From contig NZ_FUYR01000001.1 of the NCBI RefSeq assembly GCF_900168015.1, positions 1,858,943 to 1,922,942 on the forward strand: a DNA stretch of 64,000 bases, in the 5' to 3' direction. Below the pieces are notes generated by a model, which worked only from the letters and a program-made list of their open reading frames with translations, made no database searches and was not told the origin of the DNA. This document shows, piece after piece, positions 1 through 64,000 of this stretch. This DNA is from Daejeonella lutea (GTDB lineage: Bacteria > Bacteroidota > Bacteroidia > Sphingobacteriales > Sphingobacteriaceae). The translations under genes were made by a program, and so were the position numbers. Each line of letters opens with the position of its first letter. Position 1 is the first letter of the stretch.

Positions 1-1023
1 GATTCTCCCCTGTGCATCAGGAACCAAAGCTGATTTCAAGTTGCCTCTTAAGAAAGTGTGCATCCTTGAATATGCATAAGATTGAGCGTCCAAAGGCGTA
101 GAACCTTTATATTGACCTGAGCCAAATGGATATTCTGTAAAATAACTTGGTCTCCGCGGATCTGATTTAGAATTCAACAGATCGACAAAGTACTTACTTG
201 GGAAATATTGGTCAGACCTCGAAATCTCATATTGGTGAATTGGATTATATGAAGATGCTGCGTCGACAAAATCCATTTGGAAATTATCAGCGTTTGAGGT
301 CATGAACGGCGCATTACTCGCAATTAACGCATCTAGTTGTGCCTTTGCGAAAGCCGCGTCCTTTGCTGAATAACGCAGAAATAACCTTAATTTCAATGTA
401 TTTGCAAATTTCTCCCATTTAACCCTGTCTCCTTTGAAAATCGTTTCGTTTGTACCAGGCGATAAGGCAGATGTGGTAGCCTTAACGTCAGCTGCCCCCT
501 CTGTGAGCAAAACGATGATCGCTTTGTAGATATCCTCGTCATTGTCAAGTTTCGGCTGATTGATTTCAGGTGCCTTGTGAGCCTCAGAGTACGGTAGATC
601 TCCGAAAAGATCAACTCCCTGAGAGTATACATAGGCTTTCAATATTTTCGCAACCCCGGTGTAATGAGGACTTCCGGCACTGTTTTTTAGGACATACTCA
701 ATATCCTGTAATATGGTTGCGAACATCCGGCTGTACATTGTATTTAGATCCGTAGGCTGAATCTGATACCTGGTGTATTCTCTCGACTGTGTGCCAGGCG
801 CATTCTGACCATCCAACTGCTGTATAGTTGTAGCTGTAAACCTGTGGAGGTCACTCCCGTTGTTGAAACCAACATTGACAGTTACATTTGTTAACACCTG
901 TTGGATTGGAGCAAAGGTCGGTGAGTTTGGATTCGTATTTATATCCAGATATTTCTCACAGGAGGTCACTGACAGCAAAACCATTGCCATCGACCCTATT
1001 ATTATATTTTTAATCTTCTTCAT
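1..1023 (-). CDS. SusD/RagB-like outer membrane lipoprotein, 3' part outside the window
   Basis: The frame opens at an ATG at 1023 and stays open through base 1, so 341 codons are visible and the C-terminus is missing. The N-terminus is a lipoprotein signal: MKKIKN, a hydrophobic stretch, then SVTSC with the lipobox cysteine, followed by EKYLDINTNPNSPT, a typical start of mature SusD-like proteins of the SusD/RagB type. Family members sit on the cell surface and form the lid that captures glycans or peptides for a SusC channel. The start is 13 nt after the stop of the SusC-like gene, so the two are almost surely co-transcribed. Substrate cannot be told from sequence; no polysaccharide lyase or glycoside hydrolase is visible beside it. 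Confidence 0.9.
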   Translation of the reverse strand, partial: MKKIKNIIIGSMAMVLLSVTSCEKYLDINTNPNSPTFAPIQQVLTNVTVNVGFNNGSDLHRFTATTIQQLDGQNAPGTQSREYTRYQIQPTDLNTMYSRMFATILQDIEYVLKNSAGSPHYTGVAKILKAYVYSQGVDLFGDLPYSEAHKAPEINQPKLDNDEDIYKAIIVLLTEGAADVKATTSALSPGTNETIFKGDRVKWEKFANTLKLRLFLRYSAKDAAFAKAQLDALIASNAPFMTSNADNFQMDFVDAASSYNPIHQYEISRSDQYFPSKYFVDLLNSKSDPRRPSYFTEYPFGSGQYKGSTPLDAQSYAYSRMHTFLRGNLKSALVPDAQGRI

Positions 1024-1036
1024 ATTTTTCAGTTAA

Positions 1037-4000
1037 TTATAGTGTAGCTCTAAGGAAGAAACCATAATTTCTTGCCTGAGGCAAATCATTTGATGTAAAC
1101 CCTTGAGAATTACTAACACCTTGCGCGGCAGTTTCGGGATCGAAATGAGGGAAGTTAGGCGCATACAGATATAGGTTTCTTCCATTCACACCAATTTCCA
1201 GTTTACCTACTGGCGTTTTTTGGAGCAATTTAGCAGGTAGTGTATACGAAACAGATACTTCTCTTACTCTGAACCATGAGCCATCAAAAACGTATGATTC
1301 TCCGAGACCGAATGCATATAAGTTATCCCAATATGCCTGTGCCGTAACTGGTGTAGTATTCGGCTGTCCGTTGGCAAGAGTTCCTTCAATTACATAAGGT
1401 TTAGTTTGTACACCGGCAGCATCAAGACGGGCGAATTCTGCAGTTTCTTTTGCTACACCCGTTCTATAAATGTCACCTATATTCCTTGAATAGATATCTC
1501 CCCCTTTACGTATATCCAGCAGGAAACTGGTATTGAAGTTTTTGATCCTGATATTGTTCGTGATACCGGCAGTCCAGTCAGGGTTTGTATTACCGATAGC
1601 ACCCAATGTCGGACTTAAGGATGTTAATCCGTTTGCTCCAATGAGTAATTTACCATCCGGCGCACGGTTAAACTTGGAGCCAAATAATAAGCCATAAGGC
1701 TGACCCGCGTATAAACGTGTTCCGGGAGATACGAAACCACCCAATTGGATAAAGGCTACTCCAGGTGCTAATGACTCGACAGTCGGCGTAATTTTAGACC
1801 AGTTTGCAGAAACTGTCCATGCACCATTCTGCGTTTTCAATGGAGTTCCTGACAGCATCAGCTCGAAGCCTTTTTGCTTTAATGTGCCGGCATTTCTGTT
1901 CTGTGACTGGAATCCTGTTGAAGGACCGACAGGAACCTCAAAAATAAGGTCAGTAGATGATGTTCTGTAAGCGTTTGCCTCAATAGCCAACCTGTCTTTT
2001 AAGAACCTTATTTCAAGTCCTATTTCTTTGGAGGCGGTAAACTCCGGTTTCAAATTTGGATCCCGCTGGATATTACTCAAACTTCGTCCGTTCAAGCTGT
2101 TATACGGGAAGGCGATCGCAGGTCCAAACCCATCAGATGCGCTCGCCTGCACAAACACAGTATTCGTAGCATAGGCGCCTGCCTCTTTACCAACCTTCGC
2201 ATAGTTTGCAGAAACTTTCAAAAAGCTCAGAATATTATTTTTAAGACCCGGGAAAGCTTCGGTGGCTGTAAAGCTACCGGCAACTGAAGGATAGAAGTAT
2301 GAATTATTTGCTGCACCGAATGTCGATGAATAATCATTCCTTCCTGTAAAACTAAGATTTGCAAAACCCTTATACCCAAAGTTCAGCTCCCCAAATAAGC
2401 CAATCAAGCGGGTTTGGCTTTTACTGTTTGACGCAGTAATTGTTGCTGCATTGGAAACGTTTTTCAGGTCTCTTATAGATAATGATTTACCTGTGGTTGA
2501 GGTATAGCTATAGTTCCTTTCTACAATTTCGTTACCGATATTAAAATCAGCTCTTAAATCCTTGGTGATATTCCTGCTTCCAATAATCTGGAAATAGGAA
2601 TTGATGTCCCGTGAATTTAACGCTTCATTCAAGATTCCGCCGGTCGAGGAAGCAGATGTACTACCGTTACCTCTGGCTCCTATCTGGTCGTACGACAGGG
2701 CATCCAGACCGTAAGAGTCCACACCCAACCTGTAGTTAAGACTCATCCATGGCAGCACATCATATTTGAAATTAGCATTCCCAATTACCCTGTTGACAAC
2801 ATCATCATAGGTGTTATTTTTCAAGGTCCAGATTGGATTGTCTGTAGCGTCAAAGTATATAGGAGAACCATCGGCGGTTTCCGTAGGATAATTCTTCAGA
2901 TCATAAGAACGAGGCAGGAAATAAGCCCTGAAAAAAGGGTTAGAGGTTTGATTACCGAATTGTGATCTCGAAGAATTCGAAAGGACATATTGGGCAGATA
3001 CCCCGACTAAAAACTTCGGAGCAACCTGTGAACTTGCATTCAGGGTAAAATTGTTTCTTTTCAGGTCATTATTGGTCAAATAGCCTTTTTCCTGTAAGTT
3101 ACCGTATGATAATCTGTAATTAGACCTATCGGTTCCGCCCTGAAAACTCACGTTATTTTGCAGGTTATGACCCTGTCTGAATATATCTTCAACGTTATTC
3201 GGATATACAGTCAAATTTTCAGTTGTGCCTAAAAAATTAGTTACTGCCTGGCCCTTAATTTCCGGACCCCAGGATAAAATCGAATTCGCACTATAAGTCC
3301 CGCCCGTGCCCTGCGCGTAAGTATTTTGATAATCAGGCAGCACATTTGGTTCTACCAGGTTGAAAGAAGAATTATACTCAACGCTGTTCTTAGCCCCAGT
3401 TTTGCCTTTTTTAGTAGTGATGAGAATAACACCATTTGAGCCTCTCGAGCCATATAAGGCAGCAGCGGCCGGACCTTTCAGAATAGACATATTTTCAATG
3501 TCGTCCTGGTTAATATCAATAGCTCTGTTCGAATTTGTTACACCTGAATTTATACTGTTTAAACCTCCGGTGTTGTCAATTGGCACGCCATCAACAACGA
3601 ATAAGGGCTGATTTGAACCGGTAAACGTTGTAAAGCCTCTGATAAAAATACTTGAAGACGAGCCCACACTTCCACTTGTAGACGCTACTCTTACACCGGC
3701 TACTTTACCAGCCAAAGCGTTAACCGGATTGGAAGTTCTTCCGGTAATCAGCTCTTCACTGGAAACTGTTGCCACTGAATAACCCAAATCAGCTTTGTTT
3801 CTTTTTACACCCCCTGCTGTCACAACGATTTCGTTGAGCATGGTCAGATCAGTAACAAGCGTTACATTGATTACATCCGAGCTACCTATTGTAATAAGCT
3901 GCGTTTTGTAGCTTACATAGCTAAACTCCAGCTGGCTGGCTCCCCGGGGAACTTGTAACACGTATTGGCCGGTTGAGCTTGTTGTTGTGCCGGCGCTGGT

Positions 4001-4141
4001 ATTCTTAACACGGATCGAAACTCCTGGTAAAGGCAGCCCATCATCTCCCTTAACAGTACCTGAGATTGCCCTGGTTTGAGCAATCGTGAATTGGGAGATT
4101 AAGACCCCCAATAATAATAACATGAGTAGTTTTACTTTCAT
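1037..4141 (-). CDS. SusC/RagA-type TonB-linked outer membrane transporter
   Basis: About 1034 residues, normal for SusC. I start at ATG 4141 (MKVKLLMLLLLGVL), which gives a clean signal peptide ending near IAQ; a start ten codons upstream would put a polar tail before it. After the signal come a carboxypeptidase-D-like regulatory domain (ISGTVKGDDGLPLPGVSI), a TonB-box-like stretch (LNEIVVTAGG), the plug (AGVRV, FIRGFTTF, LFVVDGVPID, SILKGPAAAALYGSRGSNG) and a long barrel ending in aromatic-rich strands. It should import oligomers together with the SusD partner downstream, powered by TonB-ExbBD. An AraC-type regulator gene lies upstream on the same strand, beyond a repeat-rich intergenic region, and may or may not control the pair. 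Confidence 0.95.
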   Translation of the reverse strand: MKVKLLMLLLLGVLISQFTIAQTRAISGTVKGDDGLPLPGVSIRVKNTSAGTTTSSTGQYVLQVPRGASQLEFSYVSYKTQLITIGSSDVINVTLVTDLTMLNEIVVTAGGVKRNKADLGYSVATVSSEELITGRTSNPVNALAGKVAGVRVASTSGSVGSSSSIFIRGFTTFTGSNQPLFVVDGVPIDNTGGLNSINSGVTNSNRAIDINQDDIENMSILKGPAAAALYGSRGSNGVILITTKKGKTGAKNSVEYNSSFNLVEPNVLPDYQNTYAQGTGGTYSANSILSWGPEIKGQAVTNFLGTTENLTVYPNNVEDIFRQGHNLQNNVSFQGGTDRSNYRLSYGNLQEKGYLTNNDLKRNNFTLNASSQVAPKFLVGVSAQYVLSNSSRSQFGNQTSNPFFRAYFLPRSYDLKNYPTETADGSPIYFDATDNPIWTLKNNTYDDVVNRVIGNANFKYDVLPWMSLNYRLGVDSYGLDALSYDQIGARGNGSTSASSTGGILNEALNSRDINSYFQIIGSRNITKDLRADFNIGNEIVERNYSYTSTTGKSLSIRDLKNVSNAATITASNSKSQTRLIGLFGELNFGYKGFANLSFTGRNDYSSTFGAANNSYFYPSVAGSFTATEAFPGLKNNILSFLKVSANYAKVGKEAGAYATNTVFVQASASDGFGPAIAFPYNSLNGRSLSNIQRDPNLKPEFTASKEIGLEIRFLKDRLAIEANAYRTSSTDLIFEVPVGPSTGFQSQNRNAGTLKQKGFELMLSGTPLKTQNGAWTVSANWSKITPTVESLAPGVAFIQLGGFVSPGTRLYAGQPYGLLFGSKFNRAPDGKLLIGANGLTSLSPTLGAIGNTNPDWTAGITNNIRIKNFNTSFLLDIRKGGDIYSRNIGDIYRTGVAKETAEFARLDAAGVQTKPYVIEGTLANGQPNTTPVTAQAYWDNLYAFGLGESYVFDGSWFRVREVSVSYTLPAKLLQKTPVGKLEIGVNGRNLYLYAPNFPHFDPETAAQGVSNSQGFTSNDLPQARNYGFFLRATL

Positions 4142-4235
4142 AATAAATTGGTTATGGTTATCAATCGGCAATAGTAGCAGTTCTCTATCCGGAAGTATAT
4201 ACCCAGATCACCTATTGGGGAGTTGTTCGTTTAAA

Positions 4236-4520
4236 GTTATACGTCTGGGCGGGGGAAGGAGTAGTACGTTGTACGTTATACGTTATACGTATGGGCGGGT
4301 GTGGAGTAGTAAGTTTTAGGTTGTAAGTTATAAGTCTGGGCGGAGGAAGGGGGATTACGTTTTAGAATTGGGCGGATAAGGAAGCGGTAATTGATAGAGG
4401 TTTAACCGTTAGGTACGCTTTCCCATATAACGTATAAATAACGGTTACGCTTTCACGTATAACCAACGAGGTATGCTTCCACTTATAACTTACAACTTAT
4501 AACTTACAACCTATAACCTA
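4236..4520. repeat. Heptamer-array composite with 45-46 bp units and inverted arms
   Basis: This gene-free interval is filled by repeats. TGGGCGG recurs at 4246, 4292, 4337 and 4369 (spacing 46, 45, 32). Between these blocks lie 7-nt tandem units: TACGTTR at 4265-4292 and TAAGTTR-like at 4310-4337. ACTTAYA units run from 4481 to 4515. The 19-nt stretch at 4317-4335 (TAGGTTGTAAGTTATAAGT) is exactly complementary to 4495-4513, so a transcript could fold into a long imperfect hairpin. Arm and array lie just past the stop of the AraC gene. No ORF or promoter is convincing here. Confidence 0.85.
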
Positions 4521-4524
4521 GACC

Positions 4525-5388
4525 TCAAGCCCTAAGCAATTCTGTTGGGGTAGTGCTGTATGTGCGCTTGTAAGCCCTGATAAATGCGCTGGAGCATCCA
4601 AAGCCTACTTCCATGCTAATGTTCCGCACACTTGATGAACTGGTTTTAAGCATAAACTGTGCACGTTCAAGCCGGATCCTGGTCAGGAACTGAAAGGGAG
4701 TCTGGTTAAAGGCATCTTTGAATGTTCGGAGCAAATGATTAACGGAAAGGCAAGCTGCGTTCGCGATCTCTGACAGCGTGAGTGCTTTGTTATAATTGCT
4801 CAGGATATAGTCGCGGGCGATGGCCAGTCTCCGGTAAACTTCCTTTCGGGTAGAGAGGCTTGAGAACTTGAGTTTTTCAGCCTTCATCAGTACCTCATTG
4901 TGGTATACCTTAGAGAAATCGATCAGGCATCTGAATAAATGCTCCTGGAGCAGCAGGTCGTCCTCCAGTTCATTATCCATGTAGTTCTTTAAATGCATGA
5001 TATTATACTTCATATCACCCTTAAACGGGTAAATATTTTCCGGGCACCATTGCTGTCCGTCCTTTCTGAGGTCCAGATTGTCAAGCAGCTTTTCAGTACG
5101 GTTAACAAGCACTGAACGGTAGTCGCTCAAAAAGCCAGGGTTAAACTGAATAGAAAAAGCATTAACGGGCGATTTGGAATCAAAGGTCCCAGATCGGGAG
5201 CTACCGTTATTTAATACCAGAAAATCACCTGGATAAATGGTCACATTCCGACGTCCCAGGAGATACTCTTTATTTCCGTTAAAGACGGTATGAATCGAGA
5301 ATCCGGAAATAGTTTCCTGGTACCCTTCATCTGTAATGACGTGAGACATCAGCGCACTATTTGTCTCTAAAACTCTGACCTGTTTCAT
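4525..5388 (-). CDS. AraC-family transcriptional regulator
   Basis: 287 residues. The N-terminal half is a cupin-like effector domain (YLLGRRNVTIYPGDFLVLNNG). The C-terminal hundred residues are a double HTH of the AraC type: first helix-turn-helix around LSEIANAACLSVNHLLRTF, second around VRNISMEVGFGCSSAFIRAYKR, linked by FQFLTRIRLERA. AraC proteins of this layout usually activate genes nearby in response to a small ligand. The gene starts 3 nt after the stop of the VOC gene, so both form an operon driven by the dyad promoter near 5790-5834. Target genes are unknown; the SusC/SusD pair downstream is a reasonable guess. Confidence 0.92.
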   Translation of the reverse strand: MKQVRVLETNSALMSHVITDEGYQETISGFSIHTVFNGNKEYLLGRRNVTIYPGDFLVLNNGSSRSGTFDSKSPVNAFSIQFNPGFLSDYRSVLVNRTEKLLDNLDLRKDGQQWCPENIYPFKGDMKYNIMHLKNYMDNELEDDLLLQEHLFRCLIDFSKVYHNEVLMKAEKLKFSSLSTRKEVYRRLAIARDYILSNYNKALTLSEIANAACLSVNHLLRTFKDAFNQTPFQFLTRIRLERAQFMLKTSSSSVRNISMEVGFGCSSAFIRAYKRTYSTTPTELLRA

Positions 5389-5391
5389 ATT

Positions 5392-5766
5392 CTATGAGTA
5401 TTCGCGTTCTTCAAGCAGTATTATTACGTTTCCTAGTTCATCCTGAAACTTTGAGGCTAAGCCCAGCGTGGTGGAGATTGGGGGCTCAGTACAGCTGAAG
5501 CCTGAATTCTTTAGTCTCAGTGTGTGATGGATGCAGTTACTTGTTGTAAGGAAGGAATAGGACAGGGTTGGACTGTTCCGGACAAGAACAAATCCGTTGT
5601 CGCTGGCGTGAGAGTTTTTGATTACCAATGCGTCGAACATTTCGACGCTTGTTGTATTTTCTAATCCGAAAAGCTGGCTGTAGATCTGCACAGCGATATT
5701 TGTATTTTTCGCTTTAAATACAGGATAACGAACACCAAGCCTTACTAAATTATCCATTCTCCCCAT
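5392..5766 (-). CDS. VOC/glyoxalase-like small protein
   Basis: 124 residues resembling one vicinal-oxygen-chelate module pair: an N-terminal beta-alpha segment (VRYPVFKAKNTNIAVQIYSQ), a middle strand region, and a C-terminal FQDELGNVIILLEE strand typical of VOC domains, where the last glutamate often binds metal. Enzyme activity cannot be assigned; many such proteins bind ligands or confer resistance. An alternative ATG lies three codons in. It is translationally close to the AraC regulator, suggesting the two are used together, perhaps with the VOC protein handling or sensing the effector; that link is inference. Confidence 0.65.
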   Translation of the reverse strand: MGRMDNLVRLGVRYPVFKAKNTNIAVQIYSQLFGLENTTSVEMFDALVIKNSHASDNGFVLVRNSPTLSYSFLTTSNCIHHTLRLKNSGFSCTEPPISTTLGLASKFQDELGNVIILLEEREYS

Positions 5767-5785
5767 TCTATCAGTAATTGATAAA

Positions 5786-5834
5786 CAAAGGTATTGAGGA
5801 ACGCTTAGGTGTACTATCCCCCAGGTCGGGGGGT
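5786..5834 (-). promoter_or_regulatory. Dyad promoter of the VOC-araC operon (site 1)
   Basis: Read on the minus strand: a C-rich/G-rich dyad at 5818-5833 (CCCCCC-GACCT-GGGGG), then ATAGTA, then 18 nt later the -7 box TACCTTTG (5786-5793), 20 nt before the ATG at 5766. The dyad, the following ATAGTA and the spacing to the -7 box are nearly identical to site 2 at 9717-9764, which is strong internal evidence for a regulator site. No clear -33 element is seen, as expected for an activator-dependent promoter. Confidence 0.7.
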
Positions 5835-5884
5835 TTTTAACTTAAAAAGAAATAGTAGGGCAATATTTTCGTTACAAAAATTTA

Positions 5885-6517
5885 TTATAAGAGCTTTAGT
5901 GCCTTTGCTTTCTGGATAGCCTCAACTTTAGACCCTACCTCCAGCTTCAGATAAATATTCTTCACATGTGACTTAACCGTTTCACCATCAATATTCAGTT
6001 CATTCGCTATCTCACCACGCCCTTTCCCCTGCGACATCAGCTTAAGAATTTCAGTTTGTCGTTCTGACAGCGGAGAGTTGGGATTCTTATGAAAAGTTTG
6101 AATGACCATTCGCGCAATGTTATCACTTAATGGCACACCTCCACTAACGACAGTCCTGATAGAGCTGAGCATTTTTTCTATTGAAATATCTTTAGTGAGA
6201 TATCCAATAGCACCATTAGACAAGGCTTTTAAAACACCCTCTTCAAACTGATGAACGGTCAGCATAACAATTTGGCTGCGGGGTGTTAGCTGTTTCAAAT
6301 GTGTTACAGCTTCAATTCCGCTCAGCCCTGGGAGCTCGATGTCGAGCAAGATTACGTCAGGATCGTCGGCACCGATCTCAGCTGCCGACTGCTCATATGA
6401 ATTATAAGAAGATACTACTATAAAGCCGGGTTCGCTATCAATTAGCGCAGCATAAGTCTCACGTAGCACGTGGTCATCCTCAATTATTGTGACCCTTATT
6501 AAATCTTTATCCTTCAT
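5885..6517 (-). CDS. LuxR/NarL-family response regulator
   Basis: 210 residues. The receiver domain has the acidic pair EDD near residues 14-16, the phospho-acceptor D59 in VILLDIELPG, a conserved T (MLTVH) and K (YLTKD). The C-terminal domain is a LuxR-type HTH (LSERQTEILKLMSQGKGRGEIANEL ... VKSHVKNIYLKL, split here). The start overlaps the kinase gene by 11 nt, so the pair is translated together and they are almost certainly partners. The CCC-N6-GGG dyads on both sides of this locus have the 7-2-7 symmetry seen for NarL-family proteins, making this protein the best candidate to bind them. Confidence 0.95.
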   Translation of the reverse strand: MKDKDLIRVTIIEDDHVLRETYAALIDSEPGFIVVSSYNSYEQSAAEIGADDPDVILLDIELPGLSGIEAVTHLKQLTPRSQIVMLTVHQFEEGVLKALSNGAIGYLTKDISIEKMLSSIRTVVSGGVPLSDNIARMVIQTFHKNPNSPLSERQTEILKLMSQGKGRGEIANELNIDGETVKSHVKNIYLKLEVGSKVEAIQKAKALKLL

Positions 6518-9422
6518 GCTTTCCGAGAGGTGAGAATGTTAATTTTATCGTGGTGCCTTTGCCGGGAATCGAATCAATTTGGAGGTCGCCATTTATCCTC
6601 TGCGCACGTGTTTTCATATTCTTTAAGCCATTGCTGTACTTCTTGATGTCTTCCTGAATACCGATACCGTTATCGAACAAAGTGATCTCGATGCGATTAT
6701 TGTCAGGCTGGCTTACCGCAAGCTCAACACTCGAAGCTTTCGAATGCTTTAAAACGTTGTTCAATGCCTCTTTAAAGATCATCGTGAGGTGCCGGGAATA
6801 TTGGTATGGGAGCTGAATTTCGTTTAGCTCATGAAATACTCCGGATACCTTGAAATCAATAGTTGTATCTTCAAGAAGAGACGTCGCATAATTCCTGATA
6901 AATAAAACGATCTCATAAAAATTATCACTCTCCGGACTTATAGACCAAATGATATGCTTAGTACCTTCGTAAAGCTCAGCGGCATTGAGCTTTATTTTTC
7001 TGATAACGTCTTTCGCCGCTTCATCCTTCCCGGCAGTCATGCGACTAAGGAGATCTGACAAGGCAGAGATCCGCGCAAGTTTGTTTCCGAGATCGTCATG
7101 GAAATCTTCGGAAGTCTGCTGGCGGACTTTCAGTTGCTCCTCTTCTTTGATCCGCTCCCGCAACAGCACTTTTTGACGCTTGCGCGCAGCAAGGTATTCC
7201 CTGATACTGATAAACGTTATGCCCATCAGCAGAATAATAAATAAACGGAATAACAGTGTATCGTAATAGGGCTGCGAAATGTAAAATGCAAAGGTTGCAG
7301 TGTTCGACTTTACTCCGCGGGGGCTATAAGCAATCACCCGGAACTCGTATTCTCCCGGGCTCAACGAACTGTAAGAAACATTTGTATTTCTGCCAGGAGG
7401 AGAATAAGCACTCTCAAGTCCGACCAACCGATGCTGGTAATTGACGTTCTCCGGGTCGCTCAAATAAACTGCTTGATAGCTTATATTTAAATTATTTTCA
7501 TCTGGATTGAATTTATGCCTGTGATCTTTTGAAACATTAGTTAACGTGGCCTTGCCATTTATAATATTAATAAGCTGGGTGTTGGTGATCTGTAGCTTAG
7601 GTGCGAAAACAGGTGCCGTAACGGATTTAATATTATATATATAGATACCCTTTGTAGTACCAAACCAGACTTCACCACCATTGAATATTAATGCCATCGT
7701 GTTACATTCTACCGCTGGGGTACCGCCTTCTGAAGCCGGAAATACCTGGAATTTGAATCTTTCGGTATTTATCTTAATCTTGTTCACACCTCTGCCCGTT
7801 CCAGCCCAGACCACGCCATATTTATCTTCTTTTAGGCTGTAGATTACATCCGAAAGCAGCCCATCGACCACTGTACAGTTAGCCACTTTACCAGTTTTCA
7901 TATCCCATAAGAATATTCCCTGGTCACTGGTACCGACAAGCATCAGATTTTGGTATTTGACCAGCGAAACAATTTGCGAATGAGAAAATGGAAGCGACTC
8001 ATAAGGCTTCGTCAGACTCTGCCCGGATAACATTTGAATTCCGTTAGTAGTGCCGATTAGAATTTTCCCATTATCTATCTGACAGAAGGAAATGGGCATA
8101 TCACTGAAGTGTGGTATCTCCTGAAGATGCCCCTTATGATACGAGTATAATTTTGTCCGCGCCCCAATCAATATTCCGTGTACATCGGATTCAGCAATGG
8201 ATAATACGTTAGGTATATTATCAATGATCTTAAAGGTACCGCCCAAAAAATATCCCAGGCCGGCACTTGTTGCAATCCAGATCCTGCTGGTTTTATCCCG
8301 GTAAATGGTTAGTACCTGACTCGCAGGCCATGGATGATTAAGCCTTTGCAATTTCCCGTTCTCCAATACATAAACTGCTCCGGCGGTGCCGATCCATATT
8401 TTACCCTTACTATCCGTCTCAAGAGCCGTAACTACATTGTCTACCAGACCGAAGTCGGTATCAATAACTTTCAAATCATCGTTACTGAATCGGAATAAGC
8501 CGTAACCGTTGGTACCCAGCCAGAGATTTTTTTCAAAATCCATGAACAGGCCGTAGATAGGGGCATCTGTCAAGCCATTTTTTGCGGTGAAATGCTCCTG
8601 AGATCGTTCCGACACTCTGAAAGCGCCTTTACTGGACCCTATCCAAGTATATCCATTATAATCCACCAACACCGAATACAAATCCTCGGTAATGTTTTTG
8701 AAATATTCACTATGGATAGCCCTAATGCCCTGCTCATCAAAAAGATAAAGAGCAGAACCAGTTACCATCGAAACTTTGCGCAATGGGTCTACAAAAAAAC
8801 TCCGGATAGTCTCATCTTCCTTGAGGAATGAGAAGTCGACTTCTTTAATCCACCTATCTTTGAATGAATAGAGACCCTCCTTGCGGATGCTCACCCATAG
8901 TGTCCCTTCGCTATCAGTTTGAATTGACTCAATTTGGGGCTGTCTGCCGTTAATAGTGATTATCTGGGTAATCAGGGTATCAGTGATCATAAACAATGAC
9001 CCTCTTGCCACTCCCCAGATCCGGTTTTTACTGTCGCACACCATATCCCACATCCATTCATTATGAAACCTGGGAACTCTTAAGTTTTTAAGATGTCGAT
9101 CGCGAAGAATTGAAATGCCCCCGGCAGTACTTATCCAGATATTCTTCTTTTTGTCGGCTATAGCTGCAAAGGCTCTGTTATTTAATAGTCCGTCCTTTTT
9201 AGTCAGACTGGAAAAAGCTGTTCCATTAAAGCGGCTTATCCCGCCAAGGGTAGTGATCCAAAGCGTTCCGGTGGAATCCTGCGAAATCTGGTTAACCTGC
9301 GATTGGACCAGGCCATCCCCGACCTCATAGTGATTAAATATCATTTTCTGGCAGAAGCCCTGGTATCGAAAAGCAATTACCAGAAATATTGCCAGAATAT
9401 ATTTTACTGCTGTTGTAGACAT
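6507..9422 (-). CDS. Two-component propeller/triple-Y sensor histidine kinase
   Basis: 971 residues. A signal peptide is followed by many Reg_prop repeats (GTLWITTLGGISRFNG, GYTWIGSSKGAF, GKIWIGTAGAVYVL) that would form two periplasmic seven-blade propellers, then a Y_Y_Y domain (YSSLSPGEYEFRVIAYSPRG), one membrane helix near residues 730-750, a short linker, a HisKA_3-type dimer domain with FHDDLGNKLARIS (phospho-acceptor H775), and an ATPase domain (N-box EALNNVLKHS, G1 DNGIGI). The architecture resembles hybrid glycan sensors but has no receiver or AraC domain; the separate LuxR-type regulator overlaps its 3' end. The ligand is unknown. The HDDLG box is the type that usually pairs with NarL-type regulators, consistent with the neighbour. 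Confidence 0.95.
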   Translation of the reverse strand: MSTTAVKYILAIFLVIAFRYQGFCQKMIFNHYEVGDGLVQSQVNQISQDSTGTLWITTLGGISRFNGTAFSSLTKKDGLLNNRAFAAIADKKKNIWISTAGGISILRDRHLKNLRVPRFHNEWMWDMVCDSKNRIWGVARGSLFMITDTLITQIITINGRQPQIESIQTDSEGTLWVSIRKEGLYSFKDRWIKEVDFSFLKEDETIRSFFVDPLRKVSMVTGSALYLFDEQGIRAIHSEYFKNITEDLYSVLVDYNGYTWIGSSKGAFRVSERSQEHFTAKNGLTDAPIYGLFMDFEKNLWLGTNGYGLFRFSNDDLKVIDTDFGLVDNVVTALETDSKGKIWIGTAGAVYVLENGKLQRLNHPWPASQVLTIYRDKTSRIWIATSAGLGYFLGGTFKIIDNIPNVLSIAESDVHGILIGARTKLYSYHKGHLQEIPHFSDMPISFCQIDNGKILIGTTNGIQMLSGQSLTKPYESLPFSHSQIVSLVKYQNLMLVGTSDQGIFLWDMKTGKVANCTVVDGLLSDVIYSLKEDKYGVVWAGTGRGVNKIKINTERFKFQVFPASEGGTPAVECNTMALIFNGGEVWFGTTKGIYIYNIKSVTAPVFAPKLQITNTQLINIINGKATLTNVSKDHRHKFNPDENNLNISYQAVYLSDPENVNYQHRLVGLESAYSPPGRNTNVSYSSLSPGEYEFRVIAYSPRGVKSNTATFAFYISQPYYDTLLFRLFIILLMGITFISIREYLAARKRQKVLLRERIKEEEQLKVRQQTSEDFHDDLGNKLARISALSDLLSRMTAGKDEAAKDVIRKIKLNAAELYEGTKHIIWSISPESDNFYEIVLFIRNYATSLLEDTTIDFKVSGVFHELNEIQLPYQYSRHLTMIFKEALNNVLKHSKASSVELAVSQPDNNRIEITLFDNGIGIQEDIKKYSNGLKNMKTRAQRINGDLQIDSIPGKGTTIKLTFSPLGKHEG

Positions 9423-9716
9423 TCAGGATGAAGGGAACTTCATTGAAGAAGTTTGACGATACATAATATAGTTAAAAACGACAATAAACAACCAATCATG
9501 TAAATCTAACAACGATTAATGTGAAATGCTTTCTGCCGAATGGCCGGGCGGACAAATTTAGCTTGTATAAAGGATAGCATCTTAATCAATGATATACCCA
9601 AATCACCTTTTTTCACAATAATGCCTATTAATGTCCCTATTGTTCCACTCTGTGAAGCTTTAAATTGAGAGGATTTGTAACAGAAGTATTGCAGATTTAA
9701 TTAAAATTTTCAAAAA
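9423..9716. other. Gene-free upstream region of the kinase gene
   Basis: A/T-rich spacer between the kinase start and dyad site 2. I see no convincing ORF, RNA hairpin with U-tract or repeat. It presumably holds the kinase promoter, but no good TAnnTTTG box stands out. Confidence 0.5.
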
Positions 9717-9764
9717 CCCCCCGACTTGGGTGATAGTAGCGCTGGAAGCACAGCGGTATCTTTG
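9717..9764 (+). promoter_or_regulatory. Dyad promoter upstream of the HEAT-repeat gene (site 2)
   Basis: Dyad CCCCCC-GACTT-GGG at 9717-9730, then TGATAGTA, then 18 nt, then the -7 box TATCTTTG at 9757-9764. It matches site 1 in the five flanking A residues, the dyad, the GATAGTA tail and the spacing, but points the other way, to the right. The leader to the ATG at 9886 would be about 115 nt. Confidence 0.7.
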
Positions 9765-9885
9765 ATGATATTTTTTATTAATGTAACAGGGATATTCGAA
9801 TCTCTCGTCCTTAGCTCTATAAATGGTGATTTGTGTCGATAGTATAGGATATCCGTATAAGTAATTTTGCCCCATACCAGTCCCT

Positions 9886-10800
9886 ATGAGCTCATTGACT
9901 TCAAATTTAAATGTTATGCAGTTAAACCATAATCAGGAAAATTCGATCAGACCCATTACCCGCAATACTTACAAGGTCCTTAAACTCCATACTAAGGAAT
10001 CCTCTGATAATCTGAACGAATTTTACACGTCAAGCGATTATCACTCAAGACTGTCGGCAATAAAAAATCTGGCAATGCTGTCGGGCGGGCTTGTCCCTTC
10101 ATACATCATGCTGGATGCGATGAAGGACCCCTGCTCTATGATCAGGGAATTTGCCGTGGAGAATTTTGATTACAAAAAGGTGACTGCAGAAATTGAGATG
10201 GAGTTGGCTCGTTTAGCGAAAGAAGATGAAAAGGTTCAAATGCGGATGTTAGCATTGGAAAAACTCTCTGAGATAGACACTCAGGCTCACTACGACTTGT
10301 TCTTTAATTCGTCCCTCTTGAAAAATGCGAAGGAGGCAGCAGCTGGTTTAAAGGCGCTTGCAAAACTGGATATAGAAAAGGCGTACAAAGTTGCTAAATT
10401 CAGGGCTGAAACATCTAAAAGTGACCTCGATATAGCTATAACAGAAGTATTTGCACAGGTTGGCGATATAAAGGACCTCCCCTATTGCAAAAGATACTGC
10501 GGCGAGCGCCAGAACTTCTACAAGACCCGCTATATTCCTTCTTATCTCAGGATGCTCATTAAGGTAGGAAATGCCCGCGTTTTCAAACATCACCTGGACT
10601 TCATGGCAGACGACGTGAAATTCTCTGAAAAGGAGACGCTGCTGCCCATTTTTATTACCCAACTGCAAGCATTAGCGCGGGATTTGAATAAGGGGGACTT
10701 CGATTTAGCTATGCTGAAGCGAGAGCTTTTGCCTTTTGTCAATGACCTTATTGATCAGCTTCTGGAGAACAAGGAAAGAGTCCCAGAGATTTTGAAATAA
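9886..10800 (+). CDS. Orphan HEAT-like helical protein resembling the C-terminal domain of M1 aminopeptidases
   Basis: 304 residues, all-alpha, no signal peptide. Repeats such as YHSRLSAIKNLAMLSG, MLDAMKDPCSMIREFAVENF and MRMLALEKLSEID look like HEAT units, and the order of motifs (degenerate helices, VAKFRAETSKSDLDIAITEV, then FYKTRYIPSYLRMLIK) recalls the C-terminal region of Bacteroidota M1 peptidases. No HEXXH catalytic domain precedes it; the upstream DNA is a promoter instead, so it is a free-standing gene and not a truncated reading frame. An alternative start is ATG 9916. Function unknown; it probably binds protein partners. Shared promoter sequence ties its expression to the VOC-araC operon. 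Confidence 0.75.
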   Translation: MSSLTSNLNVMQLNHNQENSIRPITRNTYKVLKLHTKESSDNLNEFYTSSDYHSRLSAIKNLAMLSGGLVPSYIMLDAMKDPCSMIREFAVENFDYKKVTAEIEMELARLAKEDEKVQMRMLALEKLSEIDTQAHYDLFFNSSLLKNAKEAAAGLKALAKLDIEKAYKVAKFRAETSKSDLDIAITEVFAQVGDIKDLPYCKRYCGERQNFYKTRYIPSYLRMLIKVGNARVFKHHLDFMADDVKFSEKETLLPIFITQLQALARDLNKGDFDLAMLKRELLPFVNDLIDQLLENKERVPEILK

Positions 10801-10889
10801 TGTTCGAAAAAATGAGCTGCCTCCGCCCTTTCTGACGTACCGGCCGAAACAATAGGAAAAAGGTATACTCCGTGGTTACGTCCTTACAA

Positions 10890-12398
10890 TCAGTAGGTAT
10901 CCTTATACAAATGATCTATCCTTGGCTGATCCTTTAATGGCCGCAGGGGAATCTGCAAGCCACCAGTCTTTTCCAGCCAGTCAAATATTTCCTTTCTAAA
11001 CCCGAGCGCGAGTTGAGCATGCTCCGGTTTCCTGATAAGGTTATTCATCTCGTATGGATCGGCTTTCAGGTCATATAATTCATTTATCTCCCAGTTACCA
11101 TAGTTGAATATGTATTTATATCGGTCTGAACGAACGGCAAACATTGATGGGGTTTGAGGATAGGCATATTCCCAGTAGTACTCATAAAAGGCCCGATCGC
11201 GCCAGGGTATACTCTGCTTTTTAAGCAATGGTAAAAATGAACTGCCCTGGAAATTGCCAGGCTTAGGCACTCTGGCTATGTCTAAAATGGTTGGGGCTAT
11301 GTCAACATTTTGAACAACCTGGTCAACCTTAGTCCCAGGTTCAATAAAGGACGGAGCGTAAACCAGTAGCGGTACCCGCATAGATTCCTCGTAAGCGTGG
11401 CGCTTATCTATTAAGCCATGTTCTCCAAAACTGAAACCATTGTCTCCCATATAGAAAACCACGGTGTTTTGAAGCAGGTTATTCTTTTTGAGATAATCTA
11501 TCACACGCCCGACGCTCTCGTCAACTCCCATCAGCGTTTCGAGATAATCCCGGTAGAAAGGAAGAAATTTCGGCGTACCATAATACATCTTATCAACACC
11601 GTGATAAGAATCGCGCTGGTTACGGACCCATTTGGGAATATCGTTGTGATTTACCGGATAGCCTCCCTGGATCTTGGGATTGCTTTTTTCTTTCCAGAGG
11701 TCTATGTAGTCGGAGCTATCAGTAGCCGTATTAAACATGGAGGGTGGTGCATTAAATGTCAGATTTTCATACATTCCCTTGTGGCGTTTGGCAGGAACAA
11801 AATCAAGGTGCACCCCTTTGTGAGAAAGATAAACGAAGAACGGTTTGTCGCGCTTCCTTTTGGTCATGAATTCCAATGCATAATCAGTTAGCAGGTCACT
11901 AACATACGAACTGTCTTTATACGAAACCGCCTTCCCGTTAACCGATAAGGTTGGATTATAATACACCCCCTGCCCCCGGAAGCTGACCCACTGGTCAAAG
12001 CCCCGCTGTTTTTCGGCACCATCACTGCCCATGTGCCATTTGCCAAAAAAGCCTGTTTGGTAACCTTGCTGCTGCATATACTCCGGGAAAAAACGTAAAT
12101 TATCTGGAACCGGCGATTGATTATCAACCACGGTATGAGCGTGAGGGTACAGTCCTGTTAGTATGGTAGCCCGCGAAGGCGAACACAAAGCTGTTGCAAC
12201 AAACGCGTTCTTTATATGTGCGCCATTTGCGGCAAGCATGTCCATATTTGGGGTTTTGAGACCTTTAAACTTATCCATAAATCCCATGGCATCATATCTA
12301 TGATCGTCTGCCAAAATGAAGACGACATTGTATCGCTGTTGAGCGAATAGATCGCATGTCAAAAAAGAAATTAGAAGTAAAATGAAGATTTTTTTCAT
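10890..12398 (-). CDS. Exported S1-family sulfatase
   Basis: 502 residues with a signal peptide (MKKIFILLLISFLTCDLFAQ). The formylglycine motif is CSPSR at C72-R76 in ALCSPSRATILTG, the serine-free cysteine type that needs a maturation enzyme. Other sulfatase marks are the metal-binding ADDHR near residue 30, GKWHMG, the HKGVHLDF segment and MGDNGFSFGEHG with D and N for calcium. It should cleave sulfate esters from glycans or sulfated aromatics in the periplasm. No glycoside hydrolase or polysaccharide lyase is adjacent and no maturase is in the window. It stands alone on the minus strand, convergent with the HEAT-repeat gene. Confidence 0.93.
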   Translation of the reverse strand: MKKIFILLLISFLTCDLFAQQRYNVVFILADDHRYDAMGFMDKFKGLKTPNMDMLAANGAHIKNAFVATALCSPSRATILTGLYPHAHTVVDNQSPVPDNLRFFPEYMQQQGYQTGFFGKWHMGSDGAEKQRGFDQWVSFRGQGVYYNPTLSVNGKAVSYKDSSYVSDLLTDYALEFMTKRKRDKPFFVYLSHKGVHLDFVPAKRHKGMYENLTFNAPPSMFNTATDSSDYIDLWKEKSNPKIQGGYPVNHNDIPKWVRNQRDSYHGVDKMYYGTPKFLPFYRDYLETLMGVDESVGRVIDYLKKNNLLQNTVVFYMGDNGFSFGEHGLIDKRHAYEESMRVPLLVYAPSFIEPGTKVDQVVQNVDIAPTILDIARVPKPGNFQGSSFLPLLKKQSIPWRDRAFYEYYWEYAYPQTPSMFAVRSDRYKYIFNYGNWEINELYDLKADPYEMNNLIRKPEHAQLALGFRKEIFDWLEKTGGLQIPLRPLKDQPRIDHLYKDTY

Positions 12399-12628
12399 CT
12401 CAAAATATTTAGGTACAATTTAGTAAATCTTAGAAAAACCCTAAAAGCCATCAGCAAAATGGGCTTGAAAAAATTTTACTTATCCAGATTTCCTTTGTAT
12501 AATTTGAAATAAAAAAAGTTATTTCGGCACACTTGACATTTTCATTTGCCATATCTTAGCAGTTAGGCTGTTAGCCCGTATCCATACCGTCGGTCTATTT
12601 TATATGACTGAAATGAATTACTATTAAC

Positions 12629-13432
12629 ATGACAACCTGCAAAAATTGCCACTCTGAATTTACCGGAAAATACTGCCCAAACTGTTCTCAAAGTGCCAGC
12701 GTACATCGCCTGACCTTGGGAAACATTGTACATGAAGTAATTCACAACGTTACCCACTTTGACAGTGGTGCATTGCTTCTACTCAGGAAGCTCTTATATG
12801 TGCCGGGGCGGGTAGCATATGAATATATTTCGGGGATGCGAAAACGCTATTTCAATCCCTTTACACTGCTCATTATACTGATTGCCCTGATGGTGTATGT
12901 CAGCAATAAGACAAATATCTATGGGCATTTCACCCAACGGGTTAAAGAAATAACTACCGGCTATATTAAATCGAGCAGTACTGCTTCCAGGGCCGATAAA
13001 AATAAGGCCGATGCTGAGATTAGAACAGTGGAAAAGAAGATGGATGAGGCAGAGACCAGTACGAAAAAAGCTATGGATCACTCGAAGCTCATAAATTTCC
13101 TGTTTTTACCAGTAATTTCCCTATTGACCTGGAGGTTCTTCAGGAAGCAAAAATTCAATTATGCGGAAAATTTGGTTCTCGAGGTTTTTGTGACCTGTGG
13201 TTATACCACCATCTTTTTAATATTCATTATACCCCTCTACCTGCTAATACCTTCACAAGTGGTCCCAATAATGTATGGTTATATCCTGATCAATATAATT
13301 TATTCTATTGTTGCATACAGGCAGTTTTTCCAGGAACCGAAGTGGCGAACCATATTTAAGGGAATTTTAGTACAGATCATTTATTTCACCATCATATCGA
13401 TGATTAGCCCGGTACTCACACGATATTTATGA
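12629..13432 (+). CDS. DUF3667 membrane protein with N-terminal zinc ribbon
   Basis: 267 residues. The N-terminus has a small zinc ribbon with C4, C7, C16 and C19 (CKNCHSEFTGKYCPNC), then the amphipathic HEVIHNVTHFDSG segment and RKLLYVPGRVAYEYISGMRKRYFNP (shown in part), which are DUF3667 hallmarks. About five membrane segments follow, with a charged linker near residues 115-150 predicted to face the cytoplasm. The function of the family is not established. It is monocistronic; a weak promoter-like TTGAC plus TATCTTAG lies near 12534-12559. Confidence 0.85.
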   Translation: MTTCKNCHSEFTGKYCPNCSQSASVHRLTLGNIVHEVIHNVTHFDSGALLLLRKLLYVPGRVAYEYISGMRKRYFNPFTLLIILIALMVYVSNKTNIYGHFTQRVKEITTGYIKSSSTASRADKNKADAEIRTVEKKMDEAETSTKKAMDHSKLINFLFLPVISLLTWRFFRKQKFNYAENLVLEVFVTCGYTTIFLIFIIPLYLLIPSQVVPIMYGYILINIIYSIVAYRQFFQEPKWRTIFKGILVQIIYFTIISMISPVLTRYL

Positions 13433-13792
13433 TTTATCGTGCTTTTGTTTTGATGAGCATCACACCGTAAATAAATGATTGATAACTCCAAATCCCAATC
13501 CCCATGGTTTTCGTTTACTAATCATTTCGCCTACTGTTCCAATTGAATGTCTACTTCGAATTGGTTGTTGAAGATGTTTAATTTGTCTCTCAGAATTGTG
13601 TTTTATTTAGTCCGCCAGTAAAAAAGTAATAGGTACCCGGTCCATTCATAATTACTTTATAAAGAGAGTGCGGCTCTGTGACCAACAATACAAATATGAT
13701 TACCGGTAAAATCCCTGGCACTTCTCGCCTTTCCCGCATTTTATAATTATTAGCACAGCTTTTGCAGATAGATTTTTAACTGTAAAAAAGCT
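13433..13792. other. Gene-free interval
   Basis: 360 nt without a supported gene. Frames are short and broken in both directions; no hairpin with U-tract, repeat array or clear TAnnTTTG box was found. Confidence 0.5.
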
Positions 13793-14065
13793 ATGATCAA
13801 GAAAGTAGTAGGTATCAATCTCCTTGTATTTACAGCTTATGGCCTGCTCATTAATTTAAGTTCATCAATTGCCGACAAGGGATTTAATATTGCCGTTGGA
13901 ATGGGCGTGTGCATTGCTATTCAGGTGCTCCTGAATGTGATAGCGGGCATCTTCTTTTTTTTGATTGGAAAAGCGGAAGCTGGCAAATCCTTCCTGGTCA
14001 GTGCGGCGATCCTTGTACCAGTAGGATTTTGTACCTGGCTGATCCTGCTGAGTATTTTCGGATAA
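13793..14065 (+). CDS. Small three-helix membrane protein, unknown
   Basis: 90 residues, nearly all hydrophobic, with three probable membrane helices (about 4-22, 32-58 and 66-88) and a short charged loop GKAEAGKS. I do not recognise the family. ATG follows an A-rich stretch (TGTAAAAAAGCT). It stands alone between two gene-poor intervals. Coding is supported by the conserved hydrophobic pattern and the codon choice, not by any motif. Confidence 0.6.
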   Translation: MIKKVVGINLLVFTAYGLLINLSSSIADKGFNIAVGMGVCIAIQVLLNVIAGIFFFLIGKAEAGKSFLVSAAILVPVGFCTWLILLSIFG

Positions 14066-14463
14066 TCAGGTAATTGCTTCAGCTTCGTTCGTACCTCTTT
14101 TTTAGCCATTCGACAACCTCCGCATCAATTTCGTCGCTTCCTGTCAGATTGATCTTATGTGAACACATGGCACCCGGAGTGCTAATAGCCTCTATTTGCC
14201 CTCAGCCGGCTGGCCTTTTAGGTTCAAACCCAACTCGAAACGCGTCTTTGTAGCTGGTTGTAGTATAGCAAATTGAATAAAGAAAACAAGACCCATTGTG
14301 TTTAACAATATTCAAAGTTTAAAATAGAAATGTTGCCCTGTCTGATAAACACAATCCTTTTCGAATGTACTAAGCAGCAGACAAAGCAGGTTAATTTCAG
14401 GGGTTTTGGCTTTAAAGAAGCCCGGCATGGTTTTGAAGTATCTATTGTATAAATAAACCGCAT
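14066..14463. other. Gene-free interval
   Basis: About 400 nt between the small membrane protein and the small ORF at 14464. Only fragments of open frame occur. I see no terminator, repeat or regulatory motif that I can support. Confidence 0.45.
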
Positions 14464-14601
14464 ATGAAACCGACCAAAACCACCGCCGAGAAATTACTGA
14501 TAAGCTTCGACAAGCAATTATTCAAACTGTTGAAAAGTGATTTAAATATTTTGAAATCGCTAAATACAGCGACACGCCCATCACGTAAGTTTGCTGCATA
14601 A
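14464..14601 (+). CDS. Possible 45-residue basic protein upstream of the sigma-factor relic
   Basis: ATG at 14464, TAA at 14599-14601. The product starts MKPTKTTAEKLLISFDKQLF and is lysine-rich and probably helical. It ends 12 nt before the ATG of the broken sigma gene, so it could be the first cistron of that transcript. No family is recognised and the antisense strand is open too, so coding is uncertain. Confidence 0.35.
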   Translation: MKPTKTTAEKLLISFDKQLFKLLKSDLNILKSLNTATRPSRKFAA

Positions 14602-14613
14602 AGAAGCCAGAAA

Positions 14614-15210
14614 ATGATTCCTTTATTTGCACCAAAGCCTGACATACAAAGAGGTATTAACCTGAACCAGGACCGCGAATTCGAAAATGAGCTTGTTGGT
14701 GCTTTGCGAAAGCGTGATGTTCATGCTATGGAATTGCTGCAGCAAACCTACTCTGCGGCACTGTATGGGATAATCCGGCGTATTGTGCAGGATGATTTCG
14801 GGGCTGAAAAAGTTTTACAGCTTAGCCTGGAACGAACCTGGGAAACTATCGAGCAATATGACCCCGCAAAATTGCACTTATTCACCTGGATGGTTTCCAT
14901 TGCGCGGATGGTTGCCTCCACCGAATTAGAGGATCAGTAAATACAGGAAGAGCAACATATGCATAAAGATAAGCCGGGAACAGTAAGCCTGCGGGTTGTT
15001 CATGCGGCCGGAGTGACACATGACAAGAATGGAGAACGGAAACTGGCCGATTCCATAGAGCCTAAATACAGGATGATGCTCAACCTCATCTATTTTCAAG
15101 GTTTCAGTGTTGAAGAAATTTCTACCCGGTTTTCTTTGCCGGTTGCGGAAGTGAAGCTGCGGTTAGCGTTAGCTGTACGACAACTCCGGGCTGGATGCCG
15201 CCCAGAATAG
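14614..15210 (+). pseudogene. ECF-type sigma factor interrupted by an in-frame TAA
   Basis: Two adjacent frames are in the same phase and together give a protein of about 198 codons with ECF sigma layout. The first piece (14614-14940) carries a sigma-70 region-2-like block: ALRKRDVHAMELLQQTYSAA, LERTWETIEQYDP, LFTWMVSIAR. The second (from about 14959) carries a region-4 HTH: MMLNLIYFQGFSVEEISTRF, then VAEVKLRLALAVRQL. They are separated by TAA at 14938-14940 with no frameshift; codons on both sides read as normal linker. Compared with active family members region 2 is weak and the usual RNTAID-type motif after IAR is lost (MVASTE). A recent nonsense mutation, a base-call error or readthrough could explain it; I favour decay. 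Confidence 0.75.
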
Positions 15211-15215
15211 CGATA

Positions 15216-16400
15216 TTACTTTAAAGGCATATGAAAAGAGAAGGTAGTCTCCTCATCAGTAGAGGTGACTGTTAATTTACCTCCATGCGCTTTTGCAATC
15301 TCGGAAGCGATAAATAATCCTAATCCTAAACCTTCTTTTCCATGCTGCACCTTACCCCTCGAAAAAGGGTGAAATAGTAAGGGCATCGAAGAATCAGAAA
15401 TTTTTTCGCCAGCATTGGAAACGTCCAGGGTAAAGTAATCGGGACACGAATATGCCCTGGCTATCACCGGATGCCCCGGCTTACCGTAACTCAAGGCATT
15501 CGCCAGCAGGTTAGAAAAAAGCTGGGAAATTCGCTTACTGTCCATGGTTACCGGGTGACTGACATCGAACCTTGCTTCGATGGTCGACTCCGGCCAGATG
15601 CTTTGCAGTTCCGAAATAATCTGATGAAGGAAAACGTGCGCCTGTTGCTCCTCGCTGAGCTTTAATTGAATTCCCTCGCCCAGCCTTCCCCGTGCGAAAT
15701 CAAGTAGATTTTCCACCAGTCCGCTCATACGGAAAGAACTATCGGCTATGATGTTTGCAAGCCGCAGCGATTTCTCATCCCCATTGAGCCGCATCAAAAG
15801 CTGCGCACTGTTTGCGATTGCACCAATGGGATTTTTTAGATCGTGGCCCAAAATGGCAATAAATTGTTCACGGAGTTCAGCGATATAATGCTCTTCTTTC
15901 AGTCTTTGCTCCGACTGCTCGAGCTGTTCGAGTGCATCCAGATGAAAGGAAATTAGTTCCGAATACATCCTGAACATATTAATTACATCCGGATTATTCA
16001 CTTTTGCCGGCTGTGGGTCTATTGCGCAAAGGGTGCCGAAAAAACTTCCATCTCTCCGGATGATTGGGATAGAGATATAGCTTTGAAAGCCATACATGGC
16101 AGGCGTATGATGACTACAAAAGTGTTCATCCTCTGCAACATGATCAATGAACACCCCATTGCCGCTTTGCCTGATCTCATCACAGATCGTTGTTTCGAGT
16201 TTCAATTCGCCGCCGGGTTTGAGTCCGAAGCCGATCTCATCCCGCACGCTGCAAGCTACCCAATATGAATCGCTTACCCTCGCCACGGCTGCAAAGCCCA
16301 TGTTAGTGGTACGGCAAATCATTTCCAGGATGGTAGGGACAACAGATATTTTATCAATCCGGGTGATATCCTGTTGAATATCGGATGGTAGGGAGTTCAA
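15216..16400 (-). CDS. GAF-domain sensor histidine kinase
   Basis: 394 residues. Order: GAF domain (about 20-160; YISIPIIRRDGSFFGTLCAID), a short coiled linker (LEQLEQSEQRLKEEH), HisKA with FIAILGHDLKNPIGAIANS (H186), and HATPase with N-box LLANALSYG, the G1-like NAGEKI and GLGLGLFIASEIAKAHGG. It has no membrane segment, so it senses a cytoplasmic ligand or redox/light state; similar GAF-HK proteins are often phytochrome-like, but no chromophore cysteine can be named. The only start in reach is TTG at 16400, since TAA lies in frame just upstream. It is convergent with the sigma relic and has no adjacent response regulator. Confidence 0.9.
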   Translation of the reverse strand: MNSLPSDIQQDITRIDKISVVPTILEMICRTTNMGFAAVARVSDSYWVACSVRDEIGFGLKPGGELKLETTICDEIRQSGNGVFIDHVAEDEHFCSHHTPAMYGFQSYISIPIIRRDGSFFGTLCAIDPQPAKVNNPDVINMFRMYSELISFHLDALEQLEQSEQRLKEEHYIAELREQFIAILGHDLKNPIGAIANSAQLLMRLNGDEKSLRLANIIADSSFRMSGLVENLLDFARGRLGEGIQLKLSEEQQAHVFLHQIISELQSIWPESTIEARFDVSHPVTMDSKRISQLFSNLLANALSYGKPGHPVIARAYSCPDYFTLDVSNAGEKISDSSMPLLFHPFSRGKVQHGKEGLGLGLFIASEIAKAHGGKLTVTSTDEETTFSFHMPLK

Positions 16401-16632
16401 ATTTCGCGGTATTTATATACTAAAATAATCAAACTCGATTTAAATCGAAAAACACCCTGCGTCTTGTTTGCTCTAACGCGCAGACCTCAATAATACAAAA
16501 AATGGGTAATATACTGGAGCAGAGTCATTATCTAATTCATAAACTATTCTTAAAGGTTGTAAGTAATTTCATGTCGAGTTATCAATGCAAACAAAATTCG
16601 CACAGAATTTGTCGGATCACCTACGATCACAG

Positions 16633-17769
16633 TTAATCGTTCTTGCGCAGATCATCAAGTGAAAAAAAAGTTCCCCGCCAGTGGATACCATTTTTTTGCA
16701 AGGTGAGAAATGTCGATTTGAATATGATATACGACATCAGCATACCGGCAAATGGAATCATAAGGAAATCCCACCAGCGCCTTCTGCCAGGGATTACCAG
16801 GAAGAGAAGGCATTGGATCGCCAGTAGGCATAATGCCAGGAGCACATTTACTGAGGAACCGGATAGTAGACCGGCGGGAACGGGAAGCGAAAAAAAGAAG
16901 ATCACCGCCGTGCCGCCCGACAAGGCCATGGTGACATTGTAGTTAGAGACCGCAAAAGTATTCTTCATCAGTCCGTCTACAAATTCACGAATACCCGGAT
17001 ACCATTCCAGTTTGATCTGATCGTCACCGTATAGAACATCCTGACGGAACCGGCAGCGCTTTAGTAAGGCTCCCAACATCAGATCATCATCCGGCCGGTT
17101 TTTGATTGCCGCATGCGTTCCTGCAGTCTCATAGGCAGTTCTGCGAAGAAGGTTGAAAGCACCCACACCGATAGATGCATCTGAACGGGGGTTTTTAGCA
17201 GCCCAGGGTTGCAGACGTATACATAGCATGAGCTTAAAGGTGGCCAAAACACTGTTCAGGATCGTTGATCTGGAGTGTACATCGGGGAGGATGGTCAGGT
17301 GGTCCAGCTTATTCGTAAGGCAATACTTCATTGCCCTGTTCAGCGTACCAGGGTCGAACACCACATCTGCGTCAGTAAAAAGCAGCCATTCTTCTTTTCG
17401 GTTTGTTGATCCCTTAAAAAGCGCATGATTTTTACCAAGCCAAAGGTGAGGAAGCGTTTCGACTTCCTGTATTTCCAAATGGGGATATTGGGCTGTAAGC
17501 TGTTTTAGGATTTCCGCAGTGCCGTCGGTTGATCTGTCGTTTACAACAATGACCTGATAATTGCTGTAATTTAATTCACAGACGCTCTTTAATGCCTGCC
17601 CGACATTTTCCTCTTCATTTCTCACCGCAATAATTATCGCAACAGCAGGTGACTCAGCTGAAAGCTCCTGAGATCGAAGAAATTGGATTTTACGCAGATT
17701 TACACCGAGATATATTGCGATTCCTAACCAAAGAATCAGACAGACCAGCAGGTAATAAAATAGCAGCAA
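16633..17769 (-). CDS. Membrane GT2 glycosyltransferase
   Basis: 378 residues. An N-terminal membrane helix (1-24) precedes a GT-A domain: VAIIIAVRNEEENVGQAL, VVNDRSTDGTAEIL, FTDADVVF with the DxD metal site D133/D135, and RPDDDLMLG as the acceptor-side motif. The last 120 residues hold three or four helices. The LWLGKNHALFKG segment recalls HpnB/CrtQ-type transferases, which glycosylate lipids, but the acceptor is not determined. Start is TTG 17769, the only option upstream of the first helix before an in-frame TAA. It follows the TlpA-like gene by about 116 nt on the same strand. Confidence 0.88.
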   Translation of the reverse strand: MLLFYYLLVCLILWLGIAIYLGVNLRKIQFLRSQELSAESPAVAIIIAVRNEEENVGQALKSVCELNYSNYQVIVVNDRSTDGTAEILKQLTAQYPHLEIQEVETLPHLWLGKNHALFKGSTNRKEEWLLFTDADVVFDPGTLNRAMKYCLTNKLDHLTILPDVHSRSTILNSVLATFKLMLCIRLQPWAAKNPRSDASIGVGAFNLLRRTAYETAGTHAAIKNRPDDDLMLGALLKRCRFRQDVLYGDDQIKLEWYPGIREFVDGLMKNTFAVSNYNVTMALSGGTAVIFFFSLPVPAGLLSGSSVNVLLALCLLAIQCLLFLVIPGRRRWWDFLMIPFAGMLMSYIIFKSTFLTLQKNGIHWRGTFFSLDDLRKND

Positions 17770-17885
17770 ATTTATAGGGGTTATTTAAATCCAAAAGTCA
17801 TCATTTTTTGGGTATATACGAAGGGCGAAGCCTGTGCCCCGCCCTGTTAAATTACCATTTTAAAAAGCTGCCTGAACGCTGCTTG

Positions 17886-18995
17886 TCACATTAATTTTCG
17901 TATTGCTTCCTCCAATTTATCTGTATACCCATAACTCATGAAAGCTATAACACCCTTTTTGTCGATAAGAATATAGTAAGGGATTCCATTCACGAAATAA
18001 TCTTTTTCAATAGCCTGGCTACCAATCAGGGAAGGAAATTCGACTTTTCTTTTTTGGAGGAATAGCTTAGAAGATTCAACCTGTCGAACATCGTTTACAA
18101 TTCCATATACTTCCAATCCCTTGTCGCGATACATTTTATACAGACTATCCACCTTTGGCATAGAGCCAATACATGGACTGCACCACACTTCCCAGAAATC
18201 CAGCAGGACAACTTTTCCTTCGAGGGCCTTTAGGTTAACCGACTTGTTGTCAAAAGAAGTTAGTTCGAAAAGTGGCGCAGGTTTAAGTAAAAGAGGTGAT
18301 GGTGCATATGCGGAGGCAGCCGCTGGTAAATAGTCGCCGGGAAAACGCTGAGCGCTGAAATCATATGCATATAAAGGATCGTTAATGTGGATATCTGATA
18401 TGATATACGTGAGATCCTGCACTTTACCCAGAGTTTCCTGGTGATTTTTTATTCCAACAGGCAGCATCAGAATTTTATCAATAGTCAGTTTTTTATATCT
18501 CTTTGCCAGATCCAGCTCTTTTTTATCAGGAAAATGCATTGTCAGATAATAGTTCTTAGAATCTTCTGTCACATCATATGCGGTGACGGTTGTGGTATCA
18601 AGCCTGATAAGGTCGGTATAGATCATTTGTCCCCCGGGCTGACCCAGTGAGGGTGCAAACATAACCGGGCTTTTAGTAAGCTGATAGGTTTTGTTACCAT
18701 GGTTCACATCCAACACTGACTTGCCGTCGTAAACCGTTTCCCTGTTAACACCATCTCGGCGCCCCCAGTAAGAAAATCCAAAAACTTTATCTGCCGCGTT
18801 GACCTGGATTTTAGCCTGGCCACTGACCGTGCGGTTATCGCCCGTGACAAGCGTGTCCTGCCTGTTTAGCCGGTATGAGATTGTTTTTAAATTTCTCTGG
18901 GCCTTAAAGACCTTATCCAATAGTTCAGTTGGGATTTGTGCCGACAATGACTGCTGAAAAAAAATCAAAGCAGTGGCTAGAAGGATAGTTTTCAT
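17886..18995 (-). CDS. TlpA-like thioredoxin-fold protein with N-terminal LolA-like domain
   Basis: 369 residues with a signal peptide cut near SAQ. Residues 20-235 resemble the DUF/LolA-type beta sheet of outer-membrane lipoprotein sorting proteins (SGQAKIQVNAADKVFGF, VYDGKSVLDV). Residues 240-369 are a thioredoxin fold with WCSPC, redox cysteines C272 and C275, and the cis-proline region NGIPYYILIDKKG. It should act in the periplasm as a disulfide reductase or thiol exchange protein. It lies 69 nt after the BlaR1-like gene on the same strand, so it may belong to the BlaI-controlled operon and respond to cell-wall or redox stress. Confidence 0.88.
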   Translation of the reverse strand: MKTILLATALIFFQQSLSAQIPTELLDKVFKAQRNLKTISYRLNRQDTLVTGDNRTVSGQAKIQVNAADKVFGFSYWGRRDGVNRETVYDGKSVLDVNHGNKTYQLTKSPVMFAPSLGQPGGQMIYTDLIRLDTTTVTAYDVTEDSKNYYLTMHFPDKKELDLAKRYKKLTIDKILMLPVGIKNHQETLGKVQDLTYIISDIHINDPLYAYDFSAQRFPGDYLPAAASAYAPSPLLLKPAPLFELTSFDNKSVNLKALEGKVVLLDFWEVWCSPCIGSMPKVDSLYKMYRDKGLEVYGIVNDVRQVESSKLFLQKRKVEFPSLIGSQAIEKDYFVNGIPYYILIDKKGVIAFMSYGYTDKLEEAIRKLM

Positions 18996-19064
18996 ATACT
19001 TTTTAGTTTAAATAAAATATTTGTTTTTGATTTTCTCTATACGGGACTTGCCATTAAGCCTATG

Positions 19065-20738
19065 TTATGGCACCCCGGTGGTATGTGCTTTCAGGATTGC
19101 ATTTTGTTTAAGGAATTCAGTAACGTCGTAACTGCGCGCGGTACTTCGTATATTCTTTGTTGAATCAGGTTTTACAGATCCGGGCTTGTGAGCCTTGTTG
19201 AACCCGGTAAGGGTTTTAGCTGTTGTAAGACGCGGATTTCCTAAAATGCCGGTCACCGAATGGGTTGAATTTTGGGACGTATTACCAGTGCTATCTATTT
19301 TAATTATCGGCTTACCTCCTTCAAGCTTATCCAGCAAAGTGCCATTACCGTCGAGGATGTTGCCATCTTTGTCGATGGTGTATCCGGAAAGGGTTTGTGA
19401 ATAATAGATTATTTTGGGATCTGCTGAGATTAGCTTACCAGATTTATCCAGCCAGATTACACTTCTTTCCGGATAAAAAGCAGAGTTATAATTATCTGTA
19501 GATGCAGCTGCAATTGTAAGATTGGAAGATTTCTGTCCTGCATTTTCGTTGCTTGCGTTTTGAGAGATCGAAGCATTGGTGTCAGGTGTCAATACTCGAC
19601 TGAGGCGGGCAGAAATATGCTTTGTATCATAAGGCTTTTTGTTAACGCTCAGCAATACGGTTGGCCCAATTTTGAGCATATCACTTTTAGTCTGCGGTAA
19701 AACCGGGGTCGAATTTTTCGACACGTTATCAATACGCAGATCATTTTCCGCTGGCGACCAGGCCAGGGATAGAATACTGGAGAGCACCGCTAAGATTGCA
19801 AATAATTGAAACTTAAGATTCAGGCGGCGGGGCTGCCCATTTGTTATCCTTTTAATTCTATTTAACAAAGAATAGCTTTTCCCTGTTATTGCCATGCTTA
19901 ATAACTGATCCTGCTTTTTAACCTTTTCAAGCTCTAACAGCGTTAGAGCATAATCAAGAGGATGCCCTGTTAATTCCAAGACAAGGTCATCGCAGGCATT
20001 CTCCCTTTCGGTATCAATCGATCTTCCGGCTAACCAAACAAAGGGGTTAAAGAACAAAATTGTTTCAATACTTACTACCAGCATATTGACCACGTAATCA
20101 TTTCTGCGAATGTGTGCTAACTCATGGATAATAATTGCTTCGAGCTGTTGGGGAGTAAATTGGCTCAAGACGGAAGCTGGCAGCAATATCATCGGCTTAA
20201 GATATCCAACCACCGTAGGCACGTAAACTTTTGCGGATTGGACGAAAATTATTACCCGGCTTATGCCCATGCCCAGGGCTAGCGTACGGAACCTGGCAGT
20301 CAGTTCGTCGGAAACTGCACTTATCCCCTTATTTTTAATTTGGTTTACTTTGTGATACCCCGCCAAAAGAATAGCAACCTGTGTAATTAAGCCCAGGGTA
20401 TATACTAAAGCAATCAGGGGGAAAATTTGTTCCGTTTCAGTAAACACAGAAGAGCTCAAATTCCAGACAACATCCGGATAGTCAGTGGATGTTACCGTCG
20501 GCTCTCCCGCCATCCCAACACCCATTCCCGAATTAAATTGAACGTAAAAGGTTTGAATAAACCAGAGCAGCATACCACACATCCCAATAAATGAAAGATT
20601 ATGCTTTAATCTTGGTTTTAAGTTGGGATTAAGTATTAATATAGAATGCAGAAGTAAAAAGATCAATGCTCCTTGCCACAATGAATGGATAATACTCCAG
20701 CCGGTAGCCTTAACCAATGTCGCATAAAAATTTGCCAT
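19065..20738 (-). CDS. BlaR1/MecR1-like M56 membrane metallopeptidase
   Basis: 557 residues. Four to five membrane helices (about 14-34, 46-64, 105-128, 215-235, 310-325) surround a zinc-protease site IIIHELAHIRRND with H205, E206 and H209; the downstream NACDDLV supplies the third ligand. This matches M56 peptidases, which on signal cleave a BlaI-type repressor. The C-terminal 230 residues are not a penicillin-binding sensor domain but a low-complexity periplasmic tail (SQNASNENAGQKSS, KSGKLISADPK), so beta-lactam sensing is unlikely. It starts 3 nt after the blaI-like stop, a classic paired arrangement. Confidence 0.92.
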   Translation of the reverse strand: MANFYATLVKATGWSIIHSLWQGALIFLLLHSILILNPNLKPRLKHNLSFIGMCGMLLWFIQTFYVQFNSGMGVGMAGEPTVTSTDYPDVVWNLSSSVFTETEQIFPLIALVYTLGLITQVAILLAGYHKVNQIKNKGISAVSDELTARFRTLALGMGISRVIIFVQSAKVYVPTVVGYLKPMILLPASVLSQFTPQQLEAIIIHELAHIRRNDYVVNMLVVSIETILFFNPFVWLAGRSIDTERENACDDLVLELTGHPLDYALTLLELEKVKKQDQLLSMAITGKSYSLLNRIKRITNGQPRRLNLKFQLFAILAVLSSILSLAWSPAENDLRIDNVSKNSTPVLPQTKSDMLKIGPTVLLSVNKKPYDTKHISARLSRVLTPDTNASISQNASNENAGQKSSNLTIAAASTDNYNSAFYPERSVIWLDKSGKLISADPKIIYYSQTLSGYTIDKDGNILDGNGTLLDKLEGGKPIIKIDSTGNTSQNSTHSVTGILGNPRLTTAKTLTGFNKAHKPGSVKPDSTKNIRSTARSYDVTEFLKQNAILKAHTTGVP

Positions 20739-20741
20739 CGC

Positions 20742-21119
20742 TTATTTTCTTAATTGTGTGAGGTATTTCTGAATCGCATCAATTTCCTCGTCGCTCGCCG
20801 TATGATTCCCCAGGGCTTGCATAACAAGCCTTGCCGCAGATCCATTATAAACAGTATCTATCATTTTGCCTAGAATCTGCTGCTGCACTTCTTCTTTACC
20901 TGCCTCAGCTTTGTAAATATGGATCTTGGACGACGCATCTCGGCTCAGCAATCCCTTTTCGTGCATGACCTGCATCTGTTTCAGAGTTGTTGTATATCCA
21001 GTCTCCTTATTTTGCTCCAGGATTTCATGTACTTCACGAACAGTGCATTTTTCTTTATCCCACAGGATCTGGAGAATTTCCAGCTCTGTTTCACTTGGCT
21101 TATAGTTCTTGATACTCAT
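20742..21119 (-). CDS. BlaI/MecI-family repressor
   Basis: 125 residues from ATG 21119 (MSIKNYKPSETELEILQILW). I prefer this over the ATG at 21131 because the proximal operator (21133-21148) lies directly against the latter. A winged helix occupies residues 1-75 (CTVREVHEILEQN, GYTTTLKQMQVMHEKGLL) and a dimerisation helix region follows (AARLVMQALGNHTASDEEID). Proteins of this family repress their own operon until cleaved by the partner M56 protease encoded next. Two palindromes upstream are the probable binding sites. Confidence 0.93.
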   Translation of the reverse strand: MSIKNYKPSETELEILQILWDKEKCTVREVHEILEQNKETGYTTTLKQMQVMHEKGLLSRDASSKIHIYKAEAGKEEVQQQILGKMIDTVYNGSAARLVMQALGNHTASDEEIDAIQKYLTQLRK

Positions 21120-21132
21120 AATAGGCTCCATG

Positions 21133-21180
21133 TACGATTTAAATCGTATTTAAAATCTAATGTACGATTTAAATCGTACA
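21133..21180. promoter_or_regulatory. Twin palindromic operators of the BlaI-like repressor
   Basis: Two copies of one palindrome: 21133-21148 (TACGATTTAAATCGTA) and 21161-21180 (TGTACGATTTAAATCGTACA). Both contain ACGATTTAAATCGT and their centres are 30 bp apart, about three helix turns, so two dimers could bind the same face. BlaI/MecI family operators are TACA-TGTA dyads, which fits. They cover the region between start codon and promoter, as expected for autorepression. Confidence 0.85.
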
Positions 21181-21181
21181 T

Positions 21182-21623
21182 TCAAATTTTTTTTGATTTT
21201 TTTATTATAACTTGAAGTTCAAGGTCAAGCGCCAGGCATTGAATCGATATTTTTATCCTCAGCCCACAGGAATGAAGCTTTATTTACTTTATATAAACTT
21301 AATGAAGGAAGCTGTAGAAATAACGACCCGTTGAGAGGTTTAAATTTCTCAAACTGAGATTTGAAAAAATTGGCATACCGCCTTTCCTGCTTACAAAAGC
21401 AATTTAAGGATCTGGTATAAGGATTGAATAGATTTATATGCCCTCCAAAAGGGCATGTTTTTCATAGGTAGATGTAGGGTCGGGTATTTATACCCGGCCC
21501 TTTTTTATGACCTATTAAATCAGTAATTGGGATTACTTATCGACCTAAAATGATCAGATTACTAAGGGCTTGCAAAGATCGAATGAAAAGGTTTATCCAC
21601 CGATATTTGCATGAAATGCCGAT
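21182..21623. other. Gene-free interval ending in a strong hairpin; possible small RNA
   Basis: No supported protein gene. The right half carries a hairpin ATGCCC/GGGCAT at 21438-21456 and, 20 nt further, a strong terminator at 21477-21506. A plus-strand transcript therefore seems to end here, but no gene is upstream on this strand; an unannotated RNA of up to about 250 nt is possible. A 20-codon frame at 21272-21334 is too short to support. Confidence 0.4.
21477..21506 (+). terminator. Rho-independent terminator
   Basis: Stem GGG-T-CGGGTA (21477-21486), loop TTTA, then TACCCG-G-CCC (21491-21500) followed by six T. Ten-pair stem with one G-T pair. Confidence 0.8.
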
Positions 21624-21833
21624 TTAAATTTCAGTATGTCTGATAAAGTTTTGCTGTACTAAGCCTCCTAAATATCCCAGCACCACCCCGCTCACCGCCG
21701 CCGCAATCATAACTACTCCAGGTGCGAGTTCATCTTCTGGTGTTAAACGATCCAGAAAGACCAGTTTAAAGAATAATAAAAATCCGGCGAAGCCGATGAG
21801 AAAACCGATGATCTTACCTGCTTTATTTTTCAT
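21624..21833 (-). CDS. Small two-helix membrane protein
   Basis: 69 residues from ATG 21833 (MKNKAGKIIGFLIGFAGFLL). I choose this start because it gives a positively charged N-tail before helix one; the 19 codons upstream are polar-poor and overlap likely promoter DNA (TTACTTTG). Two helices (about 8-28 and 39-60) flank a short acidic loop TPEDELAPG. Family not recognised; the pattern recalls small DUF-type inner membrane proteins of Bacteroidota. Confidence 0.6.
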   Translation of the reverse strand: MKNKAGKIIGFLIGFAGFLLFFKLVFLDRLTPEDELAPGVVMIAAAVSGVVLGYLGGLVQQNFIRHTEI

Positions 21834-22040
21834 ATTGTTTGGTAATAAAAAAGTACTTTGATATACAAAGTAAGCATAAATACTACACATCCAAATTATT
21901 TTTTCCGATTTTAAATAAAATGGCGCCAGGACTCCGGAGGCTGTACATACTTATTCTGGCGATAAAAACAATAGTCGAAATGACCGTATGTAATTGATTA
22001 TAATTTTTTAGATTTAGTATAACTAACTAAACATAAACTC

Positions 22041-22373
22041 ATGGGCACATTTGTAATCAAAAAACGGAATAATGGGGAGTTTCAGTTCGACCTGAAAGCA
22101 GGAAACGGACAGACCATCCTAACAAGTGAAGGTTACACCACAAAATCGGGGTGTGAGAATGGGATTGAATCAGTAAGGACGAATTCTCAGGATGAATCCA
22201 GGTTCGAAAGAAAGATTTCGGCAAATATGAAATACTATTTCAGCCTTAAAGCTTCAAACGGACAAATTATTGGCACCAGTGAAATGTATGAAAGTTCATC
22301 ATCCCGAGACAAGGGAGTTGATTCTGTACAGAGTAATGCGAAAGGTGCAAAAGTGGATGATCAGACTGTATAA
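22041..22373 (+). CDS. YegP/DUF1508 family protein
   Basis: 110 residues made of two tandem DUF1508 repeats of about 50 residues: first NNGEFQFDLKAGNGQTILTS with GYTTKSGCENGIESV, second MKYYFSLKASNGQIIGTSEM with SSSSRDKGVDSVQSNA. Each repeat is a small beta-beta-alpha-beta unit. The family is widespread and often stress-linked, without a defined biochemical role. No signal peptide, so cytoplasmic. It is monocistronic and divergent from the small membrane protein. Confidence 0.92.
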   Translation: MGTFVIKKRNNGEFQFDLKAGNGQTILTSEGYTTKSGCENGIESVRTNSQDESRFERKISANMKYYFSLKASNGQIIGTSEMYESSSSRDKGVDSVQSNAKGAKVDDQTV

Positions 22374-22483
22374 GATGCCATACACCATGCTCCCTGGCCA
22401 TACAGGTCCTAAACAAAGGCCGGGGTGCATTTAATGTCTGACACTCAAACCGTACCTGACGGCAAGTAAAAAACGACGTACGT

Positions 22484-23590
22484 TTATTTTAGTGAATCGT
22501 AGGTCATTTTAACGGTATTAATCTCGTTTAAAAGCCCGTTTCTATAAATATCACCCCCCAGCTGCCAGAACATAATACCGCCAAGCTTATGGTCGATCAC
22601 ATACTTGGTTTTGTCGGCAATTGAGCGCTTGTCGTCATACACAAATAACTGCTTTAGCTGCGGATTGTAGATATACGGTGCGTGAGCTACGTCATCCCAA
22701 AGGTATTGCCAGCCTGCCGACTTTGGCATTTGGGCTGCAATTTGTTTATAGTTAACGGTCCCTTTCTGGGTACCCGTTTGATAAGGACCTCCTTCAATGC
22801 CAGGCACCTCAAACAATTTCCCATAAAAGGCACCACCGACCACTATTTTTTTGGCCGGTACACCAATCTTTAAAAGTGTTTTAACAATGGTATCAGCAGA
22901 CCTGGGTTGTTTTTCCGTGGAGTAAAGAGCCGTATGATGGGTCGCCCGGGTGCCACCTGCAAGATCATAACTCATCAGATTCACATAATCTACTTTCTTC
23001 ATCACCTTCTTCCATTCGATCGCGTCATCAATGAAACGCTGCGAACCACCTGCTGCAAAGCTCAGCTGATATTTCTTCCCAAGTTTTCGGAGCTCTTTGA
23101 CCAGCAGGGTAAAATTCGGCTTGTCCTCCGGTGTAAATTTATGTCCTTCAGGGCCCTGTACACCCGGGTATTCCCAGTCGAGATCCAGACCATCTACCTG
23201 AAAATAATCATAAAGCTCCTTTATTGACCGGGTGAATTCCTTCCTTCCAATTTCGGTTGCGAATACATCGGAACAGGTGGGACAGCCGCCCCAACCTCCA
23301 AGAGAAAGCAGCACCTTCAAATCCGGATTCTGTGCTTTCATTGAAACCATTTTTCGAATGGTCAATGTATCCTGCGCTCGTCTCAGTTTAAATTTATTGC
23401 CTTCCAGCCTGCCAAAGCAAAAAATGATATCAGTCATCTGATTTGCATCAACGCTATCGAGGCCGGCCGCTGAGCCCGAATAATACGATAATACCTTAAT
23501 GTTGTTTTTCGGGATCTGGCTGAATGCAGTATGTGTCAGTAAAGAAAGCGCTACAAGAGCACTAGATTTTGCGAATTTTATTGTTAGCAT
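22484..23590 (-). CDS. GH18 chitinase-like exported glycosidase
   Basis: 368 residues with a signal peptide (cut near AFSQ). One GH18 domain fills the rest: the strand motif KVLLSLGGWGG near 92-102 and the catalytic DGLDLDWE with D133, D136, D138 and the acid E140; MSYDLAGG (M-x-Y-D) and the final GGIMFWQLGGD strand with its tryptophan complete the barrel. A disulfide CPTC lies at 103-106. It should cut chitin-type beta-1,4-GlcNAc chains or peptidoglycan-related glycans in periplasm or outside. No carbohydrate-binding or secretion domain is present. The neighbouring glucosaminidase gene is divergent. Confidence 0.93.
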   Translation of the reverse strand: MLTIKFAKSSALVALSLLTHTAFSQIPKNNIKVLSYYSGSAAGLDSVDANQMTDIIFCFGRLEGNKFKLRRAQDTLTIRKMVSMKAQNPDLKVLLSLGGWGGCPTCSDVFATEIGRKEFTRSIKELYDYFQVDGLDLDWEYPGVQGPEGHKFTPEDKPNFTLLVKELRKLGKKYQLSFAAGGSQRFIDDAIEWKKVMKKVDYVNLMSYDLAGGTRATHHTALYSTEKQPRSADTIVKTLLKIGVPAKKIVVGGAFYGKLFEVPGIEGGPYQTGTQKGTVNYKQIAAQMPKSAGWQYLWDDVAHAPYIYNPQLKQLFVYDDKRSIADKTKYVIDHKLGGIMFWQLGGDIYRNGLLNEINTVKMTYDSLK

Positions 23591-23977
23591 AAGACCAGGA
23601 TTACAGGGATAATATCTTCATTTAAATATATTCATTTGAAAGAAATTAATGCTTTCCTGTTGAAAATGTTGCAATCCTTTTAAGCCTGCCTGACACCTCG
23701 TAACTGTAAAGGTCCAATTTTATAGCTTCAGAAGACTCGTAGTAGCAGCTGAAGTTTTAATGGCAATTTCATGACAATTTTAACTGATTTTTCCGGGGAA
23801 ATACCAACGAAAAAAGTGCGTTTAAAGCGCACTGAGGCACTTTTTGTTTCGCAGCTATGCCTCCCGCATAAGAACCCGTAAAAGGGTCAAAAAAGGCGTA
23901 CTAAACCAAAATAAGCTCCGTTTAAGATGTATACATTTATTATTAACGGCACGTTTGGTGCACCTAAATAAAAATTT
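23591..23977. other. Divergent intergenic region with an internal hairpin
   Basis: 387 nt between divergent GH18 and glucosaminidase genes. It carries the hairpin at 23810-23845 and A/T-rich promoter DNA near both genes. No ORF is supported. Confidence 0.5.
23810..23845 (+). terminator. Possible terminator or bidirectional hairpin
   Basis: AAAAAAGTGC (from 23810) can pair with GCACTTTTT (23837-23845); an inner alternative stem AGTGCG/CGCACT uses 23815-23832. Plus-strand T-run is present, but no plus-strand gene is upstream, so the function is unclear. Confidence 0.45.
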
Positions 23978-24628
23978 ATGATAAAGAAAAAGAGTTTGAA
24001 AAGCTATTTGTTTTATGGGTTACTGATTTTCATGGGATATGGTGCTGGTCACTTTTATTTCCCAACCAAGGATACAAATCCCGCTGAAGCATATGTTGCT
24101 GTTGACACCACAGATACTGAGGAATTTTCAGCCGAAGCTTTACTAGCATATATGAAGAAACTTAAAATAAAATATCCTGAGACAGTATTGGCCCAGGCAA
24201 TACTCGAGACCGGTAATTTTACTTCAGATATCTTCAAAGAAAACCACAATCTATTTGGAATGAAGGTAGCTGGAAGCAGGCCAACCTCTGCAATCGGGAC
24301 GAACCGCAACCATGCTCAGTACAGGAATTGGAAAGAATCAGTAGTGGACTATGCTTTATTTCAAAGCTTTATTATTGCGAAGCTTCCCAGCAACAATAAG
24401 CAGGAGTATCGAACCTATATCCAGAAGTTCTATTCGACCACCTCAGATTATTTAGTACGTATTGACAGAGCTATAAACAGCAACGCCATTTTCGGATCAG
24501 AAAACACACAAAAAAATATGATCACTTCACAGGCAAGTATGAATCCGTTCGATATATTCAGCACCATTTCAGCCATTCCAGGTTTGGTTACTGGAGGTGG
24601 TATAGCGGCCAGCACATTAAAGCGTTAA
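23978..24628 (+). CDS. Glucosaminidase-domain peptidoglycan hydrolase (FlgJ/LytG-like)
   Basis: 216 residues. The N-terminus is an uncleaved membrane anchor (YLFYGLLIFMGYGAGHFYF) after a lysine-rich tail. Residues 50-170 are a mannosyl-glycoprotein endo-GlcNAcase-like domain: catalytic AQAILETGNFTSD with the glutamate in LETG, the NHNLFGMK motif and YRNWKESVVDYALFQ. It should hydrolyse the glycan backbone of peptidoglycan on the periplasmic side, for growth or cell separation. A good rho-independent terminator follows, so the transcript is monocistronic. Confidence 0.9.
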   Translation: MIKKKSLKSYLFYGLLIFMGYGAGHFYFPTKDTNPAEAYVAVDTTDTEEFSAEALLAYMKKLKIKYPETVLAQAILETGNFTSDIFKENHNLFGMKVAGSRPTSAIGTNRNHAQYRNWKESVVDYALFQSFIIAKLPSNNKQEYRTYIQKFYSTTSDYLVRIDRAINSNAIFGSENTQKNMITSQASMNPFDIFSTISAIPGLVTGGGIAASTLKR

Positions 24629-24651
24629 AAACAAAAAAATAAGAATTATTA

Positions 24652-24680
24652 AAGGTTGCCTATTTCGGCAACCTTTTTTT
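24652..24680 (+). terminator. Rho-independent terminator of the glucosaminidase gene
   Basis: AAGGTTGCC (24652-24660), loop TATTTC, GGCAACCTT (24667-24675), then more T. Nine perfect pairs, 24 nt after the stop codon. Confidence 0.92.
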
Positions 24681-24712
24681 GTTTAAATTTATTCTGAATT
24701 ACGCCTCCTCAA

Positions 24713-25120
24713 ATGAACAGAGTAAAACCACTTTCGGTTATCACTATTGATGATGACCCGGTAAGTCAGTTTATTGCCAGAAAGATTATAATGAGCTGCG
24801 AACCTGATTGCGATCCCCGGTCTTTTGTGGATCCTAAGCAGGGCCTTGAGTATTTTATTCAACATCAAAATAATGAAGAACTGCTGCCGGACATTCTGCT
24901 CCTGGACCTGAGCATGCCTGACCTGGACGGGTTCCAGGTTCTTGATGGATTAACTCAAATAAACCTGCAGAAAAAAGTACATATTTTCATGCTAACCTCT
25001 TCGATCTCTGCTGAAGATATGCAAAGAGCTAAAGGGTATGACATCGTGGACGGATTTCAGCTTAAACCATTGTCGCGAGACACGTTTAATAAGATCAAAG
25101 AGGGCGTTCTAGCTGAATAA
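24713..25120 (+). CDS. Single-domain CheY-like response regulator
   Basis: 135 residues, receiver domain only. Acidic pocket DDD (13-15), phospho-acceptor D65 in ILLLDLSMPDLDG, switch S/T in MLTSS, and K in FQLKPLSRD. No output domain, so it signals by protein contact or phosphotransfer. No kinase gene is adjacent; the PAS-HisKA protein at 26968-27657 lacks an ATPase domain and might at best be a distant partner. Confidence 0.92.
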   Translation: MNRVKPLSVITIDDDPVSQFIARKIIMSCEPDCDPRSFVDPKQGLEYFIQHQNNEELLPDILLLDLSMPDLDGFQVLDGLTQINLQKKVHIFMLTSSISAEDMQRAKGYDIVDGFQLKPLSRDTFNKIKEGVLAE

Positions 25121-25347
25121 GTCAATAAAGTCTATTAAACCCTATTCTATTCGCTTAGCGGATTGATATTCGCTGTCTTTTTTTACACTACGCGCGAACC
25201 TGACTAGGGAATATTCGAAAATATACACTCTTATTTATGGCTGTCGGATCTTGAAATGTTCGCGATCACGCGGGGCGCTTAATATTGCCTCGTTCTCCAT
25301 GCAGGAAATTGCAGAAGTTCGAAAAGCCACCACTAAAAGTAGACCAT

Positions 25348-26925
25348 ATGAAACGACGCGATATTATCAAAGGTTTCACCTTGCTCCCACTGACTTCCGG
25401 AGCAATTGCAGGGACTCTAAACTCCGCATTAGGCTCAGATGAAACTCGTGCAGCGCAGCCGCAAAAGCTCACTAATAAAAGCATCTACGAACCTTTGGGC
25501 GTTCGACCGCTATTAAACGGCGGAGGGACGGTTACCGTGGTGGGCGCCAGCCGTGTACTGCCCGAAGTTCAAAAAGCAATGGATGGTGCGGTAAAAGAAT
25601 ATGTGCACCTTTTCGAACTAATGGATGGTGTAGGCCGCAGGCTTGCTGAACTTACAGGCGCTGAATCGGGATGTATCACTCCGGGAGCTTCAGCGGCAAT
25701 AACCGCGGCAACGGCAGCTTGCATTACGGGTGGCGACCCGGATAAAATGTGGATGCTGCCTGACACCCGCGGGATGAAAGATGAAGTGATTATTCCTGCT
25801 TACTCCCGCACAGCCTATGATGCCGCTGCGAGAGCCACGGGTGCGAAAATGGTGCAGGTATCAACTGTGGAGGAACTTCGTGCAGCTGTGGGACCTAAAA
25901 CGGCAATGGTGCTGGTCTTAGGCGGGGCGTTGTCACGCACCGGCCCGCTCTCAGTTTCTGTCATTGCGGGTGTCACCAAGCCAATGGGGATTCCAATTGT
26001 GGTTGACGCCGCCGCGGAGGGCCTGGAAGTTCCGAATCCGCATCTTAGTCAGGGAGCCGACCTGGTAGCCTATAGCGGCGGCAAAAAGCTGCGGGGTCCG
26101 CAATGCTCAGGTTTATTGATCGGGCGAAAAGACCTGATCCCTGCTGCGCGGATTAACACAGGTCCGCACCATGGCTTCGGAAGGGGCTATAAGGTTGGCC
26201 GCGAGGAGATCATGGGATTGATGGCGGCAGTAGAAATGTGGTTCAAACGGGATATGGAGGCAGAAGCGAAGCAGAGCGCAGCCCTGGTTCAGAACATGGC
26301 CAGCCGACTTAAAAATATACCCGGATTAATCCTTACGGCGAATGCCGCTTCACTCAGGATTAGCTGGGACATGGAAAAAATACCGCTGACAGGCTCCGAT
26401 GCCGAACGTCTTCTTTACGATGGAAATCCCCGGATTGTTGTTAGTCTTTCAGGGAGCTACCTGCCCTTCCCTCCCAACCTGCAGCCCTCGATCAGCGTAA
26501 ACGCATCTCAGCTCGAACCCGGGGAAGATAGGATTATAGCAGACCGAATATTTACTTTAATGTCCAATCCGCCAAAACTGGACAAGCCTTCAGGGAATCC
26601 ATCGGCAGATTTAACTGGGCAATGGGATCTGCAGATCATGTTTACTGCGAGTACCGTCAGCCACACATTCGTTATTGAGCAGCAGGGAAATAAGCTGGTC
26701 GGCACGCATTATGGATCAATTGGCTCCCGCGGGCTTGAAGGAAGCATATACGGTGATGATGTTTTGATCCGGAGCTCGTATAGCGCGGGTGGGGCAAGAA
26801 TAAACTATACATTTACCGGTAAAATAATTGCCGGCGAATTAATAGGAAAACTAAGCTTAAGTGAATATGGGCATGCTGAGTGGAAAGCTACACGCCATGT
26901 TTATCCCCCTTTGCTTGTGAGATAA
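25348..26925 (+). CDS. Tat-exported SelA-like PLP enzyme with C-terminal beta domain
   Basis: 525 residues from ATG 25348, chosen because it starts with a twin-arginine signal (MKRRDIIKGFTLLPLTSGAI). Residues 45-430 match the SelA/DgaE group of fold-I PLP enzymes: NGGGTVTVVGAS, GCITPGASAAITAA, IPIVVDAAAEG, and the cofactor lysine K246 in AYSGGKKLRGPQCSG. The remaining 90 residues (LTGQWDLQIMFTASTVSHTF onward) form a small beta-sheet domain seen in hydrolases and oxidoreductases with a WDL start. Relatives act as D-glucosaminate-6-phosphate ammonia-lyase or unknown; a Tat-exported version would act on a periplasmic amino compound. PLP loading before export agrees with Tat use. No operon partners. 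Confidence 0.82.
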   Translation: MKRRDIIKGFTLLPLTSGAIAGTLNSALGSDETRAAQPQKLTNKSIYEPLGVRPLLNGGGTVTVVGASRVLPEVQKAMDGAVKEYVHLFELMDGVGRRLAELTGAESGCITPGASAAITAATAACITGGDPDKMWMLPDTRGMKDEVIIPAYSRTAYDAAARATGAKMVQVSTVEELRAAVGPKTAMVLVLGGALSRTGPLSVSVIAGVTKPMGIPIVVDAAAEGLEVPNPHLSQGADLVAYSGGKKLRGPQCSGLLIGRKDLIPAARINTGPHHGFGRGYKVGREEIMGLMAAVEMWFKRDMEAEAKQSAALVQNMASRLKNIPGLILTANAASLRISWDMEKIPLTGSDAERLLYDGNPRIVVSLSGSYLPFPPNLQPSISVNASQLEPGEDRIIADRIFTLMSNPPKLDKPSGNPSADLTGQWDLQIMFTASTVSHTFVIEQQGNKLVGTHYGSIGSRGLEGSIYGDDVLIRSSYSAGGARINYTFTGKIIAGELIGKLSLSEYGHAEWKATRHVYPPLLVR

Positions 26926-26967
26926 CCGTGGCAACACCAGCGAGATAAGTGAGCTTTAACTGGAATT

Positions 26968-27657
26968 TTATTTGCCTGGCTGCAGAATAGTATTCAGTTC
27001 AATGATCACATTATCCAGTTTAATGGCTGACTCCGAGAGATCACTTATCACACTGAGCAGTTCGTTTATCTCCAGCTCCGTTGTTTTGAGTACTTCTGCA
27101 AGACCCATGATATTTGCTACCGGTGCCCTTAGGTTGTGAGATACAATATAAGTATACTGTTCTAGATCTTCATTTCGTTTTAGCAGCTGTGCAAGAAGGT
27201 CTTCCCTTTCCTTTATAACCTTACTGATCGCCAGGTCCTTTTCTTTCTTTTCTGTTATATCATGGACGGATCCAACCATTCGAACACACACTCCATTTTC
27301 ATCAAACACTGGCGTGACCGTGACCAATCCGTATTTGGTGCCTGAAGGATAAACGGAAACCTCCTCCCACGTGACTGAAGAAGCGGTGCGGATCGCGTCC
27401 CTGTAATTACCGAGTACGAGATCGATTGAAGCTGGTGGAATTACCTGGTCAAGATATTTTCCGACGACATCAGATGATTGCAGGCCAGTAGCACTCAGAA
27501 ATGCCTGATTAATAGACGCAAACCTGAATTTCCCATCGTGTTCGACATCAATCATATAAATGACATCCGTGACGGTATTGTAGATCAGTTCGAGTTCCTT
27601 TTCATGCCTTATGGCCTGCTCAAATGCTGACTTAGAATTATGGGTGCCCTCCGACAT
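26968..27657 (-). CDS. PAS protein with HisKA-like domain but no ATPase domain
   Basis: 229 residues. PAS plus PAC occupy 20-137 (YNTVTDVIYMIDVEHDGKFR, VTPVFDENGVCVRMVGSVHD), then a coiled linker and a HisKA-like helix pair with YIVSHNLRAPVANIMGLAEV (H174). The reading frame stops at ILQPGK and only 42 nt separate it from the convergent gene, so no HATPase was lost downstream in place. Either it is a decayed kinase or a histidine phosphotransfer/dimer partner for other kinases. Cytoplasmic, no membrane helix. Confidence 0.85.
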   Translation of the reverse strand: MSEGTHNSKSAFEQAIRHEKELELIYNTVTDVIYMIDVEHDGKFRFASINQAFLSATGLQSSDVVGKYLDQVIPPASIDLVLGNYRDAIRTASSVTWEEVSVYPSGTKYGLVTVTPVFDENGVCVRMVGSVHDITEKKEKDLAISKVIKEREDLLAQLLKRNEDLEQYTYIVSHNLRAPVANIMGLAEVLKTTELEINELLSVISDLSESAIKLDNVIIELNTILQPGK

Positions 27658-27772
27658 ATTTTAAACCTAAACCCTTTTCCTCCAGTTGATAAGGTCCGCA
27701 ATTTACGACTTTGATTGTATTATTGCCGGTTAAAGTAATCTGGCCGGGGGAATAAGAACTGGGATTTTGACG

Positions 27773-28135
27773 TTATCGCTCGAAAAGCCTTTGCTTAGCA
27801 GCTGCGAGATCAGGCACAAAACAAACAAGGTTTCCTTTATTACTTTCAGCTATAAAATCCCGGATACTCTGTCCCGTATATTTATTGAATTCACCAACAA
27901 TAGCGAGCCGCACCCGGAAGTTCGAAAATTTTTGAAGTATTTCTCCAGCGAGCTTGTTTCTAAGGTCAAAGAACGAAGGACTGATATTCTTCTCATGTAA
28001 AATGATTCGGTCAAAGTCCTGGTAATAAAGATCTACAAGCACTTGAAGTCCTTCATCGGCATTATTTACAAGAATCTGGTCGGCTATAAGCTCGGCAATA
28101 CGGATTTCTCCTTGTTCATGTATTTCAATAATCAT
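27773..28135 (-). CDS. DUF4180 family protein
   Basis: 120 residues. The pattern matches DUF4180: an N-terminal strand pair (MIIEIHEQGEIRIAEL), a helix with LVDLYYQDFDRIILHEKNIS, FFDLRNKLAGEILQKFSNFR and the final strand VRLAIVGEFNKYTGQSIRDF. This family has an alpha/beta fold and no known activity; it is sometimes annotated near regulators. No signal peptide. It lies beside the PAS protein gene on the same strand with a 115-nt gap and may have its own promoter. Confidence 0.85.
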   Translation of the reverse strand: MIIEIHEQGEIRIAELIADQILVNNADEGLQVLVDLYYQDFDRIILHEKNISPSFFDLRNKLAGEILQKFSNFRVRLAIVGEFNKYTGQSIRDFIAESNKGNLVCFVPDLAAAKQRLFER

Positions 28136-28271
28136 CTAATAAAGGTAGAATCTATTATCTAAAACTACTCGGCGAGAACTTCTAAAAAGGGTGACTAAAT
28201 GTCGCTTTTTAGAATTCCAAAACCCATCATAATTGTGCTTATGAAACGAGTAGAATTCTAAGGGATAAACC

Positions 28272-28298
28272 AAAAAAAGCCCCAGATTTCTCTGAGGC
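28272..28298 (-). terminator. Terminator of the decayed tRNA copy
   Basis: On the minus strand GCCTCAGA-GAAA-TCTGGGGC followed by seven T. It is a diverged twin of the tRNA-Phe terminator at 28374-28400, including the flanking ACC. Confidence 0.8.
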
Positions 28299-28305
28299 TT
28301 TAAGT

Positions 28306-28347
28306 GATGCCAGCTGGTTCCGATAGCTATCGTAACGAACCAGCGAC
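28306..28347 (-). pseudogene. Remnant of a tRNA-Phe 3' end split by a palindrome
   Basis: Minus-strand GTCGCTGGTTCG and AGCTGGC match the T-arm and acceptor end of the intact tRNA-Phe 60 nt upstream, but the T-loop is replaced by DNA holding the perfect 12-bp palindrome CGATAGCTATCG (28321-28332). The 5' half of the tRNA is absent or unrecognisable. Together with the twin terminator it shows that the tRNA 3' end plus terminator was duplicated, then invaded or mutated. Confidence 0.65.
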
Positions 28348-28373
28348 CAAAAATCTCAAACTGCTTTAAAACC

Positions 28374-28400
28374 AAAAAAAGCCTCACATCTCTGTGAAGC
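28374..28400 (-). terminator. Terminator of tRNA-Phe
   Basis: On the minus strand GCTTCACA-GAGA-TGTGAGGC followed by seven T, starting 5 nt after the tRNA end. Confidence 0.88.
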
Positions 28401-28405
28401 TTTTG

Positions 28406-28478
28406 TGGTGCCAGCTGGAATCGAACCAGCGACACAAGGATTTTCAGTCCTTTGCTCTACCAACTGAGCTATGGCACC
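28406..28478 (-). tRNA. tRNA-Phe (GAA)
   Basis: 73 nt, full cloverleaf: acceptor GGTGCCA/TGGCACC, D-arm GCTCAGTTGGTAGAGC, anticodon arm AGGACTGAAAATCCT with anticodon GAA, T-arm GCTGGTTCGATTCCAGC, discriminator A. The CCA end is not encoded in full (the next bases read CAA), so it is added after transcription. A rho-independent terminator follows directly. Confidence 0.97.
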
Positions 28479-28597
28479 AAACCATACCCGTTTTGTTCGG
28501 GACTGCAAATGTAGTGTCTTTTTTGGTTTAAGAAAATAAAATTTAAAAATAGTCGCGACAGTTGTGATTAAACAATATCATAAACCTGCGAAATAAA
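28479..28597. other. Spacer upstream of tRNA-Phe
   Basis: A/T-rich spacer between the tRNA-Phe gene and the terminator of the small peptide transcript; presumably holds the tRNA promoter. Nothing else seen. Confidence 0.4.
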
Positions 28598-28632
28598 AAA
28601 GGACTTGCCCCTGAAGACAAATCCTTTATCAT
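28598..28632 (-). terminator. Terminator of the small peptide transcript
   Basis: On the minus strand AAAGGATTTG (to 28623), loop of about ten bases, CAAGTCCTTTTTT. One mismatch in the stem; strong T-run. Confidence 0.8.
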
Positions 28633-28672
28633 TAACCTAAACCTATATACTTATCCTCTAAACTTCCCTTTC

Positions 28673-28741
28673 CTACAGCTTAGCCCGCCGTTTCCCCAAA
28701 TAGCGGTTTATAAACTTTTTGTTCCTGTCTGATCGACGCAT
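28673..28741 (-). CDS. 22-residue basic peptide on its own transcript
   Basis: ATG at 28741, TAG at 28673-28675. The product begins MRRSDRNKKFINRYL and ends GKRRAKL: ten of 22 residues are R or K, so it may bind RNA or the ribosome. Support is unusually good for such a short frame: a promoter with TTG, 17-nt spacer and TATCTTTG lies just upstream, and a rho-independent terminator about 40 nt downstream, giving a transcript near 160 nt with almost nothing else in it. The alternative is a small regulatory RNA whose frame is accidental. Family not recognised. Confidence 0.55.
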   Translation of the reverse strand: MRRSDRNKKFINRYLGKRRAKL

Positions 28742-28765
28742 CTCAATCTATGCATCTTTTATATT

Positions 28766-28793
28766 CAAAGATATGATACCTGGATGAAGACAA
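28766..28793 (-). promoter_or_regulatory. Promoter of the small peptide transcript
   Basis: Minus strand TTG (28791-28793), 17 nt, then TATCTTTG (28766-28773), a perfect match to the Bacteroidota -7 consensus TAnnTTTG. Expected start of RNA near 28760, about 20 nt before the ATG. Confidence 0.7.
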
Positions 28794-29033
28794 CATGAAG
28801 AAAAACACAGGCTTATAAAAGAGACTTTGCACTGACAGAAACTGCGTTTTCTCATCCCATGCCATTGCTGGGATGGACTCATGATGCCGGACTACACAGT
28901 TATAAATTGGAAATTCAAATTTGCAATTTAAGAACCAAGCTCCTTAAACTGATTCTAAATTTCAACTATTATGCATGCATAGCAATTGCATCTGCGGGAT
29001 ATTTTTTACTTTAGCTTAATCAAGCTATATCAT
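28794..29033. other. Divergent spacer
   Basis: Region between the small peptide promoter and the Fe-S protein gene. A/T-rich; no further feature seen. An in-frame ATG-less extension of the Fe-S gene (from 28986) is less likely than ATG 29034. Confidence 0.4.
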
Positions 29034-30335
29034 ATGCTTCTACAAGTAATTTTCCTGCTGATTTCCATTGCCGCAATTACTTTTTTCACCATAAACGTGA
29101 GAAAGATTGCGCGTAATATTAATCTGGGCCGTCCGGTGGATCGTTCTGACCGACCTGGCGAACGGATGATGGTCATGCTTAAAGTGGCTTTTGGTCAGAC
29201 CAAAATGGTTAAAAGGCCTATTGCAGCAGTACTGCACTTATTTGTTTATATAGGTTTCGTCATTATTAATATTGAAGTGCTCGAGATCATCATCGATGGC
29301 TTATTCGGCACGCACCGCATATTTGCTGCACCACTTGGCGGATTTTACAATGTACTTATTGCTTCATTTGAGATTTTGGCCGCACTTGTCCTTTTCGGAG
29401 TTATTGCATTTCTCGTTAGGCGCAACATCCTGAAGTTACAGCGTTTCACTGGTGTGGAGATGACCGAATGGCCAAAATCGGATGCCAATATCATTCTGAT
29501 AGCGGAGGTTTTGTTAATGAGTGCATTTCTAACCATGAATGCAGCAGATTATAAACTCCAGCTAATGGGTGCAGCGCATTATACTCCGGGAGGCTCATTC
29601 CCGGTCAGCGGTCTGCTAAGTCCGCTTCTGCCCGAATCACAAGGGGCCTTGATTGTGATTGAACGAGCGTGCTGGTGGTTTCATATTGTGGGAATATTTG
29701 CATTTCTCAACTACCTACCTTATTCCAAGCATTTTCATATCCTCCTTGCTTTTCCAAATACCTATTATTCGAATTTGGAACCCAAAGGTGAATTCAACAA
29801 TATGGCTGTGGTCACCAACGAAGTGAAGGCCATGCTTGATCCATCATTTGTGCCGGCTCCGGTTGAAGAAGGCGGTCGATTTGGTGCTAAGGATATAAGC
29901 GATCTCACCTGGAAGAATCTGATGGATGCTTATACCTGCACAGAATGCGGTCGCTGTACCTCTGTTTGTCCTGCAAATATCACCGGCAAGCTTTTATCTC
30001 CGCGGAAGATCATGATGGATACCCGCGACAGAGCGACTGAAGTTGGTAACAATATCGACAGACATGGCAAAGAATATAAGGATGACAAAACATTGCTGGA
30101 CACCTATATCAGCCGGGAAGAGATCTGGGCATGTACGAGCTGTAATGCCTGTACAGAAGCCTGCCCGGTAAACATCGATCCACTTGCCATTATTATGGAC
30201 CTCAGACGGTACGCCGTGATGGAAGAATCGCAGGCCCCGGCGAGTTTAAACAATATGTTTGGTAATGTAGAAAACAACGGTGCACCATGGAAATATTCTC
30301 CGGCAGACCGGCTTAACTGGAGGGTGGAGAGTTGA
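29034..30335 (+). CDS. Membrane Fe-S oxidoreductase subunit (HdrD/GlpC-like, two 4Fe-4S clusters)
   Basis: 433 residues from ATG 29034 (MLLQVIFLLISIAAITFF), which opens the first membrane helix. Five to six helices in the first 240 residues resemble the nitrate reductase gamma/HdrE type b-heme subunit. A cytoplasmic ferredoxin domain follows with two clusters: CTECGRCTSVCP from residue 302 and CTSCNACTEACP from 367. Such proteins pass electrons between the quinone pool and a soluble CCG-domain partner, here the next gene. In Bacteroidota similar pairs are linked to acyl-CoA or lactate oxidation, but the electron donor is not visible. The stop codon TGA forms part of the heptamer array that follows. 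Confidence 0.9.
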   Translation: MLLQVIFLLISIAAITFFTINVRKIARNINLGRPVDRSDRPGERMMVMLKVAFGQTKMVKRPIAAVLHLFVYIGFVIINIEVLEIIIDGLFGTHRIFAAPLGGFYNVLIASFEILAALVLFGVIAFLVRRNILKLQRFTGVEMTEWPKSDANIILIAEVLLMSAFLTMNAADYKLQLMGAAHYTPGGSFPVSGLLSPLLPESQGALIVIERACWWFHIVGIFAFLNYLPYSKHFHILLAFPNTYYSNLEPKGEFNNMAVVTNEVKAMLDPSFVPAPVEEGGRFGAKDISDLTWKNLMDAYTCTECGRCTSVCPANITGKLLSPRKIMMDTRDRATEVGNNIDRHGKEYKDDKTLLDTYISREEIWACTSCNACTEACPVNIDPLAIIMDLRRYAVMEESQAPASLNNMFGNVENNGAPWKYSPADRLNWRVES

Positions 30336-30400
30336 CGGTTGACGGTTGACAGTTGACAGTTGACAGTTGACAGTTGACAGTTAACAGTTAACAGTTGAAG
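30331..30400. repeat. GTTGACA heptamer array (ten units)
   Basis: Ten units in exact 7-nt register, consensus GTTGACA (variants GTTGACG, GTTAACA, last GTTGAAG). The first unit contains the TGA stop codon of the Fe-S gene (30333-30335). It is preceded by GGAGGGTGGAGA, a block that resembles the G-rich blocks beside other arrays here. Confidence 0.95.
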
Positions 30401-30427
30401 ACGTACCTAACTGAAAAACGTTTAACT

Positions 30428-30574
30428 TGATTACCGAATACTGATTACTGAATACCGATCACTGATTACTGATTACTGATTACCGGTTACTGATTACTGA
30501 TTACTGAATACCGATTACTGAATACTCATTACTGATTACTGAATACCCAATACTGAAAACTGATTACTAATAAC
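30428..30574. repeat. TGATTAC heptamer array (about 21 units)
   Basis: 147 nt in unbroken 7-nt register, consensus YGAWTAC; most common units are TGATTAC, TGAATAC and CGATTAC. Units have drifted by point changes but no indels, so the period is kept. It ends 18 nt before the ATG of the CCG-domain gene, so with the neighbouring array it fills the space between the two subunit genes. Confidence 0.95.
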
Positions 30575-30592
30575 TCATACAAAACCGGATAC

Positions 30593-31390
30593 ATGAAAGA
30601 CTTAACCGTTCCCACAATGGCTGAACTAGCCGCAAAGGGCGAATCCCCTGAAATCCTGTTCTGGGTAGGGTGTGCCGGAAGCTTTGATGAACGGGCTCAG
30701 AAAATTACCCGTGATATTTGCAGGATATTGCAGCATGTAGGTATTAAATACGCCGTTCTTGGAACAGAAGAAAGCTGCACAGGCGATCCGGCTAAACGCG
30801 CTGGCAATGAGTTTCTCTTTCAGATGCAGGCCATGACCAATATACAAACCCTGGACGCCTACGAAATTAAAAAGATAGTCACCGGATGCCCGCATTGCTT
30901 CAATACGATTAAAAATGAATACCCCGGACTAGGCGGAAACTATGAAGTGATCCACCATTCGCAGCTCATACAGCAGCTCATTGACGAGGGGAAGCTAAAA
31001 GCTGAGGGTGGAGAATCTTTTAAAGGAAAAAAAATAACCTTCCATGATCCTTGTTATTTGGGCAGAGGCAATAACGTGTATGAAGCACCCCGTGCTGCGC
31101 TCGAAATACTTGATGCAGAATTGGTAGAGATGAAACGCTGCAGATCGAACGGCCTTTGCTGCGGTGCAGGAGGAGCGCAGATGTTTAAGGAACCTGAGAA
31201 GGGAGTTAAGGATATCAATATAGAACGTATTGATGAGGCCCTTTCATTGCAGCCCAATATTGTTGCCTCTTCCTGCCCTTTCTGCATGACCATGTTAAGT
31301 GACGGAGTGAAGAATTACAACAAAGAGCAGGAAGTAAAAGTGCTGGATATTGCGGAGATTACGGTTAAGGCAAATGGGCTGGATAGGTGA
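30593..31390 (+). CDS. CCG-domain Fe-S oxidoreductase subunit (HdrB-like)
   Basis: 265 residues with two cysteine-rich CCG domains: first ILFWVGCAGSFDERA, EESCTGD and VTGCPHCFNTI; second FHDPCYLGR, GLCCGAGGAQMF and SSCPFCMTML. These bind an unusual Fe-S cluster at the site of disulfide or electron transfer in heterodisulfide reductase, GlpC, LldE and similar enzymes. Soluble; it should dock on the membrane subunit encoded upstream. The two genes have the same orientation but are separated by 257 nt of heptamer repeats. A terminator follows. Confidence 0.92.
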   Translation: MKDLTVPTMAELAAKGESPEILFWVGCAGSFDERAQKITRDICRILQHVGIKYAVLGTEESCTGDPAKRAGNEFLFQMQAMTNIQTLDAYEIKKIVTGCPHCFNTIKNEYPGLGGNYEVIHHSQLIQQLIDEGKLKAEGGESFKGKKITFHDPCYLGRGNNVYEAPRAALEILDAELVEMKRCRSNGLCCGAGGAQMFKEPEKGVKDINIERIDEALSLQPNIVASSCPFCMTMLSDGVKNYNKEQEVKVLDIAEITVKANGLDR

Positions 31391-31404
31391 AAAGCCTCAT
31401 AAAA

Positions 31405-31440
31405 AAACTCCCGATCGTCTCGAAAGAAAACCGGGAGTTT
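31405..31440. terminator. Bidirectional terminator between convergent genes
   Basis: AAACTCCCG (31405-31413) pairs with CGGGAGTTT (31432-31440); T-rich on the plus side and A-run before it gives a T-run on the minus side. It serves the CCG gene and the convergent PEGA gene. Confidence 0.88.
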
Positions 31441-31461
31441 ATTGTGTAATAAAGGTTTGGG

Positions 31462-32121
31462 TTATTTCAAACGGTTTTGAATCTCAGTAACAACGCTTTC
31501 GTATTTTCTCAAGACGCGATCCCATTCCTGAAATTTTTCATCCGATTTCGGGCTCGTGCCAGGCTCTCCGGATTGCTCACTCATTAACTTGATTTTATAG
31601 TATAGCGGGTCATTTGATCCTAATTTAACTACCATACGGGTCCTGATGGTATTTCCCTTAAAGGTTTGGACAGCCCAGGCTGTACGCAGGTAACCAGTTT
31701 CTTTGTCAGTGATCTCAATAATATCAAACTGAGAAGTGATGATCTGGTTCATAAGTCTCCAGGCATCGTTCTCTGGCTTCGACGTCCTTACATCGATATC
31801 ATTGTTAGCAAAATCGATCTTCAGGGAAGCATCATAAGAATCGTCCCTTTTCAGTTCCACAAAAAGTGATTTCGGAATGCTGGCTGCATTCTTCTTATCG
31901 CAGAAGGATAAGTTTTCAGTCAGGAAGCCCGTCTTCACGACTTTAACAGTTACACACGAACCTTTGTCAATTTTGATCTCTGCCGATGAGCCAGATGGTT
32001 TGCCGTCGACGTAGATAACTGCGTCTTGTTCAGAAACATTGATCTTTAGTTTTTCGTCAGCCTTAATGGCAACTGCGATACCCAAAAACAAAACCAGGGT
32101 AAGTAGTAATTTTTTCTCCAT
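31462..32121 (-). CDS. Exported PEGA-domain protein
   Basis: 219 residues from ATG 32121 (MEKKLLLTLVLFLGIAVAIKA), a clean signal peptide. The upstream in-frame extension to 32175 overlaps the promoter dyad and is rejected. Residues 23-70 form a PEGA-like module (LKINVSEQDAVIYVDGKPSG, CVTVKVVKTGFL); the rest (SLKIDFANNDIDVRTSKPEN, TAWAVQTFKGNTIRTRMVVK) is an unknown alpha/beta domain. PEGA domains often occur in cell-surface or periplasmic proteins. It shares dyad promoter type and orientation with the DUF3575 gene next to it, hinting at a common envelope role. Confidence 0.75.
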   Translation of the reverse strand: MEKKLLLTLVLFLGIAVAIKADEKLKINVSEQDAVIYVDGKPSGSSAEIKIDKGSCVTVKVVKTGFLTENLSFCDKKNAASIPKSLFVELKRDDSYDASLKIDFANNDIDVRTSKPENDAWRLMNQIITSQFDIIEITDKETGYLRTAWAVQTFKGNTIRTRMVVKLGSNDPLYYKIKLMSEQSGEPGTSPKSDEKFQEWDRVLRKYESVVTEIQNRLK

Positions 32122-32137
32122 TTTATTTTTTTTAGGG

Positions 32138-32184
32138 CGAACATATGGAATATAAACCACGTAGTAAATCCCCATAAGTGGGTA
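32138..32184 (-). promoter_or_regulatory. Dyad promoter of the PEGA gene (site 3)
   Basis: Minus strand: TACCC-ACTTAT-GGGGA (CCC and GGG at 32180-32182 and 32171-32173), 25 nt, then TATGTTCG (32138-32145), close to TAnnTTTG. Predicted RNA start near 32131, about 10 nt before the ATG at 32121. It decides the start codon, because the longer frame would begin inside the dyad. Confidence 0.65.
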
Positions 32185-32257
32185 TTTAACACATTATATT
32201 AAATCCCATTCGCCTGTTAGTCATTTATAACTTAAGTTACTAATTCGTCAGGCAGGC

Positions 32258-33019
32258 CTAAAACCTAACACCCAGGCATAAACCAGCTCTCAAACCAGCC
32301 CATGGACCCTTGATATCAAGTCTGGCACCGCTGGCATTTACTGTCGTGGTTGTTTCTGCAAAAGGGACTTCAATATCCTGAAGCTCGTTCCTTAGTTCCT
32401 GCTGCTCCTGCGCATTGAGGGTTTTCTTGCCGTCTATTGATCCGTTTGCACTGCCATACTGCGGTCCGAGAATCCACCAATCAAGATACATTTTGCCTCC
32501 AAGTCGCCATTGAGCACCAATTTGCAGGCCGCCGGTAAAGGTGTTGAGTTTCCCGCTTAAAGGCATCACCTGGGTAGTACCATTTACATCGAACTCGAAA
32601 GGCATATCTACATTATAGCTGCTAATGCGTGCAAACGGTCCCAGATAGAAACCCCGCATGGCTTCTGCACCTAAGTAGAATCTTACTTCCGGAGTAAAAG
32701 CCACATTGCCGATCTCCAGTTCATCTAATTGTCTGTCAGTTTCTGGATCATCAATCAGGTTTGAGAAAGTCGACTTAAGTGGTAAACCCCCTTTTGGCAT
32801 AACACGAAAGCCAAGTCCTGCCGTAGTTTTGCCCCCAATTTGACGCTCATATCCAAGAGATATGTTTCGAAGCGGCAATGAAAGGAGATTCAGTTTAACG
32901 AGGTTTTTTCCATCTGATCCTGCGGATTGCCGTGATTCAGATTGAGCGCTCTGATCTTGCGCGATGCAGGTACTGGTTGCGATACCTAGCGCGAACAAAA
33001 AGAATAGTTTTTTCATCAT
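32258..33019 (-). CDS. DUF3575-type outer membrane beta-barrel protein
   Basis: 253 residues with a signal peptide (MMKKLFFLFALGIATSTCIAQ). The mature protein has alternating beta strands (LVKLNLLSLPLRNISLGYER, VAFTPEVRFYLG, GFYLGPFARISSY, GGLQIGAQWRLG) and ends in CLGVRF with a terminal F, as barrel proteins do. This pattern matches DUF3575. Role unknown; probably a small porin-like or surface barrel. It has its own dyad promoter and does not share a transcript with the PEGA gene. Confidence 0.82.
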   Translation of the reverse strand: MMKKLFFLFALGIATSTCIAQDQSAQSESRQSAGSDGKNLVKLNLLSLPLRNISLGYERQIGGKTTAGLGFRVMPKGGLPLKSTFSNLIDDPETDRQLDELEIGNVAFTPEVRFYLGAEAMRGFYLGPFARISSYNVDMPFEFDVNGTTQVMPLSGKLNTFTGGLQIGAQWRLGGKMYLDWWILGPQYGSANGSIDGKKTLNAQEQQELRNELQDIEVPFAETTTTVNASGARLDIKGPWAGLRAGLCLGVRF

Positions 33020-33051
33020 CTGTTGTATTTTGTTTTCGATTTAGATTCGAG

Positions 33052-33098
33052 GCAAAATACAGAGATATTCTAAATTTAAAACTACCCTGAAGTGGGTA
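33052..33098 (-). promoter_or_regulatory. Dyad promoter of the DUF3575 gene (site 4)
   Basis: Minus strand TACCC-ACTTCA-GGGTA, a perfect dyad (33083-33098), then 25 nt, then TATTTTGC (33052-33059), a weak -7 box. The first seven bases, TACCCAC, are the same as at site 3. Confidence 0.62.
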
Positions 33099-33140
33099 TA
33101 AACAGGAGTAAATTCTACAAAGCTTTATTGAAATAGGAGA

Positions 33141-33635
33141 TCAATTTTGGCCGACCAGGCGCTTTATCTCAAAAAGATTGTGCTGGATAGAAATCAACTC
33201 CTGCGGGTCGACATCCTTCATAGGAATACTTAACAATACAGACATAGAGTCGACATTTCCTGCGCGGTCATTATACGTTTGAACAATCACATCATCCTCG
33301 ATGGTCTTGATGTTCAGCCGCCCCGAACCAGTAGTTCCCCAATAATTTAAATCCCTGAGCCGGGATACGTTCAAGGAATAGTATTCCTGCTTGCCATTCA
33401 GAAAGGTTTTACGATAGCGCAGAAAGCCTTCATCTGAAATGGTGATTTCACTTTTTTTTAACTTCATAGCTTCCATATCTAAACTATGAAGGGTGCTGAG
33501 CTTATGCTGGGTTTCTAACGCCAGTTTATGCAGAAGCTCATCACTTCGGAATGCGGTAAAACAAAGTGCGCCGATAACACAGCAGCAGCATTTCGTAAAA
33601 ACTTTGAAAAATGGGCCTTTGTATTTTTTAATCAT
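33141..33635 (-). CDS. Exported or anchored protein with a cysteine cluster, unknown
   Basis: 164 residues from ATG 33635 (MIKKYKGPFFKVFTKCCCCV); the TTG at 33644 is less likely. The N-terminus is a basic tail plus hydrophobic stretch with four consecutive cysteines, like a signal or anchor, followed by helical and beta regions (LHSLDMEAMKLKKSEITISD, LNIKTIEDDVIVQTYND). I do not recognise a family. It has no dyad promoter; the nearest one (33083-33098) belongs to the gene downstream on the strand. Confidence 0.6.
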   Translation of the reverse strand: MIKKYKGPFFKVFTKCCCCVIGALCFTAFRSDELLHKLALETQHKLSTLHSLDMEAMKLKKSEITISDEGFLRYRKTFLNGKQEYYSLNVSRLRDLNYWGTTGSGRLNIKTIEDDVIVQTYNDRAGNVDSMSVLLSIPMKDVDPQELISIQHNLFEIKRLVGQN

Positions 33636-33939
33636 GGCAGGCAATTACTTCAAAAGAGAATGTTGAACACATCGTTATCGAAAATAGCAATAATTTAAAT
33701 TGTTTCATATATGGTCACTTTTCATCCCGCCTAGAAAACGATTTGGCTTTTTGATAAAAACAAGGTCTTGTAAAGAACAATTCGGCCGTTTGGCGGTTGT
33801 GAAGTCAATAGCATTATGGGGGTAATGGCTGATTTAAAGTCGGGAGACGAAATACTGATAAAATACGCAATTTTAACCCTGGAAATAAAGCTGCTATTTC
33901 CCCGACCGGGAATTCAGGCGCTACCATGATCATACAAAA

Positions 33940-36051
33940 ATGAGGTTTAAATGTTTTTCCTTGCTAGTTGCCTGTTTCGCTTGCCTGCAGGCCAGTGCCC
34001 AGGTAGATTCAATCTCAACGCTATCGGATCTGTCTTTAGAAGAATTACTTAACGTTAAAGTAATCACAGCCTCAGGCTATCTTCAAAAAACCTCTGAAGC
34101 CCCATCTACCATTCAGGTGATAAGCGCTAAACAGATTGCCGAAAGAGGATACGAAGAGCTGACGGATGCTCTGCGTGACATCCCAGGCATAGACATGATT
34201 CATCTAAACGGTTACGCACCTACCCTTATCTATTTCAGGGGAATGTACGGAGCAGAGAACTTGCGGGCATTGCTAATGATTGACGGGATAGTTGAGAATA
34301 ATATTATCGGCAGCAATGACATGGCGGGGCCTGCTTATAACCTCCACAATGCCGAACGTATAGAAATCATCTGGGGGCCGGCATCTGTGCTGTATGGGGC
34401 CAATGCATACGGAGGCGTGATCAATATTATCACTAAAAAAGGCGCAGACGTTAATGGTGTAGTTGCCGAAAAGGGCTTTGGTACATTCAATGCTTCCATG
34501 GACAAAGTCAGCATGGGTGTTCGCACTACAAAATTTGACATTTCCCTATCAGGGTCTTTGTACAGCACCGATGGGCCGAGATTCTCTAACAGGGACCCAA
34601 ATTATACGGCATCATATGTTGATAAGGCATATTCAATAACCGGCTCCCTGGGATATATCGCCCGTCGATCTGTAACGACTCTGGGTTTTCGGGCTTACCG
34701 CACGCCTATGGGTTGGGGAACGTTTTTCAATAGTCCGACTCAATTTCTCGGCCTGCCTTCCCAGGGATATGAAAATAAAGGGGTGCTGGGCCTTCTTACC
34801 CGAGATGTGAGAAACGAACGTTCGGGACTTGAATCTCCGTATGCACGTACGATTTTCCTGCAAAATGAATTTAAACCCACCGAGAAATTCAGCCTCCTGA
34901 CACGCGCAGTATACCGCGAAACTGGTATCGGCGAGGATTCATACGTATACCTTACAGTCGACGGCAAGAAGCTCTACCGGATTATTACAGCGAGCCAATC
35001 AACCCGCGGGTTTGGTGAGGTGCTAGGAAATTATAGCCCTTCAAAAAATCATAAACTTTCGGCTGGAATTCAGTTTTTCCGGGACAACGTAGAAAAAGGC
35101 AGCCGACAAGCCACAATTGACACAAACACAGTATACCTTATCGATGGAAAGCAAGTTGTGGCCAATTTATACTCTACGTTTTTGCCCAGAAAATATGACC
35201 TGCGTAATAATATTGGGAGCTACCTGCAATACATTCATACAAGCGAATTTCTACGAAAGACTAATTTTACCTTCGGAGCACGCTATGACTATAATAGTTA
35301 TTATGGCAGTAATTTCAGCCCAAGGGTAGCTATTGTCAATCAGCCAACCGATGAACTTACTGTTAAATTGCAATATGGCACAGCCTACCGTGCGCCTACC
35401 AACACCGAGATCTATCAGGCTCCACTTAACGTGAAATTAAAAGAGGAAAAAATCCGAACCTACGAGTTAAACCTGGGGTACGAAATTTCTAAAAGAGCCA
35501 TGTTCCAATTGAACGGATTTCGAAACAAGCTGTCGGATGTAATAACTATTGGCAACCTCTCATCCAATCTTACAGTAAATAAAAATCCGGCAGAACTAAC
35601 CATTCACGGGATAGAAGGACAAATGGACTATGTGTATTCATCGAAGCTGTCAACTTTTGTGAATTTTACTATTCAGGATGGCCGGGGAAAGAATACCCTT
35701 ACCAATCAGAAAGGGCCTGTGCCTGGAATAGCAAATTTTAAAGGAAATGCCGGGTTATCATTAAATGTACAAGACCTATTCAATGTAAGTCTTACAGGTA
35801 ATCTGATCGGTAAACGGCGTGCGCCGGCTACGAGTCCTTATGGCTCGGTCGACGGGTACTTTTTGACACATTTAAACTTCAGGACCAGGGCTCTTTTCAA
35901 TGAGCGTGTTACGGCCAGCCTCAATATCCATAACCTGTTCAACACCGAATGGCTTGATCCGGGATTCAGAACGGCCGATGGATTCCTCTTCTCCACAGTT
36001 TTGGAGCAGCCGCGTAGAACTGGCATGCTTAAAGTCGCCGTACGCTTGTAG
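33940..36051 (+). CDS. TonB-dependent outer membrane receptor
   Basis: 703 residues with a signal peptide (LLVACFACLQASAQ). The plug carries DLSLEELLNVKVITASG, a TonB box-like start, then PSTIQVISAKQIAERGYEEL, LRDIPGIDMI and IEIIWGPASVLYGANAYGGV; the barrel ends with RRTGMLKVAVRL. It is the colicin-I-receptor/BtuB type rather than SusC type. In YfiR-linked operons such receptors carry the outer part of a signal path; a ligand is unknown. It is followed at 11 nt by yfiR and then a sensor kinase, so the three genes form one operon. Confidence 0.93.
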   Translation: MRFKCFSLLVACFACLQASAQVDSISTLSDLSLEELLNVKVITASGYLQKTSEAPSTIQVISAKQIAERGYEELTDALRDIPGIDMIHLNGYAPTLIYFRGMYGAENLRALLMIDGIVENNIIGSNDMAGPAYNLHNAERIEIIWGPASVLYGANAYGGVINIITKKGADVNGVVAEKGFGTFNASMDKVSMGVRTTKFDISLSGSLYSTDGPRFSNRDPNYTASYVDKAYSITGSLGYIARRSVTTLGFRAYRTPMGWGTFFNSPTQFLGLPSQGYENKGVLGLLTRDVRNERSGLESPYARTIFLQNEFKPTEKFSLLTRAVYRETGIGEDSYVYLTVDGKKLYRIITASQSTRGFGEVLGNYSPSKNHKLSAGIQFFRDNVEKGSRQATIDTNTVYLIDGKQVVANLYSTFLPRKYDLRNNIGSYLQYIHTSEFLRKTNFTFGARYDYNSYYGSNFSPRVAIVNQPTDELTVKLQYGTAYRAPTNTEIYQAPLNVKLKEEKIRTYELNLGYEISKRAMFQLNGFRNKLSDVITIGNLSSNLTVNKNPAELTIHGIEGQMDYVYSSKLSTFVNFTIQDGRGKNTLTNQKGPVPGIANFKGNAGLSLNVQDLFNVSLTGNLIGKRRAPATSPYGSVDGYFLTHLNFRTRALFNERVTASLNIHNLFNTEWLDPGFRTADGFLFSTVLEQPRRTGMLKVAVRL

Positions 36052-36062
36052 AATATAAATTG

Positions 36063-36614
36063 ATGAGGATTAAACAATTCATATTCATATTTCTGACATC
36101 AATTCTGGTGCTGAGCAATTATGCGTTCCAGGTTAGGCAGCCTCAGGGTCAGGAGTATAATTTGAAAGCAGCCTTTCTATACCGCTTCCTGGATTATGTC
36201 GAGTGGAATAACAACAGCTCGTGGAATAACACAACCGAAGATCCTTTAAGAATTGCCATCCTTGGTGAGTCTGGTCTTTATGGCCCCCTGATGGAAATCA
36301 GCAGGGATAAAAAAGCCGGAACAAGAACAATCAGGGTCCGACAAATCAATAGTGTAAGTGAAATCGGATCAAGCCAGGTGATCTTTGTCTCGAGGAATTA
36401 TAAGTATGGGATTGACGCTGTGCTTAACCGGATGCTCGATAAGCCCGCATTAATCATTAGTGAGCAGAAAGGCGACGTAGAAAAGGGAAGCCATATAAAT
36501 TTCCTGATCGCCGATAATAAGTTAAAGTTTGAGGTTAATCTGAAAACAGCTGCACGATCAGGAATCAAGATCGGGTCACAGTTGCTGCAGCATGCTACAT
36601 TAATTAAAAAATAA
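36063..36614 (+). CDS. YfiR-family periplasmic protein
   Basis: 183 residues from ATG 36063 (MRIKQFIFIFLTSILVLS); a TTG one codon upstream is the alternative. After the signal peptide come YNLKAAFLYRFLDYVEW, the first YfiR motif, then LRIAILGESGLYGPL, VIFVSRNYKYGIDAVL and GSHINFLIADNKLKFEVNLK, ending in KIGSQLLQHATLI. In Pseudomonas YfiR binds the periplasmic CHASE8 part of YfiN and represses it. Here the next gene encodes a CHASE8-like sensor kinase, so a similar brake is likely. The cysteines that form disulfides in Pseudomonas YfiR are absent. Confidence 0.9.
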   Translation: MRIKQFIFIFLTSILVLSNYAFQVRQPQGQEYNLKAAFLYRFLDYVEWNNNSSWNNTTEDPLRIAILGESGLYGPLMEISRDKKAGTRTIRVRQINSVSEIGSSQVIFVSRNYKYGIDAVLNRMLDKPALIISEQKGDVEKGSHINFLIADNKLKFEVNLKTAARSGIKIGSQLLQHATLIKK

Positions 36615-36620
36615 AATTTA

Positions 36621-38009
36621 ATGATTGGTCTACGCGATTTTTCAATAAAGAATAAACTGGTGTTAATGCAGGTACTCACCTGCGTACTGGTTTTGGGTTT
36701 ATGTTTCGCGGCATTTGTGATCACCGACATTAATGGATATAAAGGCAGAAAGGTAGCCAGTACCATTTCCTTTGCGCAGGTTATCGGAAGCAACAGCATT
36801 TCCGCTATCCAGTTTCTGGATAACGAAGCTGCCGAGAAAACGCTGTTTGACCTTCAGGAGGTTGAGACAGACGTGGTTAACGCAAGTATTGTTGATAGCA
36901 GGGGGAAAATTTTTGCAGCGTATACCCGGCCAAATCAAACGACTCACGTCTTTAAGCCTCCGTTCAGGAATAGACATTGGTTTGATGATCAATATCTGTA
37001 TGTATATAAAAATATTGTCGACCAGCAGGGTCAAATATTCGGTACGGTTTGCCTGCAGGTAGAACTTTCACAGCTTGAAGCAATCAAAAAACAAAAATTC
37101 GAAATTGCATTTGTACTTCTATTCGTTGGTATCGCCCTTGCATTCCTGATCGCATACCTTAATCAGCGTTATATTTCGGCACCCATTCTTAATCTCGTAA
37201 ATGTGATGAAACAGATCCGGGAAAATAGTGATTACAGCCGCCATGTTGATGTAATTGGAAAAGACGAAATAAGTATCCTCTCTTCCGAGTTTAACAATTT
37301 GATGGATGAAGTAGCCAATAGTCATCGGAAAAAAGATGAGTTTATCGGGATAGCAAGTCATGAACTCAAAACACCCCTTACCAGCGTGAAGCTATACCTT
37401 GACGCCCTGTCTAAAATGAAGCATGAGCCCCTGGTTCACACCTTTATACTAAAATCAAAGGACGGTGTAAAAAAACTGCATAACCTTATCCTTGACCTGC
37501 TTGACGTATCGAAGATTGAGTCCGGACAGCTTCAGCTCAATCATAAAGATCTGTCCATAGACGATCTTATTGACGAATGTATTCAGGATGCGCAAATGAA
37601 CATTGTTAATCATACGATCCTAAGAGAAGGTACAAAATGCGATAAAATTATCCACGGAGACAGAGACAGGCTGGAGCAAGTTCTAATAAACCTCTTATCC
37701 AATGCCGCAAAATACTCACCCAACGGCACAAGCATCGCAGTAAAAACCGTCACATCAGACAATGATATTACGGTATCAGTTACCGATAGTGGAATTGGAA
37801 TTGCAGGGTCGGAACATAAGAAGATCTTCGGAAGGTTTTACAGGGCGAAAGATAGCAACTCGGTTATTTCAGGATTTGGACTGGGTTTATACATCTGTTC
37901 TCAGATTATAAAGAGACATAAGGGTAAAATTGGAGTAGACAGCCAGGAAGGGAAGGGTTCAACATTTTATTTTACCCTGCCTTTAAACGGAGAACAGAAG
38001 TTGAGTTGA
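36621..38009 (+). CDS. Sensor histidine kinase with CHASE8-like periplasmic domain
   Basis: 462 residues. Helix one at about 13-35, periplasmic domain 36-160 (VIGSNSISAIQFLDNEAAEK, VVNASIVDSRGKIFAAY) resembling CHASE8, helix two at 161-181, HAMP 182-235, HisKA with FIGIASHELKTPLTSVKL (H247), and HATPase with NLLSNAAKYSPNG, DSGIGI, GFGLGLYICSQI. In YfiN the same input ends in a GGDEF domain; here it ends in a kinase. It starts 6 nt after yfiR. No response regulator follows. The TGA stop lies within a heptamer-type repeat. Confidence 0.93.
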   Translation: MIGLRDFSIKNKLVLMQVLTCVLVLGLCFAAFVITDINGYKGRKVASTISFAQVIGSNSISAIQFLDNEAAEKTLFDLQEVETDVVNASIVDSRGKIFAAYTRPNQTTHVFKPPFRNRHWFDDQYLYVYKNIVDQQGQIFGTVCLQVELSQLEAIKKQKFEIAFVLLFVGIALAFLIAYLNQRYISAPILNLVNVMKQIRENSDYSRHVDVIGKDEISILSSEFNNLMDEVANSHRKKDEFIGIASHELKTPLTSVKLYLDALSKMKHEPLVHTFILKSKDGVKKLHNLILDLLDVSKIESGQLQLNHKDLSIDDLIDECIQDAQMNIVNHTILREGTKCDKIIHGDRDRLEQVLINLLSNAAKYSPNGTSIAVKTVTSDNDITVSVTDSGIGIAGSEHKKIFGRFYRAKDSNSVISGFGLGLYICSQIIKRHKGKIGVDSQEGKGSTFYFTLPLNGEQKLS

Positions 38010-38176
38010 GAATAGAGAATAGAGAGTGGCAAAGGTTTTTAGAACCATCATACTCTTCACCAGCAAGCCGAAAAATTCTGAGGTCTGAGATCTGACTGGT
38101 TGGAGATACATCAAATATGGAGGGTCGGCAATCCATCAGACATCTGTCCGCCGACATCCGACTTCAGCTTTTATTC
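37998..38176. repeat. Heptamer-like repeats with inverted arms
   Basis: From the kinase stop codon onward: GAATAGA twice in 7-nt register (38010-38023), then a GGTCTGA-type arm near 38077-38097 and an oppositely oriented arm near 38135-38170 (ATCTGTCCGCCGACATCC). The right arm reads TCGGATG-TCGGCGG-ACAGATG on the minus strand. More decayed than the other arrays. Confidence 0.6.
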
Positions 38177-38177
38177 G

Positions 38178-38185
38178 TATTTTTG
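38178..38185 (+). promoter_or_regulatory. -7 box next to the start codon
   Basis: TATTTTTG matches TAnnTTTG and ends 3 nt before the ATG at 38189, so the RNA would begin at or just after the start codon. This suggests a leaderless or nearly leaderless mRNA. Confidence 0.55.
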
Positions 38186-38188
38186 TAC

Positions 38189-38671
38189 ATGAATATTTCA
38201 GAAAATTCACGCATTTGGATCTATCAGGCCAATCGGATTCTAAGTTCTGAGGAGGAACAAAAAATTCAGCAAAAGCTTAATGACTTCACATCCCAATGGC
38301 AGGCACATGGCCATGACCTGGCTGCACATGGAGAGATTCGCCATCATCAGTTTATTATTTTATCGGTAGATGAACAGGTTGCCGGCGCTACTGGTTGTTC
38401 GATAGATAAATCCGTTTACCTGATGAAAGAAATAGAGCAGGAATTTGACCTTGATCTTTTCGACCGTTTCAGGATTGCTTACCGCCAGGGAGCTGAAGTG
38501 GTAAATTGCAGTCGCGAGGAGTTTGAGGAACTCTTAAACCAAGGTACGCTTAGCCGGGATTCTATCGTTTTTAACAATATGATATCTACACGGAAAGACC
38601 TCAATAATTTGTGGGAAGTCGCCATCAAAGACAGCTGGCATGCTCAAGTTTTTGCAGACAAAATCGCCTGA
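38189..38671 (+). CDS. Conserved cytoplasmic protein often labelled ABC transporter ATPase, no ATPase motif
   Basis: 160 residues from ATG 38189 (MNISENSRIWIYQANRILSS); the upstream extension lies in repeat and promoter DNA. Segments such as FTSQWQAHGHDLAAHGEIRH, FIILSVDEQVAGATGCSIDK and EEFEELLNQGTLSRDSIVFN are recognisable from a Bacteroidota protein family commonly given the name ABC transporter ATPase. There is no Walker A or signature motif, so that name is not supported. GCSID with conserved cysteine and the compact alpha/beta pattern could mean an enzyme, but nothing firmer can be said. Confidence 0.72.
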   Translation: MNISENSRIWIYQANRILSSEEEQKIQQKLNDFTSQWQAHGHDLAAHGEIRHHQFIILSVDEQVAGATGCSIDKSVYLMKEIEQEFDLDLFDRFRIAYRQGAEVVNCSREEFEELLNQGTLSRDSIVFNNMISTRKDLNNLWEVAIKDSWHAQVFADKIA

Positions 38672-38700
38672 TCCTTTTAGCAGAACCTTCAAAAAATGAT

Positions 38701-39420
38701 TTAAAAAGGCAGCTTACCTAACCTGTTCATATTACGTAAAATAAGACGTTGTTTGCGATAAATATATGAGGTTGGTTTAGCCGGAGACCATCTCCGAGGA
38801 TTGGGAAATACTGCTACTAATAGTGCAGCCTGTTGTTTAGTCATACTTACTGCAGATTTGTGGTAGTAATTCCAGGATGCAGCTTCAGCCCCATAAAGTC
38901 CATCACCTGTTTCAATCACATTTAAATAAACTTCAAGGATACGCTCCTTACTCCATAAAAGTTCTATCAGGCCAGTAAAATAACCTTCAAAAGCTTTGCG
39001 GATATACGAACGTCCAGGCCATAAAAAAACATTCTTTGCCGTCTGCTGGCTGATTGTGCTTGCACCGATCACACGCTTACTTTTCTGATTTTTCTCAAAG
39101 GCATTTTCCATGGCTTTAAAATCAAAGCCCCAATGCTTCAGAAAATTCACGTCCTCACCGGCGATAGCTGCTTTCTTTAAATTATCTGATAGATCTTCAA
39201 ACCGAATCCATTCTTTCTCGATCTTCCATTTCTTTCCTGCAGCCTTTTGTTCAATACCACGCTGTAACATAAGGAAAGTAATCGGAGGATTGATGAACTT
39301 CAAGGCAAGCACCCAGAAAAATGTAATCCCGATAAACCAGAGAATGACTTTTCCGAGAATTCGGCCGTACTTTTTTAGTTTGGATTGGGGAGCGGGTCTG
39401 GTGGATCTTCGTTTTGCCAT
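38701..39420 (-). CDS. mtgA: Monofunctional peptidoglycan glycosyltransferase MtgA
   Basis: 239 residues, usual length for MtgA. One N-terminal helix (VILWFIGITFFWVLALKF), then a GT51 domain: AAIAGEDVNFLKHWGFD with the catalytic glutamate in AGED, GASTISQQTAKNVFLWPGRS, RKAFEGYFTGLIELLWSKER, ILEVYLNVIETGDGLYGAEA. It polymerises lipid II into glycan strands at the outer face of the inner membrane, without a transpeptidase domain. Monocistronic, convergent with the 160-residue protein gene. Confidence 0.96.
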   Translation of the reverse strand: MAKRRSTRPAPQSKLKKYGRILGKVILWFIGITFFWVLALKFINPPITFLMLQRGIEQKAAGKKWKIEKEWIRFEDLSDNLKKAAIAGEDVNFLKHWGFDFKAMENAFEKNQKSKRVIGASTISQQTAKNVFLWPGRSYIRKAFEGYFTGLIELLWSKERILEVYLNVIETGDGLYGAEAASWNYYHKSAVSMTKQQAALLVAVFPNPRRWSPAKPTSYIYRKQRLILRNMNRLGKLPF

Positions 39421-39540
39421 TTTGGCTGGTTGTTAGTTGTTCGTGATGATTGCCAGGCTTATATGAGAGGCATTTTCAAATGTCTTTATTGTTAAATATC
39501 CGGATAGGCAAGTTACGATAAGCTGCGATTCCTGAAAATA

Positions 39541-39576
39541 AAAAATGCCTTCTGAAATTAATCAGAAAGCATTTTA
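39541..39576 (-). terminator. Terminator of the rpsF-rpsR-rplI operon
   Basis: AAATGC...TTCTGA (39543-39555) pairs with TCAGAA...GCATTT (39562-39574); the minus strand continues with a T-run. It lies 125 nt beyond the rplI stop. Confidence 0.8.
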
Positions 39577-39661
39577 TTTATTGAATATCTATTATGTTTT
39601 ACCAGTGTACCGATGAAAATTACCAGGCTGGTTGGATAACAATTAGCTCGTTAGCCTTGAC

Positions 39662-39689
39662 GTCATTTACCTGTTAACAGGTAAATGAC
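39662..39689. repeat. 28-bp perfect palindrome just after rplI
   Basis: Half-site GTCATTTACCTGTT followed by its exact reverse complement, no mismatch and no spacer. It begins 13 nt past the rplI stop codon. No T-run follows, so it is not a typical terminator; it could bind a dimeric protein or stabilise the mRNA end. Confidence 0.85.
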
Positions 39690-39702
39690 ATCTGGCAACT
39701 CA

Positions 39703-40146
39703 CTACTCTGCTACTACCTCAAACGGAACCTTCACCTTCACTTCTTTGTGTAGATTCAAGTTTGCGATGTATTCACCAACAAACTTAGGCTCAGTTTCAA
39801 ATGTTATGCGTCTGCGGTCTACATCAAATCCTTCTTTCTTCAAAGCATCAGCAATTTGAATGGTATTCACTGATCCGAAGATCTTACCACTCTCACCAGC
39901 TTTCGCGCCGATAGACAATTTAACACCTTCAAGCTTGCCTGCAATTGCATCAGCATCTTTCTTGATCTTATCTTGTTTAAAAGCAGCTTGCTTGAGGTTT
40001 TCAGCTAATACTTTCTTTGCTGATCCTGTAGCCAATGTTGCATAACCCTTTGGTATAAGGAAGTTACGACCGTATCCTGGCTTTACATTTACAACATCAT
40101 CTTTCTCTCCGAGATTCTTGATGTCTTGTTTTAAAATTAGTTCCAT
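39703..40146 (-). CDS. rplI: 50S ribosomal protein bL9
   Basis: 147 residues, normal length. N-terminal domain MELILKQDIKNLGEKDDVVN with VKPGYGRNFLIPKGYA, long connecting helix (ENLKQAAFKQDKIKKDADAI), then the C-terminal domain KIFGSVNTIQIADALKKEGF. It binds 23S rRNA at the base of the L1 stalk and helps frame maintenance. Last gene of the rpsF-rpsR-rplI operon, 15 nt after rpsR. Confidence 0.98.
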   Translation of the reverse strand: MELILKQDIKNLGEKDDVVNVKPGYGRNFLIPKGYATLATGSAKKVLAENLKQAAFKQDKIKKDADAIAGKLEGVKLSIGAKAGESGKIFGSVNTIQIADALKKEGFDVDRRRITFETEPKFVGEYIANLNLHKEVKVKVPFEVVAE

Positions 40147-40161
40147 GTCGCTTATCTCCCT

Positions 40162-40425
40162 CTATTTTAATGAATCAGTAACATAAGGTAATAACCCGAT
40201 ATGACGTGCACGCTTTACAGCTTGTGCAACTTTACGCTGGAACTTCAATGACGTACCCGTTAAACGGCGAGGTAAAACTTTACCCTGGTCATTTACAAAC
40301 TTCAATAAGAAGTTAGCATCCTTGTAATCGATATACTTAATTCCGTTCTTTCTGAAGCGGCAGTATTTCTTACGGCTCTCGTCAACTTTTGGAGCGGTAA
40401 CGTATTGGATTGTATCTTTTGCCAT
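40162..40425 (-). CDS. rpsR: 30S ribosomal protein bS18
   Basis: 87 residues. Core motifs KYCRFRKNGIKYIDYKDANF, GKVLPRRLTGTSLKFQRKVA and VKRARHIGLLPYV are textbook bS18. It forms a heterodimer with bS6 on the 30S platform. Its ATG overlaps the rpsF stop codon by one base (TAATG), so translation is coupled, matching equal need for the two proteins. Confidence 0.98.
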   Translation of the reverse strand: MAKDTIQYVTAPKVDESRKKYCRFRKNGIKYIDYKDANFLLKFVNDQGKVLPRRLTGTSLKFQRKVAQAVKRARHIGLLPYVTDSLK

Positions 40426-40793
40426 TATCTCGCTACCTCCTCAGTTTTAGATTCCTTGGGTTTGTTGAAAGCACCGCTGCGTTTTTTCTCACTGAAAGCA
40501 AGAGCGTGCTTGTCAAGCGCGACAGTTAAGAAACGCATGATACGTTCGTCACGTTTGTATTCAACCTCAAGTTTGTTAATAAACTCACCCGGAGCTTTGA
40601 ATGTAGTTAGGTGATAGTATCCTGTTGTTTTCTTTTGAATCGGATACGCTAGTTTTTTCAAACCCCAATTGTCTTCATGGACAATTTCGGCTCCGTTATC
40701 AGTCATTAGCTTGCCAAATTTGGTTAACACCTCTTTCGCAGCTTCTTCAGATAACAACGGGGTCAGAATGATCACTGTTTCGTACTGTTGCAT
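40425..40793 (-). CDS. rpsF: 30S ribosomal protein bS6
   Basis: 122 residues. MQQYETVIILTPLLSEEAAK, GAEIVHEDNWGLKKLAYPIQ, KTTGYYHLTTFKAP and DERIMRFLTVALDKHALAFS are the family pattern. Binds 16S rRNA together with bS18. First gene of the operon; its leader holds a structure like the known S6:S18 autoregulatory motif, described separately. Confidence 0.98.
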   Translation of the reverse strand: MQQYETVIILTPLLSEEAAKEVLTKFGKLMTDNGAEIVHEDNWGLKKLAYPIQKKTTGYYHLTTFKAPGEFINKLEVEYKRDERIMRFLTVALDKHALAFSEKKRSGAFNKPKESKTEEVAR

Positions 40794-40821
40794 TGTTGCT
40801 GTTTGTTTTTTAATTATTAAT

Positions 40822-40867
40822 CGCCACGGAACCTGCTAAACAGGATTCAAAGCGGGATGCAAAAATA
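40822..40867 (-). promoter_or_regulatory. rpsF promoter -7 box and possible S6:S18 leader motif
   Basis: The -7 box TATTTTTG lies at 40860-40867 on the minus strand, giving a leader of about 60 nt. In that leader the RNA AAUCCUG-UUUAG-CAGGUU forms a hairpin whose 3' side is followed by unpaired CCG, and outer bases CGCU can pair with GGCG. A bulged CCG next to such a hairpin is the recognised mark of the S6:S18-binding leader in many bacteria, where the heterodimer represses its own operon. Fit judged by eye only. Confidence 0.5.
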
Positions 40868-40980
40868 GGTATAATTTTCTATTTATCAAACGGTTTTAGA
40901 AAATGTTAACGAAGGAAGTGCTCTGCCAAGTTGGTCTTAGTTTAGCAGAAGAGTAATTTGGACTTATGAAGAGGAGAAGT

Positions 40981-41055
40981 TTACATTGTGTTCCTTTTAA
41001 CAATAAACACAATAAAGCCTATAGTGAATTTCAGATACTTATTAAATGTTTTCAT
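40981..41055 (-). CDS. Possible 24-residue hydrophobic peptide behind a dyad promoter
   Basis: ATG 41055 to TAA at 40981-40983. The product (MKTFNKYLKFTIGF, then a hydrophobic run, then KRNTM) would be a single membrane helix with basic ends. It is the first plausible frame downstream of dyad site 5; an alternative ATG 5 nt upstream in another frame gives only six codons. Rest of the 438-nt interval 40794-41231 shows no other gene on this strand. Treat as a candidate. Confidence 0.35.
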   Translation of the reverse strand: MKTFNKYLKFTIGFIVFIVKRNTM

Positions 41056-41073
41056 CGCCCATCGCTAGTTCTA

Positions 41074-41120
41074 CAAAGATGAATTTAAGGCTCCACATGA
41101 GCCATACCCGAAAACGGGTA
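41074..41120 (-). promoter_or_regulatory. Dyad promoter, site 5
   Basis: TACCC-GAAAAC-GGGTA is a perfect dyad at 41105-41120. Read on the minus strand, 25 nt later stands CATCTTTG (41074-41081), one change from TAnnTTTG. The plus strand has no -7 box at the same distance, so the site should serve the leftward direction, not dnaX. Confidence 0.55.
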
Positions 41121-41231
41121 TTTTAGTTAACAGCCATCACACGGGAAATGTTTTCAAATTTCTGCCGACAGTTAATAAAAAACTGAATCTAAGTTTGGTT
41201 TAACCCGTTGCACTTTCTAATTTAGGACCCG

Positions 41232-43085
41232 ATGGATAACTTCATAGTTTCAGCAAGAAAGTATCGGCCGCTCACCTTCCAAACCGTTGTAGGTCAGCAG
41301 CATATAACGGGAACGCTGAAAAATGCCATCAAAAATAATCAGCTGGCCCAGGCCTTTCTTTTCTGCGGGCCGCGTGGTGTGGGGAAGACAACTTGCGCCA
41401 GGATCCTAGCGAAAACAATAAATTGCCAGAATCTGAGCCCTGAAGCGGAGGCTTGCGGCATTTGTGATTCATGCGTTTCCTTTCAGAACGGAAATTCGTT
41501 TAATATCCATGAACTGGATGCCGCATCCAACAATTCCGTGGATGATATCCGCAGTCTGATTGAGCAGGTAAGAATACCGCCACAGGCAGGAAAGTATAAG
41601 ATCTATATAATAGACGAGGTACATATGCTGTCGCAGGCAGCATTCAATGCATTTTTGAAAACACTCGAAGAACCTCCTTCATATGCGATTTTCATCCTTG
41701 CGACCACCGAAAAGCATAAAATATTACCAACGATACTTTCCAGATGCCAGATCTTCGACTTTAACCGGATCAAAGTGGAGGATATGGCTTTGCATCTTCA
41801 GGAGATTGCCGTTAAAGAAGGTGTAAGTTACGATCAGGATGGCCTGCATCTTATTGCCCAGAAAGCCGACGGGGGCCTGAGGGATGCTTTATCTATGTTC
41901 GACCAAATCGTTAGCTTTTCGAATAAAAATGTCAATTACAAGGCTGTAATTGAAAACCTGAATATTCTTGACTACGATTACTATTTTAAACTAACAGACT
42001 CCATATTATCAGAAAACGTTCCCGGTTGCCTTTTAATTTTTGATGAGATACTCAGCCATGGCTTTGACGGGAATCATTTTATTACGGGACTAGCCTCTCA
42101 CTTTCGAAATCTGCTAGTTTCAAAAGACGCATCCACATTGAAACTTTTAGAGGTGAGCGAAGGAATACGTCAGAAATATGGGCTGCAATCAGCTGCTTCA
42201 ACTGCTTCTTTCCTGATATCAGCCCTAAACATTACCAATCAATGTGATCTTAATTACAAGACCAGCAAGAACCAACGCCTGCAGGTTGAACTTGCATTAA
42301 TTAAGCTCTGCCATCTACCCTCCATACTAAATCTTTCTAACGCACAGCCTGCCCCTTCTGAAAATCAGGAAGTAAAAAAAAAACTTGAGCCACTAGTAAA
42401 AGGTCCGCTTCCTGCTGCTGACGAGGTGAACTCATCTTTAACTTCGGAAGTTATGACTGTCCCGGTAGAACCGGTATTGAAAAAGTCCCACGTATCGGTC
42501 ACACCGGAAGAGACACCTTTAACCCCTGATCCGGTTCTGGAAAAGCCGAAACCCGTGGAATTGGAGGCTGAAGGTCAGGACAAAAAAGTTAAAATCAATA
42601 TTCCAAAACCATCATTATCTGGCGGCGCATCCCTTATTCCAAATCTGAACGACCTTGAAGCAAGTTATTCAAAAAAAGAGGAGTTAAAGCCTGAGTATGT
42701 TAGCGGAGAAAGCCGGAATGATTTTGACTCTGACACACTTTTAAAGTATTGGAACCAATATGCGTCGAGAATAAAACAGGACGGAAAGATTAATATTTTC
42801 ACGATCATGACTTCGAACCCTCCTACTCTACTTGAAAATTTTGTGATCGAACTGATCATTGAAAACAAAGTTCAGGAAGAGCTGCTGATAAATGAAAAGG
42901 TAGATCTGCTTAATTTCCTGAGAACCGAACTAAAGAATTTCGGAATCGAGCTGACTACCAGGCATGTAGAGAATAATACCAAAAAGCGTTTGTATACTTC
43001 TTCAGAGAAGTACAATCATATGGTTGAAAAGAACCCTAGTTTGGAGGAGTTTAGGAGAAGGTTTAACCTTGACATCGATTATTGA
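41232..43085 (+). CDS. dnaX: DNA polymerase III tau (and probably gamma) subunit
   Basis: 617 residues. AAA+ clamp-loader domains: VSARKYRPLTFQTVVGQQHI, Walker A GPRGVGKT (46-53), zinc site with C65, C75, C78, C81, Walker B YIIDEVHML (125-133), ATTEKHKILPTILSRCQIFD (sensor/arginine finger), then domain III. From about residue 375 a linker rich in P and E, then a C-terminal region that should contact polymerase and helicase. The A10 run at 42374-42383 sits at codons 381-384, at the start of that linker; see separate entry. The stop TGA opens a heptamer array shared with the convergent neighbour. Confidence 0.97.
   Translation: MDNFIVSARKYRPLTFQTVVGQQHITGTLKNAIKNNQLAQAFLFCGPRGVGKTTCARILAKTINCQNLSPEAEACGICDSCVSFQNGNSFNIHELDAASNNSVDDIRSLIEQVRIPPQAGKYKIYIIDEVHMLSQAAFNAFLKTLEEPPSYAIFILATTEKHKILPTILSRCQIFDFNRIKVEDMALHLQEIAVKEGVSYDQDGLHLIAQKADGGLRDALSMFDQIVSFSNKNVNYKAVIENLNILDYDYYFKLTDSILSENVPGCLLIFDEILSHGFDGNHFITGLASHFRNLLVSKDASTLKLLEVSEGIRQKYGLQSAASTASFLISALNITNQCDLNYKTSKNQRLQVELALIKLCHLPSILNLSNAQPAPSENQEVKKKLEPLVKGPLPAADEVNSSLTSEVMTVPVEPVLKKSHVSVTPEETPLTPDPVLEKPKPVELEAEGQDKKVKINIPKPSLSGGASLIPNLNDLEASYSKKEELKPEYVSGESRNDFDSDTLLKYWNQYASRIKQDGKINIFTIMTSNPPTLLENFVIELIIENKVQEELLINEKVDLLNFLRTELKNFGIELTTRHVENNTKKRLYTSSEKYNHMVEKNPSLEEFRRRFNLDIDY
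42374..42383 (+). other. A10 slippage site inside dnaX
   Basis: Ten A in a row, read GTA-AAA-AAA-AAA-CTT in frame. One extra A gives ACT-TGA at once (about 385 residues); one A fewer gives AAC-TTG-AGC-CAC-TAG (about 387 residues). Both shifted frames stop within five codons, leaving clamp-loader domains I-III without the tau tail. In Thermus thermophilus dnaX, slippage at A9 makes gamma by this logic. Confidence 0.7.
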
Positions 43086-43226
43086 GGTCCGAGTCGAAGG
43101 TCAGAGGTCTGAGCTGGGCGGAAATGAACATCGGAGTGTCTAGGAATGCAAATGTGTATTCGTATTATAAGGCATCCTCCTGTCTTAACATATCCTTCTC
43201 TGACTTCTGACCTCAGACTTCCGACT
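43083..43226. repeat. Inverted pair of RGTCNGA heptamer arrays between convergent genes
   Basis: Left arm, from the dnaX stop codon: TGAGGTC-CGAGTCG-AAGGTCA-GAGGTCT-GAGCTGG, then GCGG (43083-43121). Right arm 43196-43226, read on the minus strand from the TAA stop of the acidic-protein gene: AGTCGGA-AGTCTGA-GGTCAGA-AGTCAGA. The arms are about 75 nt apart, complementary in part, and each begins at a stop codon. They could fold as a shared terminator. Confidence 0.85.
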
Positions 43227-43649
43227 TTAGATCCGGTCGTTCTTCGGATAACCCTCTTCATCCAAATCGTCTCTGTCATCTTCCGGAGTTCTTGAAAGTT
43301 GCTCATCAATTGGCAGCACTTCAACAATATTCCCATTATCGATGTGCATTCCCAGCTCATCAAGGTCGGTTTCAAGGCTCAGGTTTTTATCGTATTCATT
43401 CACTGCAGTAGGGTTCGCTTCATCAAAATCGGAATCGGCATCACCTCCATTTTCAACTGCAGTGTCGTATGGATCGGGGTGGATGTAATCCGGATCCTCG
43501 CTTTTTACGTCAATTTCATAACTGTTTTTCTCTTCATCAAATGCAAGATCATCGATGTTCACTTCCATATTCAGGTCATCTTTTAATGCCTGGTCTCTAT
43601 CGGTCTTATCCGGAAGAAGCTCTTCTCCGGGTTTTTGTCTGCGTTCCAT
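43227..43649 (-). CDS. Acidic, probably disordered protein, unknown
   Basis: 140 residues with a very high share of D and E (NMEVNIDDLAFDEEKNSYEI, EDDRDDLDEEGYPKNDRI) and few hydrophobic clusters, so little stable fold is expected. No signal peptide. The ATG at 43649 follows an A/T-rich stretch; codon use is ordinary. I recognise no family, though acidic proteins of this size are frequent in Sphingobacteriaceae. Both strands are open over part of it, but the antisense frame is hydrophobic without pattern. Confidence 0.6.
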   Translation of the reverse strand: MERRQKPGEELLPDKTDRDQALKDDLNMEVNIDDLAFDEEKNSYEIDVKSEDPDYIHPDPYDTAVENGGDADSDFDEANPTAVNEYDKNLSLETDLDELGMHIDNGNIVEVLPIDEQLSRTPEDDRDDLDEEGYPKNDRI

Positions 43650-43765
43650 AAGTTCAATTTGTTTCTACTATTGAAACGTGAGCACATACATTTAGTTTTT
43701 AAAATAATCGACATTGTTAGCATTAAAAATACGTACGGGGGCTTTTAGCGTCAACCCAAAATTCC

Positions 43766-43773
43766 TATCTTTG
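43766..43773 (+). promoter_or_regulatory. -7 box of icd
   Basis: TATCTTTG, a full match to TAnnTTTG, 33 nt before the ATG at 43806. Confidence 0.65.
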
Positions 43774-43805
43774 TCGAAATTCCAAAAACCCTCATTATTA
43801 AGTAT

Positions 43806-45041
43806 ATGTCAATACAAAAAATTAAAGTTGCAAATCCGGTAGTAGAATTAGACGGTGATGAAATGACCAGAATTATCTGGAAGTTTATTAAAGACAAATT
43901 GATCACTCCATATCTTGATCTGGATATTAAATATTTTGATCTCGGGATGGAATACCGTGATGAAACTAATGATCAGGTTACTATCGATGCAGCGAATGCC
44001 ATAAAACAATATGGGGTAGGTATCAAATGTGCTACCATCACACCTGACGAGCAGCGTGTTGAGGAATTCGGGCTAAAGCAAATGTGGAAATCACCTAACG
44101 GAACTATCCGTAACATCCTTGATGGTACTGTTTTCCGTGAACCGATCGTTATGAAAAACGTGCCACGTCTGGTTCCAAATTGGACTGCCCCGATCTGCAT
44201 CGGTCGTCATGCTTTTGGAGACCAGTACCGTGCAACAGATTTTCTGACAAAAGGAAAAGGAAAATTAACGGTAACCTTTACGCCGGAAGATGGTGGCGAG
44301 GCGCAATCATTTGAAGTATATAACTTTAAAGGTGACGGTGTTGCACTAACGATGTACAATACAGATGAAAGTATCTACGGATTTGCTCGCGCATGCTTTA
44401 ACCAGTCGCTTTCAAAAGGATGGCCTTTATACTTGTCGACAAAAAACACCATTCTAAAAAAATACGATGGAAGGTTCAAAGATATCTTTGAGGAAGTTTA
44501 CCAGAAAGAGTTCAAAGCCAGATTTGACGAAGCAGGTATCACTTACGAGCACCGTTTGATCGATGACATGGTTGCATCAGCTTTAAAATGGAATGGAAAC
44601 TTCGTCTGGGCTTGTAAAAATTATGACGGTGACGTGCAGTCTGACACAGTAGCACAAGGTTTTGGTTCACTCGGATTAATGACTTCTGTATTAGTTACCC
44701 CGGATGGTGGAACTATGGAAGCTGAAGCGGCTCATGGAACAGTAACACGCCACTATCGCGATCACCAGGCTGGCAAGCCAACATCAACAAATCCAATAGC
44801 ATCTATTTTTGCTTGGACGAGAGGACTTGAATTCCGCGGCAAGCTTGATAATAACCAGGCATTGATCGACTTCTGCCAGGCGCTTGAAGAAGTGTGTATT
44901 GAAACGGTAGAAAGCGGCAAGATGACGAAAGATCTTGCAGTTTGTATTCACGGCAATAAAGTGAATCATGGTGAGCATTACCTGTACACAGAGGAGTTCT
45001 TGGCTGCGATTGACGAGAATCTTCAGTCGAGACTGAAATAA
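43806..45041 (+). CDS. icd: NADP-dependent isocitrate dehydrogenase, eukaryotic-type
   Basis: 411 residues. Motifs [60 protein letters not shown] (substrate serine and arginines), [40 protein letters not shown] (metal-binding aspartates) and [20 protein letters not shown] (NADP site) identify the dimeric class II enzyme found in eukaryotes and Bacteroidota. It makes 2-oxoglutarate and NADPH in the TCA cycle; sucD at 61912 belongs to the same pathway but is unlinked. A terminator and a heptamer-type repeat follow. Confidence 0.97.
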
Positions 45042-45280
45042 GTTATACGTTTTACGTTTCTAAACGCTGCAAATGGTGTACGGAAAATAATTAAAAAGAA
45101 AAAGGCTGTTTCGAAAGATGCAGCCTTTTTACGTTAAATATGAAACGTTATATGATATAAGTTTCTAAGCGTTGTGCTATCGGGATAACAGCATATTACG
45201 CACGTTCTATTGTACCATATAAATTAGTAACGCTGTGCATAGGCGATGGCCAGGTAAAACATACAACGTATAACGGACTA
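45042..45280. repeat. Inverted GTTATAC-type heptamers flanking the icd terminator
   Basis: Left arm right after the icd stop: GTTATAC-GTTTTAC-GTTTCTA (45042-45062). Right arm: GTAAAAC-ATACAAC-GTATAAC-GGACTAC (45253-45280), reverse-complementary in the core (GTTATACGTT). A diverged direct repeat GTTTCTAARCGYTG also occurs at about 45056 and 45165. The icd terminator lies between the arms; the right arm meets the stop of the serine hydrolase gene. Confidence 0.75.
45099..45130. terminator. Rho-independent terminator of icd
   Basis: AAAGGCTG (45101-45108) pairs with CAGCCTTT (45121-45128), with A-run before and T-run after, 60 nt past the stop; works in both directions. Confidence 0.88.
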
Positions 45281-46825
45281 CTTCCTCTTAAAGTCCAAAT
45301 CCTGAAAATCATAACTAAAATCCGTCAACGGAGAGATCGGATTCATCTTAATACCCGACGGCTTTCCTTCATAATCCAGTGAAAACATAATGAAGGCGTC
45401 GGCATCTAAACTCCGGTCGGTCCACCTGGCGAGGAATGTATTGCCTTTGTAGAAAGACATCTCGCCGGAAATTCTCGACGAGCGCTTCGATGCGAAAAAT
45501 AACTTCCCATTTTTGAGGCTGATTTCGACATCTCCAAACCAGACGTCGTTGTATATACCTGTAAATTGTTCGAGGTTTGCCGGTGGTGTGGCTGCGGCCG
45601 CCACTTTCCATGCCTCAGAGGTTACCTTATCGGCATCGCCCAGATTCGATTGCATCCTGTCCGCATTTTCCTGCACCCGATCTTTACCTTTGATCCCGAA
45701 ATAACTGTCTTTTATTTGGTTGGTGATCGAGCTGAATGCTGCACCAATTTGCTGATTAGTCAATACGATAATCCCCAAATTAAGTTCGGGAATCAAAGTC
45801 ACCTGTGTCACCATACCAGCTACGAAGCCAGTGTGACTAGCTTGCTTATAACCCATTACGTCACTAAGATTCCATCCCAATCCATATGCGTTGAAGTGAG
45901 TGTTATAGATCCCAGGTGAACGTACAGGAATAATTGTTTGAGGAGTCCACATCTCCTCGTGGACATTTTCAGAAAACAGTTGCTTTCCGCCGCCATATTT
46001 GCCATGAGCCAATTGCATGATCACCCACTTACTAAGCTCGCTAACGCTTGAATTGATACCCCCGGCAGAGTTCCCAAATTCAAAACGATCGCGGGCTATA
46101 ACTTTTACCTTTCCATCTACCACAGCATGCGCTCCAATCACATTTGACTTATCTTTTAGCCTGTTAAATGAAGACGCACTTTTCATCATCCCGAGCGGAC
46201 GCATGATCCGTTGTTCTGCAAATTCCTCCCACGGCATGCCTGACACCCGTGCGACAACTTCACCGGCCACCATATATAGTAAATTGTCGTAGTCATACTT
46301 TGTTCGAAATCCTGATACCGGCTTCAAATACCTGAGGTTATGTATAATGTCCTTCATAGTAAAACTATTTTGACCCGGCCAGAACATGAGATCACCTGCA
46401 CCCAGACCCAGACCGCTACGATGGGTGAGCAAATCCCGTATCGTAAATTCCTCAGTTACGTAAGCATTGTACATCCTGAATTCTGGAATGAAGTCAATCA
46501 CCCGATCATCCCATTTGAGTTTTCCTTCATCAACCAGAATCCCAAGTGTAGCCGCAGTGAAAGCTTTACTATTTGAGGCGATCCCAAACAATGTATTATC
46601 ATCTACTTTTTCAGGCGATCCCAGGGTACGCACTCCATATCCTTTAGAATGAATCAGCTTCCCATCTTTTACGATGCCTACAGCAATACCCGGCACATCA
46701 AATGTTTTTAAGGTGCGTTCGACTAAGAGATCAACCTCAGACGATGTGATTGCCTGAGCGATGGCTGTTGAGCCAGTCAGGGAAATCAAAATCAATAAAA
46801 TGGTAAAATGGTAGCTTAGCTTCAT
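45278..46825 (-). CDS. Exported class-C beta-lactamase-fold serine hydrolase
   Basis: 515 residues from ATG 46825 (MKLSYHFTILLILISLTGST), which gives a proper signal peptide; the frame opens 15 codons earlier. Domain one is a class C beta-lactamase/PBP fold: GIASNSKAFTAATLG with nucleophile S84 and K87, YDYDNLLYMV as the Y-x-N motif, and HTGFVAGM as the third element. A C-terminal 120-residue lipocalin-like domain (FTGIYNDVWFGDVEISLKNG, FLARWTDRSLDADAFIMFSL) is of the DUF3471 type. Likely an esterase or peptidase acting on D-amino-acid or ester substrates in the periplasm, not an antibiotic resistance enzyme. Confidence 0.9.
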   Translation of the reverse strand: MKLSYHFTILLILISLTGSTAIAQAITSSEVDLLVERTLKTFDVPGIAVGIVKDGKLIHSKGYGVRTLGSPEKVDDNTLFGIASNSKAFTAATLGILVDEGKLKWDDRVIDFIPEFRMYNAYVTEEFTIRDLLTHRSGLGLGAGDLMFWPGQNSFTMKDIIHNLRYLKPVSGFRTKYDYDNLLYMVAGEVVARVSGMPWEEFAEQRIMRPLGMMKSASSFNRLKDKSNVIGAHAVVDGKVKVIARDRFEFGNSAGGINSSVSELSKWVIMQLAHGKYGGGKQLFSENVHEEMWTPQTIIPVRSPGIYNTHFNAYGLGWNLSDVMGYKQASHTGFVAGMVTQVTLIPELNLGIIVLTNQQIGAAFSSITNQIKDSYFGIKGKDRVQENADRMQSNLGDADKVTSEAWKVAAAATPPANLEQFTGIYNDVWFGDVEISLKNGKLFFASKRSSRISGEMSFYKGNTFLARWTDRSLDADAFIMFSLDYEGKPSGIKMNPISPLTDFSYDFQDLDFKRK

Positions 46826-46910
46826 GGTTCGATATTTTGCTGGTTGAGTCAGAATCCTAAAATACTTCAAAGTTTTGAATCATTACAGGTAATATTGGTA
46901 AATTGCATAT

Positions 46911-47753
46911 ATGATAACATCTTCCAGAATATGGTTAATTACGGGAGTTTCAGGCGGCCTGGGACGTGCCCTGGCTCTTGAAGCAGCTCGTAATGGAGAC
47001 ATTGTTTTCGGCACGCTCAGGCAAGAGGGCCAGGTGGATGAATTCAGCGACCTCGTACATGGCAAAACGTTCGGGATTCAGCTGGATGTGAACAATCATA
47101 CTGACATCGGACCAGTTTTAACGCATATTATTGATCAGTTTGGCCGTATCGATGTGCTGGTAAACAATGCCGGCTACGGCCTTTTTGGAGCGGCTGAAGA
47201 GGTTAGTATGCAGGAGGCGCGAGAACAAATGGAAACTAATTTTTTCGGAGCTTTGGCCCTTACCCAGGCTGTTCTCCCAATAATGAGAAGCCAAAGATCC
47301 GGGCATATCCTGCAAGTCTCATCAATTGCCGGTTTAAGTTCCAACCCCGGCCTGGGAATCTATAATGCGAGTAAATTTGCCCTCGAGGGTTTTACTGAAG
47401 CCCTTTACATGGAAACCAAAGACCTGAATATAAAAGTAACTTTGATCGAACCTGGTCCATTCAGGACGGACTGGGCAGGATCGTCATCCGTTAGATCCGT
47501 TAAGGTAATACCTGATTACGATTCAACTGCCGGAGAGCGAATCCGGGCAATAAACGGAATGAGCGGCAAGCAGCCCGGAGATCCTGTTAAAGCTGCAAAA
47601 GCTATCCTTAAAATTGTAAACAGCGAGAATCCTCCCCTCAGGTTAGCGTTAGGAAAAATTGCTATTGACGTGATCAGAAAGAAGATAAACCTTCTTGAAA
47701 GAGAACTGAATGAATGGGAGAAGCTGAGTGCGAATACGGGGTTTGAGGAGTAA
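46911..47753 (+). CDS. Classical SDR oxidoreductase
   Basis: 280 residues, one Rossmann domain. TGVSGGLG (nucleotide loop), LDVNNH, VNNAGYG, catalytic serine in QVSSIAGLSS, YNASK with tyrosine and lysine, then PGPFRTDW. It belongs to the NAD(P)-dependent SDR group often annotated as short-chain dehydrogenase with unknown substrate; the R in TLRQEG after strand two favours NADP. Monocistronic. Its stop TAA is followed at once by a heptamer array. Confidence 0.9.
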   Translation: MITSSRIWLITGVSGGLGRALALEAARNGDIVFGTLRQEGQVDEFSDLVHGKTFGIQLDVNNHTDIGPVLTHIIDQFGRIDVLVNNAGYGLFGAAEEVSMQEAREQMETNFFGALALTQAVLPIMRSQRSGHILQVSSIAGLSSNPGLGIYNASKFALEGFTEALYMETKDLNIKVTLIEPGPFRTDWAGSSSVRSVKVIPDYDSTAGERIRAINGMSGKQPGDPVKAAKAILKIVNSENPPLRLALGKIAIDVIRKKINLLERELNEWEKLSANTGFEE

Positions 47754-47796
47754 ACTGAGGTCGGATGAGAGAAGTCGGAGGTTTGAGGTCTGAGAC
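47754..47796. repeat. RGTCNGA heptamer array after the SDR gene
   Basis: TGAGGTC-GGATGAG-AGAAGTC-GGAGGTT-TGAGGTC-TGAGAC in 7-nt register (47756-47796), beginning 3 nt after the stop codon. No matching inverted arm is evident before the convergent RluA gene. Confidence 0.75.
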
Positions 47797-47821
47797 TAAA
47801 CGGTATAAGAAATGCAGGAGG

Positions 47822-48556
47822 TTAACCGAAAACTTCAAATCGCTCCCAGAATCCGTCCTGTGGTAGAGCAGCAAAGATATTTACCGGCTCCTGTTTTACG
47901 GGGTGTATAAATTGAAGACGGCGGGCATGCAGGCAAATACTCTTTTTAAGACTGCCCCGCGGATAACCATACTTATTATCGCCAACTATTGGACAATTCA
48001 GCGTAGAGAGCTGTACACGGATCTGATGTGGCCGTCCGGTTATCGGGTCAACTTCTATCAGGTAATAACCACCTAGCTCTCCGATAAGCTTGTAATTTAG
48101 CTCGGCACGCTGGCTTCCCGGGACCTCTTTATCGTAAGCCTTAGTAACATTTTTTTGAGGGTTCTTCACAAGCCAATGAACGAGGTTACCCTGTTCCACT
48201 GCGGGCCTGTTCCTGACAACCGCCCAATACGTCTTATGCATATCCCTGTTCTTAAACATTTTATTGATACGGTCCAGAGCTTTGCTGGTCTTTGCGAAGA
48301 GGATAACGCCGCTCACTGGTCGATCAAGCCTGTGTACAACCCCAAGAAATGCTCCGTTAGGCTTATTATATTTCTTGGCGATATAGCGCTTCACCTTCTC
48401 GTCCAGTGATTCGTCGCCGGTATCGTCTACCTGAACAATATCTCCCGCGCGCTTATTCACAGCGATCAAATGGTTATCCTCAAATAAAATATCCTCGTCG
48501 GTAATATCTGCAACCTGAGCCGGAAATTTAGCCTTTTTGTAATCAGAATTATTCAT
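47822..48556 (-). CDS. RluA-family pseudouridine synthase
   Basis: 244 residues, catalytic domain only, no S4 domain. Motif I-like DNHLIAVNKRAGDIVQ, motif II GVVHRLDRPVSGVILFAKTS with the catalytic aspartate in HRLD, and motif III PITGRPHQIRVQLSTL. It converts uridine to pseudouridine in rRNA or tRNA; the exact site cannot be told, but the size fits the RluA/TruC branch. It ends 15 nt before panB on the same strand, so the two are probably co-transcribed as panB-rluA-like. Confidence 0.93.
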   Translation of the reverse strand: MNNSDYKKAKFPAQVADITDEDILFEDNHLIAVNKRAGDIVQVDDTGDESLDEKVKRYIAKKYNKPNGAFLGVVHRLDRPVSGVILFAKTSKALDRINKMFKNRDMHKTYWAVVRNRPAVEQGNLVHWLVKNPQKNVTKAYDKEVPGSQRAELNYKLIGELGGYYLIEVDPITGRPHQIRVQLSTLNCPIVGDNKYGYPRGSLKKSICLHARRLQFIHPVKQEPVNIFAALPQDGFWERFEVFG

Positions 48557-48571
48557 ATCAAACTATCTAGC

Positions 48572-49387
48572 TCAATATTGCTCCGACTCATTTGGAAATG
48601 AGCCTGATTTCACATCTTTCACATAACTCCCAACGGCACCGTTAATCTCATCGAAAAGATTTAAATACTGTCTCAGGAATCTTGGCTTAAAGCCTTTGTT
48701 CAACCCAAGCATATCATGAACAACCAGAACCTGGCCGTCGCAGTGCGGCCCTGCGCCAATACCTATTGTTGGTATTTTGACGCTTTTGGTTACCTCATCA
48801 GCAAGTTTAGCCGGAATCTTTTCTAGCACCACAGAAAAGCAACCAGCTTCCTGAAGAACAACTATGTCACTTTTCAATTTCTCAGCTTCTGCCTCCTCCT
48901 TTGCCCTCACCGTGTAAGTTCCAAATTTGTAAATGGACTGCGGAGTTAGACCAAGGTGCCCCATGACCGGTATTCCTGCAGTTATTATTCTATCGATTGA
49001 CTCACGAACCTCTATTCCCCCTTCCAGCTTGACGGCGTGTGCCCCCGATTCTTTCATAATCCGGATAGCTGAGTTTAAAGCCTCTTTTGAGTTACCCTGG
49101 TAAGAACCGAATGGCAGATCAACGACAACCAAGGCCCTTTTAACGGCTCTCACCACGGAGGCAGCATGATAGATCATCTGATCCAGTGTAATAGGCAATG
49201 TCGTTTCATGGCCGGCCATTACATTTGACGCTGAATCACCAACAAGAATTACGTCGATACCCCCCTCATCGACAATCGTAGCCATCGAATAGTCATAGGA
49301 TGTAAGCATAGCGATTTTTTCGCCTTTTTGCTTCATACCAAGAATAGTATTTGTGGTGATACGCTTGACCTCGCTGTGAACTGACAT
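48572..49387 (-). CDS. panB: 3-methyl-2-oxobutanoate hydroxymethyltransferase
   Basis: 271 residues, standard length. [40 protein letters not shown] (metal aspartate and substrate serine), [52 protein letters not shown] and [20 protein letters not shown] are all present. It adds a hydroxymethyl group from methylene-THF to ketoisovalerate, first step of pantothenate synthesis. A -7 box TAACTTTG stands at 49413-49420. No other pan genes in the window. Confidence 0.98.
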
Positions 49388-49412
49388 TTGCCTGAGTTTA
49401 GTTAATCCTGAT

Positions 49413-49420
49413 CAAAGTTA
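49413..49420 (-). promoter_or_regulatory. -7 box of panB
   Basis: Minus strand TAACTTTG, matching TAnnTTTG, 26 nt before the ATG. Confidence 0.6.
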
Positions 49421-49503
49421 GGATTAAAGAAACAATTATAACTGACGAACTTCATTTGATATAAAAACCCTTATTTAGGCTTTCGCAATTCCTAATAAAT
49501 TCA

Positions 49504-49511
49504 TACTTTTG
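49504..49511 (+). promoter_or_regulatory. -7 box of carA
   Basis: TACTTTTG matches TAnnTTTG, about 100 nt before the ATG at 49615; the leader has no recognised riboswitch or attenuator. Confidence 0.55.
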
Positions 49512-49614
49512 TCCTTTGTGATAAATGAAGTAATAAACTTCCTTCCATATAGTCAGAATTCACTCGAGCTGGCTTTTTATTTCCCCGATTTTCTTAATTC
49601 TTCAATTAAAATCA

Positions 49615-50712
49615 ATGAATAATTACATCAAATTACCAGCAGTATTACTTTTGGAAGATGGAACAGTTTACCATGGAAAAGCTGCAGGAAAAATTGGTAC
49701 CACTACTGGTGAGATTTGTTTTAACACAGGCATGACCGGATATCAGGAGATCTTTACCGATCCTTCGTATTTCGGCCAGATCATGGTTACAACCAACGCC
49801 CATATTGGAAATTACGGAATACATAATGATGAAATAGAATCAGGTGATATAAAGATCGCTGGCCTGGTTTGCAAGAATTTCAATATTACATACAGTCGTA
49901 AGATGTCGGACACTTCTATTCAGGATTATTTTCAGGATGAGAATATTGTCGGGATATCGGATGTTGACACGCGGTCTTTGGTACGTCATATCAGGGATAA
50001 AGGAGCCATGAATGCCATCATTTCTTCAGAGATTCTTGATATCGACATATTAAAAGAAAAGCTTGCTGCTGTCCCTTCAATGGATGGGTTGGAACTTTCG
50101 TCGCAGGTATCAACAAAAGAGCCCTACGAATATGGCGACCCGAATGCAAGTTATAAAGTAGCCGTTCTTGACCTGGGTGTTAAGAAAAACATTCTAAGAA
50201 GTTTCGATAATCGTGGTGTTTTTGCAAAAGTGTTTCCTGCGAAGACAAGTTTTGCCGAAATGGAGAAATTCCAGCCGAACGGATATTTTATCTCGAACGG
50301 GCCCGGCGATCCTGCTGCAATGCCGTATGCTATCGACACTGTCAAAGAAATCCTGGCTGCCGATAAACCACTTTTCGGAATTTGCCTGGGGCATCAGCTT
50401 CTTGCACTCGCGAATGACATCGGCACTATGAAAATGTTTAATGGTCACCGTGGTCTAAACCATCCGGTAAAAAATGTGATTATCAACCATTGTGAGGTTA
50501 CTTCTCAAAATCATGGTTTTGGTGTTATACAGGAAGATGTTAGAAAATCGGATAAGGTCGAGATAACTCACATTAATCTCAATGATCAGTCCATAGAAGG
50601 AATCAGGGTAAAAGGCAAGAAAGCTTTCTCGGTGCAGTATCATCCGGAATCTTCACCAGGTCCACACGATTCGCGTTATCTGTTCGATGACTTCGTGGGC
50701 ATGCTTAAGTAA
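49615..50712 (+). CDS. carA: Carbamoyl-phosphate synthase small (glutaminase) subunit
   Basis: 365 residues. N-terminal domain VLLEDGTVYHGKAAGKIGTT, GMTGYQEIFTDPSYFGQIMV; C-terminal class I glutamine amidotransferase with FISNGPGDPAAM, nucleophile cysteine in LFGICLGHQLLALA, GHRGLNHPV and YHPESSPGPHDS carrying H and E of the triad. It passes ammonia to CarB for arginine and pyrimidine synthesis. carB is not next to it here; eno follows instead, after a heptamer repeat. Confidence 0.97.
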   Translation: MNNYIKLPAVLLLEDGTVYHGKAAGKIGTTTGEICFNTGMTGYQEIFTDPSYFGQIMVTTNAHIGNYGIHNDEIESGDIKIAGLVCKNFNITYSRKMSDTSIQDYFQDENIVGISDVDTRSLVRHIRDKGAMNAIISSEILDIDILKEKLAAVPSMDGLELSSQVSTKEPYEYGDPNASYKVAVLDLGVKKNILRSFDNRGVFAKVFPAKTSFAEMEKFQPNGYFISNGPGDPAAMPYAIDTVKEILAADKPLFGICLGHQLLALANDIGTMKMFNGHRGLNHPVKNVIINHCEVTSQNHGFGVIQEDVRKSDKVEITHINLNDQSIEGIRVKGKKAFSVQYHPESSPGPHDSRYLFDDFVGMLK

Positions 50713-50717
50713 AACTC

Positions 50718-50772
50718 GAGGTCTGTAGTCGGAAGTCTGATGCCGGACTGGAGCATAAGTATTCAGACTCCA
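50718..50772. repeat. RGTCNGA heptamer array after carA
   Basis: GAGGTCT-GTAGTCG-GAAGTCT-GATGCCG-GACTGGA in 7-nt register (50718-50752), starting 6 nt past the stop codon. A weak inverted arm (CAGACTCC near 50764) follows. Confidence 0.75.
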
Positions 50773-50788
50773 ATTCAAAGAAAAATAG

Positions 50789-50796
50789 TATTTTTG
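50789..50796 (+). promoter_or_regulatory. -7 box of eno
   Basis: TATTTTTG matches TAnnTTTG, 67 nt before the ATG at 50864. Confidence 0.6.
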
Positions 50797-50854
50797 AGAT
50801 ACACAGTATAATAGTGTAACCACTACACTAAGTTTAATATTCTTCATACATTAA

Positions 50855-52159
<1,305 letters not shown>

Positions 52160-52163
52160 AGAG

Positions 52164-52202
52164 GAAGTCGGAAGCCGGAGGTCTGATGAACTTCCGGCTT
52201 CC
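52164..52202. repeat. RGTCNGA heptamer array with inverted arm after eno
   Basis: GAAGTCG-GAAGCCG-GAGGTCT-GATGAAC (52164-52191), followed by ACTTCCGGCTTCC (52190-52202), the near reverse complement of GGAAGCCGGAGGT in the left arm. Short loop, so a hairpin should form just after the eno stop. Confidence 0.8.
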
Positions 52203-52330
52203 ATACTATCATATTCCCGAAGCAGTCCGGCTTCGTAAGAGAATTGGCACTACACTCCACTCATACTGCCTTTTGTTGATAAGTTGATAAAAACCTAAAT
52301 TCTCCACTATACCTTATACCGGCAGAATTC

Positions 52331-52338
52331 TATATTTG
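52331..52338 (+). promoter_or_regulatory. -7 box directly before the ftsB-like start
   Basis: TATATTTG ends 2 nt before the ATG at 52341 (a second ATG follows at 52344), so transcription would begin at or inside the start codon: another leaderless candidate. Confidence 0.55.
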
Positions 52339-52340
52339 TT

Positions 52341-52661
52341 ATGATGACAAGGGCTTTCAATCTAATTAAGAATAAATACCTGATCGCTGGGATAGCTTTC
52401 CTTACGTGGATGTTATTCTTTGACCGAAATGACCTGATGTCGCAATATGAATACCGCCAGCAACTGAACAAGCTGGAAGCTGAAAAAGAATTCTACACGA
52501 CCGAATCCGAAAAGACAGTAAAAGACCTTACGGAACTTACTACAGACCGCAGTAAACTTGAAAAATTCGCCCGTGAAAAGTATCTGATGAAGAAAGAGAA
52601 CGAGGATGTGTTTGTGATCATCAAGGAAGAGGCGAAAAAAGAAAAAAGCTCTTTTTTCTAA
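52341..52661 (+). CDS. ftsB: FtsB/DivIC-type septum formation initiator
   Basis: 106 residues. A short cytoplasmic tail, one membrane helix (YLIAGIAFLTWMLFF), then a periplasmic coiled coil (YRQQLNKLEAEKEFYTTESE, TVKDLTELTTDRSKLEKFAR) and the family signature AREKYLMKKENEDVFVI. It would act in the FtsQ-FtsL-FtsB complex that activates septal peptidoglycan synthesis. Position after eno is common in Bacteroidota and in other bacteria (eno-ftsB), supporting the name. The start may be either of two consecutive ATG codons. Confidence 0.9.
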   Translation: MMTRAFNLIKNKYLIAGIAFLTWMLFFDRNDLMSQYEYRQQLNKLEAEKEFYTTESEKTVKDLTELTTDRSKLEKFAREKYLMKKENEDVFVIIKEEAKKEKSSFF

Positions 52662-52785
52662 ATAACAGCCTATCTTCTTCTGTACTTTATAATTCCAGAA
52701 TAACAGAGATTCTCCGGATCCGCATCTTTGTATCTTGCCCCTGCAACGTACCAATTAGGATAAACCCTTAATAAAACGGGAATTG

Positions 52786-52814
52786 AATTGGGAGTATTCT
52801 TTATACTCCCAATT
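52786..52814 (-). terminator. Hairpin after the double-glycine peptide gene
   Basis: AATTGGGAGTAT (52786-52797) pairs exactly with ATACTCCCAATT (52803-52814), five-base loop. It lies 5 nt after the peptide stop; the T-run beyond is weak, so it may stop transcription or protect the mRNA end. Confidence 0.7.
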
Positions 52815-52819
52815 AATTA

Positions 52820-52996
52820 TTATTTAGATGCAGGGCACGAACAATCACACGAATTGCCCAAACTATCTGCAACATACCTGTAGGTTTTGCCAATCGCATG
52901 TCCCAGATAATACCAAAGGCTCTCACCCCCATTAATTTTCCTTTGTTCACAAACGTCCAGCTCTGTTAATCCGTCAATGTTTTTTAATGTTTTCAT
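52820..52996 (-). CDS. Double-glycine leader peptide, bacteriocin-like precursor
   Basis: 58 residues from ATG 52996. Leader MKTLKNIDGLTELDVCEQRK plus INGG (24 residues) ends in the GG cut site; in the leader L10, L13 and I21 are hydrophobic at the spacing read by C39 peptidases. The core has 34 residues: aromatic start ESLWYYLGHAIGKTYRYV and a CDCSC tail with C50, C52, C54. Upstream in-frame TTG starts are rejected because they only add hydrophobic junk before the leader. The exporter genes lie 0.4-3 kb upstream on the same strand. Activity could be bacteriocin, signal or toxin; none is proven. Leader C16 is unusual. Confidence 0.8.
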   Translation of the reverse strand: MKTLKNIDGLTELDVCEQRKINGGESLWYYLGHAIGKTYRYVADSLGNSCDCSCPASK

Positions 52997-53164
52997 AGCA
53001 TTATAATTTGTAAAATCACCTACTCTATTCAGGCTTTTCGGTTTCGGCCTTTTGCTGCACAGCATTATCGCGATTACCAAAGAAAGTAAGGCACAGTATA
53101 AAAAACTTGGAGTGGTCCGTTTTCCTTGCCGGATGTGTATTAGTATTTAGTTTCCGGTATAATC

Positions 53165-53425
53165 TCAATCGATAGATTCTTCCGCCGACAATGGCCGGAA
53201 ATTCAGAGTGATATTCATGAGGAAAGGCTGAGTATAATAATATGTGCGGAATTCCCTTGAGTACTCGATCGGTGCTTCTTTAACCTTTAACTCTTCCAGC
53301 AGCTTGAATACCATTGAGGTGGACAAATCAAGCCGTCTGGCTAATTCCTGTGGCGTACCGGTCCTACGAAATTTGATCAGTTCATGAAGACGGTTGATCC
53401 TTTCAATTTGTTCAATGAATTTCAT
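53165..53425 (-). CDS. Small winged-HTH protein in the peptide cluster
   Basis: 86 residues from ATG 53425 (MKFIEQIERINRLHELIKFR). A helix-turn-helix spans 25-50 (GTPQELARRLDLSTSMVFKL, LEELKVKEAPIEYSREFRTY), of the HTH_11/DeoR-like kind, then a short beta wing and YYTQPFLMNITLNF. It overlaps the 3' end of the exporter gene by 14 nt, so it is part of the operon and translationally coupled. In Bacteroidota peptide clusters a small HTH protein of this kind sits beside the exporter; it may regulate the precursor gene downstream. Confidence 0.75.
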   Translation of the reverse strand: MKFIEQIERINRLHELIKFRRTGTPQELARRLDLSTSMVFKLLEELKVKEAPIEYSREFRTYYYTQPFLMNITLNFRPLSAEESID

Positions 53426-55595
53426 AATTTGAGGATGAAATATCCTGAGGCAAGTTCGCAGCCCATAGTGAATAATATTCTGATCTGCGCGCGAGCAGCT
53501 CTGAATGTGAACCTTGTTCTGCCACGCGTCCATTTTTAAGTACTATAATCTTATCTGCCCTTTGGATGGAACTAAGTCTATGTGCAATAACAATGACAGT
53601 TTTCCGAAAGGACAAGAAAGTATTTAGTGTGTCGAGCACAAGCTGCTCCGACCTGGGATCAAGCGATGAAGTCGCTTCGTCTAGTATTAAGATCTCAGGA
53701 TCTCTATATAGCGCTCGTGCAATGGCCAGGCGTTGCCTGAAACCACCAGACAGGGTTACCCCATTCTCCCCTATACTAGTTTGGAAACCGTCAGGAAGAT
53801 TTTCTATTAAATCTAAAAGCCCCAGCTGTCTGCAGATGAATAAAACTCTTTCCATTTCAATGTCTTCGTCTCCGATTGCAATATTGCTAATTACACTCCC
53901 TGAAAAAAGCTCGGTAATCTGCGGTACCACAGCAATGATCTTCCTTAGAGAACTATTAGTAATGTATTTAATCGAATGTTCTCCGAAAAAAATATTCCCG
54001 GCGTTAATTGGATATATCTTCTGCAGAAGAGATACCAATGATGATTTTCCACAGCCACTTTCACCAACGACAGCGGTCAGCTGATTCAAAGGAATTTCCA
54101 GTTCCAGGTCTGTAAATATATTCTCCCGTGTTCCATAGCGAAAAGAAAGTTTATTAAACCTGATATTACCAAGGTTGGAATTACTTAGCACAATTTTATT
54201 GTCAACCTTTTCGGTCTCTCGATCGAGATCCATAATTTCAAATAACCTGTCTGATGCAATCATCGCATCCTGTACCACCCTGTTCATGCCAATCAGCAAC
54301 GACACCGGTGCAGTGAAGTAATTCAATAAAGCATAAAACGATAACAATTCCCCAGCAGTAATTTGTTCTTGAAGGACAAAGTTTGAACCAAGCCATAACA
54401 GAATAATAACGAATAGTTGGGATGTAAAATCGGTAGATGCTCCTGAAAACAGGGAGTTTAGTCCCGATCGGTATACAGATTTCAATAAAACTATGAACTT
54501 TCTTTCCGTTTTGTCATTTGCATGATGCTCGAGTCCAAAACGCTTTATTGTACCGATGGTATTCAGGCTCTCAAGTAATTGGGATTCAAGTGCAGCACTA
54601 TCTTCCATTAATTTGCGCTGCCCACGTTTGTTTAACTTATTAGTGATAAAATAGATCAGGCTATATGCAGGAACGGCTAATAACATAACGAGGGCCAGCT
54701 TCCAATAATATGTGAACATTAATGCCAGTGAAGAAATCAGCATACAGGCACCGACTAAAAGATTAACGGATACGTCATTAATAAACAAGCGGATCTTCAC
54801 CGCATCATTTAACCTCGACATGATCTCGCCGACACGCATTGTGTCAAAAAATTGCTGAGGTAGCTTTAACAAGTGTTTATAATAACCAAGTATCAGCCGT
54901 GTATCTATTAGTTGGCCCGTCCTGAGAATGAAAATATTTTTCAGCATATTTATAAGAACGCGCAGTACCAGGACCAGGAACATTGCAATCACCAAGAAAT
55001 TGAGTAGTTTAAAATCTCTGCCAGTAATGACGTGGTCCACAATCTTCTGAATAAAAATTGCGGTTGAGAGGCCAAGAATTGTGTAAATCAAAGAGCCAAA
55101 AAGTGCCTGGAAAATTATGTCCTTATGTGGTTTAATGAGCATCCAAAATCTTGTAAAATGATCAGAATTACCATCTGCGGGACAAAAATCTACAGCAGGA
55201 GCCAATAGCATTAATACACCTGTCCATTCTTTTTTAAAATCTTGATGGCATACCTCATGAATTTCACCATCCGCAGGGTCCATAACTACCACTGCGCTTT
55301 TAGTGACCTTACTGATCACCAAGTAATGATGTAAAGAATCATTAATTATCATATGAGCTATTGCCGGCAACGGTATATTGAATAGACTATCAAATGTCCC
55401 TTTTACACCCTTGGCCTCAAACTTGAAATATTCAGCGGCTTCAATCAGTCCCCTGAGACTTGTTCCCTGCCTATCGGTACCAGCCAATTGCCGTACCCGT
55501 GCTACCGGCACATGAAGCTTATGGAATCTGGCTACAGAAACCAAACAAGCTGCTCCACAATCCATTCCGTCGCGCTGTTTAACTTTTATATCCAT
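53412..55595 (-). CDS. Peptidase-containing ABC exporter (C39, PCAT-type)
   Basis: 727 residues from ATG 55595 (MDIKVKQRDGMDCGAACLVS); an upstream start overlaps the HlyD gene. Domain one is a C39 cysteine peptidase: Q7, C13, H90 in SLHHYLVIS and D106 in VVMDPADG. Then six membrane helices (about 160-430) and the ATPase: Walker A GESGCGKSS, signature LSGGFRQR, Walker B ILILDEATSSLD, switch H in IVIAHRL. It should cut the leader of the GG peptide and export the core. Order HlyD, exporter, HTH, precursor suggests one operon read leftward. Confidence 0.95.
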   Translation of the reverse strand: MDIKVKQRDGMDCGAACLVSVARFHKLHVPVARVRQLAGTDRQGTSLRGLIEAAEYFKFEAKGVKGTFDSLFNIPLPAIAHMIINDSLHHYLVISKVTKSAVVVMDPADGEIHEVCHQDFKKEWTGVLMLLAPAVDFCPADGNSDHFTRFWMLIKPHKDIIFQALFGSLIYTILGLSTAIFIQKIVDHVITGRDFKLLNFLVIAMFLVLVLRVLINMLKNIFILRTGQLIDTRLILGYYKHLLKLPQQFFDTMRVGEIMSRLNDAVKIRLFINDVSVNLLVGACMLISSLALMFTYYWKLALVMLLAVPAYSLIYFITNKLNKRGQRKLMEDSAALESQLLESLNTIGTIKRFGLEHHANDKTERKFIVLLKSVYRSGLNSLFSGASTDFTSQLFVIILLWLGSNFVLQEQITAGELLSFYALLNYFTAPVSLLIGMNRVVQDAMIASDRLFEIMDLDRETEKVDNKIVLSNSNLGNIRFNKLSFRYGTRENIFTDLELEIPLNQLTAVVGESGCGKSSLVSLLQKIYPINAGNIFFGEHSIKYITNSSLRKIIAVVPQITELFSGSVISNIAIGDEDIEMERVLFICRQLGLLDLIENLPDGFQTSIGENGVTLSGGFRQRLAIARALYRDPEILILDEATSSLDPRSEQLVLDTLNTFLSFRKTVIVIAHRLSSIQRADKIIVLKNGRVAEQGSHSELLARRSEYYSLWAANLPQDISSSNYEIH

Positions 55596-55615
55596 GCTAT
55601 TCAGTGACGTGTTAA

Positions 55616-56179
55616 TTAAGGTGCATTTGTTTCTGCCCACAATACCATCCCACTTTGGCGCGCTATCCTGAATTCAGCGGTGAATGTCATCCCTTTCTTT
55701 AATAGCACCCGTTTGCCATTATACTGAAGATGGGTTTTATCCACACGGCAGTAAACTGTAAAGAGAGGTGATTGACCAGGCTTTAGAATAATATCTTCGG
55801 AAATCATGGTAACCTGGCCACTGAGCGCTCCCCAATCTTCATGGTCAAAACCATCCATCAGTATACGTACTTCCTGACCGACCTTAATCAAATCAATGTC
55901 GGATGGCTTGGCATAACAAATTGCAGCAAGCTCATTATAACCAGGATTACGGGGATTTATAGTTTGTAATTGTCCTTTATCATGATGGGAGTCATTTTCA
56001 TAAATAACTCCGCTACTTGTTACCGTTGTCGGAATGCCTGCAATTGTCAGGCATGTGAGAGAAATAATGACAGCAAAGATTGCCAACAAATATATTATTC
56101 GGCTCTTCCTGCCAACTCTATATTCGTGAACGATAGAAAGTGGGAGGTCACCGTCGGCAAATGGCATCAATACTGGCAT
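55616..56179 (-). CDS. Compact HlyD-family membrane fusion protein
   Basis: 187 residues, about half the usual 350-430. An N-terminal tail and helix (RIIYLLAIFAVIISLTCLTI) lead into a first beta segment (TTVTSSGVIYEND), and then directly the second half of the beta barrel (YAKPSDIDLIKVGQEVRILM, SGQVTMISEDIILKPGQSPL, KKGMTFTAEFRIARQSG). The two lipoyl half-motifs joined by a long coiled-coil hairpin, needed to reach a TolC-type channel, seem missing. No frameshift is seen. It may be a natural short form that works with this exporter. It ends 20 nt before the exporter start. Confidence 0.75.
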   Translation of the reverse strand: MPVLMPFADGDLPLSIVHEYRVGRKSRIIYLLAIFAVIISLTCLTIAGIPTTVTSSGVIYENDSHHDKGQLQTINPRNPGYNELAAICYAKPSDIDLIKVGQEVRILMDGFDHEDWGALSGQVTMISEDIILKPGQSPLFTVYCRVDKTHLQYNGKRVLLKKGMTFTAEFRIARQSGMVLWAETNAP

Positions 56180-56285
56180 ATTTCTGTTAATATGCCTAAA
56201 TGTATTACCAGATTATAGGGGAAAGATACAAGTAAATCGGAATGTTATTTAACGGCAGTACCAGCCAAAGAAACGGTCAGATCAT

Positions 56286-56609
56286 TTAGTCAAGCCGCTC
56301 CAGCTGATTCAGAAGATCATCCAGGCCATCATCAATTTTTAAGACTTTCTTTCTCACTTGCTCATAAAATGCATCAAGACCTTGGGTATTTTCGAAATAA
56401 CCGCCTTCTTCAAGCAGACCGATCTTTTCATTATGATGATTAAACAACTCAAATGATACGGTGCCTACGCTTTTTCCAATGTAGATTTTAAAATCACTCA
56501 CCGATGTATAAAAAGTACTTCCATCCGCTTCCTCTTTCCAAAGGATCTTATCTTCGCGGGTTAACTCTTTTACTTTTTTAAATATTGAATGTGTCTTTTT
56601 CTCTTCCAT
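56286..56609 (-). CDS. Conserved small cytoplasmic protein, unknown
   Basis: 107 residues. Charged N-terminal helix (KKTHSIFKKVKELTREDKIL), a central beta region (WKEEADGSTFYTSVSDFKIY, VGTVSFELFNHHNEK) and a C-terminal helix rich in L and D (FYEQVRKKVLKIDDGLDDLL). The fold looks like a small alpha/beta adaptor. It starts about 17 nt after the vWA-like gene stop on the same strand, so the two are co-transcribed. No family is recognised. Confidence 0.7.
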   Translation of the reverse strand: MEEKKTHSIFKKVKELTREDKILWKEEADGSTFYTSVSDFKIYIGKSVGTVSFELFNHHNEKIGLLEEGGYFENTQGLDAFYEQVRKKVLKIDDGLDDLLNQLERLD

Positions 56610-56626
56610 AGCTACTTACACAAAAT

Positions 56627-58714
56627 TTAAACCTCGCCGTTTCGTTTTCGGGAGAACCATTCAACGCTAAGAAGGGTGAGAATAATAAAGAATACTAATT
56701 TCAAATTAATTGGCTCTTCATATTTACGGTCTTCATAAGAAACGGTTTTAACATTTTCATTGGCTTTAATCAACCTCGCGAGATCCATCAGCTGTGAAGG
56801 GAAAACCATTTTACCGCCGCTTTGCTGGGCAAGAGTGTATAATAACTGATGATTTGCTCTGGTCTGCTTAAATTCCGCCTGCTGCTGAGTAATTACAAAT
56901 TGACCTGCTGCAGTATACTTATCTTTTCCTAGTTCAGTGCGTGCATTGTAACCGTATTCACCCGCCGGCAGAACTCCGGCGTCCAGATTGTAAGCATTCG
57001 TTGTACGGGAGAAAACAAATGAATAACTCTTACCGGACCGGCTGCTTAGCGATATATTGACATCTGGGGTATTAACGAGTTCAAAGGCGTTATTATAGAG
57101 TTCGGCATTGAGGATTACATGTTCATTCTCGTCAAACGCATTCTTCGACGAATAAACGCGGAATTTTCTTTTGTCATCGCGTGTTGACAGGTATTGGACC
57201 GTTTTACCGACTAACTCGTCGATTGCTTCATGATTTCCACTTTCTTGAAAATCTTCAAGCCTCCACCTCCAAATACCCTCACCAGCTAAAACCGCCATTT
57301 TGCGCTGATTTTCCTCACCGAAAACGAGGAGCGGCATCTTGGTAACAACCTTACCTATCTGCTGGCTCATCATGATATTTCCTGGTCCTTTTAATCCGTA
57401 ATTTCCAAACGGACTAATTAGAGGTGCAAAATTGCGGATCCGTTGTTTATTTGCATCAGTGAGGGTAAACGAGTAGAAGTCTGGTTCAAAACTTGCCACC
57501 ACCTCCTGTGTATTCCCGGTTGAAGTTATCCCCAAGAGTGGTTGAGATGTGGAAAATGCTGCCACATTGCTTTGCGCGCCCAGTATATACAGCACGGGTT
57601 TTTTCCCTACCATTTTAATAATGTCCTGAGCATTTGCGCTTACAGAGGGCAATTGATGCAGGATTACCAAACCAGCTTCGTCAATATCCGTTTTGGAAAC
57701 CTCAGATGCAAAAGCTGTTTTAACAGAATAATTCTTATTGATCTCTACTGATTGCTTGACTGCTGCAATGTCGGGATGAGGGGAATTGGCAAGGATGAGG
57801 ACCTTCTGACGTCCGTCAATAACTTCAACAAAAATAGTCTGGCTATTATTTCTTATTGATAGTTCATTTGAGATCGCCCCAAGCCGTATATTATATTGCT
57901 GTATCCCTTTTGTTTTTGCGAGCAGCGTAACTGGAACAGTCAGACGAAATTCGTTCGAATTAACTGCAATGGGTCTTGAAAAGACCACACCTCCTTTGTC
58001 AGATACGGTTAGTAGACTTGAACTTCCCTGAGATTGATATCCTTCAACCGTGATTTCCACCTGAAACTGATTATCCAGATAAGTGATATTGTTATAATTA
58101 ACATTTGAAATCAGCAGATCCCGTTTTGCAATTGTATCACCCATCGCCACGGTATATATTGATGATTTTACATTCCTGGCTTCGTACTCCGGATTCTGGC
58201 CGCGGTTATAAATCCCGTCACTTCCAATGATCAATGCTCCGATATTACGATTCGAAAACTGATCTTCTATAAGCTTAAATACCGATGAAATATCCGTGAC
58301 AGGTCCGTTGAATTTAACGTCAAGGCCGTTCTTAACACTTGAACCAAAGTTAAATGACCGCACATCATAATCCTGCGAAAGCTCTGATTCGAGTTTCTTT
58401 AAACTGGCGACATACAACTTATCATTAAAATCCTTATTTTTTGATACCAGTATCGAAGCCGAATTATCCTGGGCTATTATAATCAGGGGTTTTTCTATGC
58501 TGGTATTTACATTTTTGACAAGTGGGGCAAAAAGTAAAAACGCTATAATAGTTATCGCCAGGGTTCTTAGTGCGAATAATAAATTACGGACTGGCTTTTT
58601 GAGGTGAGAAGATGAGTTATATAACAGCACTGCATAACCAATGCCTAATGCCAGGCAGCCCAAAAGCCATAAAAAAGAAGTGGAGGTGAATTGAAGCTGA
58701 AGTAACAATGGCAT
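56627..58714 (-). CDS. Large membrane protein with degenerate vWA domain
   Basis: 695 residues. Two helices near the N-terminus (LWLLGCLALGIGYAVLLY and LLFALRTLAITIIAFLLF), a vWA-like domain from about 85 with an incomplete metal site (IIAQDNSASILV, DNSAS instead of DxSxS), GALIIGSDGIYNRGQN as the aspartate strand, beta-sandwich domains, and a final helix (LVFFIILTLLSVEWFSRK). This layout is found in Bacteroidota proteins near MoxR/Bat clusters, but no AAA or Bat genes are adjacent. The role is probably in envelope assembly or sensing. Confidence 0.82.
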   Translation of the reverse strand: MPLLLQLQFTSTSFLWLLGCLALGIGYAVLLYNSSSHLKKPVRNLLFALRTLAITIIAFLLFAPLVKNVNTSIEKPLIIIAQDNSASILVSKNKDFNDKLYVASLKKLESELSQDYDVRSFNFGSSVKNGLDVKFNGPVTDISSVFKLIEDQFSNRNIGALIIGSDGIYNRGQNPEYEARNVKSSIYTVAMGDTIAKRDLLISNVNYNNITYLDNQFQVEITVEGYQSQGSSSLLTVSDKGGVVFSRPIAVNSNEFRLTVPVTLLAKTKGIQQYNIRLGAISNELSIRNNSQTIFVEVIDGRQKVLILANSPHPDIAAVKQSVEINKNYSVKTAFASEVSKTDIDEAGLVILHQLPSVSANAQDIIKMVGKKPVLYILGAQSNVAAFSTSQPLLGITSTGNTQEVVASFEPDFYSFTLTDANKQRIRNFAPLISPFGNYGLKGPGNIMMSQQIGKVVTKMPLLVFGEENQRKMAVLAGEGIWRWRLEDFQESGNHEAIDELVGKTVQYLSTRDDKRKFRVYSSKNAFDENEHVILNAELYNNAFELVNTPDVNISLSSRSGKSYSFVFSRTTNAYNLDAGVLPAGEYGYNARTELGKDKYTAAGQFVITQQQAEFKQTRANHQLLYTLAQQSGGKMVFPSQLMDLARLIKANENVKTVSYEDRKYEEPINLKLVFFIILTLLSVEWFSRKRNGEV

Positions 58715-58872
58715 AATTATAAAAATATGCCTTTTTTCCGTAAAGCCTTATTCTCTTTATAAACTTTAACTAAAAGACTCTCTAATCTATTGGAAAATGA
58801 GGATATGCCAAGCAACGATTTGCTTACCTCTCGCAAAATTTGATGCTTAAACCTAAGCAATCACTTGAAATT

Positions 58873-59616
58873 TTATAACATGCCTCCGTCCACAGGAATA
58901 ACCTGACCAGTTATATATCCAGCCATATCCGATCCAAGAAAAACACATAGGTTTGCCACGTCATCGGTTTCTCCAGCTCGTTTCAGCGGAATTGCCTGAG
59001 CCCATCCTTCAACAACTTTCGGATCAAGAACCTCGGTCATTTCAGTGCGAATAAATCCGGGAGCGACCACATTTGAACGAATATTTCTGGAACCTAGTTC
59101 TTTCGCTACAGATTTTGAAAAACCAATAATTCCAGCTTTAGAGGCAGCATAGTTAGCCTGACCTGCATTACCCTGAACACCAACAACCGAACTCATATTT
59201 ATGAAAACTCCTTTACGGTTTTTCATCATTATTTTCGAGGCCGCTTTGGTGATATTAAACACAGACTTGAGGTTAATATTCAGGACATCGTCCCAATTTT
59301 CCTCAGTCATCCGCATAAGTAAGCCATCTTTTGTGATTCCGGCATTATTTACTACAACATCAAGCGAACCAAAATCAGCAACGATATCATTAATCAGTTT
59401 TTCTGAATCTGCAAATTTAGATGCATCTGAACGGTAGCCCTTTACTTTTGTACCAAAGCTCTGAAGCTCCTTTTCCAGTGCTTCACCCTGTTCCACAGAT
59501 GATAAATAGGTGAATGCAACATCAGCACCATGCTCGGCAAATTTTTCTGCGATCTTACGGCCAATACCTTTAGATGCTCCGGTTACTAGTGCGATCTTTC
59601 CTTCAAGTAGTTTCAT
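58873..59616 (-). CDS. fabG: 3-oxoacyl-ACP reductase
   Basis: 247 residues. IALVTGASKGIGRKIAEKFA (NADP loop), VVNNAGITKDGLLMRMTEEN, INMSSVVGVQGNAGQANYAA with catalytic S, and YAASKAGIIGFSKSVAKELG with Y and K, VVAPGFIRTEMTEVLDP, then VIPVDGGML. All FabG markers, including MTEENWDDVLNINLKSVFN. It reduces ketoacyl-ACP in fatty acid synthesis. Not next to acpP or fabF, so it may be the main or an extra copy. Divergent from the methyltransferase. Confidence 0.95.
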   Translation of the reverse strand: MKLLEGKIALVTGASKGIGRKIAEKFAEHGADVAFTYLSSVEQGEALEKELQSFGTKVKGYRSDASKFADSEKLINDIVADFGSLDVVVNNAGITKDGLLMRMTEENWDDVLNINLKSVFNITKAASKIMMKNRKGVFINMSSVVGVQGNAGQANYAASKAGIIGFSKSVAKELGSRNIRSNVVAPGFIRTEMTEVLDPKVVEGWAQAIPLKRAGETDDVANLCVFLGSDMAGYITGQVIPVDGGML

Positions 59617-59691
59617 AGTCTGGATTTAGAACTGTGAAATTAGGATTTTTCCGAAAAAAACCTGCAATTTTATAGTAGAACGTTTTTTATC

Positions 59692-60369
59692 ATGATCAGA
59701 GTCGAAGAGTTTTATGACCAATTAAGCAGCAAGTATTCTGAGCTGATAATAAAATGCGTCCCGCGTTATCCCGAGCTGATGGATAATATGTTCAGATACC
59801 TGCCGTCAGACTTTCAGCCTAAGCGCATCCTTGACCTTGGCTGCGGAACCGGCAACCTTACGGAGCTTATGCTCAAAACATTCCCCGAAGCTGAGATCGA
59901 CGCTCTTGATATTTCAGAAAATATCCTGAAAGAAAGCCGTAAACGTTTTTCCCAAATTCCTAATATCCGATACATACAAGCAGATTTTAAAAGCCTGCAT
60001 CTTGCCCCGGGATCGTACGATCTTGTGATGTCAACTATAGCTATTCATCACATTGAAGATTATCATAAAAGCAAATTGTATAAAGAAGTTTACCAGGCGC
60101 TAACTGATAAAGGGATTTTTATTTTCGCCGACCAAACAAGGGGTATAACGGATGAAATTTATCATAAAAATATATCAAGCTGGAAAAACGAAGCTTTCAA
60201 ATTAGGCTCAACACAGGAGAACTGGGATATGTGGATGAAACATCAGGATGCACATGACTTTCATACCCCAGTCCCGTGGCACCTGCAAGAACTTGCAAAT
60301 GCAGGTTTTACAGAAACTGACTTGCTCTGGAAATACCTATTGTGGGCAGTAATTTGGGCAAGAAAGTAA
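59692..60369 (+). CDS. Class I SAM-dependent methyltransferase
   Basis: 225 residues. SAM-binding motif I RILDLGCGTGNLTELMLKTF (motif GCGTG), motif II EIDALDISENILKESRKRF, motif III ADFKSLHLAPGSYDLVMST, post-motif IHHIEDYHKSKLYKEVYQAL. Resembles methyltransferase type 11/25 of UbiE-like group, but the C-terminal part (WDMWMKHQDAHDFHTPVPWH) is not diagnostic. Substrate unknown. Overlaps the region divergent from fabG. Confidence 0.88.
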   Translation: MIRVEEFYDQLSSKYSELIIKCVPRYPELMDNMFRYLPSDFQPKRILDLGCGTGNLTELMLKTFPEAEIDALDISENILKESRKRFSQIPNIRYIQADFKSLHLAPGSYDLVMSTIAIHHIEDYHKSKLYKEVYQALTDKGIFIFADQTRGITDEIYHKNISSWKNEAFKLGSTQENWDMWMKHQDAHDFHTPVPWHLQELANAGFTETDLLWKYLLWAVIWARK

Positions 60370-60429
60370 AATTCAGAAAACATTCAGAACAAATTAAGGG
60401 CCTATTGGTTAGGAAGTAAATTATTTCAT

Positions 60430-60759
60430 ATGACCACAGCAAAGATCATCCGGCATCGCCATAAATATCACCATTATATGAATGACGATCTTAAAGATGT
60501 TCGCGAAGAAACATTTTTCAAGATCGTATTTTCAGATCCCAGTGAATTTGAGCTTTTCAGGAAATGGTGCGTTGATAACAAAGGTGAATATGATTACGAT
60601 AAAGATCAGAGTTGCCAAAGAGGTTCACTTCCCCAACTTGAAATATTTAAAGATGAGATCTGTTGGTGCGATATTATGACCTATTACCTAGTGCACGTAG
60701 CCGGGTTTGAGTTCCATTCTGTTATAGAACCATACAAGGGTGAGGTTTACGTGAAGTAA
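60430..60759 (+). CDS. Small protein, unknown
   Basis: 109 residues, H/Y/D-rich (IIRHRHKYHHYMNDDLKDVR, DNKGEYDYDKDQSCQRGSLP) with two cysteines and a CWCD motif near 78. A small mixed alpha/beta fold is likely, without signal peptide or membrane segment. Not recognised. It follows the methyltransferase after 60 nt and may share its transcript. Coding is favoured because of the regular amino acid mix; the overlapping alternative frame at 60482 is a shadow. Confidence 0.6.
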   Translation: MTTAKIIRHRHKYHHYMNDDLKDVREETFFKIVFSDPSEFELFRKWCVDNKGEYDYDKDQSCQRGSLPQLEIFKDEICWCDIMTYYLVHVAGFEFHSVIEPYKGEVYVK

Positions 60760-60784
60760 GTTTTAATACAGAAATTGAGAATAA

Positions 60785-61147
60785 TTAGCTGGCCGGAACG
60801 AACTTCATGGAAAGTGAGTTCACGCAGTGACGTGTATTTTTCGGGGTAAACCGCTCGCCTTCAAATACATGCCCTAAGTGTGCTCCACAGGTATTGCACA
60901 AGATTTCAGTTCGGCGTCCATCGGCATCAGTTACGCTCTTCACCGCACCAGGAATCTCATCATCAAAACTTGGCCAGCCGCAATGGGATTCAAATTTGTC
61001 TTCTGAACGATAAAGAGGAGTGTCACATCGCTTGCATACATAAGTACCCGGTTGTTTGTTGTCTAAAAGCTCTCCGGTAAATGGCCTTTCTGTACCTTTA
61101 TGAACAATGATATATTCTTCTTCAGGTGTTAGTTTGTTGTACTCCAT
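60785..61147 (-). CDS. msrB: Peptide-methionine (R)-S-oxide reductase
   Basis: 120 residues. Zinc site cysteines in CKRCDTPLY and [14 protein letters not shown]; resolving and catalytic residues [10 protein letters not shown] and [12 protein letters not shown] with the nucleophile cysteine near residue 111. It repairs R-methionine sulfoxide using thioredoxin. Standard length, cytoplasmic, with its own -7 box TATCTTTG at 61163-61170. Confidence 0.97.
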
Positions 61148-61162
61148 CTTTAAATATTTTTA

Positions 61163-61170
61163 CAAAGATA
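61163..61170 (-). promoter_or_regulatory. -7 box of msrB
   Basis: Minus strand TATCTTTG, a full match to TAnnTTTG, 16 nt before the ATG. Confidence 0.65.
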
Positions 61171-61280
61171 AACAGGCAGATAGGTAAAGAGTTTAGTGAG
61201 CCGGAGAAATGACCTTCCCGAAACAATTCTATTCAAATTGCTAAAGCAACAAGTTTGAAAAAAGGCGTAAAGGGTAGTGC

Positions 61281-61676
61281 TTATTCTCCGGGTAACGTAT
61301 AAGTTATCTCCACATTTGCAACGCCCTTACCAAACATACCGATCTTCTTAGCGGCGGCCTGCGAAAGGTCGATAATATAAAATTTGCTGTGAGGACCTCT
61401 GTCGTTTATTCTGACTTCTACGGTCCGGCCATTGTCAACATTCGTCACATTAACTATAGTGCCAAACGGCAGTTTGAGGTGGGCTGCTGTAAGCTTTTTA
61501 TTGCTGAAGACTTCGCCGCTGGTTGTTCTGCGACCATGAAATTTGCTCGCGTAATAGGTAGCCTTTCCGGTTACCGTCATTGTTTTTGATGACTTTGTAT
61601 TACTCCCTGTGGGCTCTCCTGATGCTGTCGCAAAAAGTGTGAAGAGTATAAAAATTAGTGTTTTCATATGCTTCAT
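61281..61676 (-). CDS. RlpA-like double-psi beta-barrel septal protein
   Basis: 131 residues: short signal (LIFILFTLFATASG), then a DPBB domain (GKATYYASKFHGRRTTSGEV, VFSNKKLTAAHLKLPFGTIV, VEVRINDRGPHSKFYIIDLS) with the conserved NDRGP. RlpA-type proteins cut naked glycan strands at the septum; this copy lacks a SPOR domain, so septal targeting by denuded glycan is missing. The start could be either ATG nine bases apart. A CATCTTTG -7-like box lies upstream. Confidence 0.9.
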   Translation of the reverse strand: MKHMKTLIFILFTLFATASGEPTGSNTKSSKTMTVTGKATYYASKFHGRRTTSGEVFSNKKLTAAHLKLPFGTIVNVTNVDNGRTVEVRINDRGPHSKFYIIDLSQAAAKKIGMFGKGVANVEITYTLPGE

Positions 61677-61737
61677 TCATTTGTTGAACGGGTGCAAAGA
61701 TGAGGTTTTCAGATGGAATGAGCAAATTCGAGGGATG

Positions 61738-61780
61738 TTGACATTTGACAGTTGACAGTTGACAGCTCTGGGTGGAAAGG
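61738..61780. repeat. GTTGACA-type heptamer array plus TGGGTGG block
   Basis: TTGACAT-TTGACAG-TTGACAG-TTGACAG in register (61738-61765), then CTCTGGGTGGAAAGG. It is the mirror of the array at 62935-63016, including the TGGGTGGA block. It lies upstream of the rlpA-like gene and downstream of sucD. Confidence 0.85.
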
Positions 61781-61815
61781 ATTTCCGACAAAAAAACATT
61801 CTTTAATCAAACAAA

Positions 61816-61838
61816 AAAACCGGCATTAAGCCGGTTTT
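61816..61838. terminator. Terminator of sucD
   Basis: AAAACCGGC (61816-61824), loop ATTAA, GCCGGTTTT (61830-61838). Nine perfect pairs, with runs on both strands; downstream of sucD by about 75 nt. Confidence 0.92.
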
Positions 61839-61911
61839 TATATTATTATGAGAAGGATTTTCTAATCAAATCTAAGGATCTTGATCTCTGGTTCCTGGTT
61901 CGTTGCTCTTA

Positions 61912-62787
61912 TTATAGTTTGGCCAATTCCTCCGCCATCGCCGCACCAATTTCAGCTGGTGATTCAACAACGCGAATACCGCATTCTCTCATAATCTTCA
62001 TCTTCGCAGCCGCTGTATCATCAGCTCCGCCCACAATAGCTCCTGCATGCCCCATACGACGTCCCGGAGGCGCTGTCTGACCAGCTATAAATCCAACAAC
62101 CGGTTTCGTTCCATTCTCTTTGATCCAACGCGCTGCATCAGCCTCCATACTTCCGCCGATCTCCCCTATCATTACGATGCCCTTGGTTTCCGGATCGTTC
62201 ATTAATAATTCCACAGCTTCTTTAGTAGGGGTTCCAATGATTGGATCACCGCCAATACCAATTGCTGTAGTGATGCCTAAGCCTGCTTTTACAACCTGGT
62301 CAACAGCTTCATAAGTTAAAGTCCCTGATTTAGAAACAATGCCAACGCCGCCTTTTTTGAAAATAAAGCCCGGCATGATGCCAATTTTAGCTTCATCTGC
62401 TGTGATAATCCCAGGGCAGTTAGGACCAATAAGACGTGATTCCTTGTCTGCAAGGTATTCTTTAACCAGGATCATATCCTTAGTCGGGATTCCTTCAGTA
62501 ATACATACAATTACTTTAATACCAGCTTCAGCCGCTTCCATAATGGCATCAGCAGCAAATGCAGGTGGTACGAAAATTATCGATACGTTAGCTCCGGTCT
62601 TATCAACCGCGTCCTTAACAGTATTAAATACTGGTTTGTCAAGGTGAGTTTGACCACCTTTTCCTGGAGTTACACCACCAACTACCTGCGTTCCGTATTC
62701 TATCATTTGCGAGGCATGGTATGTGCCTTCGTTTCCTGTAAAACCCTGAACTATGACTTTTGAATCTTTATTAACCAGTACGCTCAT
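61912..62787 (-). CDS. sucD: Succinate-CoA ligase alpha subunit
   Basis: 291 residues. [20 protein letters not shown] (CoA site), [71 protein letters not shown], where the phosphorylated histidine is in GHAGAI. ADP- or GDP-forming TCA-cycle enzyme; needs SucB-type beta subunit SucC, which is not adjacent. A -7 box TAGCTTTG stands at 62807-62814. Confidence 0.98.
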
Positions 62788-62806
62788 TGAATATATTTTT
62801 GTATCG

Positions 62807-62814
62807 CAAAGCTA
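62807..62814 (-). promoter_or_regulatory. -7 box of sucD
   Basis: Minus strand TAGCTTTG, a match to TAnnTTTG, about 20 nt before the ATG; TTG about 20 nt further upstream gives a -33 element. Confidence 0.62.
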
Positions 62815-62934
62815 ACAGAATAGGCTAGAATGTCAAAAGGTAATTAGGAAAAAGAATGTAATAAGATTGATTGCCGTGAATAGCAAATTGTCTGAAATAG
62901 GATTAGTAGGATGATAGGATTCATAGGATCTGGA

Positions 62935-63016
62935 CGGAGAGCGCTCCACCCAAACTGCACATTGTCAATTGTCAATTGTCAACTGTCAACTGTCAACTGT
63001 CAAATGTCCATTGTCT
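62935..63016. repeat. GTTGACA-type heptamer array in reverse orientation, with block
   Basis: Read on the minus strand from the symporter stop: ACAATGGACAT, then GTTGACA-like units (AGTTGAC, AATTGAC) in exact 7-nt register over 62961-63009, then GTGCAGTTTGGGTGGAGCGC. The G-rich block follows the array, as in the copy at 61738-61780, so the two flank sucD as an inverted pair 1.2 kb apart. Confidence 0.9.
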
Positions 63017-63017
63017 A

Positions 63018-64000
63018 TTACCCTTCGCTAACCAGATCGGCTGTTCTGGGATCGGTTGCACGCTTATAAGCCTCCTGGTCAAACTCCCTCTCGCTTTTAG
63101 CGATAACTATCGCTGCCACACCATTCCCGATCAGGTTGGTTATGGCTCGTGCTTCAGACATAAACCTGTCGACACCCAGCAATATCGCAATACTTTCAAT
63201 TGGTATTACTTTCAAAGCAGTAAGAGTGGATGCCAGTACAATAAATCCGCTGCCCGTAACTCCCGCAGCACCTTTCGACGTGATCATTAGAACCCCAATG
63301 ATAGTCAGCTGCTGGCTAAGGGTCAGATTGATATTGAATACCTGCGAAAGGAAAATTACCGCCATCGACAAATAGATCGATGTACCGTCCAGGTTAAACG
63401 AATATCCCGTCGGAATAACCAAGCCAACGACCGGCTTGGAACAGCCAAATTTCTCCATCTTCTGCATCATGCTGGGGAGGGCAGACTCTGATGATGACGT
63501 CCCCAGAACGATTACAATCTCCTGTCTTATAAATTTGAGGTATTTCCAAAGACTGAATTTGAACATGTATGCGATGACGTTCAGAACACCAAAAATGAAC
63601 AGGATCATTGTCATGTAAACTGAAACCATCAATTTGCCTAAAGGATAAAGTGTCTCAATTCCATAAGTTCCAATAGTGTACGCCATCCCCCCGAAAGCAC
63701 CAAAGGGTGCCAACTTCATGATCATTTTCATGATATTAAAAATGACTTGAGAGAGCTTCTCGAACGTATTGATCAATGATGTACCGGTAGAACCCATGCG
63801 GCTCAGTGCAAAGCCAAAGAGTACTGCAAAGAAAAGGATCTGCAGGATATCACCTTTTGCAAAAGAGTCAAAAATATTCTTGGGAACAATGTGGGCGACG
63901 AACTCCAGCCAATTCATCTCAGACGCACCTTCCTGAAAGGGTTGAATTTTAGAAATATCAGGATGAGTAGACCGTATGTCGACTCCCTTACCCGGCTGAA
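63018..64000 (-). CDS. DAACS dicarboxylate/amino-acid:cation symporter, 5' part outside the window
   Basis: 327 codons visible; the frame stays open to base 64000, so the N-terminus is missing and the internal ATG at 63917 is not the start. Motifs: GTSSSESALPSMMQKMEKFG (serine-rich re-entrant hairpin HP1), IPTGYSFNLDGTSIYLSMAV (TM7, with NLDG), SKGAAGVTGSGFIVLASTLT (HP2), FMSEARAITNLIGNGVAAIV (TM8 with the substrate-binding residues). Family members are trimeric elevator transporters for C4-dicarboxylates or glutamate/aspartate with H+ or Na+. The A-R pattern in TM8 (EARAITN) suggests dicarboxylate; not certain. Heptamer array at the stop. Confidence 0.93.
   Translation of the reverse strand, partial: QPGKGVDIRSTHPDISKIQPFQEGASEMNWLEFVAHIVPKNIFDSFAKGDILQILFFAVLFGFALSRMGSTGTSLINTFEKLSQVIFNIMKMIMKLAPFGAFGGMAYTIGTYGIETLYPLGKLMVSVYMTMILFIFGVLNVIAYMFKFSLWKYLKFIRQEIVIVLGTSSSESALPSMMQKMEKFGCSKPVVGLVIPTGYSFNLDGTSIYLSMAVIFLSQVFNINLTLSQQLTIIGVLMITSKGAAGVTGSGFIVLASTLTALKVIPIESIAILLGVDRFMSEARAITNLIGNGVAAIVIAKSEREFDQEAYKRATDPRTADLVSEG

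Follow-up and report, generated by a model that had tools for sequence, protein, structure and literature searches.

Matching promoter-like sites flank a two-component system of Daejeonella lutea and share a conserved, regulator-linked motif of Bacteroidota

Two closely similar intergenic sites flank a two-component system of Daejeonella lutea, raising the question of what these sites do and which protein acts on them. Within the analyzed stretch of DNA (64,000 nucleotides, termed the window), site 1 (5786–5838, minus strand) is located between the regulator gene and the VOC-araC genes, and site 2 (9712–9764, plus strand) between the kinase gene and a HEAT-like gene. Both sites follow the common string AAAAACCCCCCGAYYTGGGKGATAGTA-N18-TAnnTTTG or, with the variable letters written out, AAAAACCCCCCGA-C-(C/T)-TGGG-(G/T)-GATAGTA, 18 nt and TAnnTTTG. 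The shared elements are five A, a C6 run, GA-C-(C/T)-TGGG and GATAGTA, followed after exactly 18 nt by TACCTTTG in site 1 and TATCTTTG in site 2. The first-pass annotation had proposed matching promoter-like sites on either side of the two-component system, and both its letters and the 18-nt distance to TAnnTTTG were borne out.

The same annotation had held this agreement to be beyond chance, which the counts confirmed. Allowing up to three mismatches, the core CCCCCGAYYTGGGKGATAGTA yielded exactly two matches in the window compared to a mean of 0.00 in 100 shuffles, and CCCCCGAYYTGGGNGATAGTA scanned over the whole 4.03-Mb genome returned the two window matches and no third (control 0). Requiring the inverted repeat (dyad) together with a TAnnTTTR box at 22 nt, at up to three mismatches, likewise retrieved only the two window sites from the whole genome, the control giving 0 forward and 1 reverse. 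Dyads at up to two mismatches numbered 30 in this genome versus 10 for the control, so that most of them are to be regarded as weak or chance matches. With the box at 21 nt, only the site of a paralogous system and one poor match at three mismatches were obtained (control 0 and 1). A third dyad of this genome at one mismatch (C8:171387) was discarded, as it sits within a reading frame (L096). Searching 151 genomes of the family for the near-window form of the motif at one mismatch gave two candidates outside the own genome (L004, L005), which were assigned to chance, both lying within reading frames and the reversed control giving 3.

The product of the regulator gene combines a receiver with a GerE helix-turn-helix, as in NarL/FixJ-type response regulators, and its closest solved sequence is NarL (1a04, 6.2e-28). 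The adjoining kinase carries the HATPase_c (4.1e-13) and HisKA_3 domains (3.3e-05, 24.8 bits compared to a cut-off of 24) of a partner kinase. The window copy of the VOC-like protein did not reach the cut-off of any Pfam family, and the reading frames at the same position in five other loci reached the Glyoxalase PF00903 cut-off in four cases: the paralogous locus of the own genome, L065 (1.9e-11), L064 (8e-11), L062 (6e-10) and L068 (1.8e-06). The fifth, in L070, stayed below it for PF00903 with 0.003. Next after the SusC gene, outside the window, follows a SusD-like gene (SusD-like_2, 1.4e-76; L234 11461–12966). Beyond both genes on the same strand, just left of the window, L234 further encodes a HlyD-like adaptor, a TolC-type outer membrane efflux protein and two thioredoxin/AhpC-like proteins. 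For the gene past site 2, the earlier designation as HEAT holds only in the sense of HEAT-like, its Pfam match remaining below the cut-off (Table 1); its relatives show 36–40% identity and come from 7 further genomes of the genus, and the own genome adds a paralog at 41%.

Table 1 Features of the two sites and the surrounding genes in the window.
Feature	Position	Strand	Remarks
Dyad 1, ACCCCCC-GACCT-GGGGGAT	5816–5834	-	Predicted regulator binding site; 1 mismatch to ATCMCCC-N5-GGGKGAT
-7 box TACCTTTG	5786–5793	-	22 nt past dyad 1; predicted VOC-araC promoter; TAnnTTTG consensus
Dyad 2, ACCCCCC-GACTT-GGGTGAT	9716–9734	+	Predicted regulator binding site; 1 mismatch to the family consensus
-7 box TATCTTTG	9757–9764	+	22 nt past dyad 2; predicted promoter toward the HEAT-like gene
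NarL/FixJ-type response regulator	5885–6517	-	Proposed binder; Pfam Response_reg 1.2e-23, GerE 8.2e-17
Sensor histidine kinase	6507–9422	-	Reg_prop propeller, Y_Y_Y, HisKA_3, HATPase_c
VOC/glyoxalase-like small protein	5392–5766	-	First gene past promoter 1
AraC-family regulator	4525–5388	-	Second gene past promoter 1; HTH_18 2.9e-20
SusC/RagA TonB-dependent receptor	1037–4171	-	TIGR04056 1.4e-179; farther downstream, same strand
HEAT-like protein	9886–10800	+	Gene past promoter 2; HEAT PF02985 0.024, 15.3 bits, cut-off 23.5

To delineate the motif in relatives, we used 15 loci chosen from 33 regulator matches by regulator homology only, one of them being the 48% paralog of the own genome. A kinase match adjoins the regulator in all 15 (in L069 only as a short kinase frame), AraC is present in 11/15 and SusC in 9/15, and a small frame recurs between the regulator and AraC. 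The locus of the relatives comprises kinase, NarL-type regulator, AraC and SusC genes and in many cases one for a glyoxalase-like protein. Its intergenic motif, cleaner than in the window, is ATCMCCC-N5-GGGKGAT, typically 21 nt ahead of TAnnTTT, of which the window form ACCCCCC-GACYT-GGGKGAT is a one-letter variant with a 22-nt gap. The dyad occurs at up to one mismatch in 14 of the 15 loci and in the remaining one, the own paralogous system, at two mismatches. Across these loci the box is found at exactly 21 nt in 15 of the 29 dyads at up to one mismatch and at 22 nt in two of them, and 12/15 loci contain a site with the 21-nt distance.

Scanning spacers of 0–12 nt in the same 15 loci, all 23 exact dyads showed a spacer of 5 nt, while the reversed-sequence control gave none. 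The symmetry of the motif is accordingly 7-5-7, centred on a base, and the CCC-N6-GGG reading with a 7-2-7 symmetry given in the first-pass annotation had to be abandoned; it arose because the C6 run permits drawing it. The heptamers of a NarL 7-2-7 site are 2 bp apart around an even centre, in contrast to the 5 nt and odd centre of these 23 dyads. On the kinase side, 12/15 loci have a dyad that either precedes the first start codon of the kinase frame by at most 100 nt or overlaps it, as would be expected of autoregulation; in L063 it is located just inside the frame. Site 2 corresponds to these kinase-upstream dyads in the window, at a distance of about 290 nt from the kinase gene and with its box on the opposite side.

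The distance between dyad and box allows the sites to be placed on a promoter. TAnnTTTG is the -7 consensus of Bacteroidota, and in Flavobacterium this box spans -12 to -5 as described in PMC6847099 and PMC9723704. Both TACCTTTG and TATCTTTG agree with the -7 box of Bacteroidota sigma-A promoters (TTTG / TAnnTTTG). With 22 nt between the dyad and the -7 box, the Flavobacterium numbering sets the centre of the dyad near -44 in the window (near -43 in the relatives) and its end at the place of the -33 TTTG. In contrast to the sigma-A promoter, the window sites have no TTTG there, and none is conserved in 66 linked sites; the dyad itself reaches this region. The deduced centre is close to the NarL sites at napF (-40 to -49) and yeaR (-38 to -47), both of which are activated according to PMC4549865.

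The most economical reading of this geometry would be an activator site. The dyad may be class II-like, in which case the protein predicted to bind it would contact polymerase. In the proposed mechanism, the propeller-type kinase would sense a signal and phosphorylate the NarL/FixJ-type regulator (5885–6517), on whose phosphorylation the response would presumably depend. A dimer of the regulator would then bind the inverted repeat ACCCCCC-N5-GGGKGAT and, positioned near -44 by the 22 nt between dyad and TAnnTTTG, could recruit polymerase. From site 1 this would activate VOC-araC, the AraC protein presumably controlling the downstream SusC/SusD genes, and from site 2 the HEAT-like gene. Geometry alone leaves the sign unfixed, and NarL itself represses at frdA as described in PMC4549865, so the regulator might instead bind and repress, the dyad blocking polymerase until the signal is lost. 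We regard such repression as unlikely, because a dyad ending 21–22 nt before the -7 box replaces the -33 element, for which no TTTG is conserved, and an activator-dependent promoter is therefore to be expected; the proximity of the centres to the activating napF and yeaR sites speaks in the same direction.

Whether the dyad belongs to the response regulator was assessed in 151 genomes of the family, 29 of which encode an ortholog of the regulator at a threshold of E ≤ 1e-40. The exact promoter pattern, dyad-N21-TAnnTTT, occurs at 20 sites in 18 of the 151 genomes, with a reversed control of 0 in 151. A regulator ortholog is present in 17 of the 18 genomes with the exact promoter versus 12 of the 133 without (Fisher p = 7e-14), and 17 of the 20 sites are located within 2.7 kb of it on the same contig. 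Three sites do not conform: in G150 the site lies where a contig starts and the ortholog is found at the end of another one, in G110 it abuts a 35% regulator that missed the ortholog threshold, and in G116:C39 it is unlinked and precedes an AraC-type gene. The exact pattern is absent from 12 of the 29 genomes with an ortholog, the own genome included. Rather than lying at random places or being tied to another regulator, which the first-pass annotation had named as the contrary outcome, the dyad travels with orthologs of the regulator, and its proposal of the encoded regulator as the natural binder is for this reason well supported as a prediction.

A wider scan of genome contigs yielded at least 123 sites in at least 119 stretches. 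Among the matches listed, 67 of the 103 Bacteroidota sites share their stretch with a kinase, regulator or AraC match of at least 140 bits, compared to none of the 20 non-Bacteroidota sites (19 from other phyla, 1 unassigned). The remaining 36 of the 103 listed Bacteroidota sites, having no kinase, regulator or AraC at 140 bits in the stretch examined, may represent unlinked targets, cut stretches, weaker homologs or chance.

The AraC protein encoded past site 1 could be thought to bind the dyads in place of the response regulator, given its orthologs in the 11 regulator-selected loci and beside 41 of the 103 Bacteroidota sites among the matches listed. The dyads between regulator and AraC in L126 and L143 do not discriminate between the two proteins. 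However, 4/15 regulator-selected loci (L056, L058, L060, L069) have dyads and no AraC match in stretches of 14–15 kb. Conversely, five loci with an AraC relative and no kinase or regulator match (L071–L075) lack a dyad at up to one mismatch; one at two mismatches lies inside a reading frame. Judging from this distribution, it is the kinase-regulator pair and not AraC that the dyad accompanies, and binding by AraC appears quite improbable. We consider it likely that both sites serve the flanked two-component system as promoters dependent on an activator, with the regulator of the system as the predicted binder, which would very probably control the neighbouring genes via both sites.

The inverted repeats could also be transcription terminators instead of binding sites. 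Read on the plus strand, site 1 folds into a stem with U5 behind it (-16.3 kcal/mol, z -2.45), and several kinase-upstream dyads of the relatives precede T runs. Site 2, in contrast, folds no better than its shuffles on either strand (z +0.95 and +1.10), and for the minus strand of site 1 the z value is only -0.70. Neither linkage to one regulator nor a favoured spacing of 21 nt from a -7 box would be expected of terminators, rendering this explanation very improbable for the sites. The kinase-upstream dyads of L059, L061 and L064, with T runs directly after them, could double as terminators. A mobile or dispersed repeat that landed twice is a scarcely credible source of the two sites: both share flanking letters (AAAAA, GACYT, GATAGTA), but the genome holds only two copies, their high identity stops at the motif edges, and orthologous loci show the same layout with other spacer letters.

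A comparison with its paralogs also speaks for the response regulator as the predicted binder. The own genome contains nine further matches to it at E ≤ 1e-8, among which the helix TVK-(S/T)-H-(V/I)-KNIY is found only in the 48% paralog. L241–L244 and L248 have other letters at the helix, the alignment of L245 reaches no further than TVEGH, and in L246 and L247 the match is confined to the receiver. No dyad at up to two mismatches was found within 1.5 kb of these eight other regulators (stretches of 3.2–3.6 kb). The locus of the 48% paralog, L065 (G000:C10:1658000-1673000), repeats the order kinase-regulator-VOC-AraC-SusC in the own genome, and its dyad ATCACCC-CTTCG-GGTTGAA, with two mismatches, is located 21 nt ahead of TAAATTTG and before its own VOC-araC.

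The ACCCCCC half-site combined with the 22-nt gap was found in only one of 300 genomes sampled from the order, namely the own genome, the rows of this sample being of the same genus or family. The window regulator in turn departs from its relatives at conserved helix-turn-helix columns, with E154 to Q, F175 to N and N195 to G (window numbering), where the common letter is kept in 57, 51 and 49 of 58 usable rows. It is as if this regulator and both sites had diverged together from the family consensus, as a single case. Comparing by eye the helix residues with the A/C letter of the half-site, for 57 regulators of the scanned loci and the window one, we observed no clean covariation.

The properties of the system are shared in part with NarL/NarP and NarX/NarQ of E. 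coli, which likewise pair a regulator of receiver and GerE domains with a HisKA_3 kinase and use inverted heptamers with a C/G core. Unlike NarX/NarQ, the kinase has a Reg_prop/Y_Y_Y sensor, and the regulator scored 136.4 bits against the NCBIfam NarL equivalog, not reaching its cut-off of 250. A high-affinity NarL site is of the 7-2-7 type, e.g. TACCCCTAAAGGGGTA, according to PMC4549865, whereas the present system has a 7-5-7 arrangement of ATCMCCC halves. The window dyad is accordingly not a NarL 7-2-7 site, yet probably works like one. The hybrid two-component systems (HTCS) of Bacteroides have a propeller-type sensor and SusC/SusD neighbours. As in the present case, their membrane sensor kinase is tied to polysaccharide-utilisation genes (PMC11253607). 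Unlike in an HTCS, where kinase and DNA-binding regulator form one polypeptide, the two are encoded here in separate reading frames (6507–9422 and 5885–6517), the output being a GerE helix-turn-helix.

The motif is real, conserved and regulator-linked, and as a two-component regulator with its sites it is ordinary in kind. A description of it was not found in the literature on motif or regulon, within a partial search that covered few subscription papers. With some reserve, we are inclined to see in it an odd-centred 7-5-7 NarL-type code, ATCMCCC-N5-GGGKGAT at 21–22 nt from the -7 box, that serves one conserved Bacteroidota cascade, mainly of Sphingobacteriaceae, leading from propeller kinase to NarL-type regulator, VOC-AraC and SusC/SusD, with regulator and sites co-diverged in the own genome. 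Propeller-type two-component systems are numerous in Bacteroidota, and to our knowledge few have an assigned DNA motif. In the present case, the sequences of many species suffice to read the motif, its regulator, the geometry of the promoter and the likely first targets, so that cultured strains of Pedobacter or Mucilaginibacter offer a way to test the circuit. Regulator-site pairs that are paralogous or diverged moreover provide material on how half-site letters and spacing are selected by NarL-type proteins.

Among the 36 listed Bacteroidota sites without a match at 140 bits, exact dyad promoters recur ahead of PD40-type genes in Mucilaginibacter (L158 by test; L185, L202, L203 and L213 by sequence likeness) and ahead of DUF2911-type genes (L117 and L163 by test; L153, L195 and L205 by likeness). 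These stretches contain no kinase or regulator except for a 33% regulator in L153 and L163, and the PD40 and DUF2911 genes may form part of a wider regulon.

The HEAT-like gene may be a target specific to the window system, as its relatives in L071–L075 (five loci, L071 in the own genome) are without a dyad at up to one mismatch. In these loci, the HEAT-like genes of the genus are found near an AraC relative and without the two-component system, which may mean that HEAT and AraC were neighbours before they became linked to the two-component system. Strings of the type GATA(G/C)TA-N16-20-TAnnTTTG occur only three times in the window. The third, between site 2 and the HEAT-like gene (9838–9869, plus strand), consists of GATAGTA, 17 nt and TAATTTTG, has no CCC/GGG dyad and may be a second predicted promoter.
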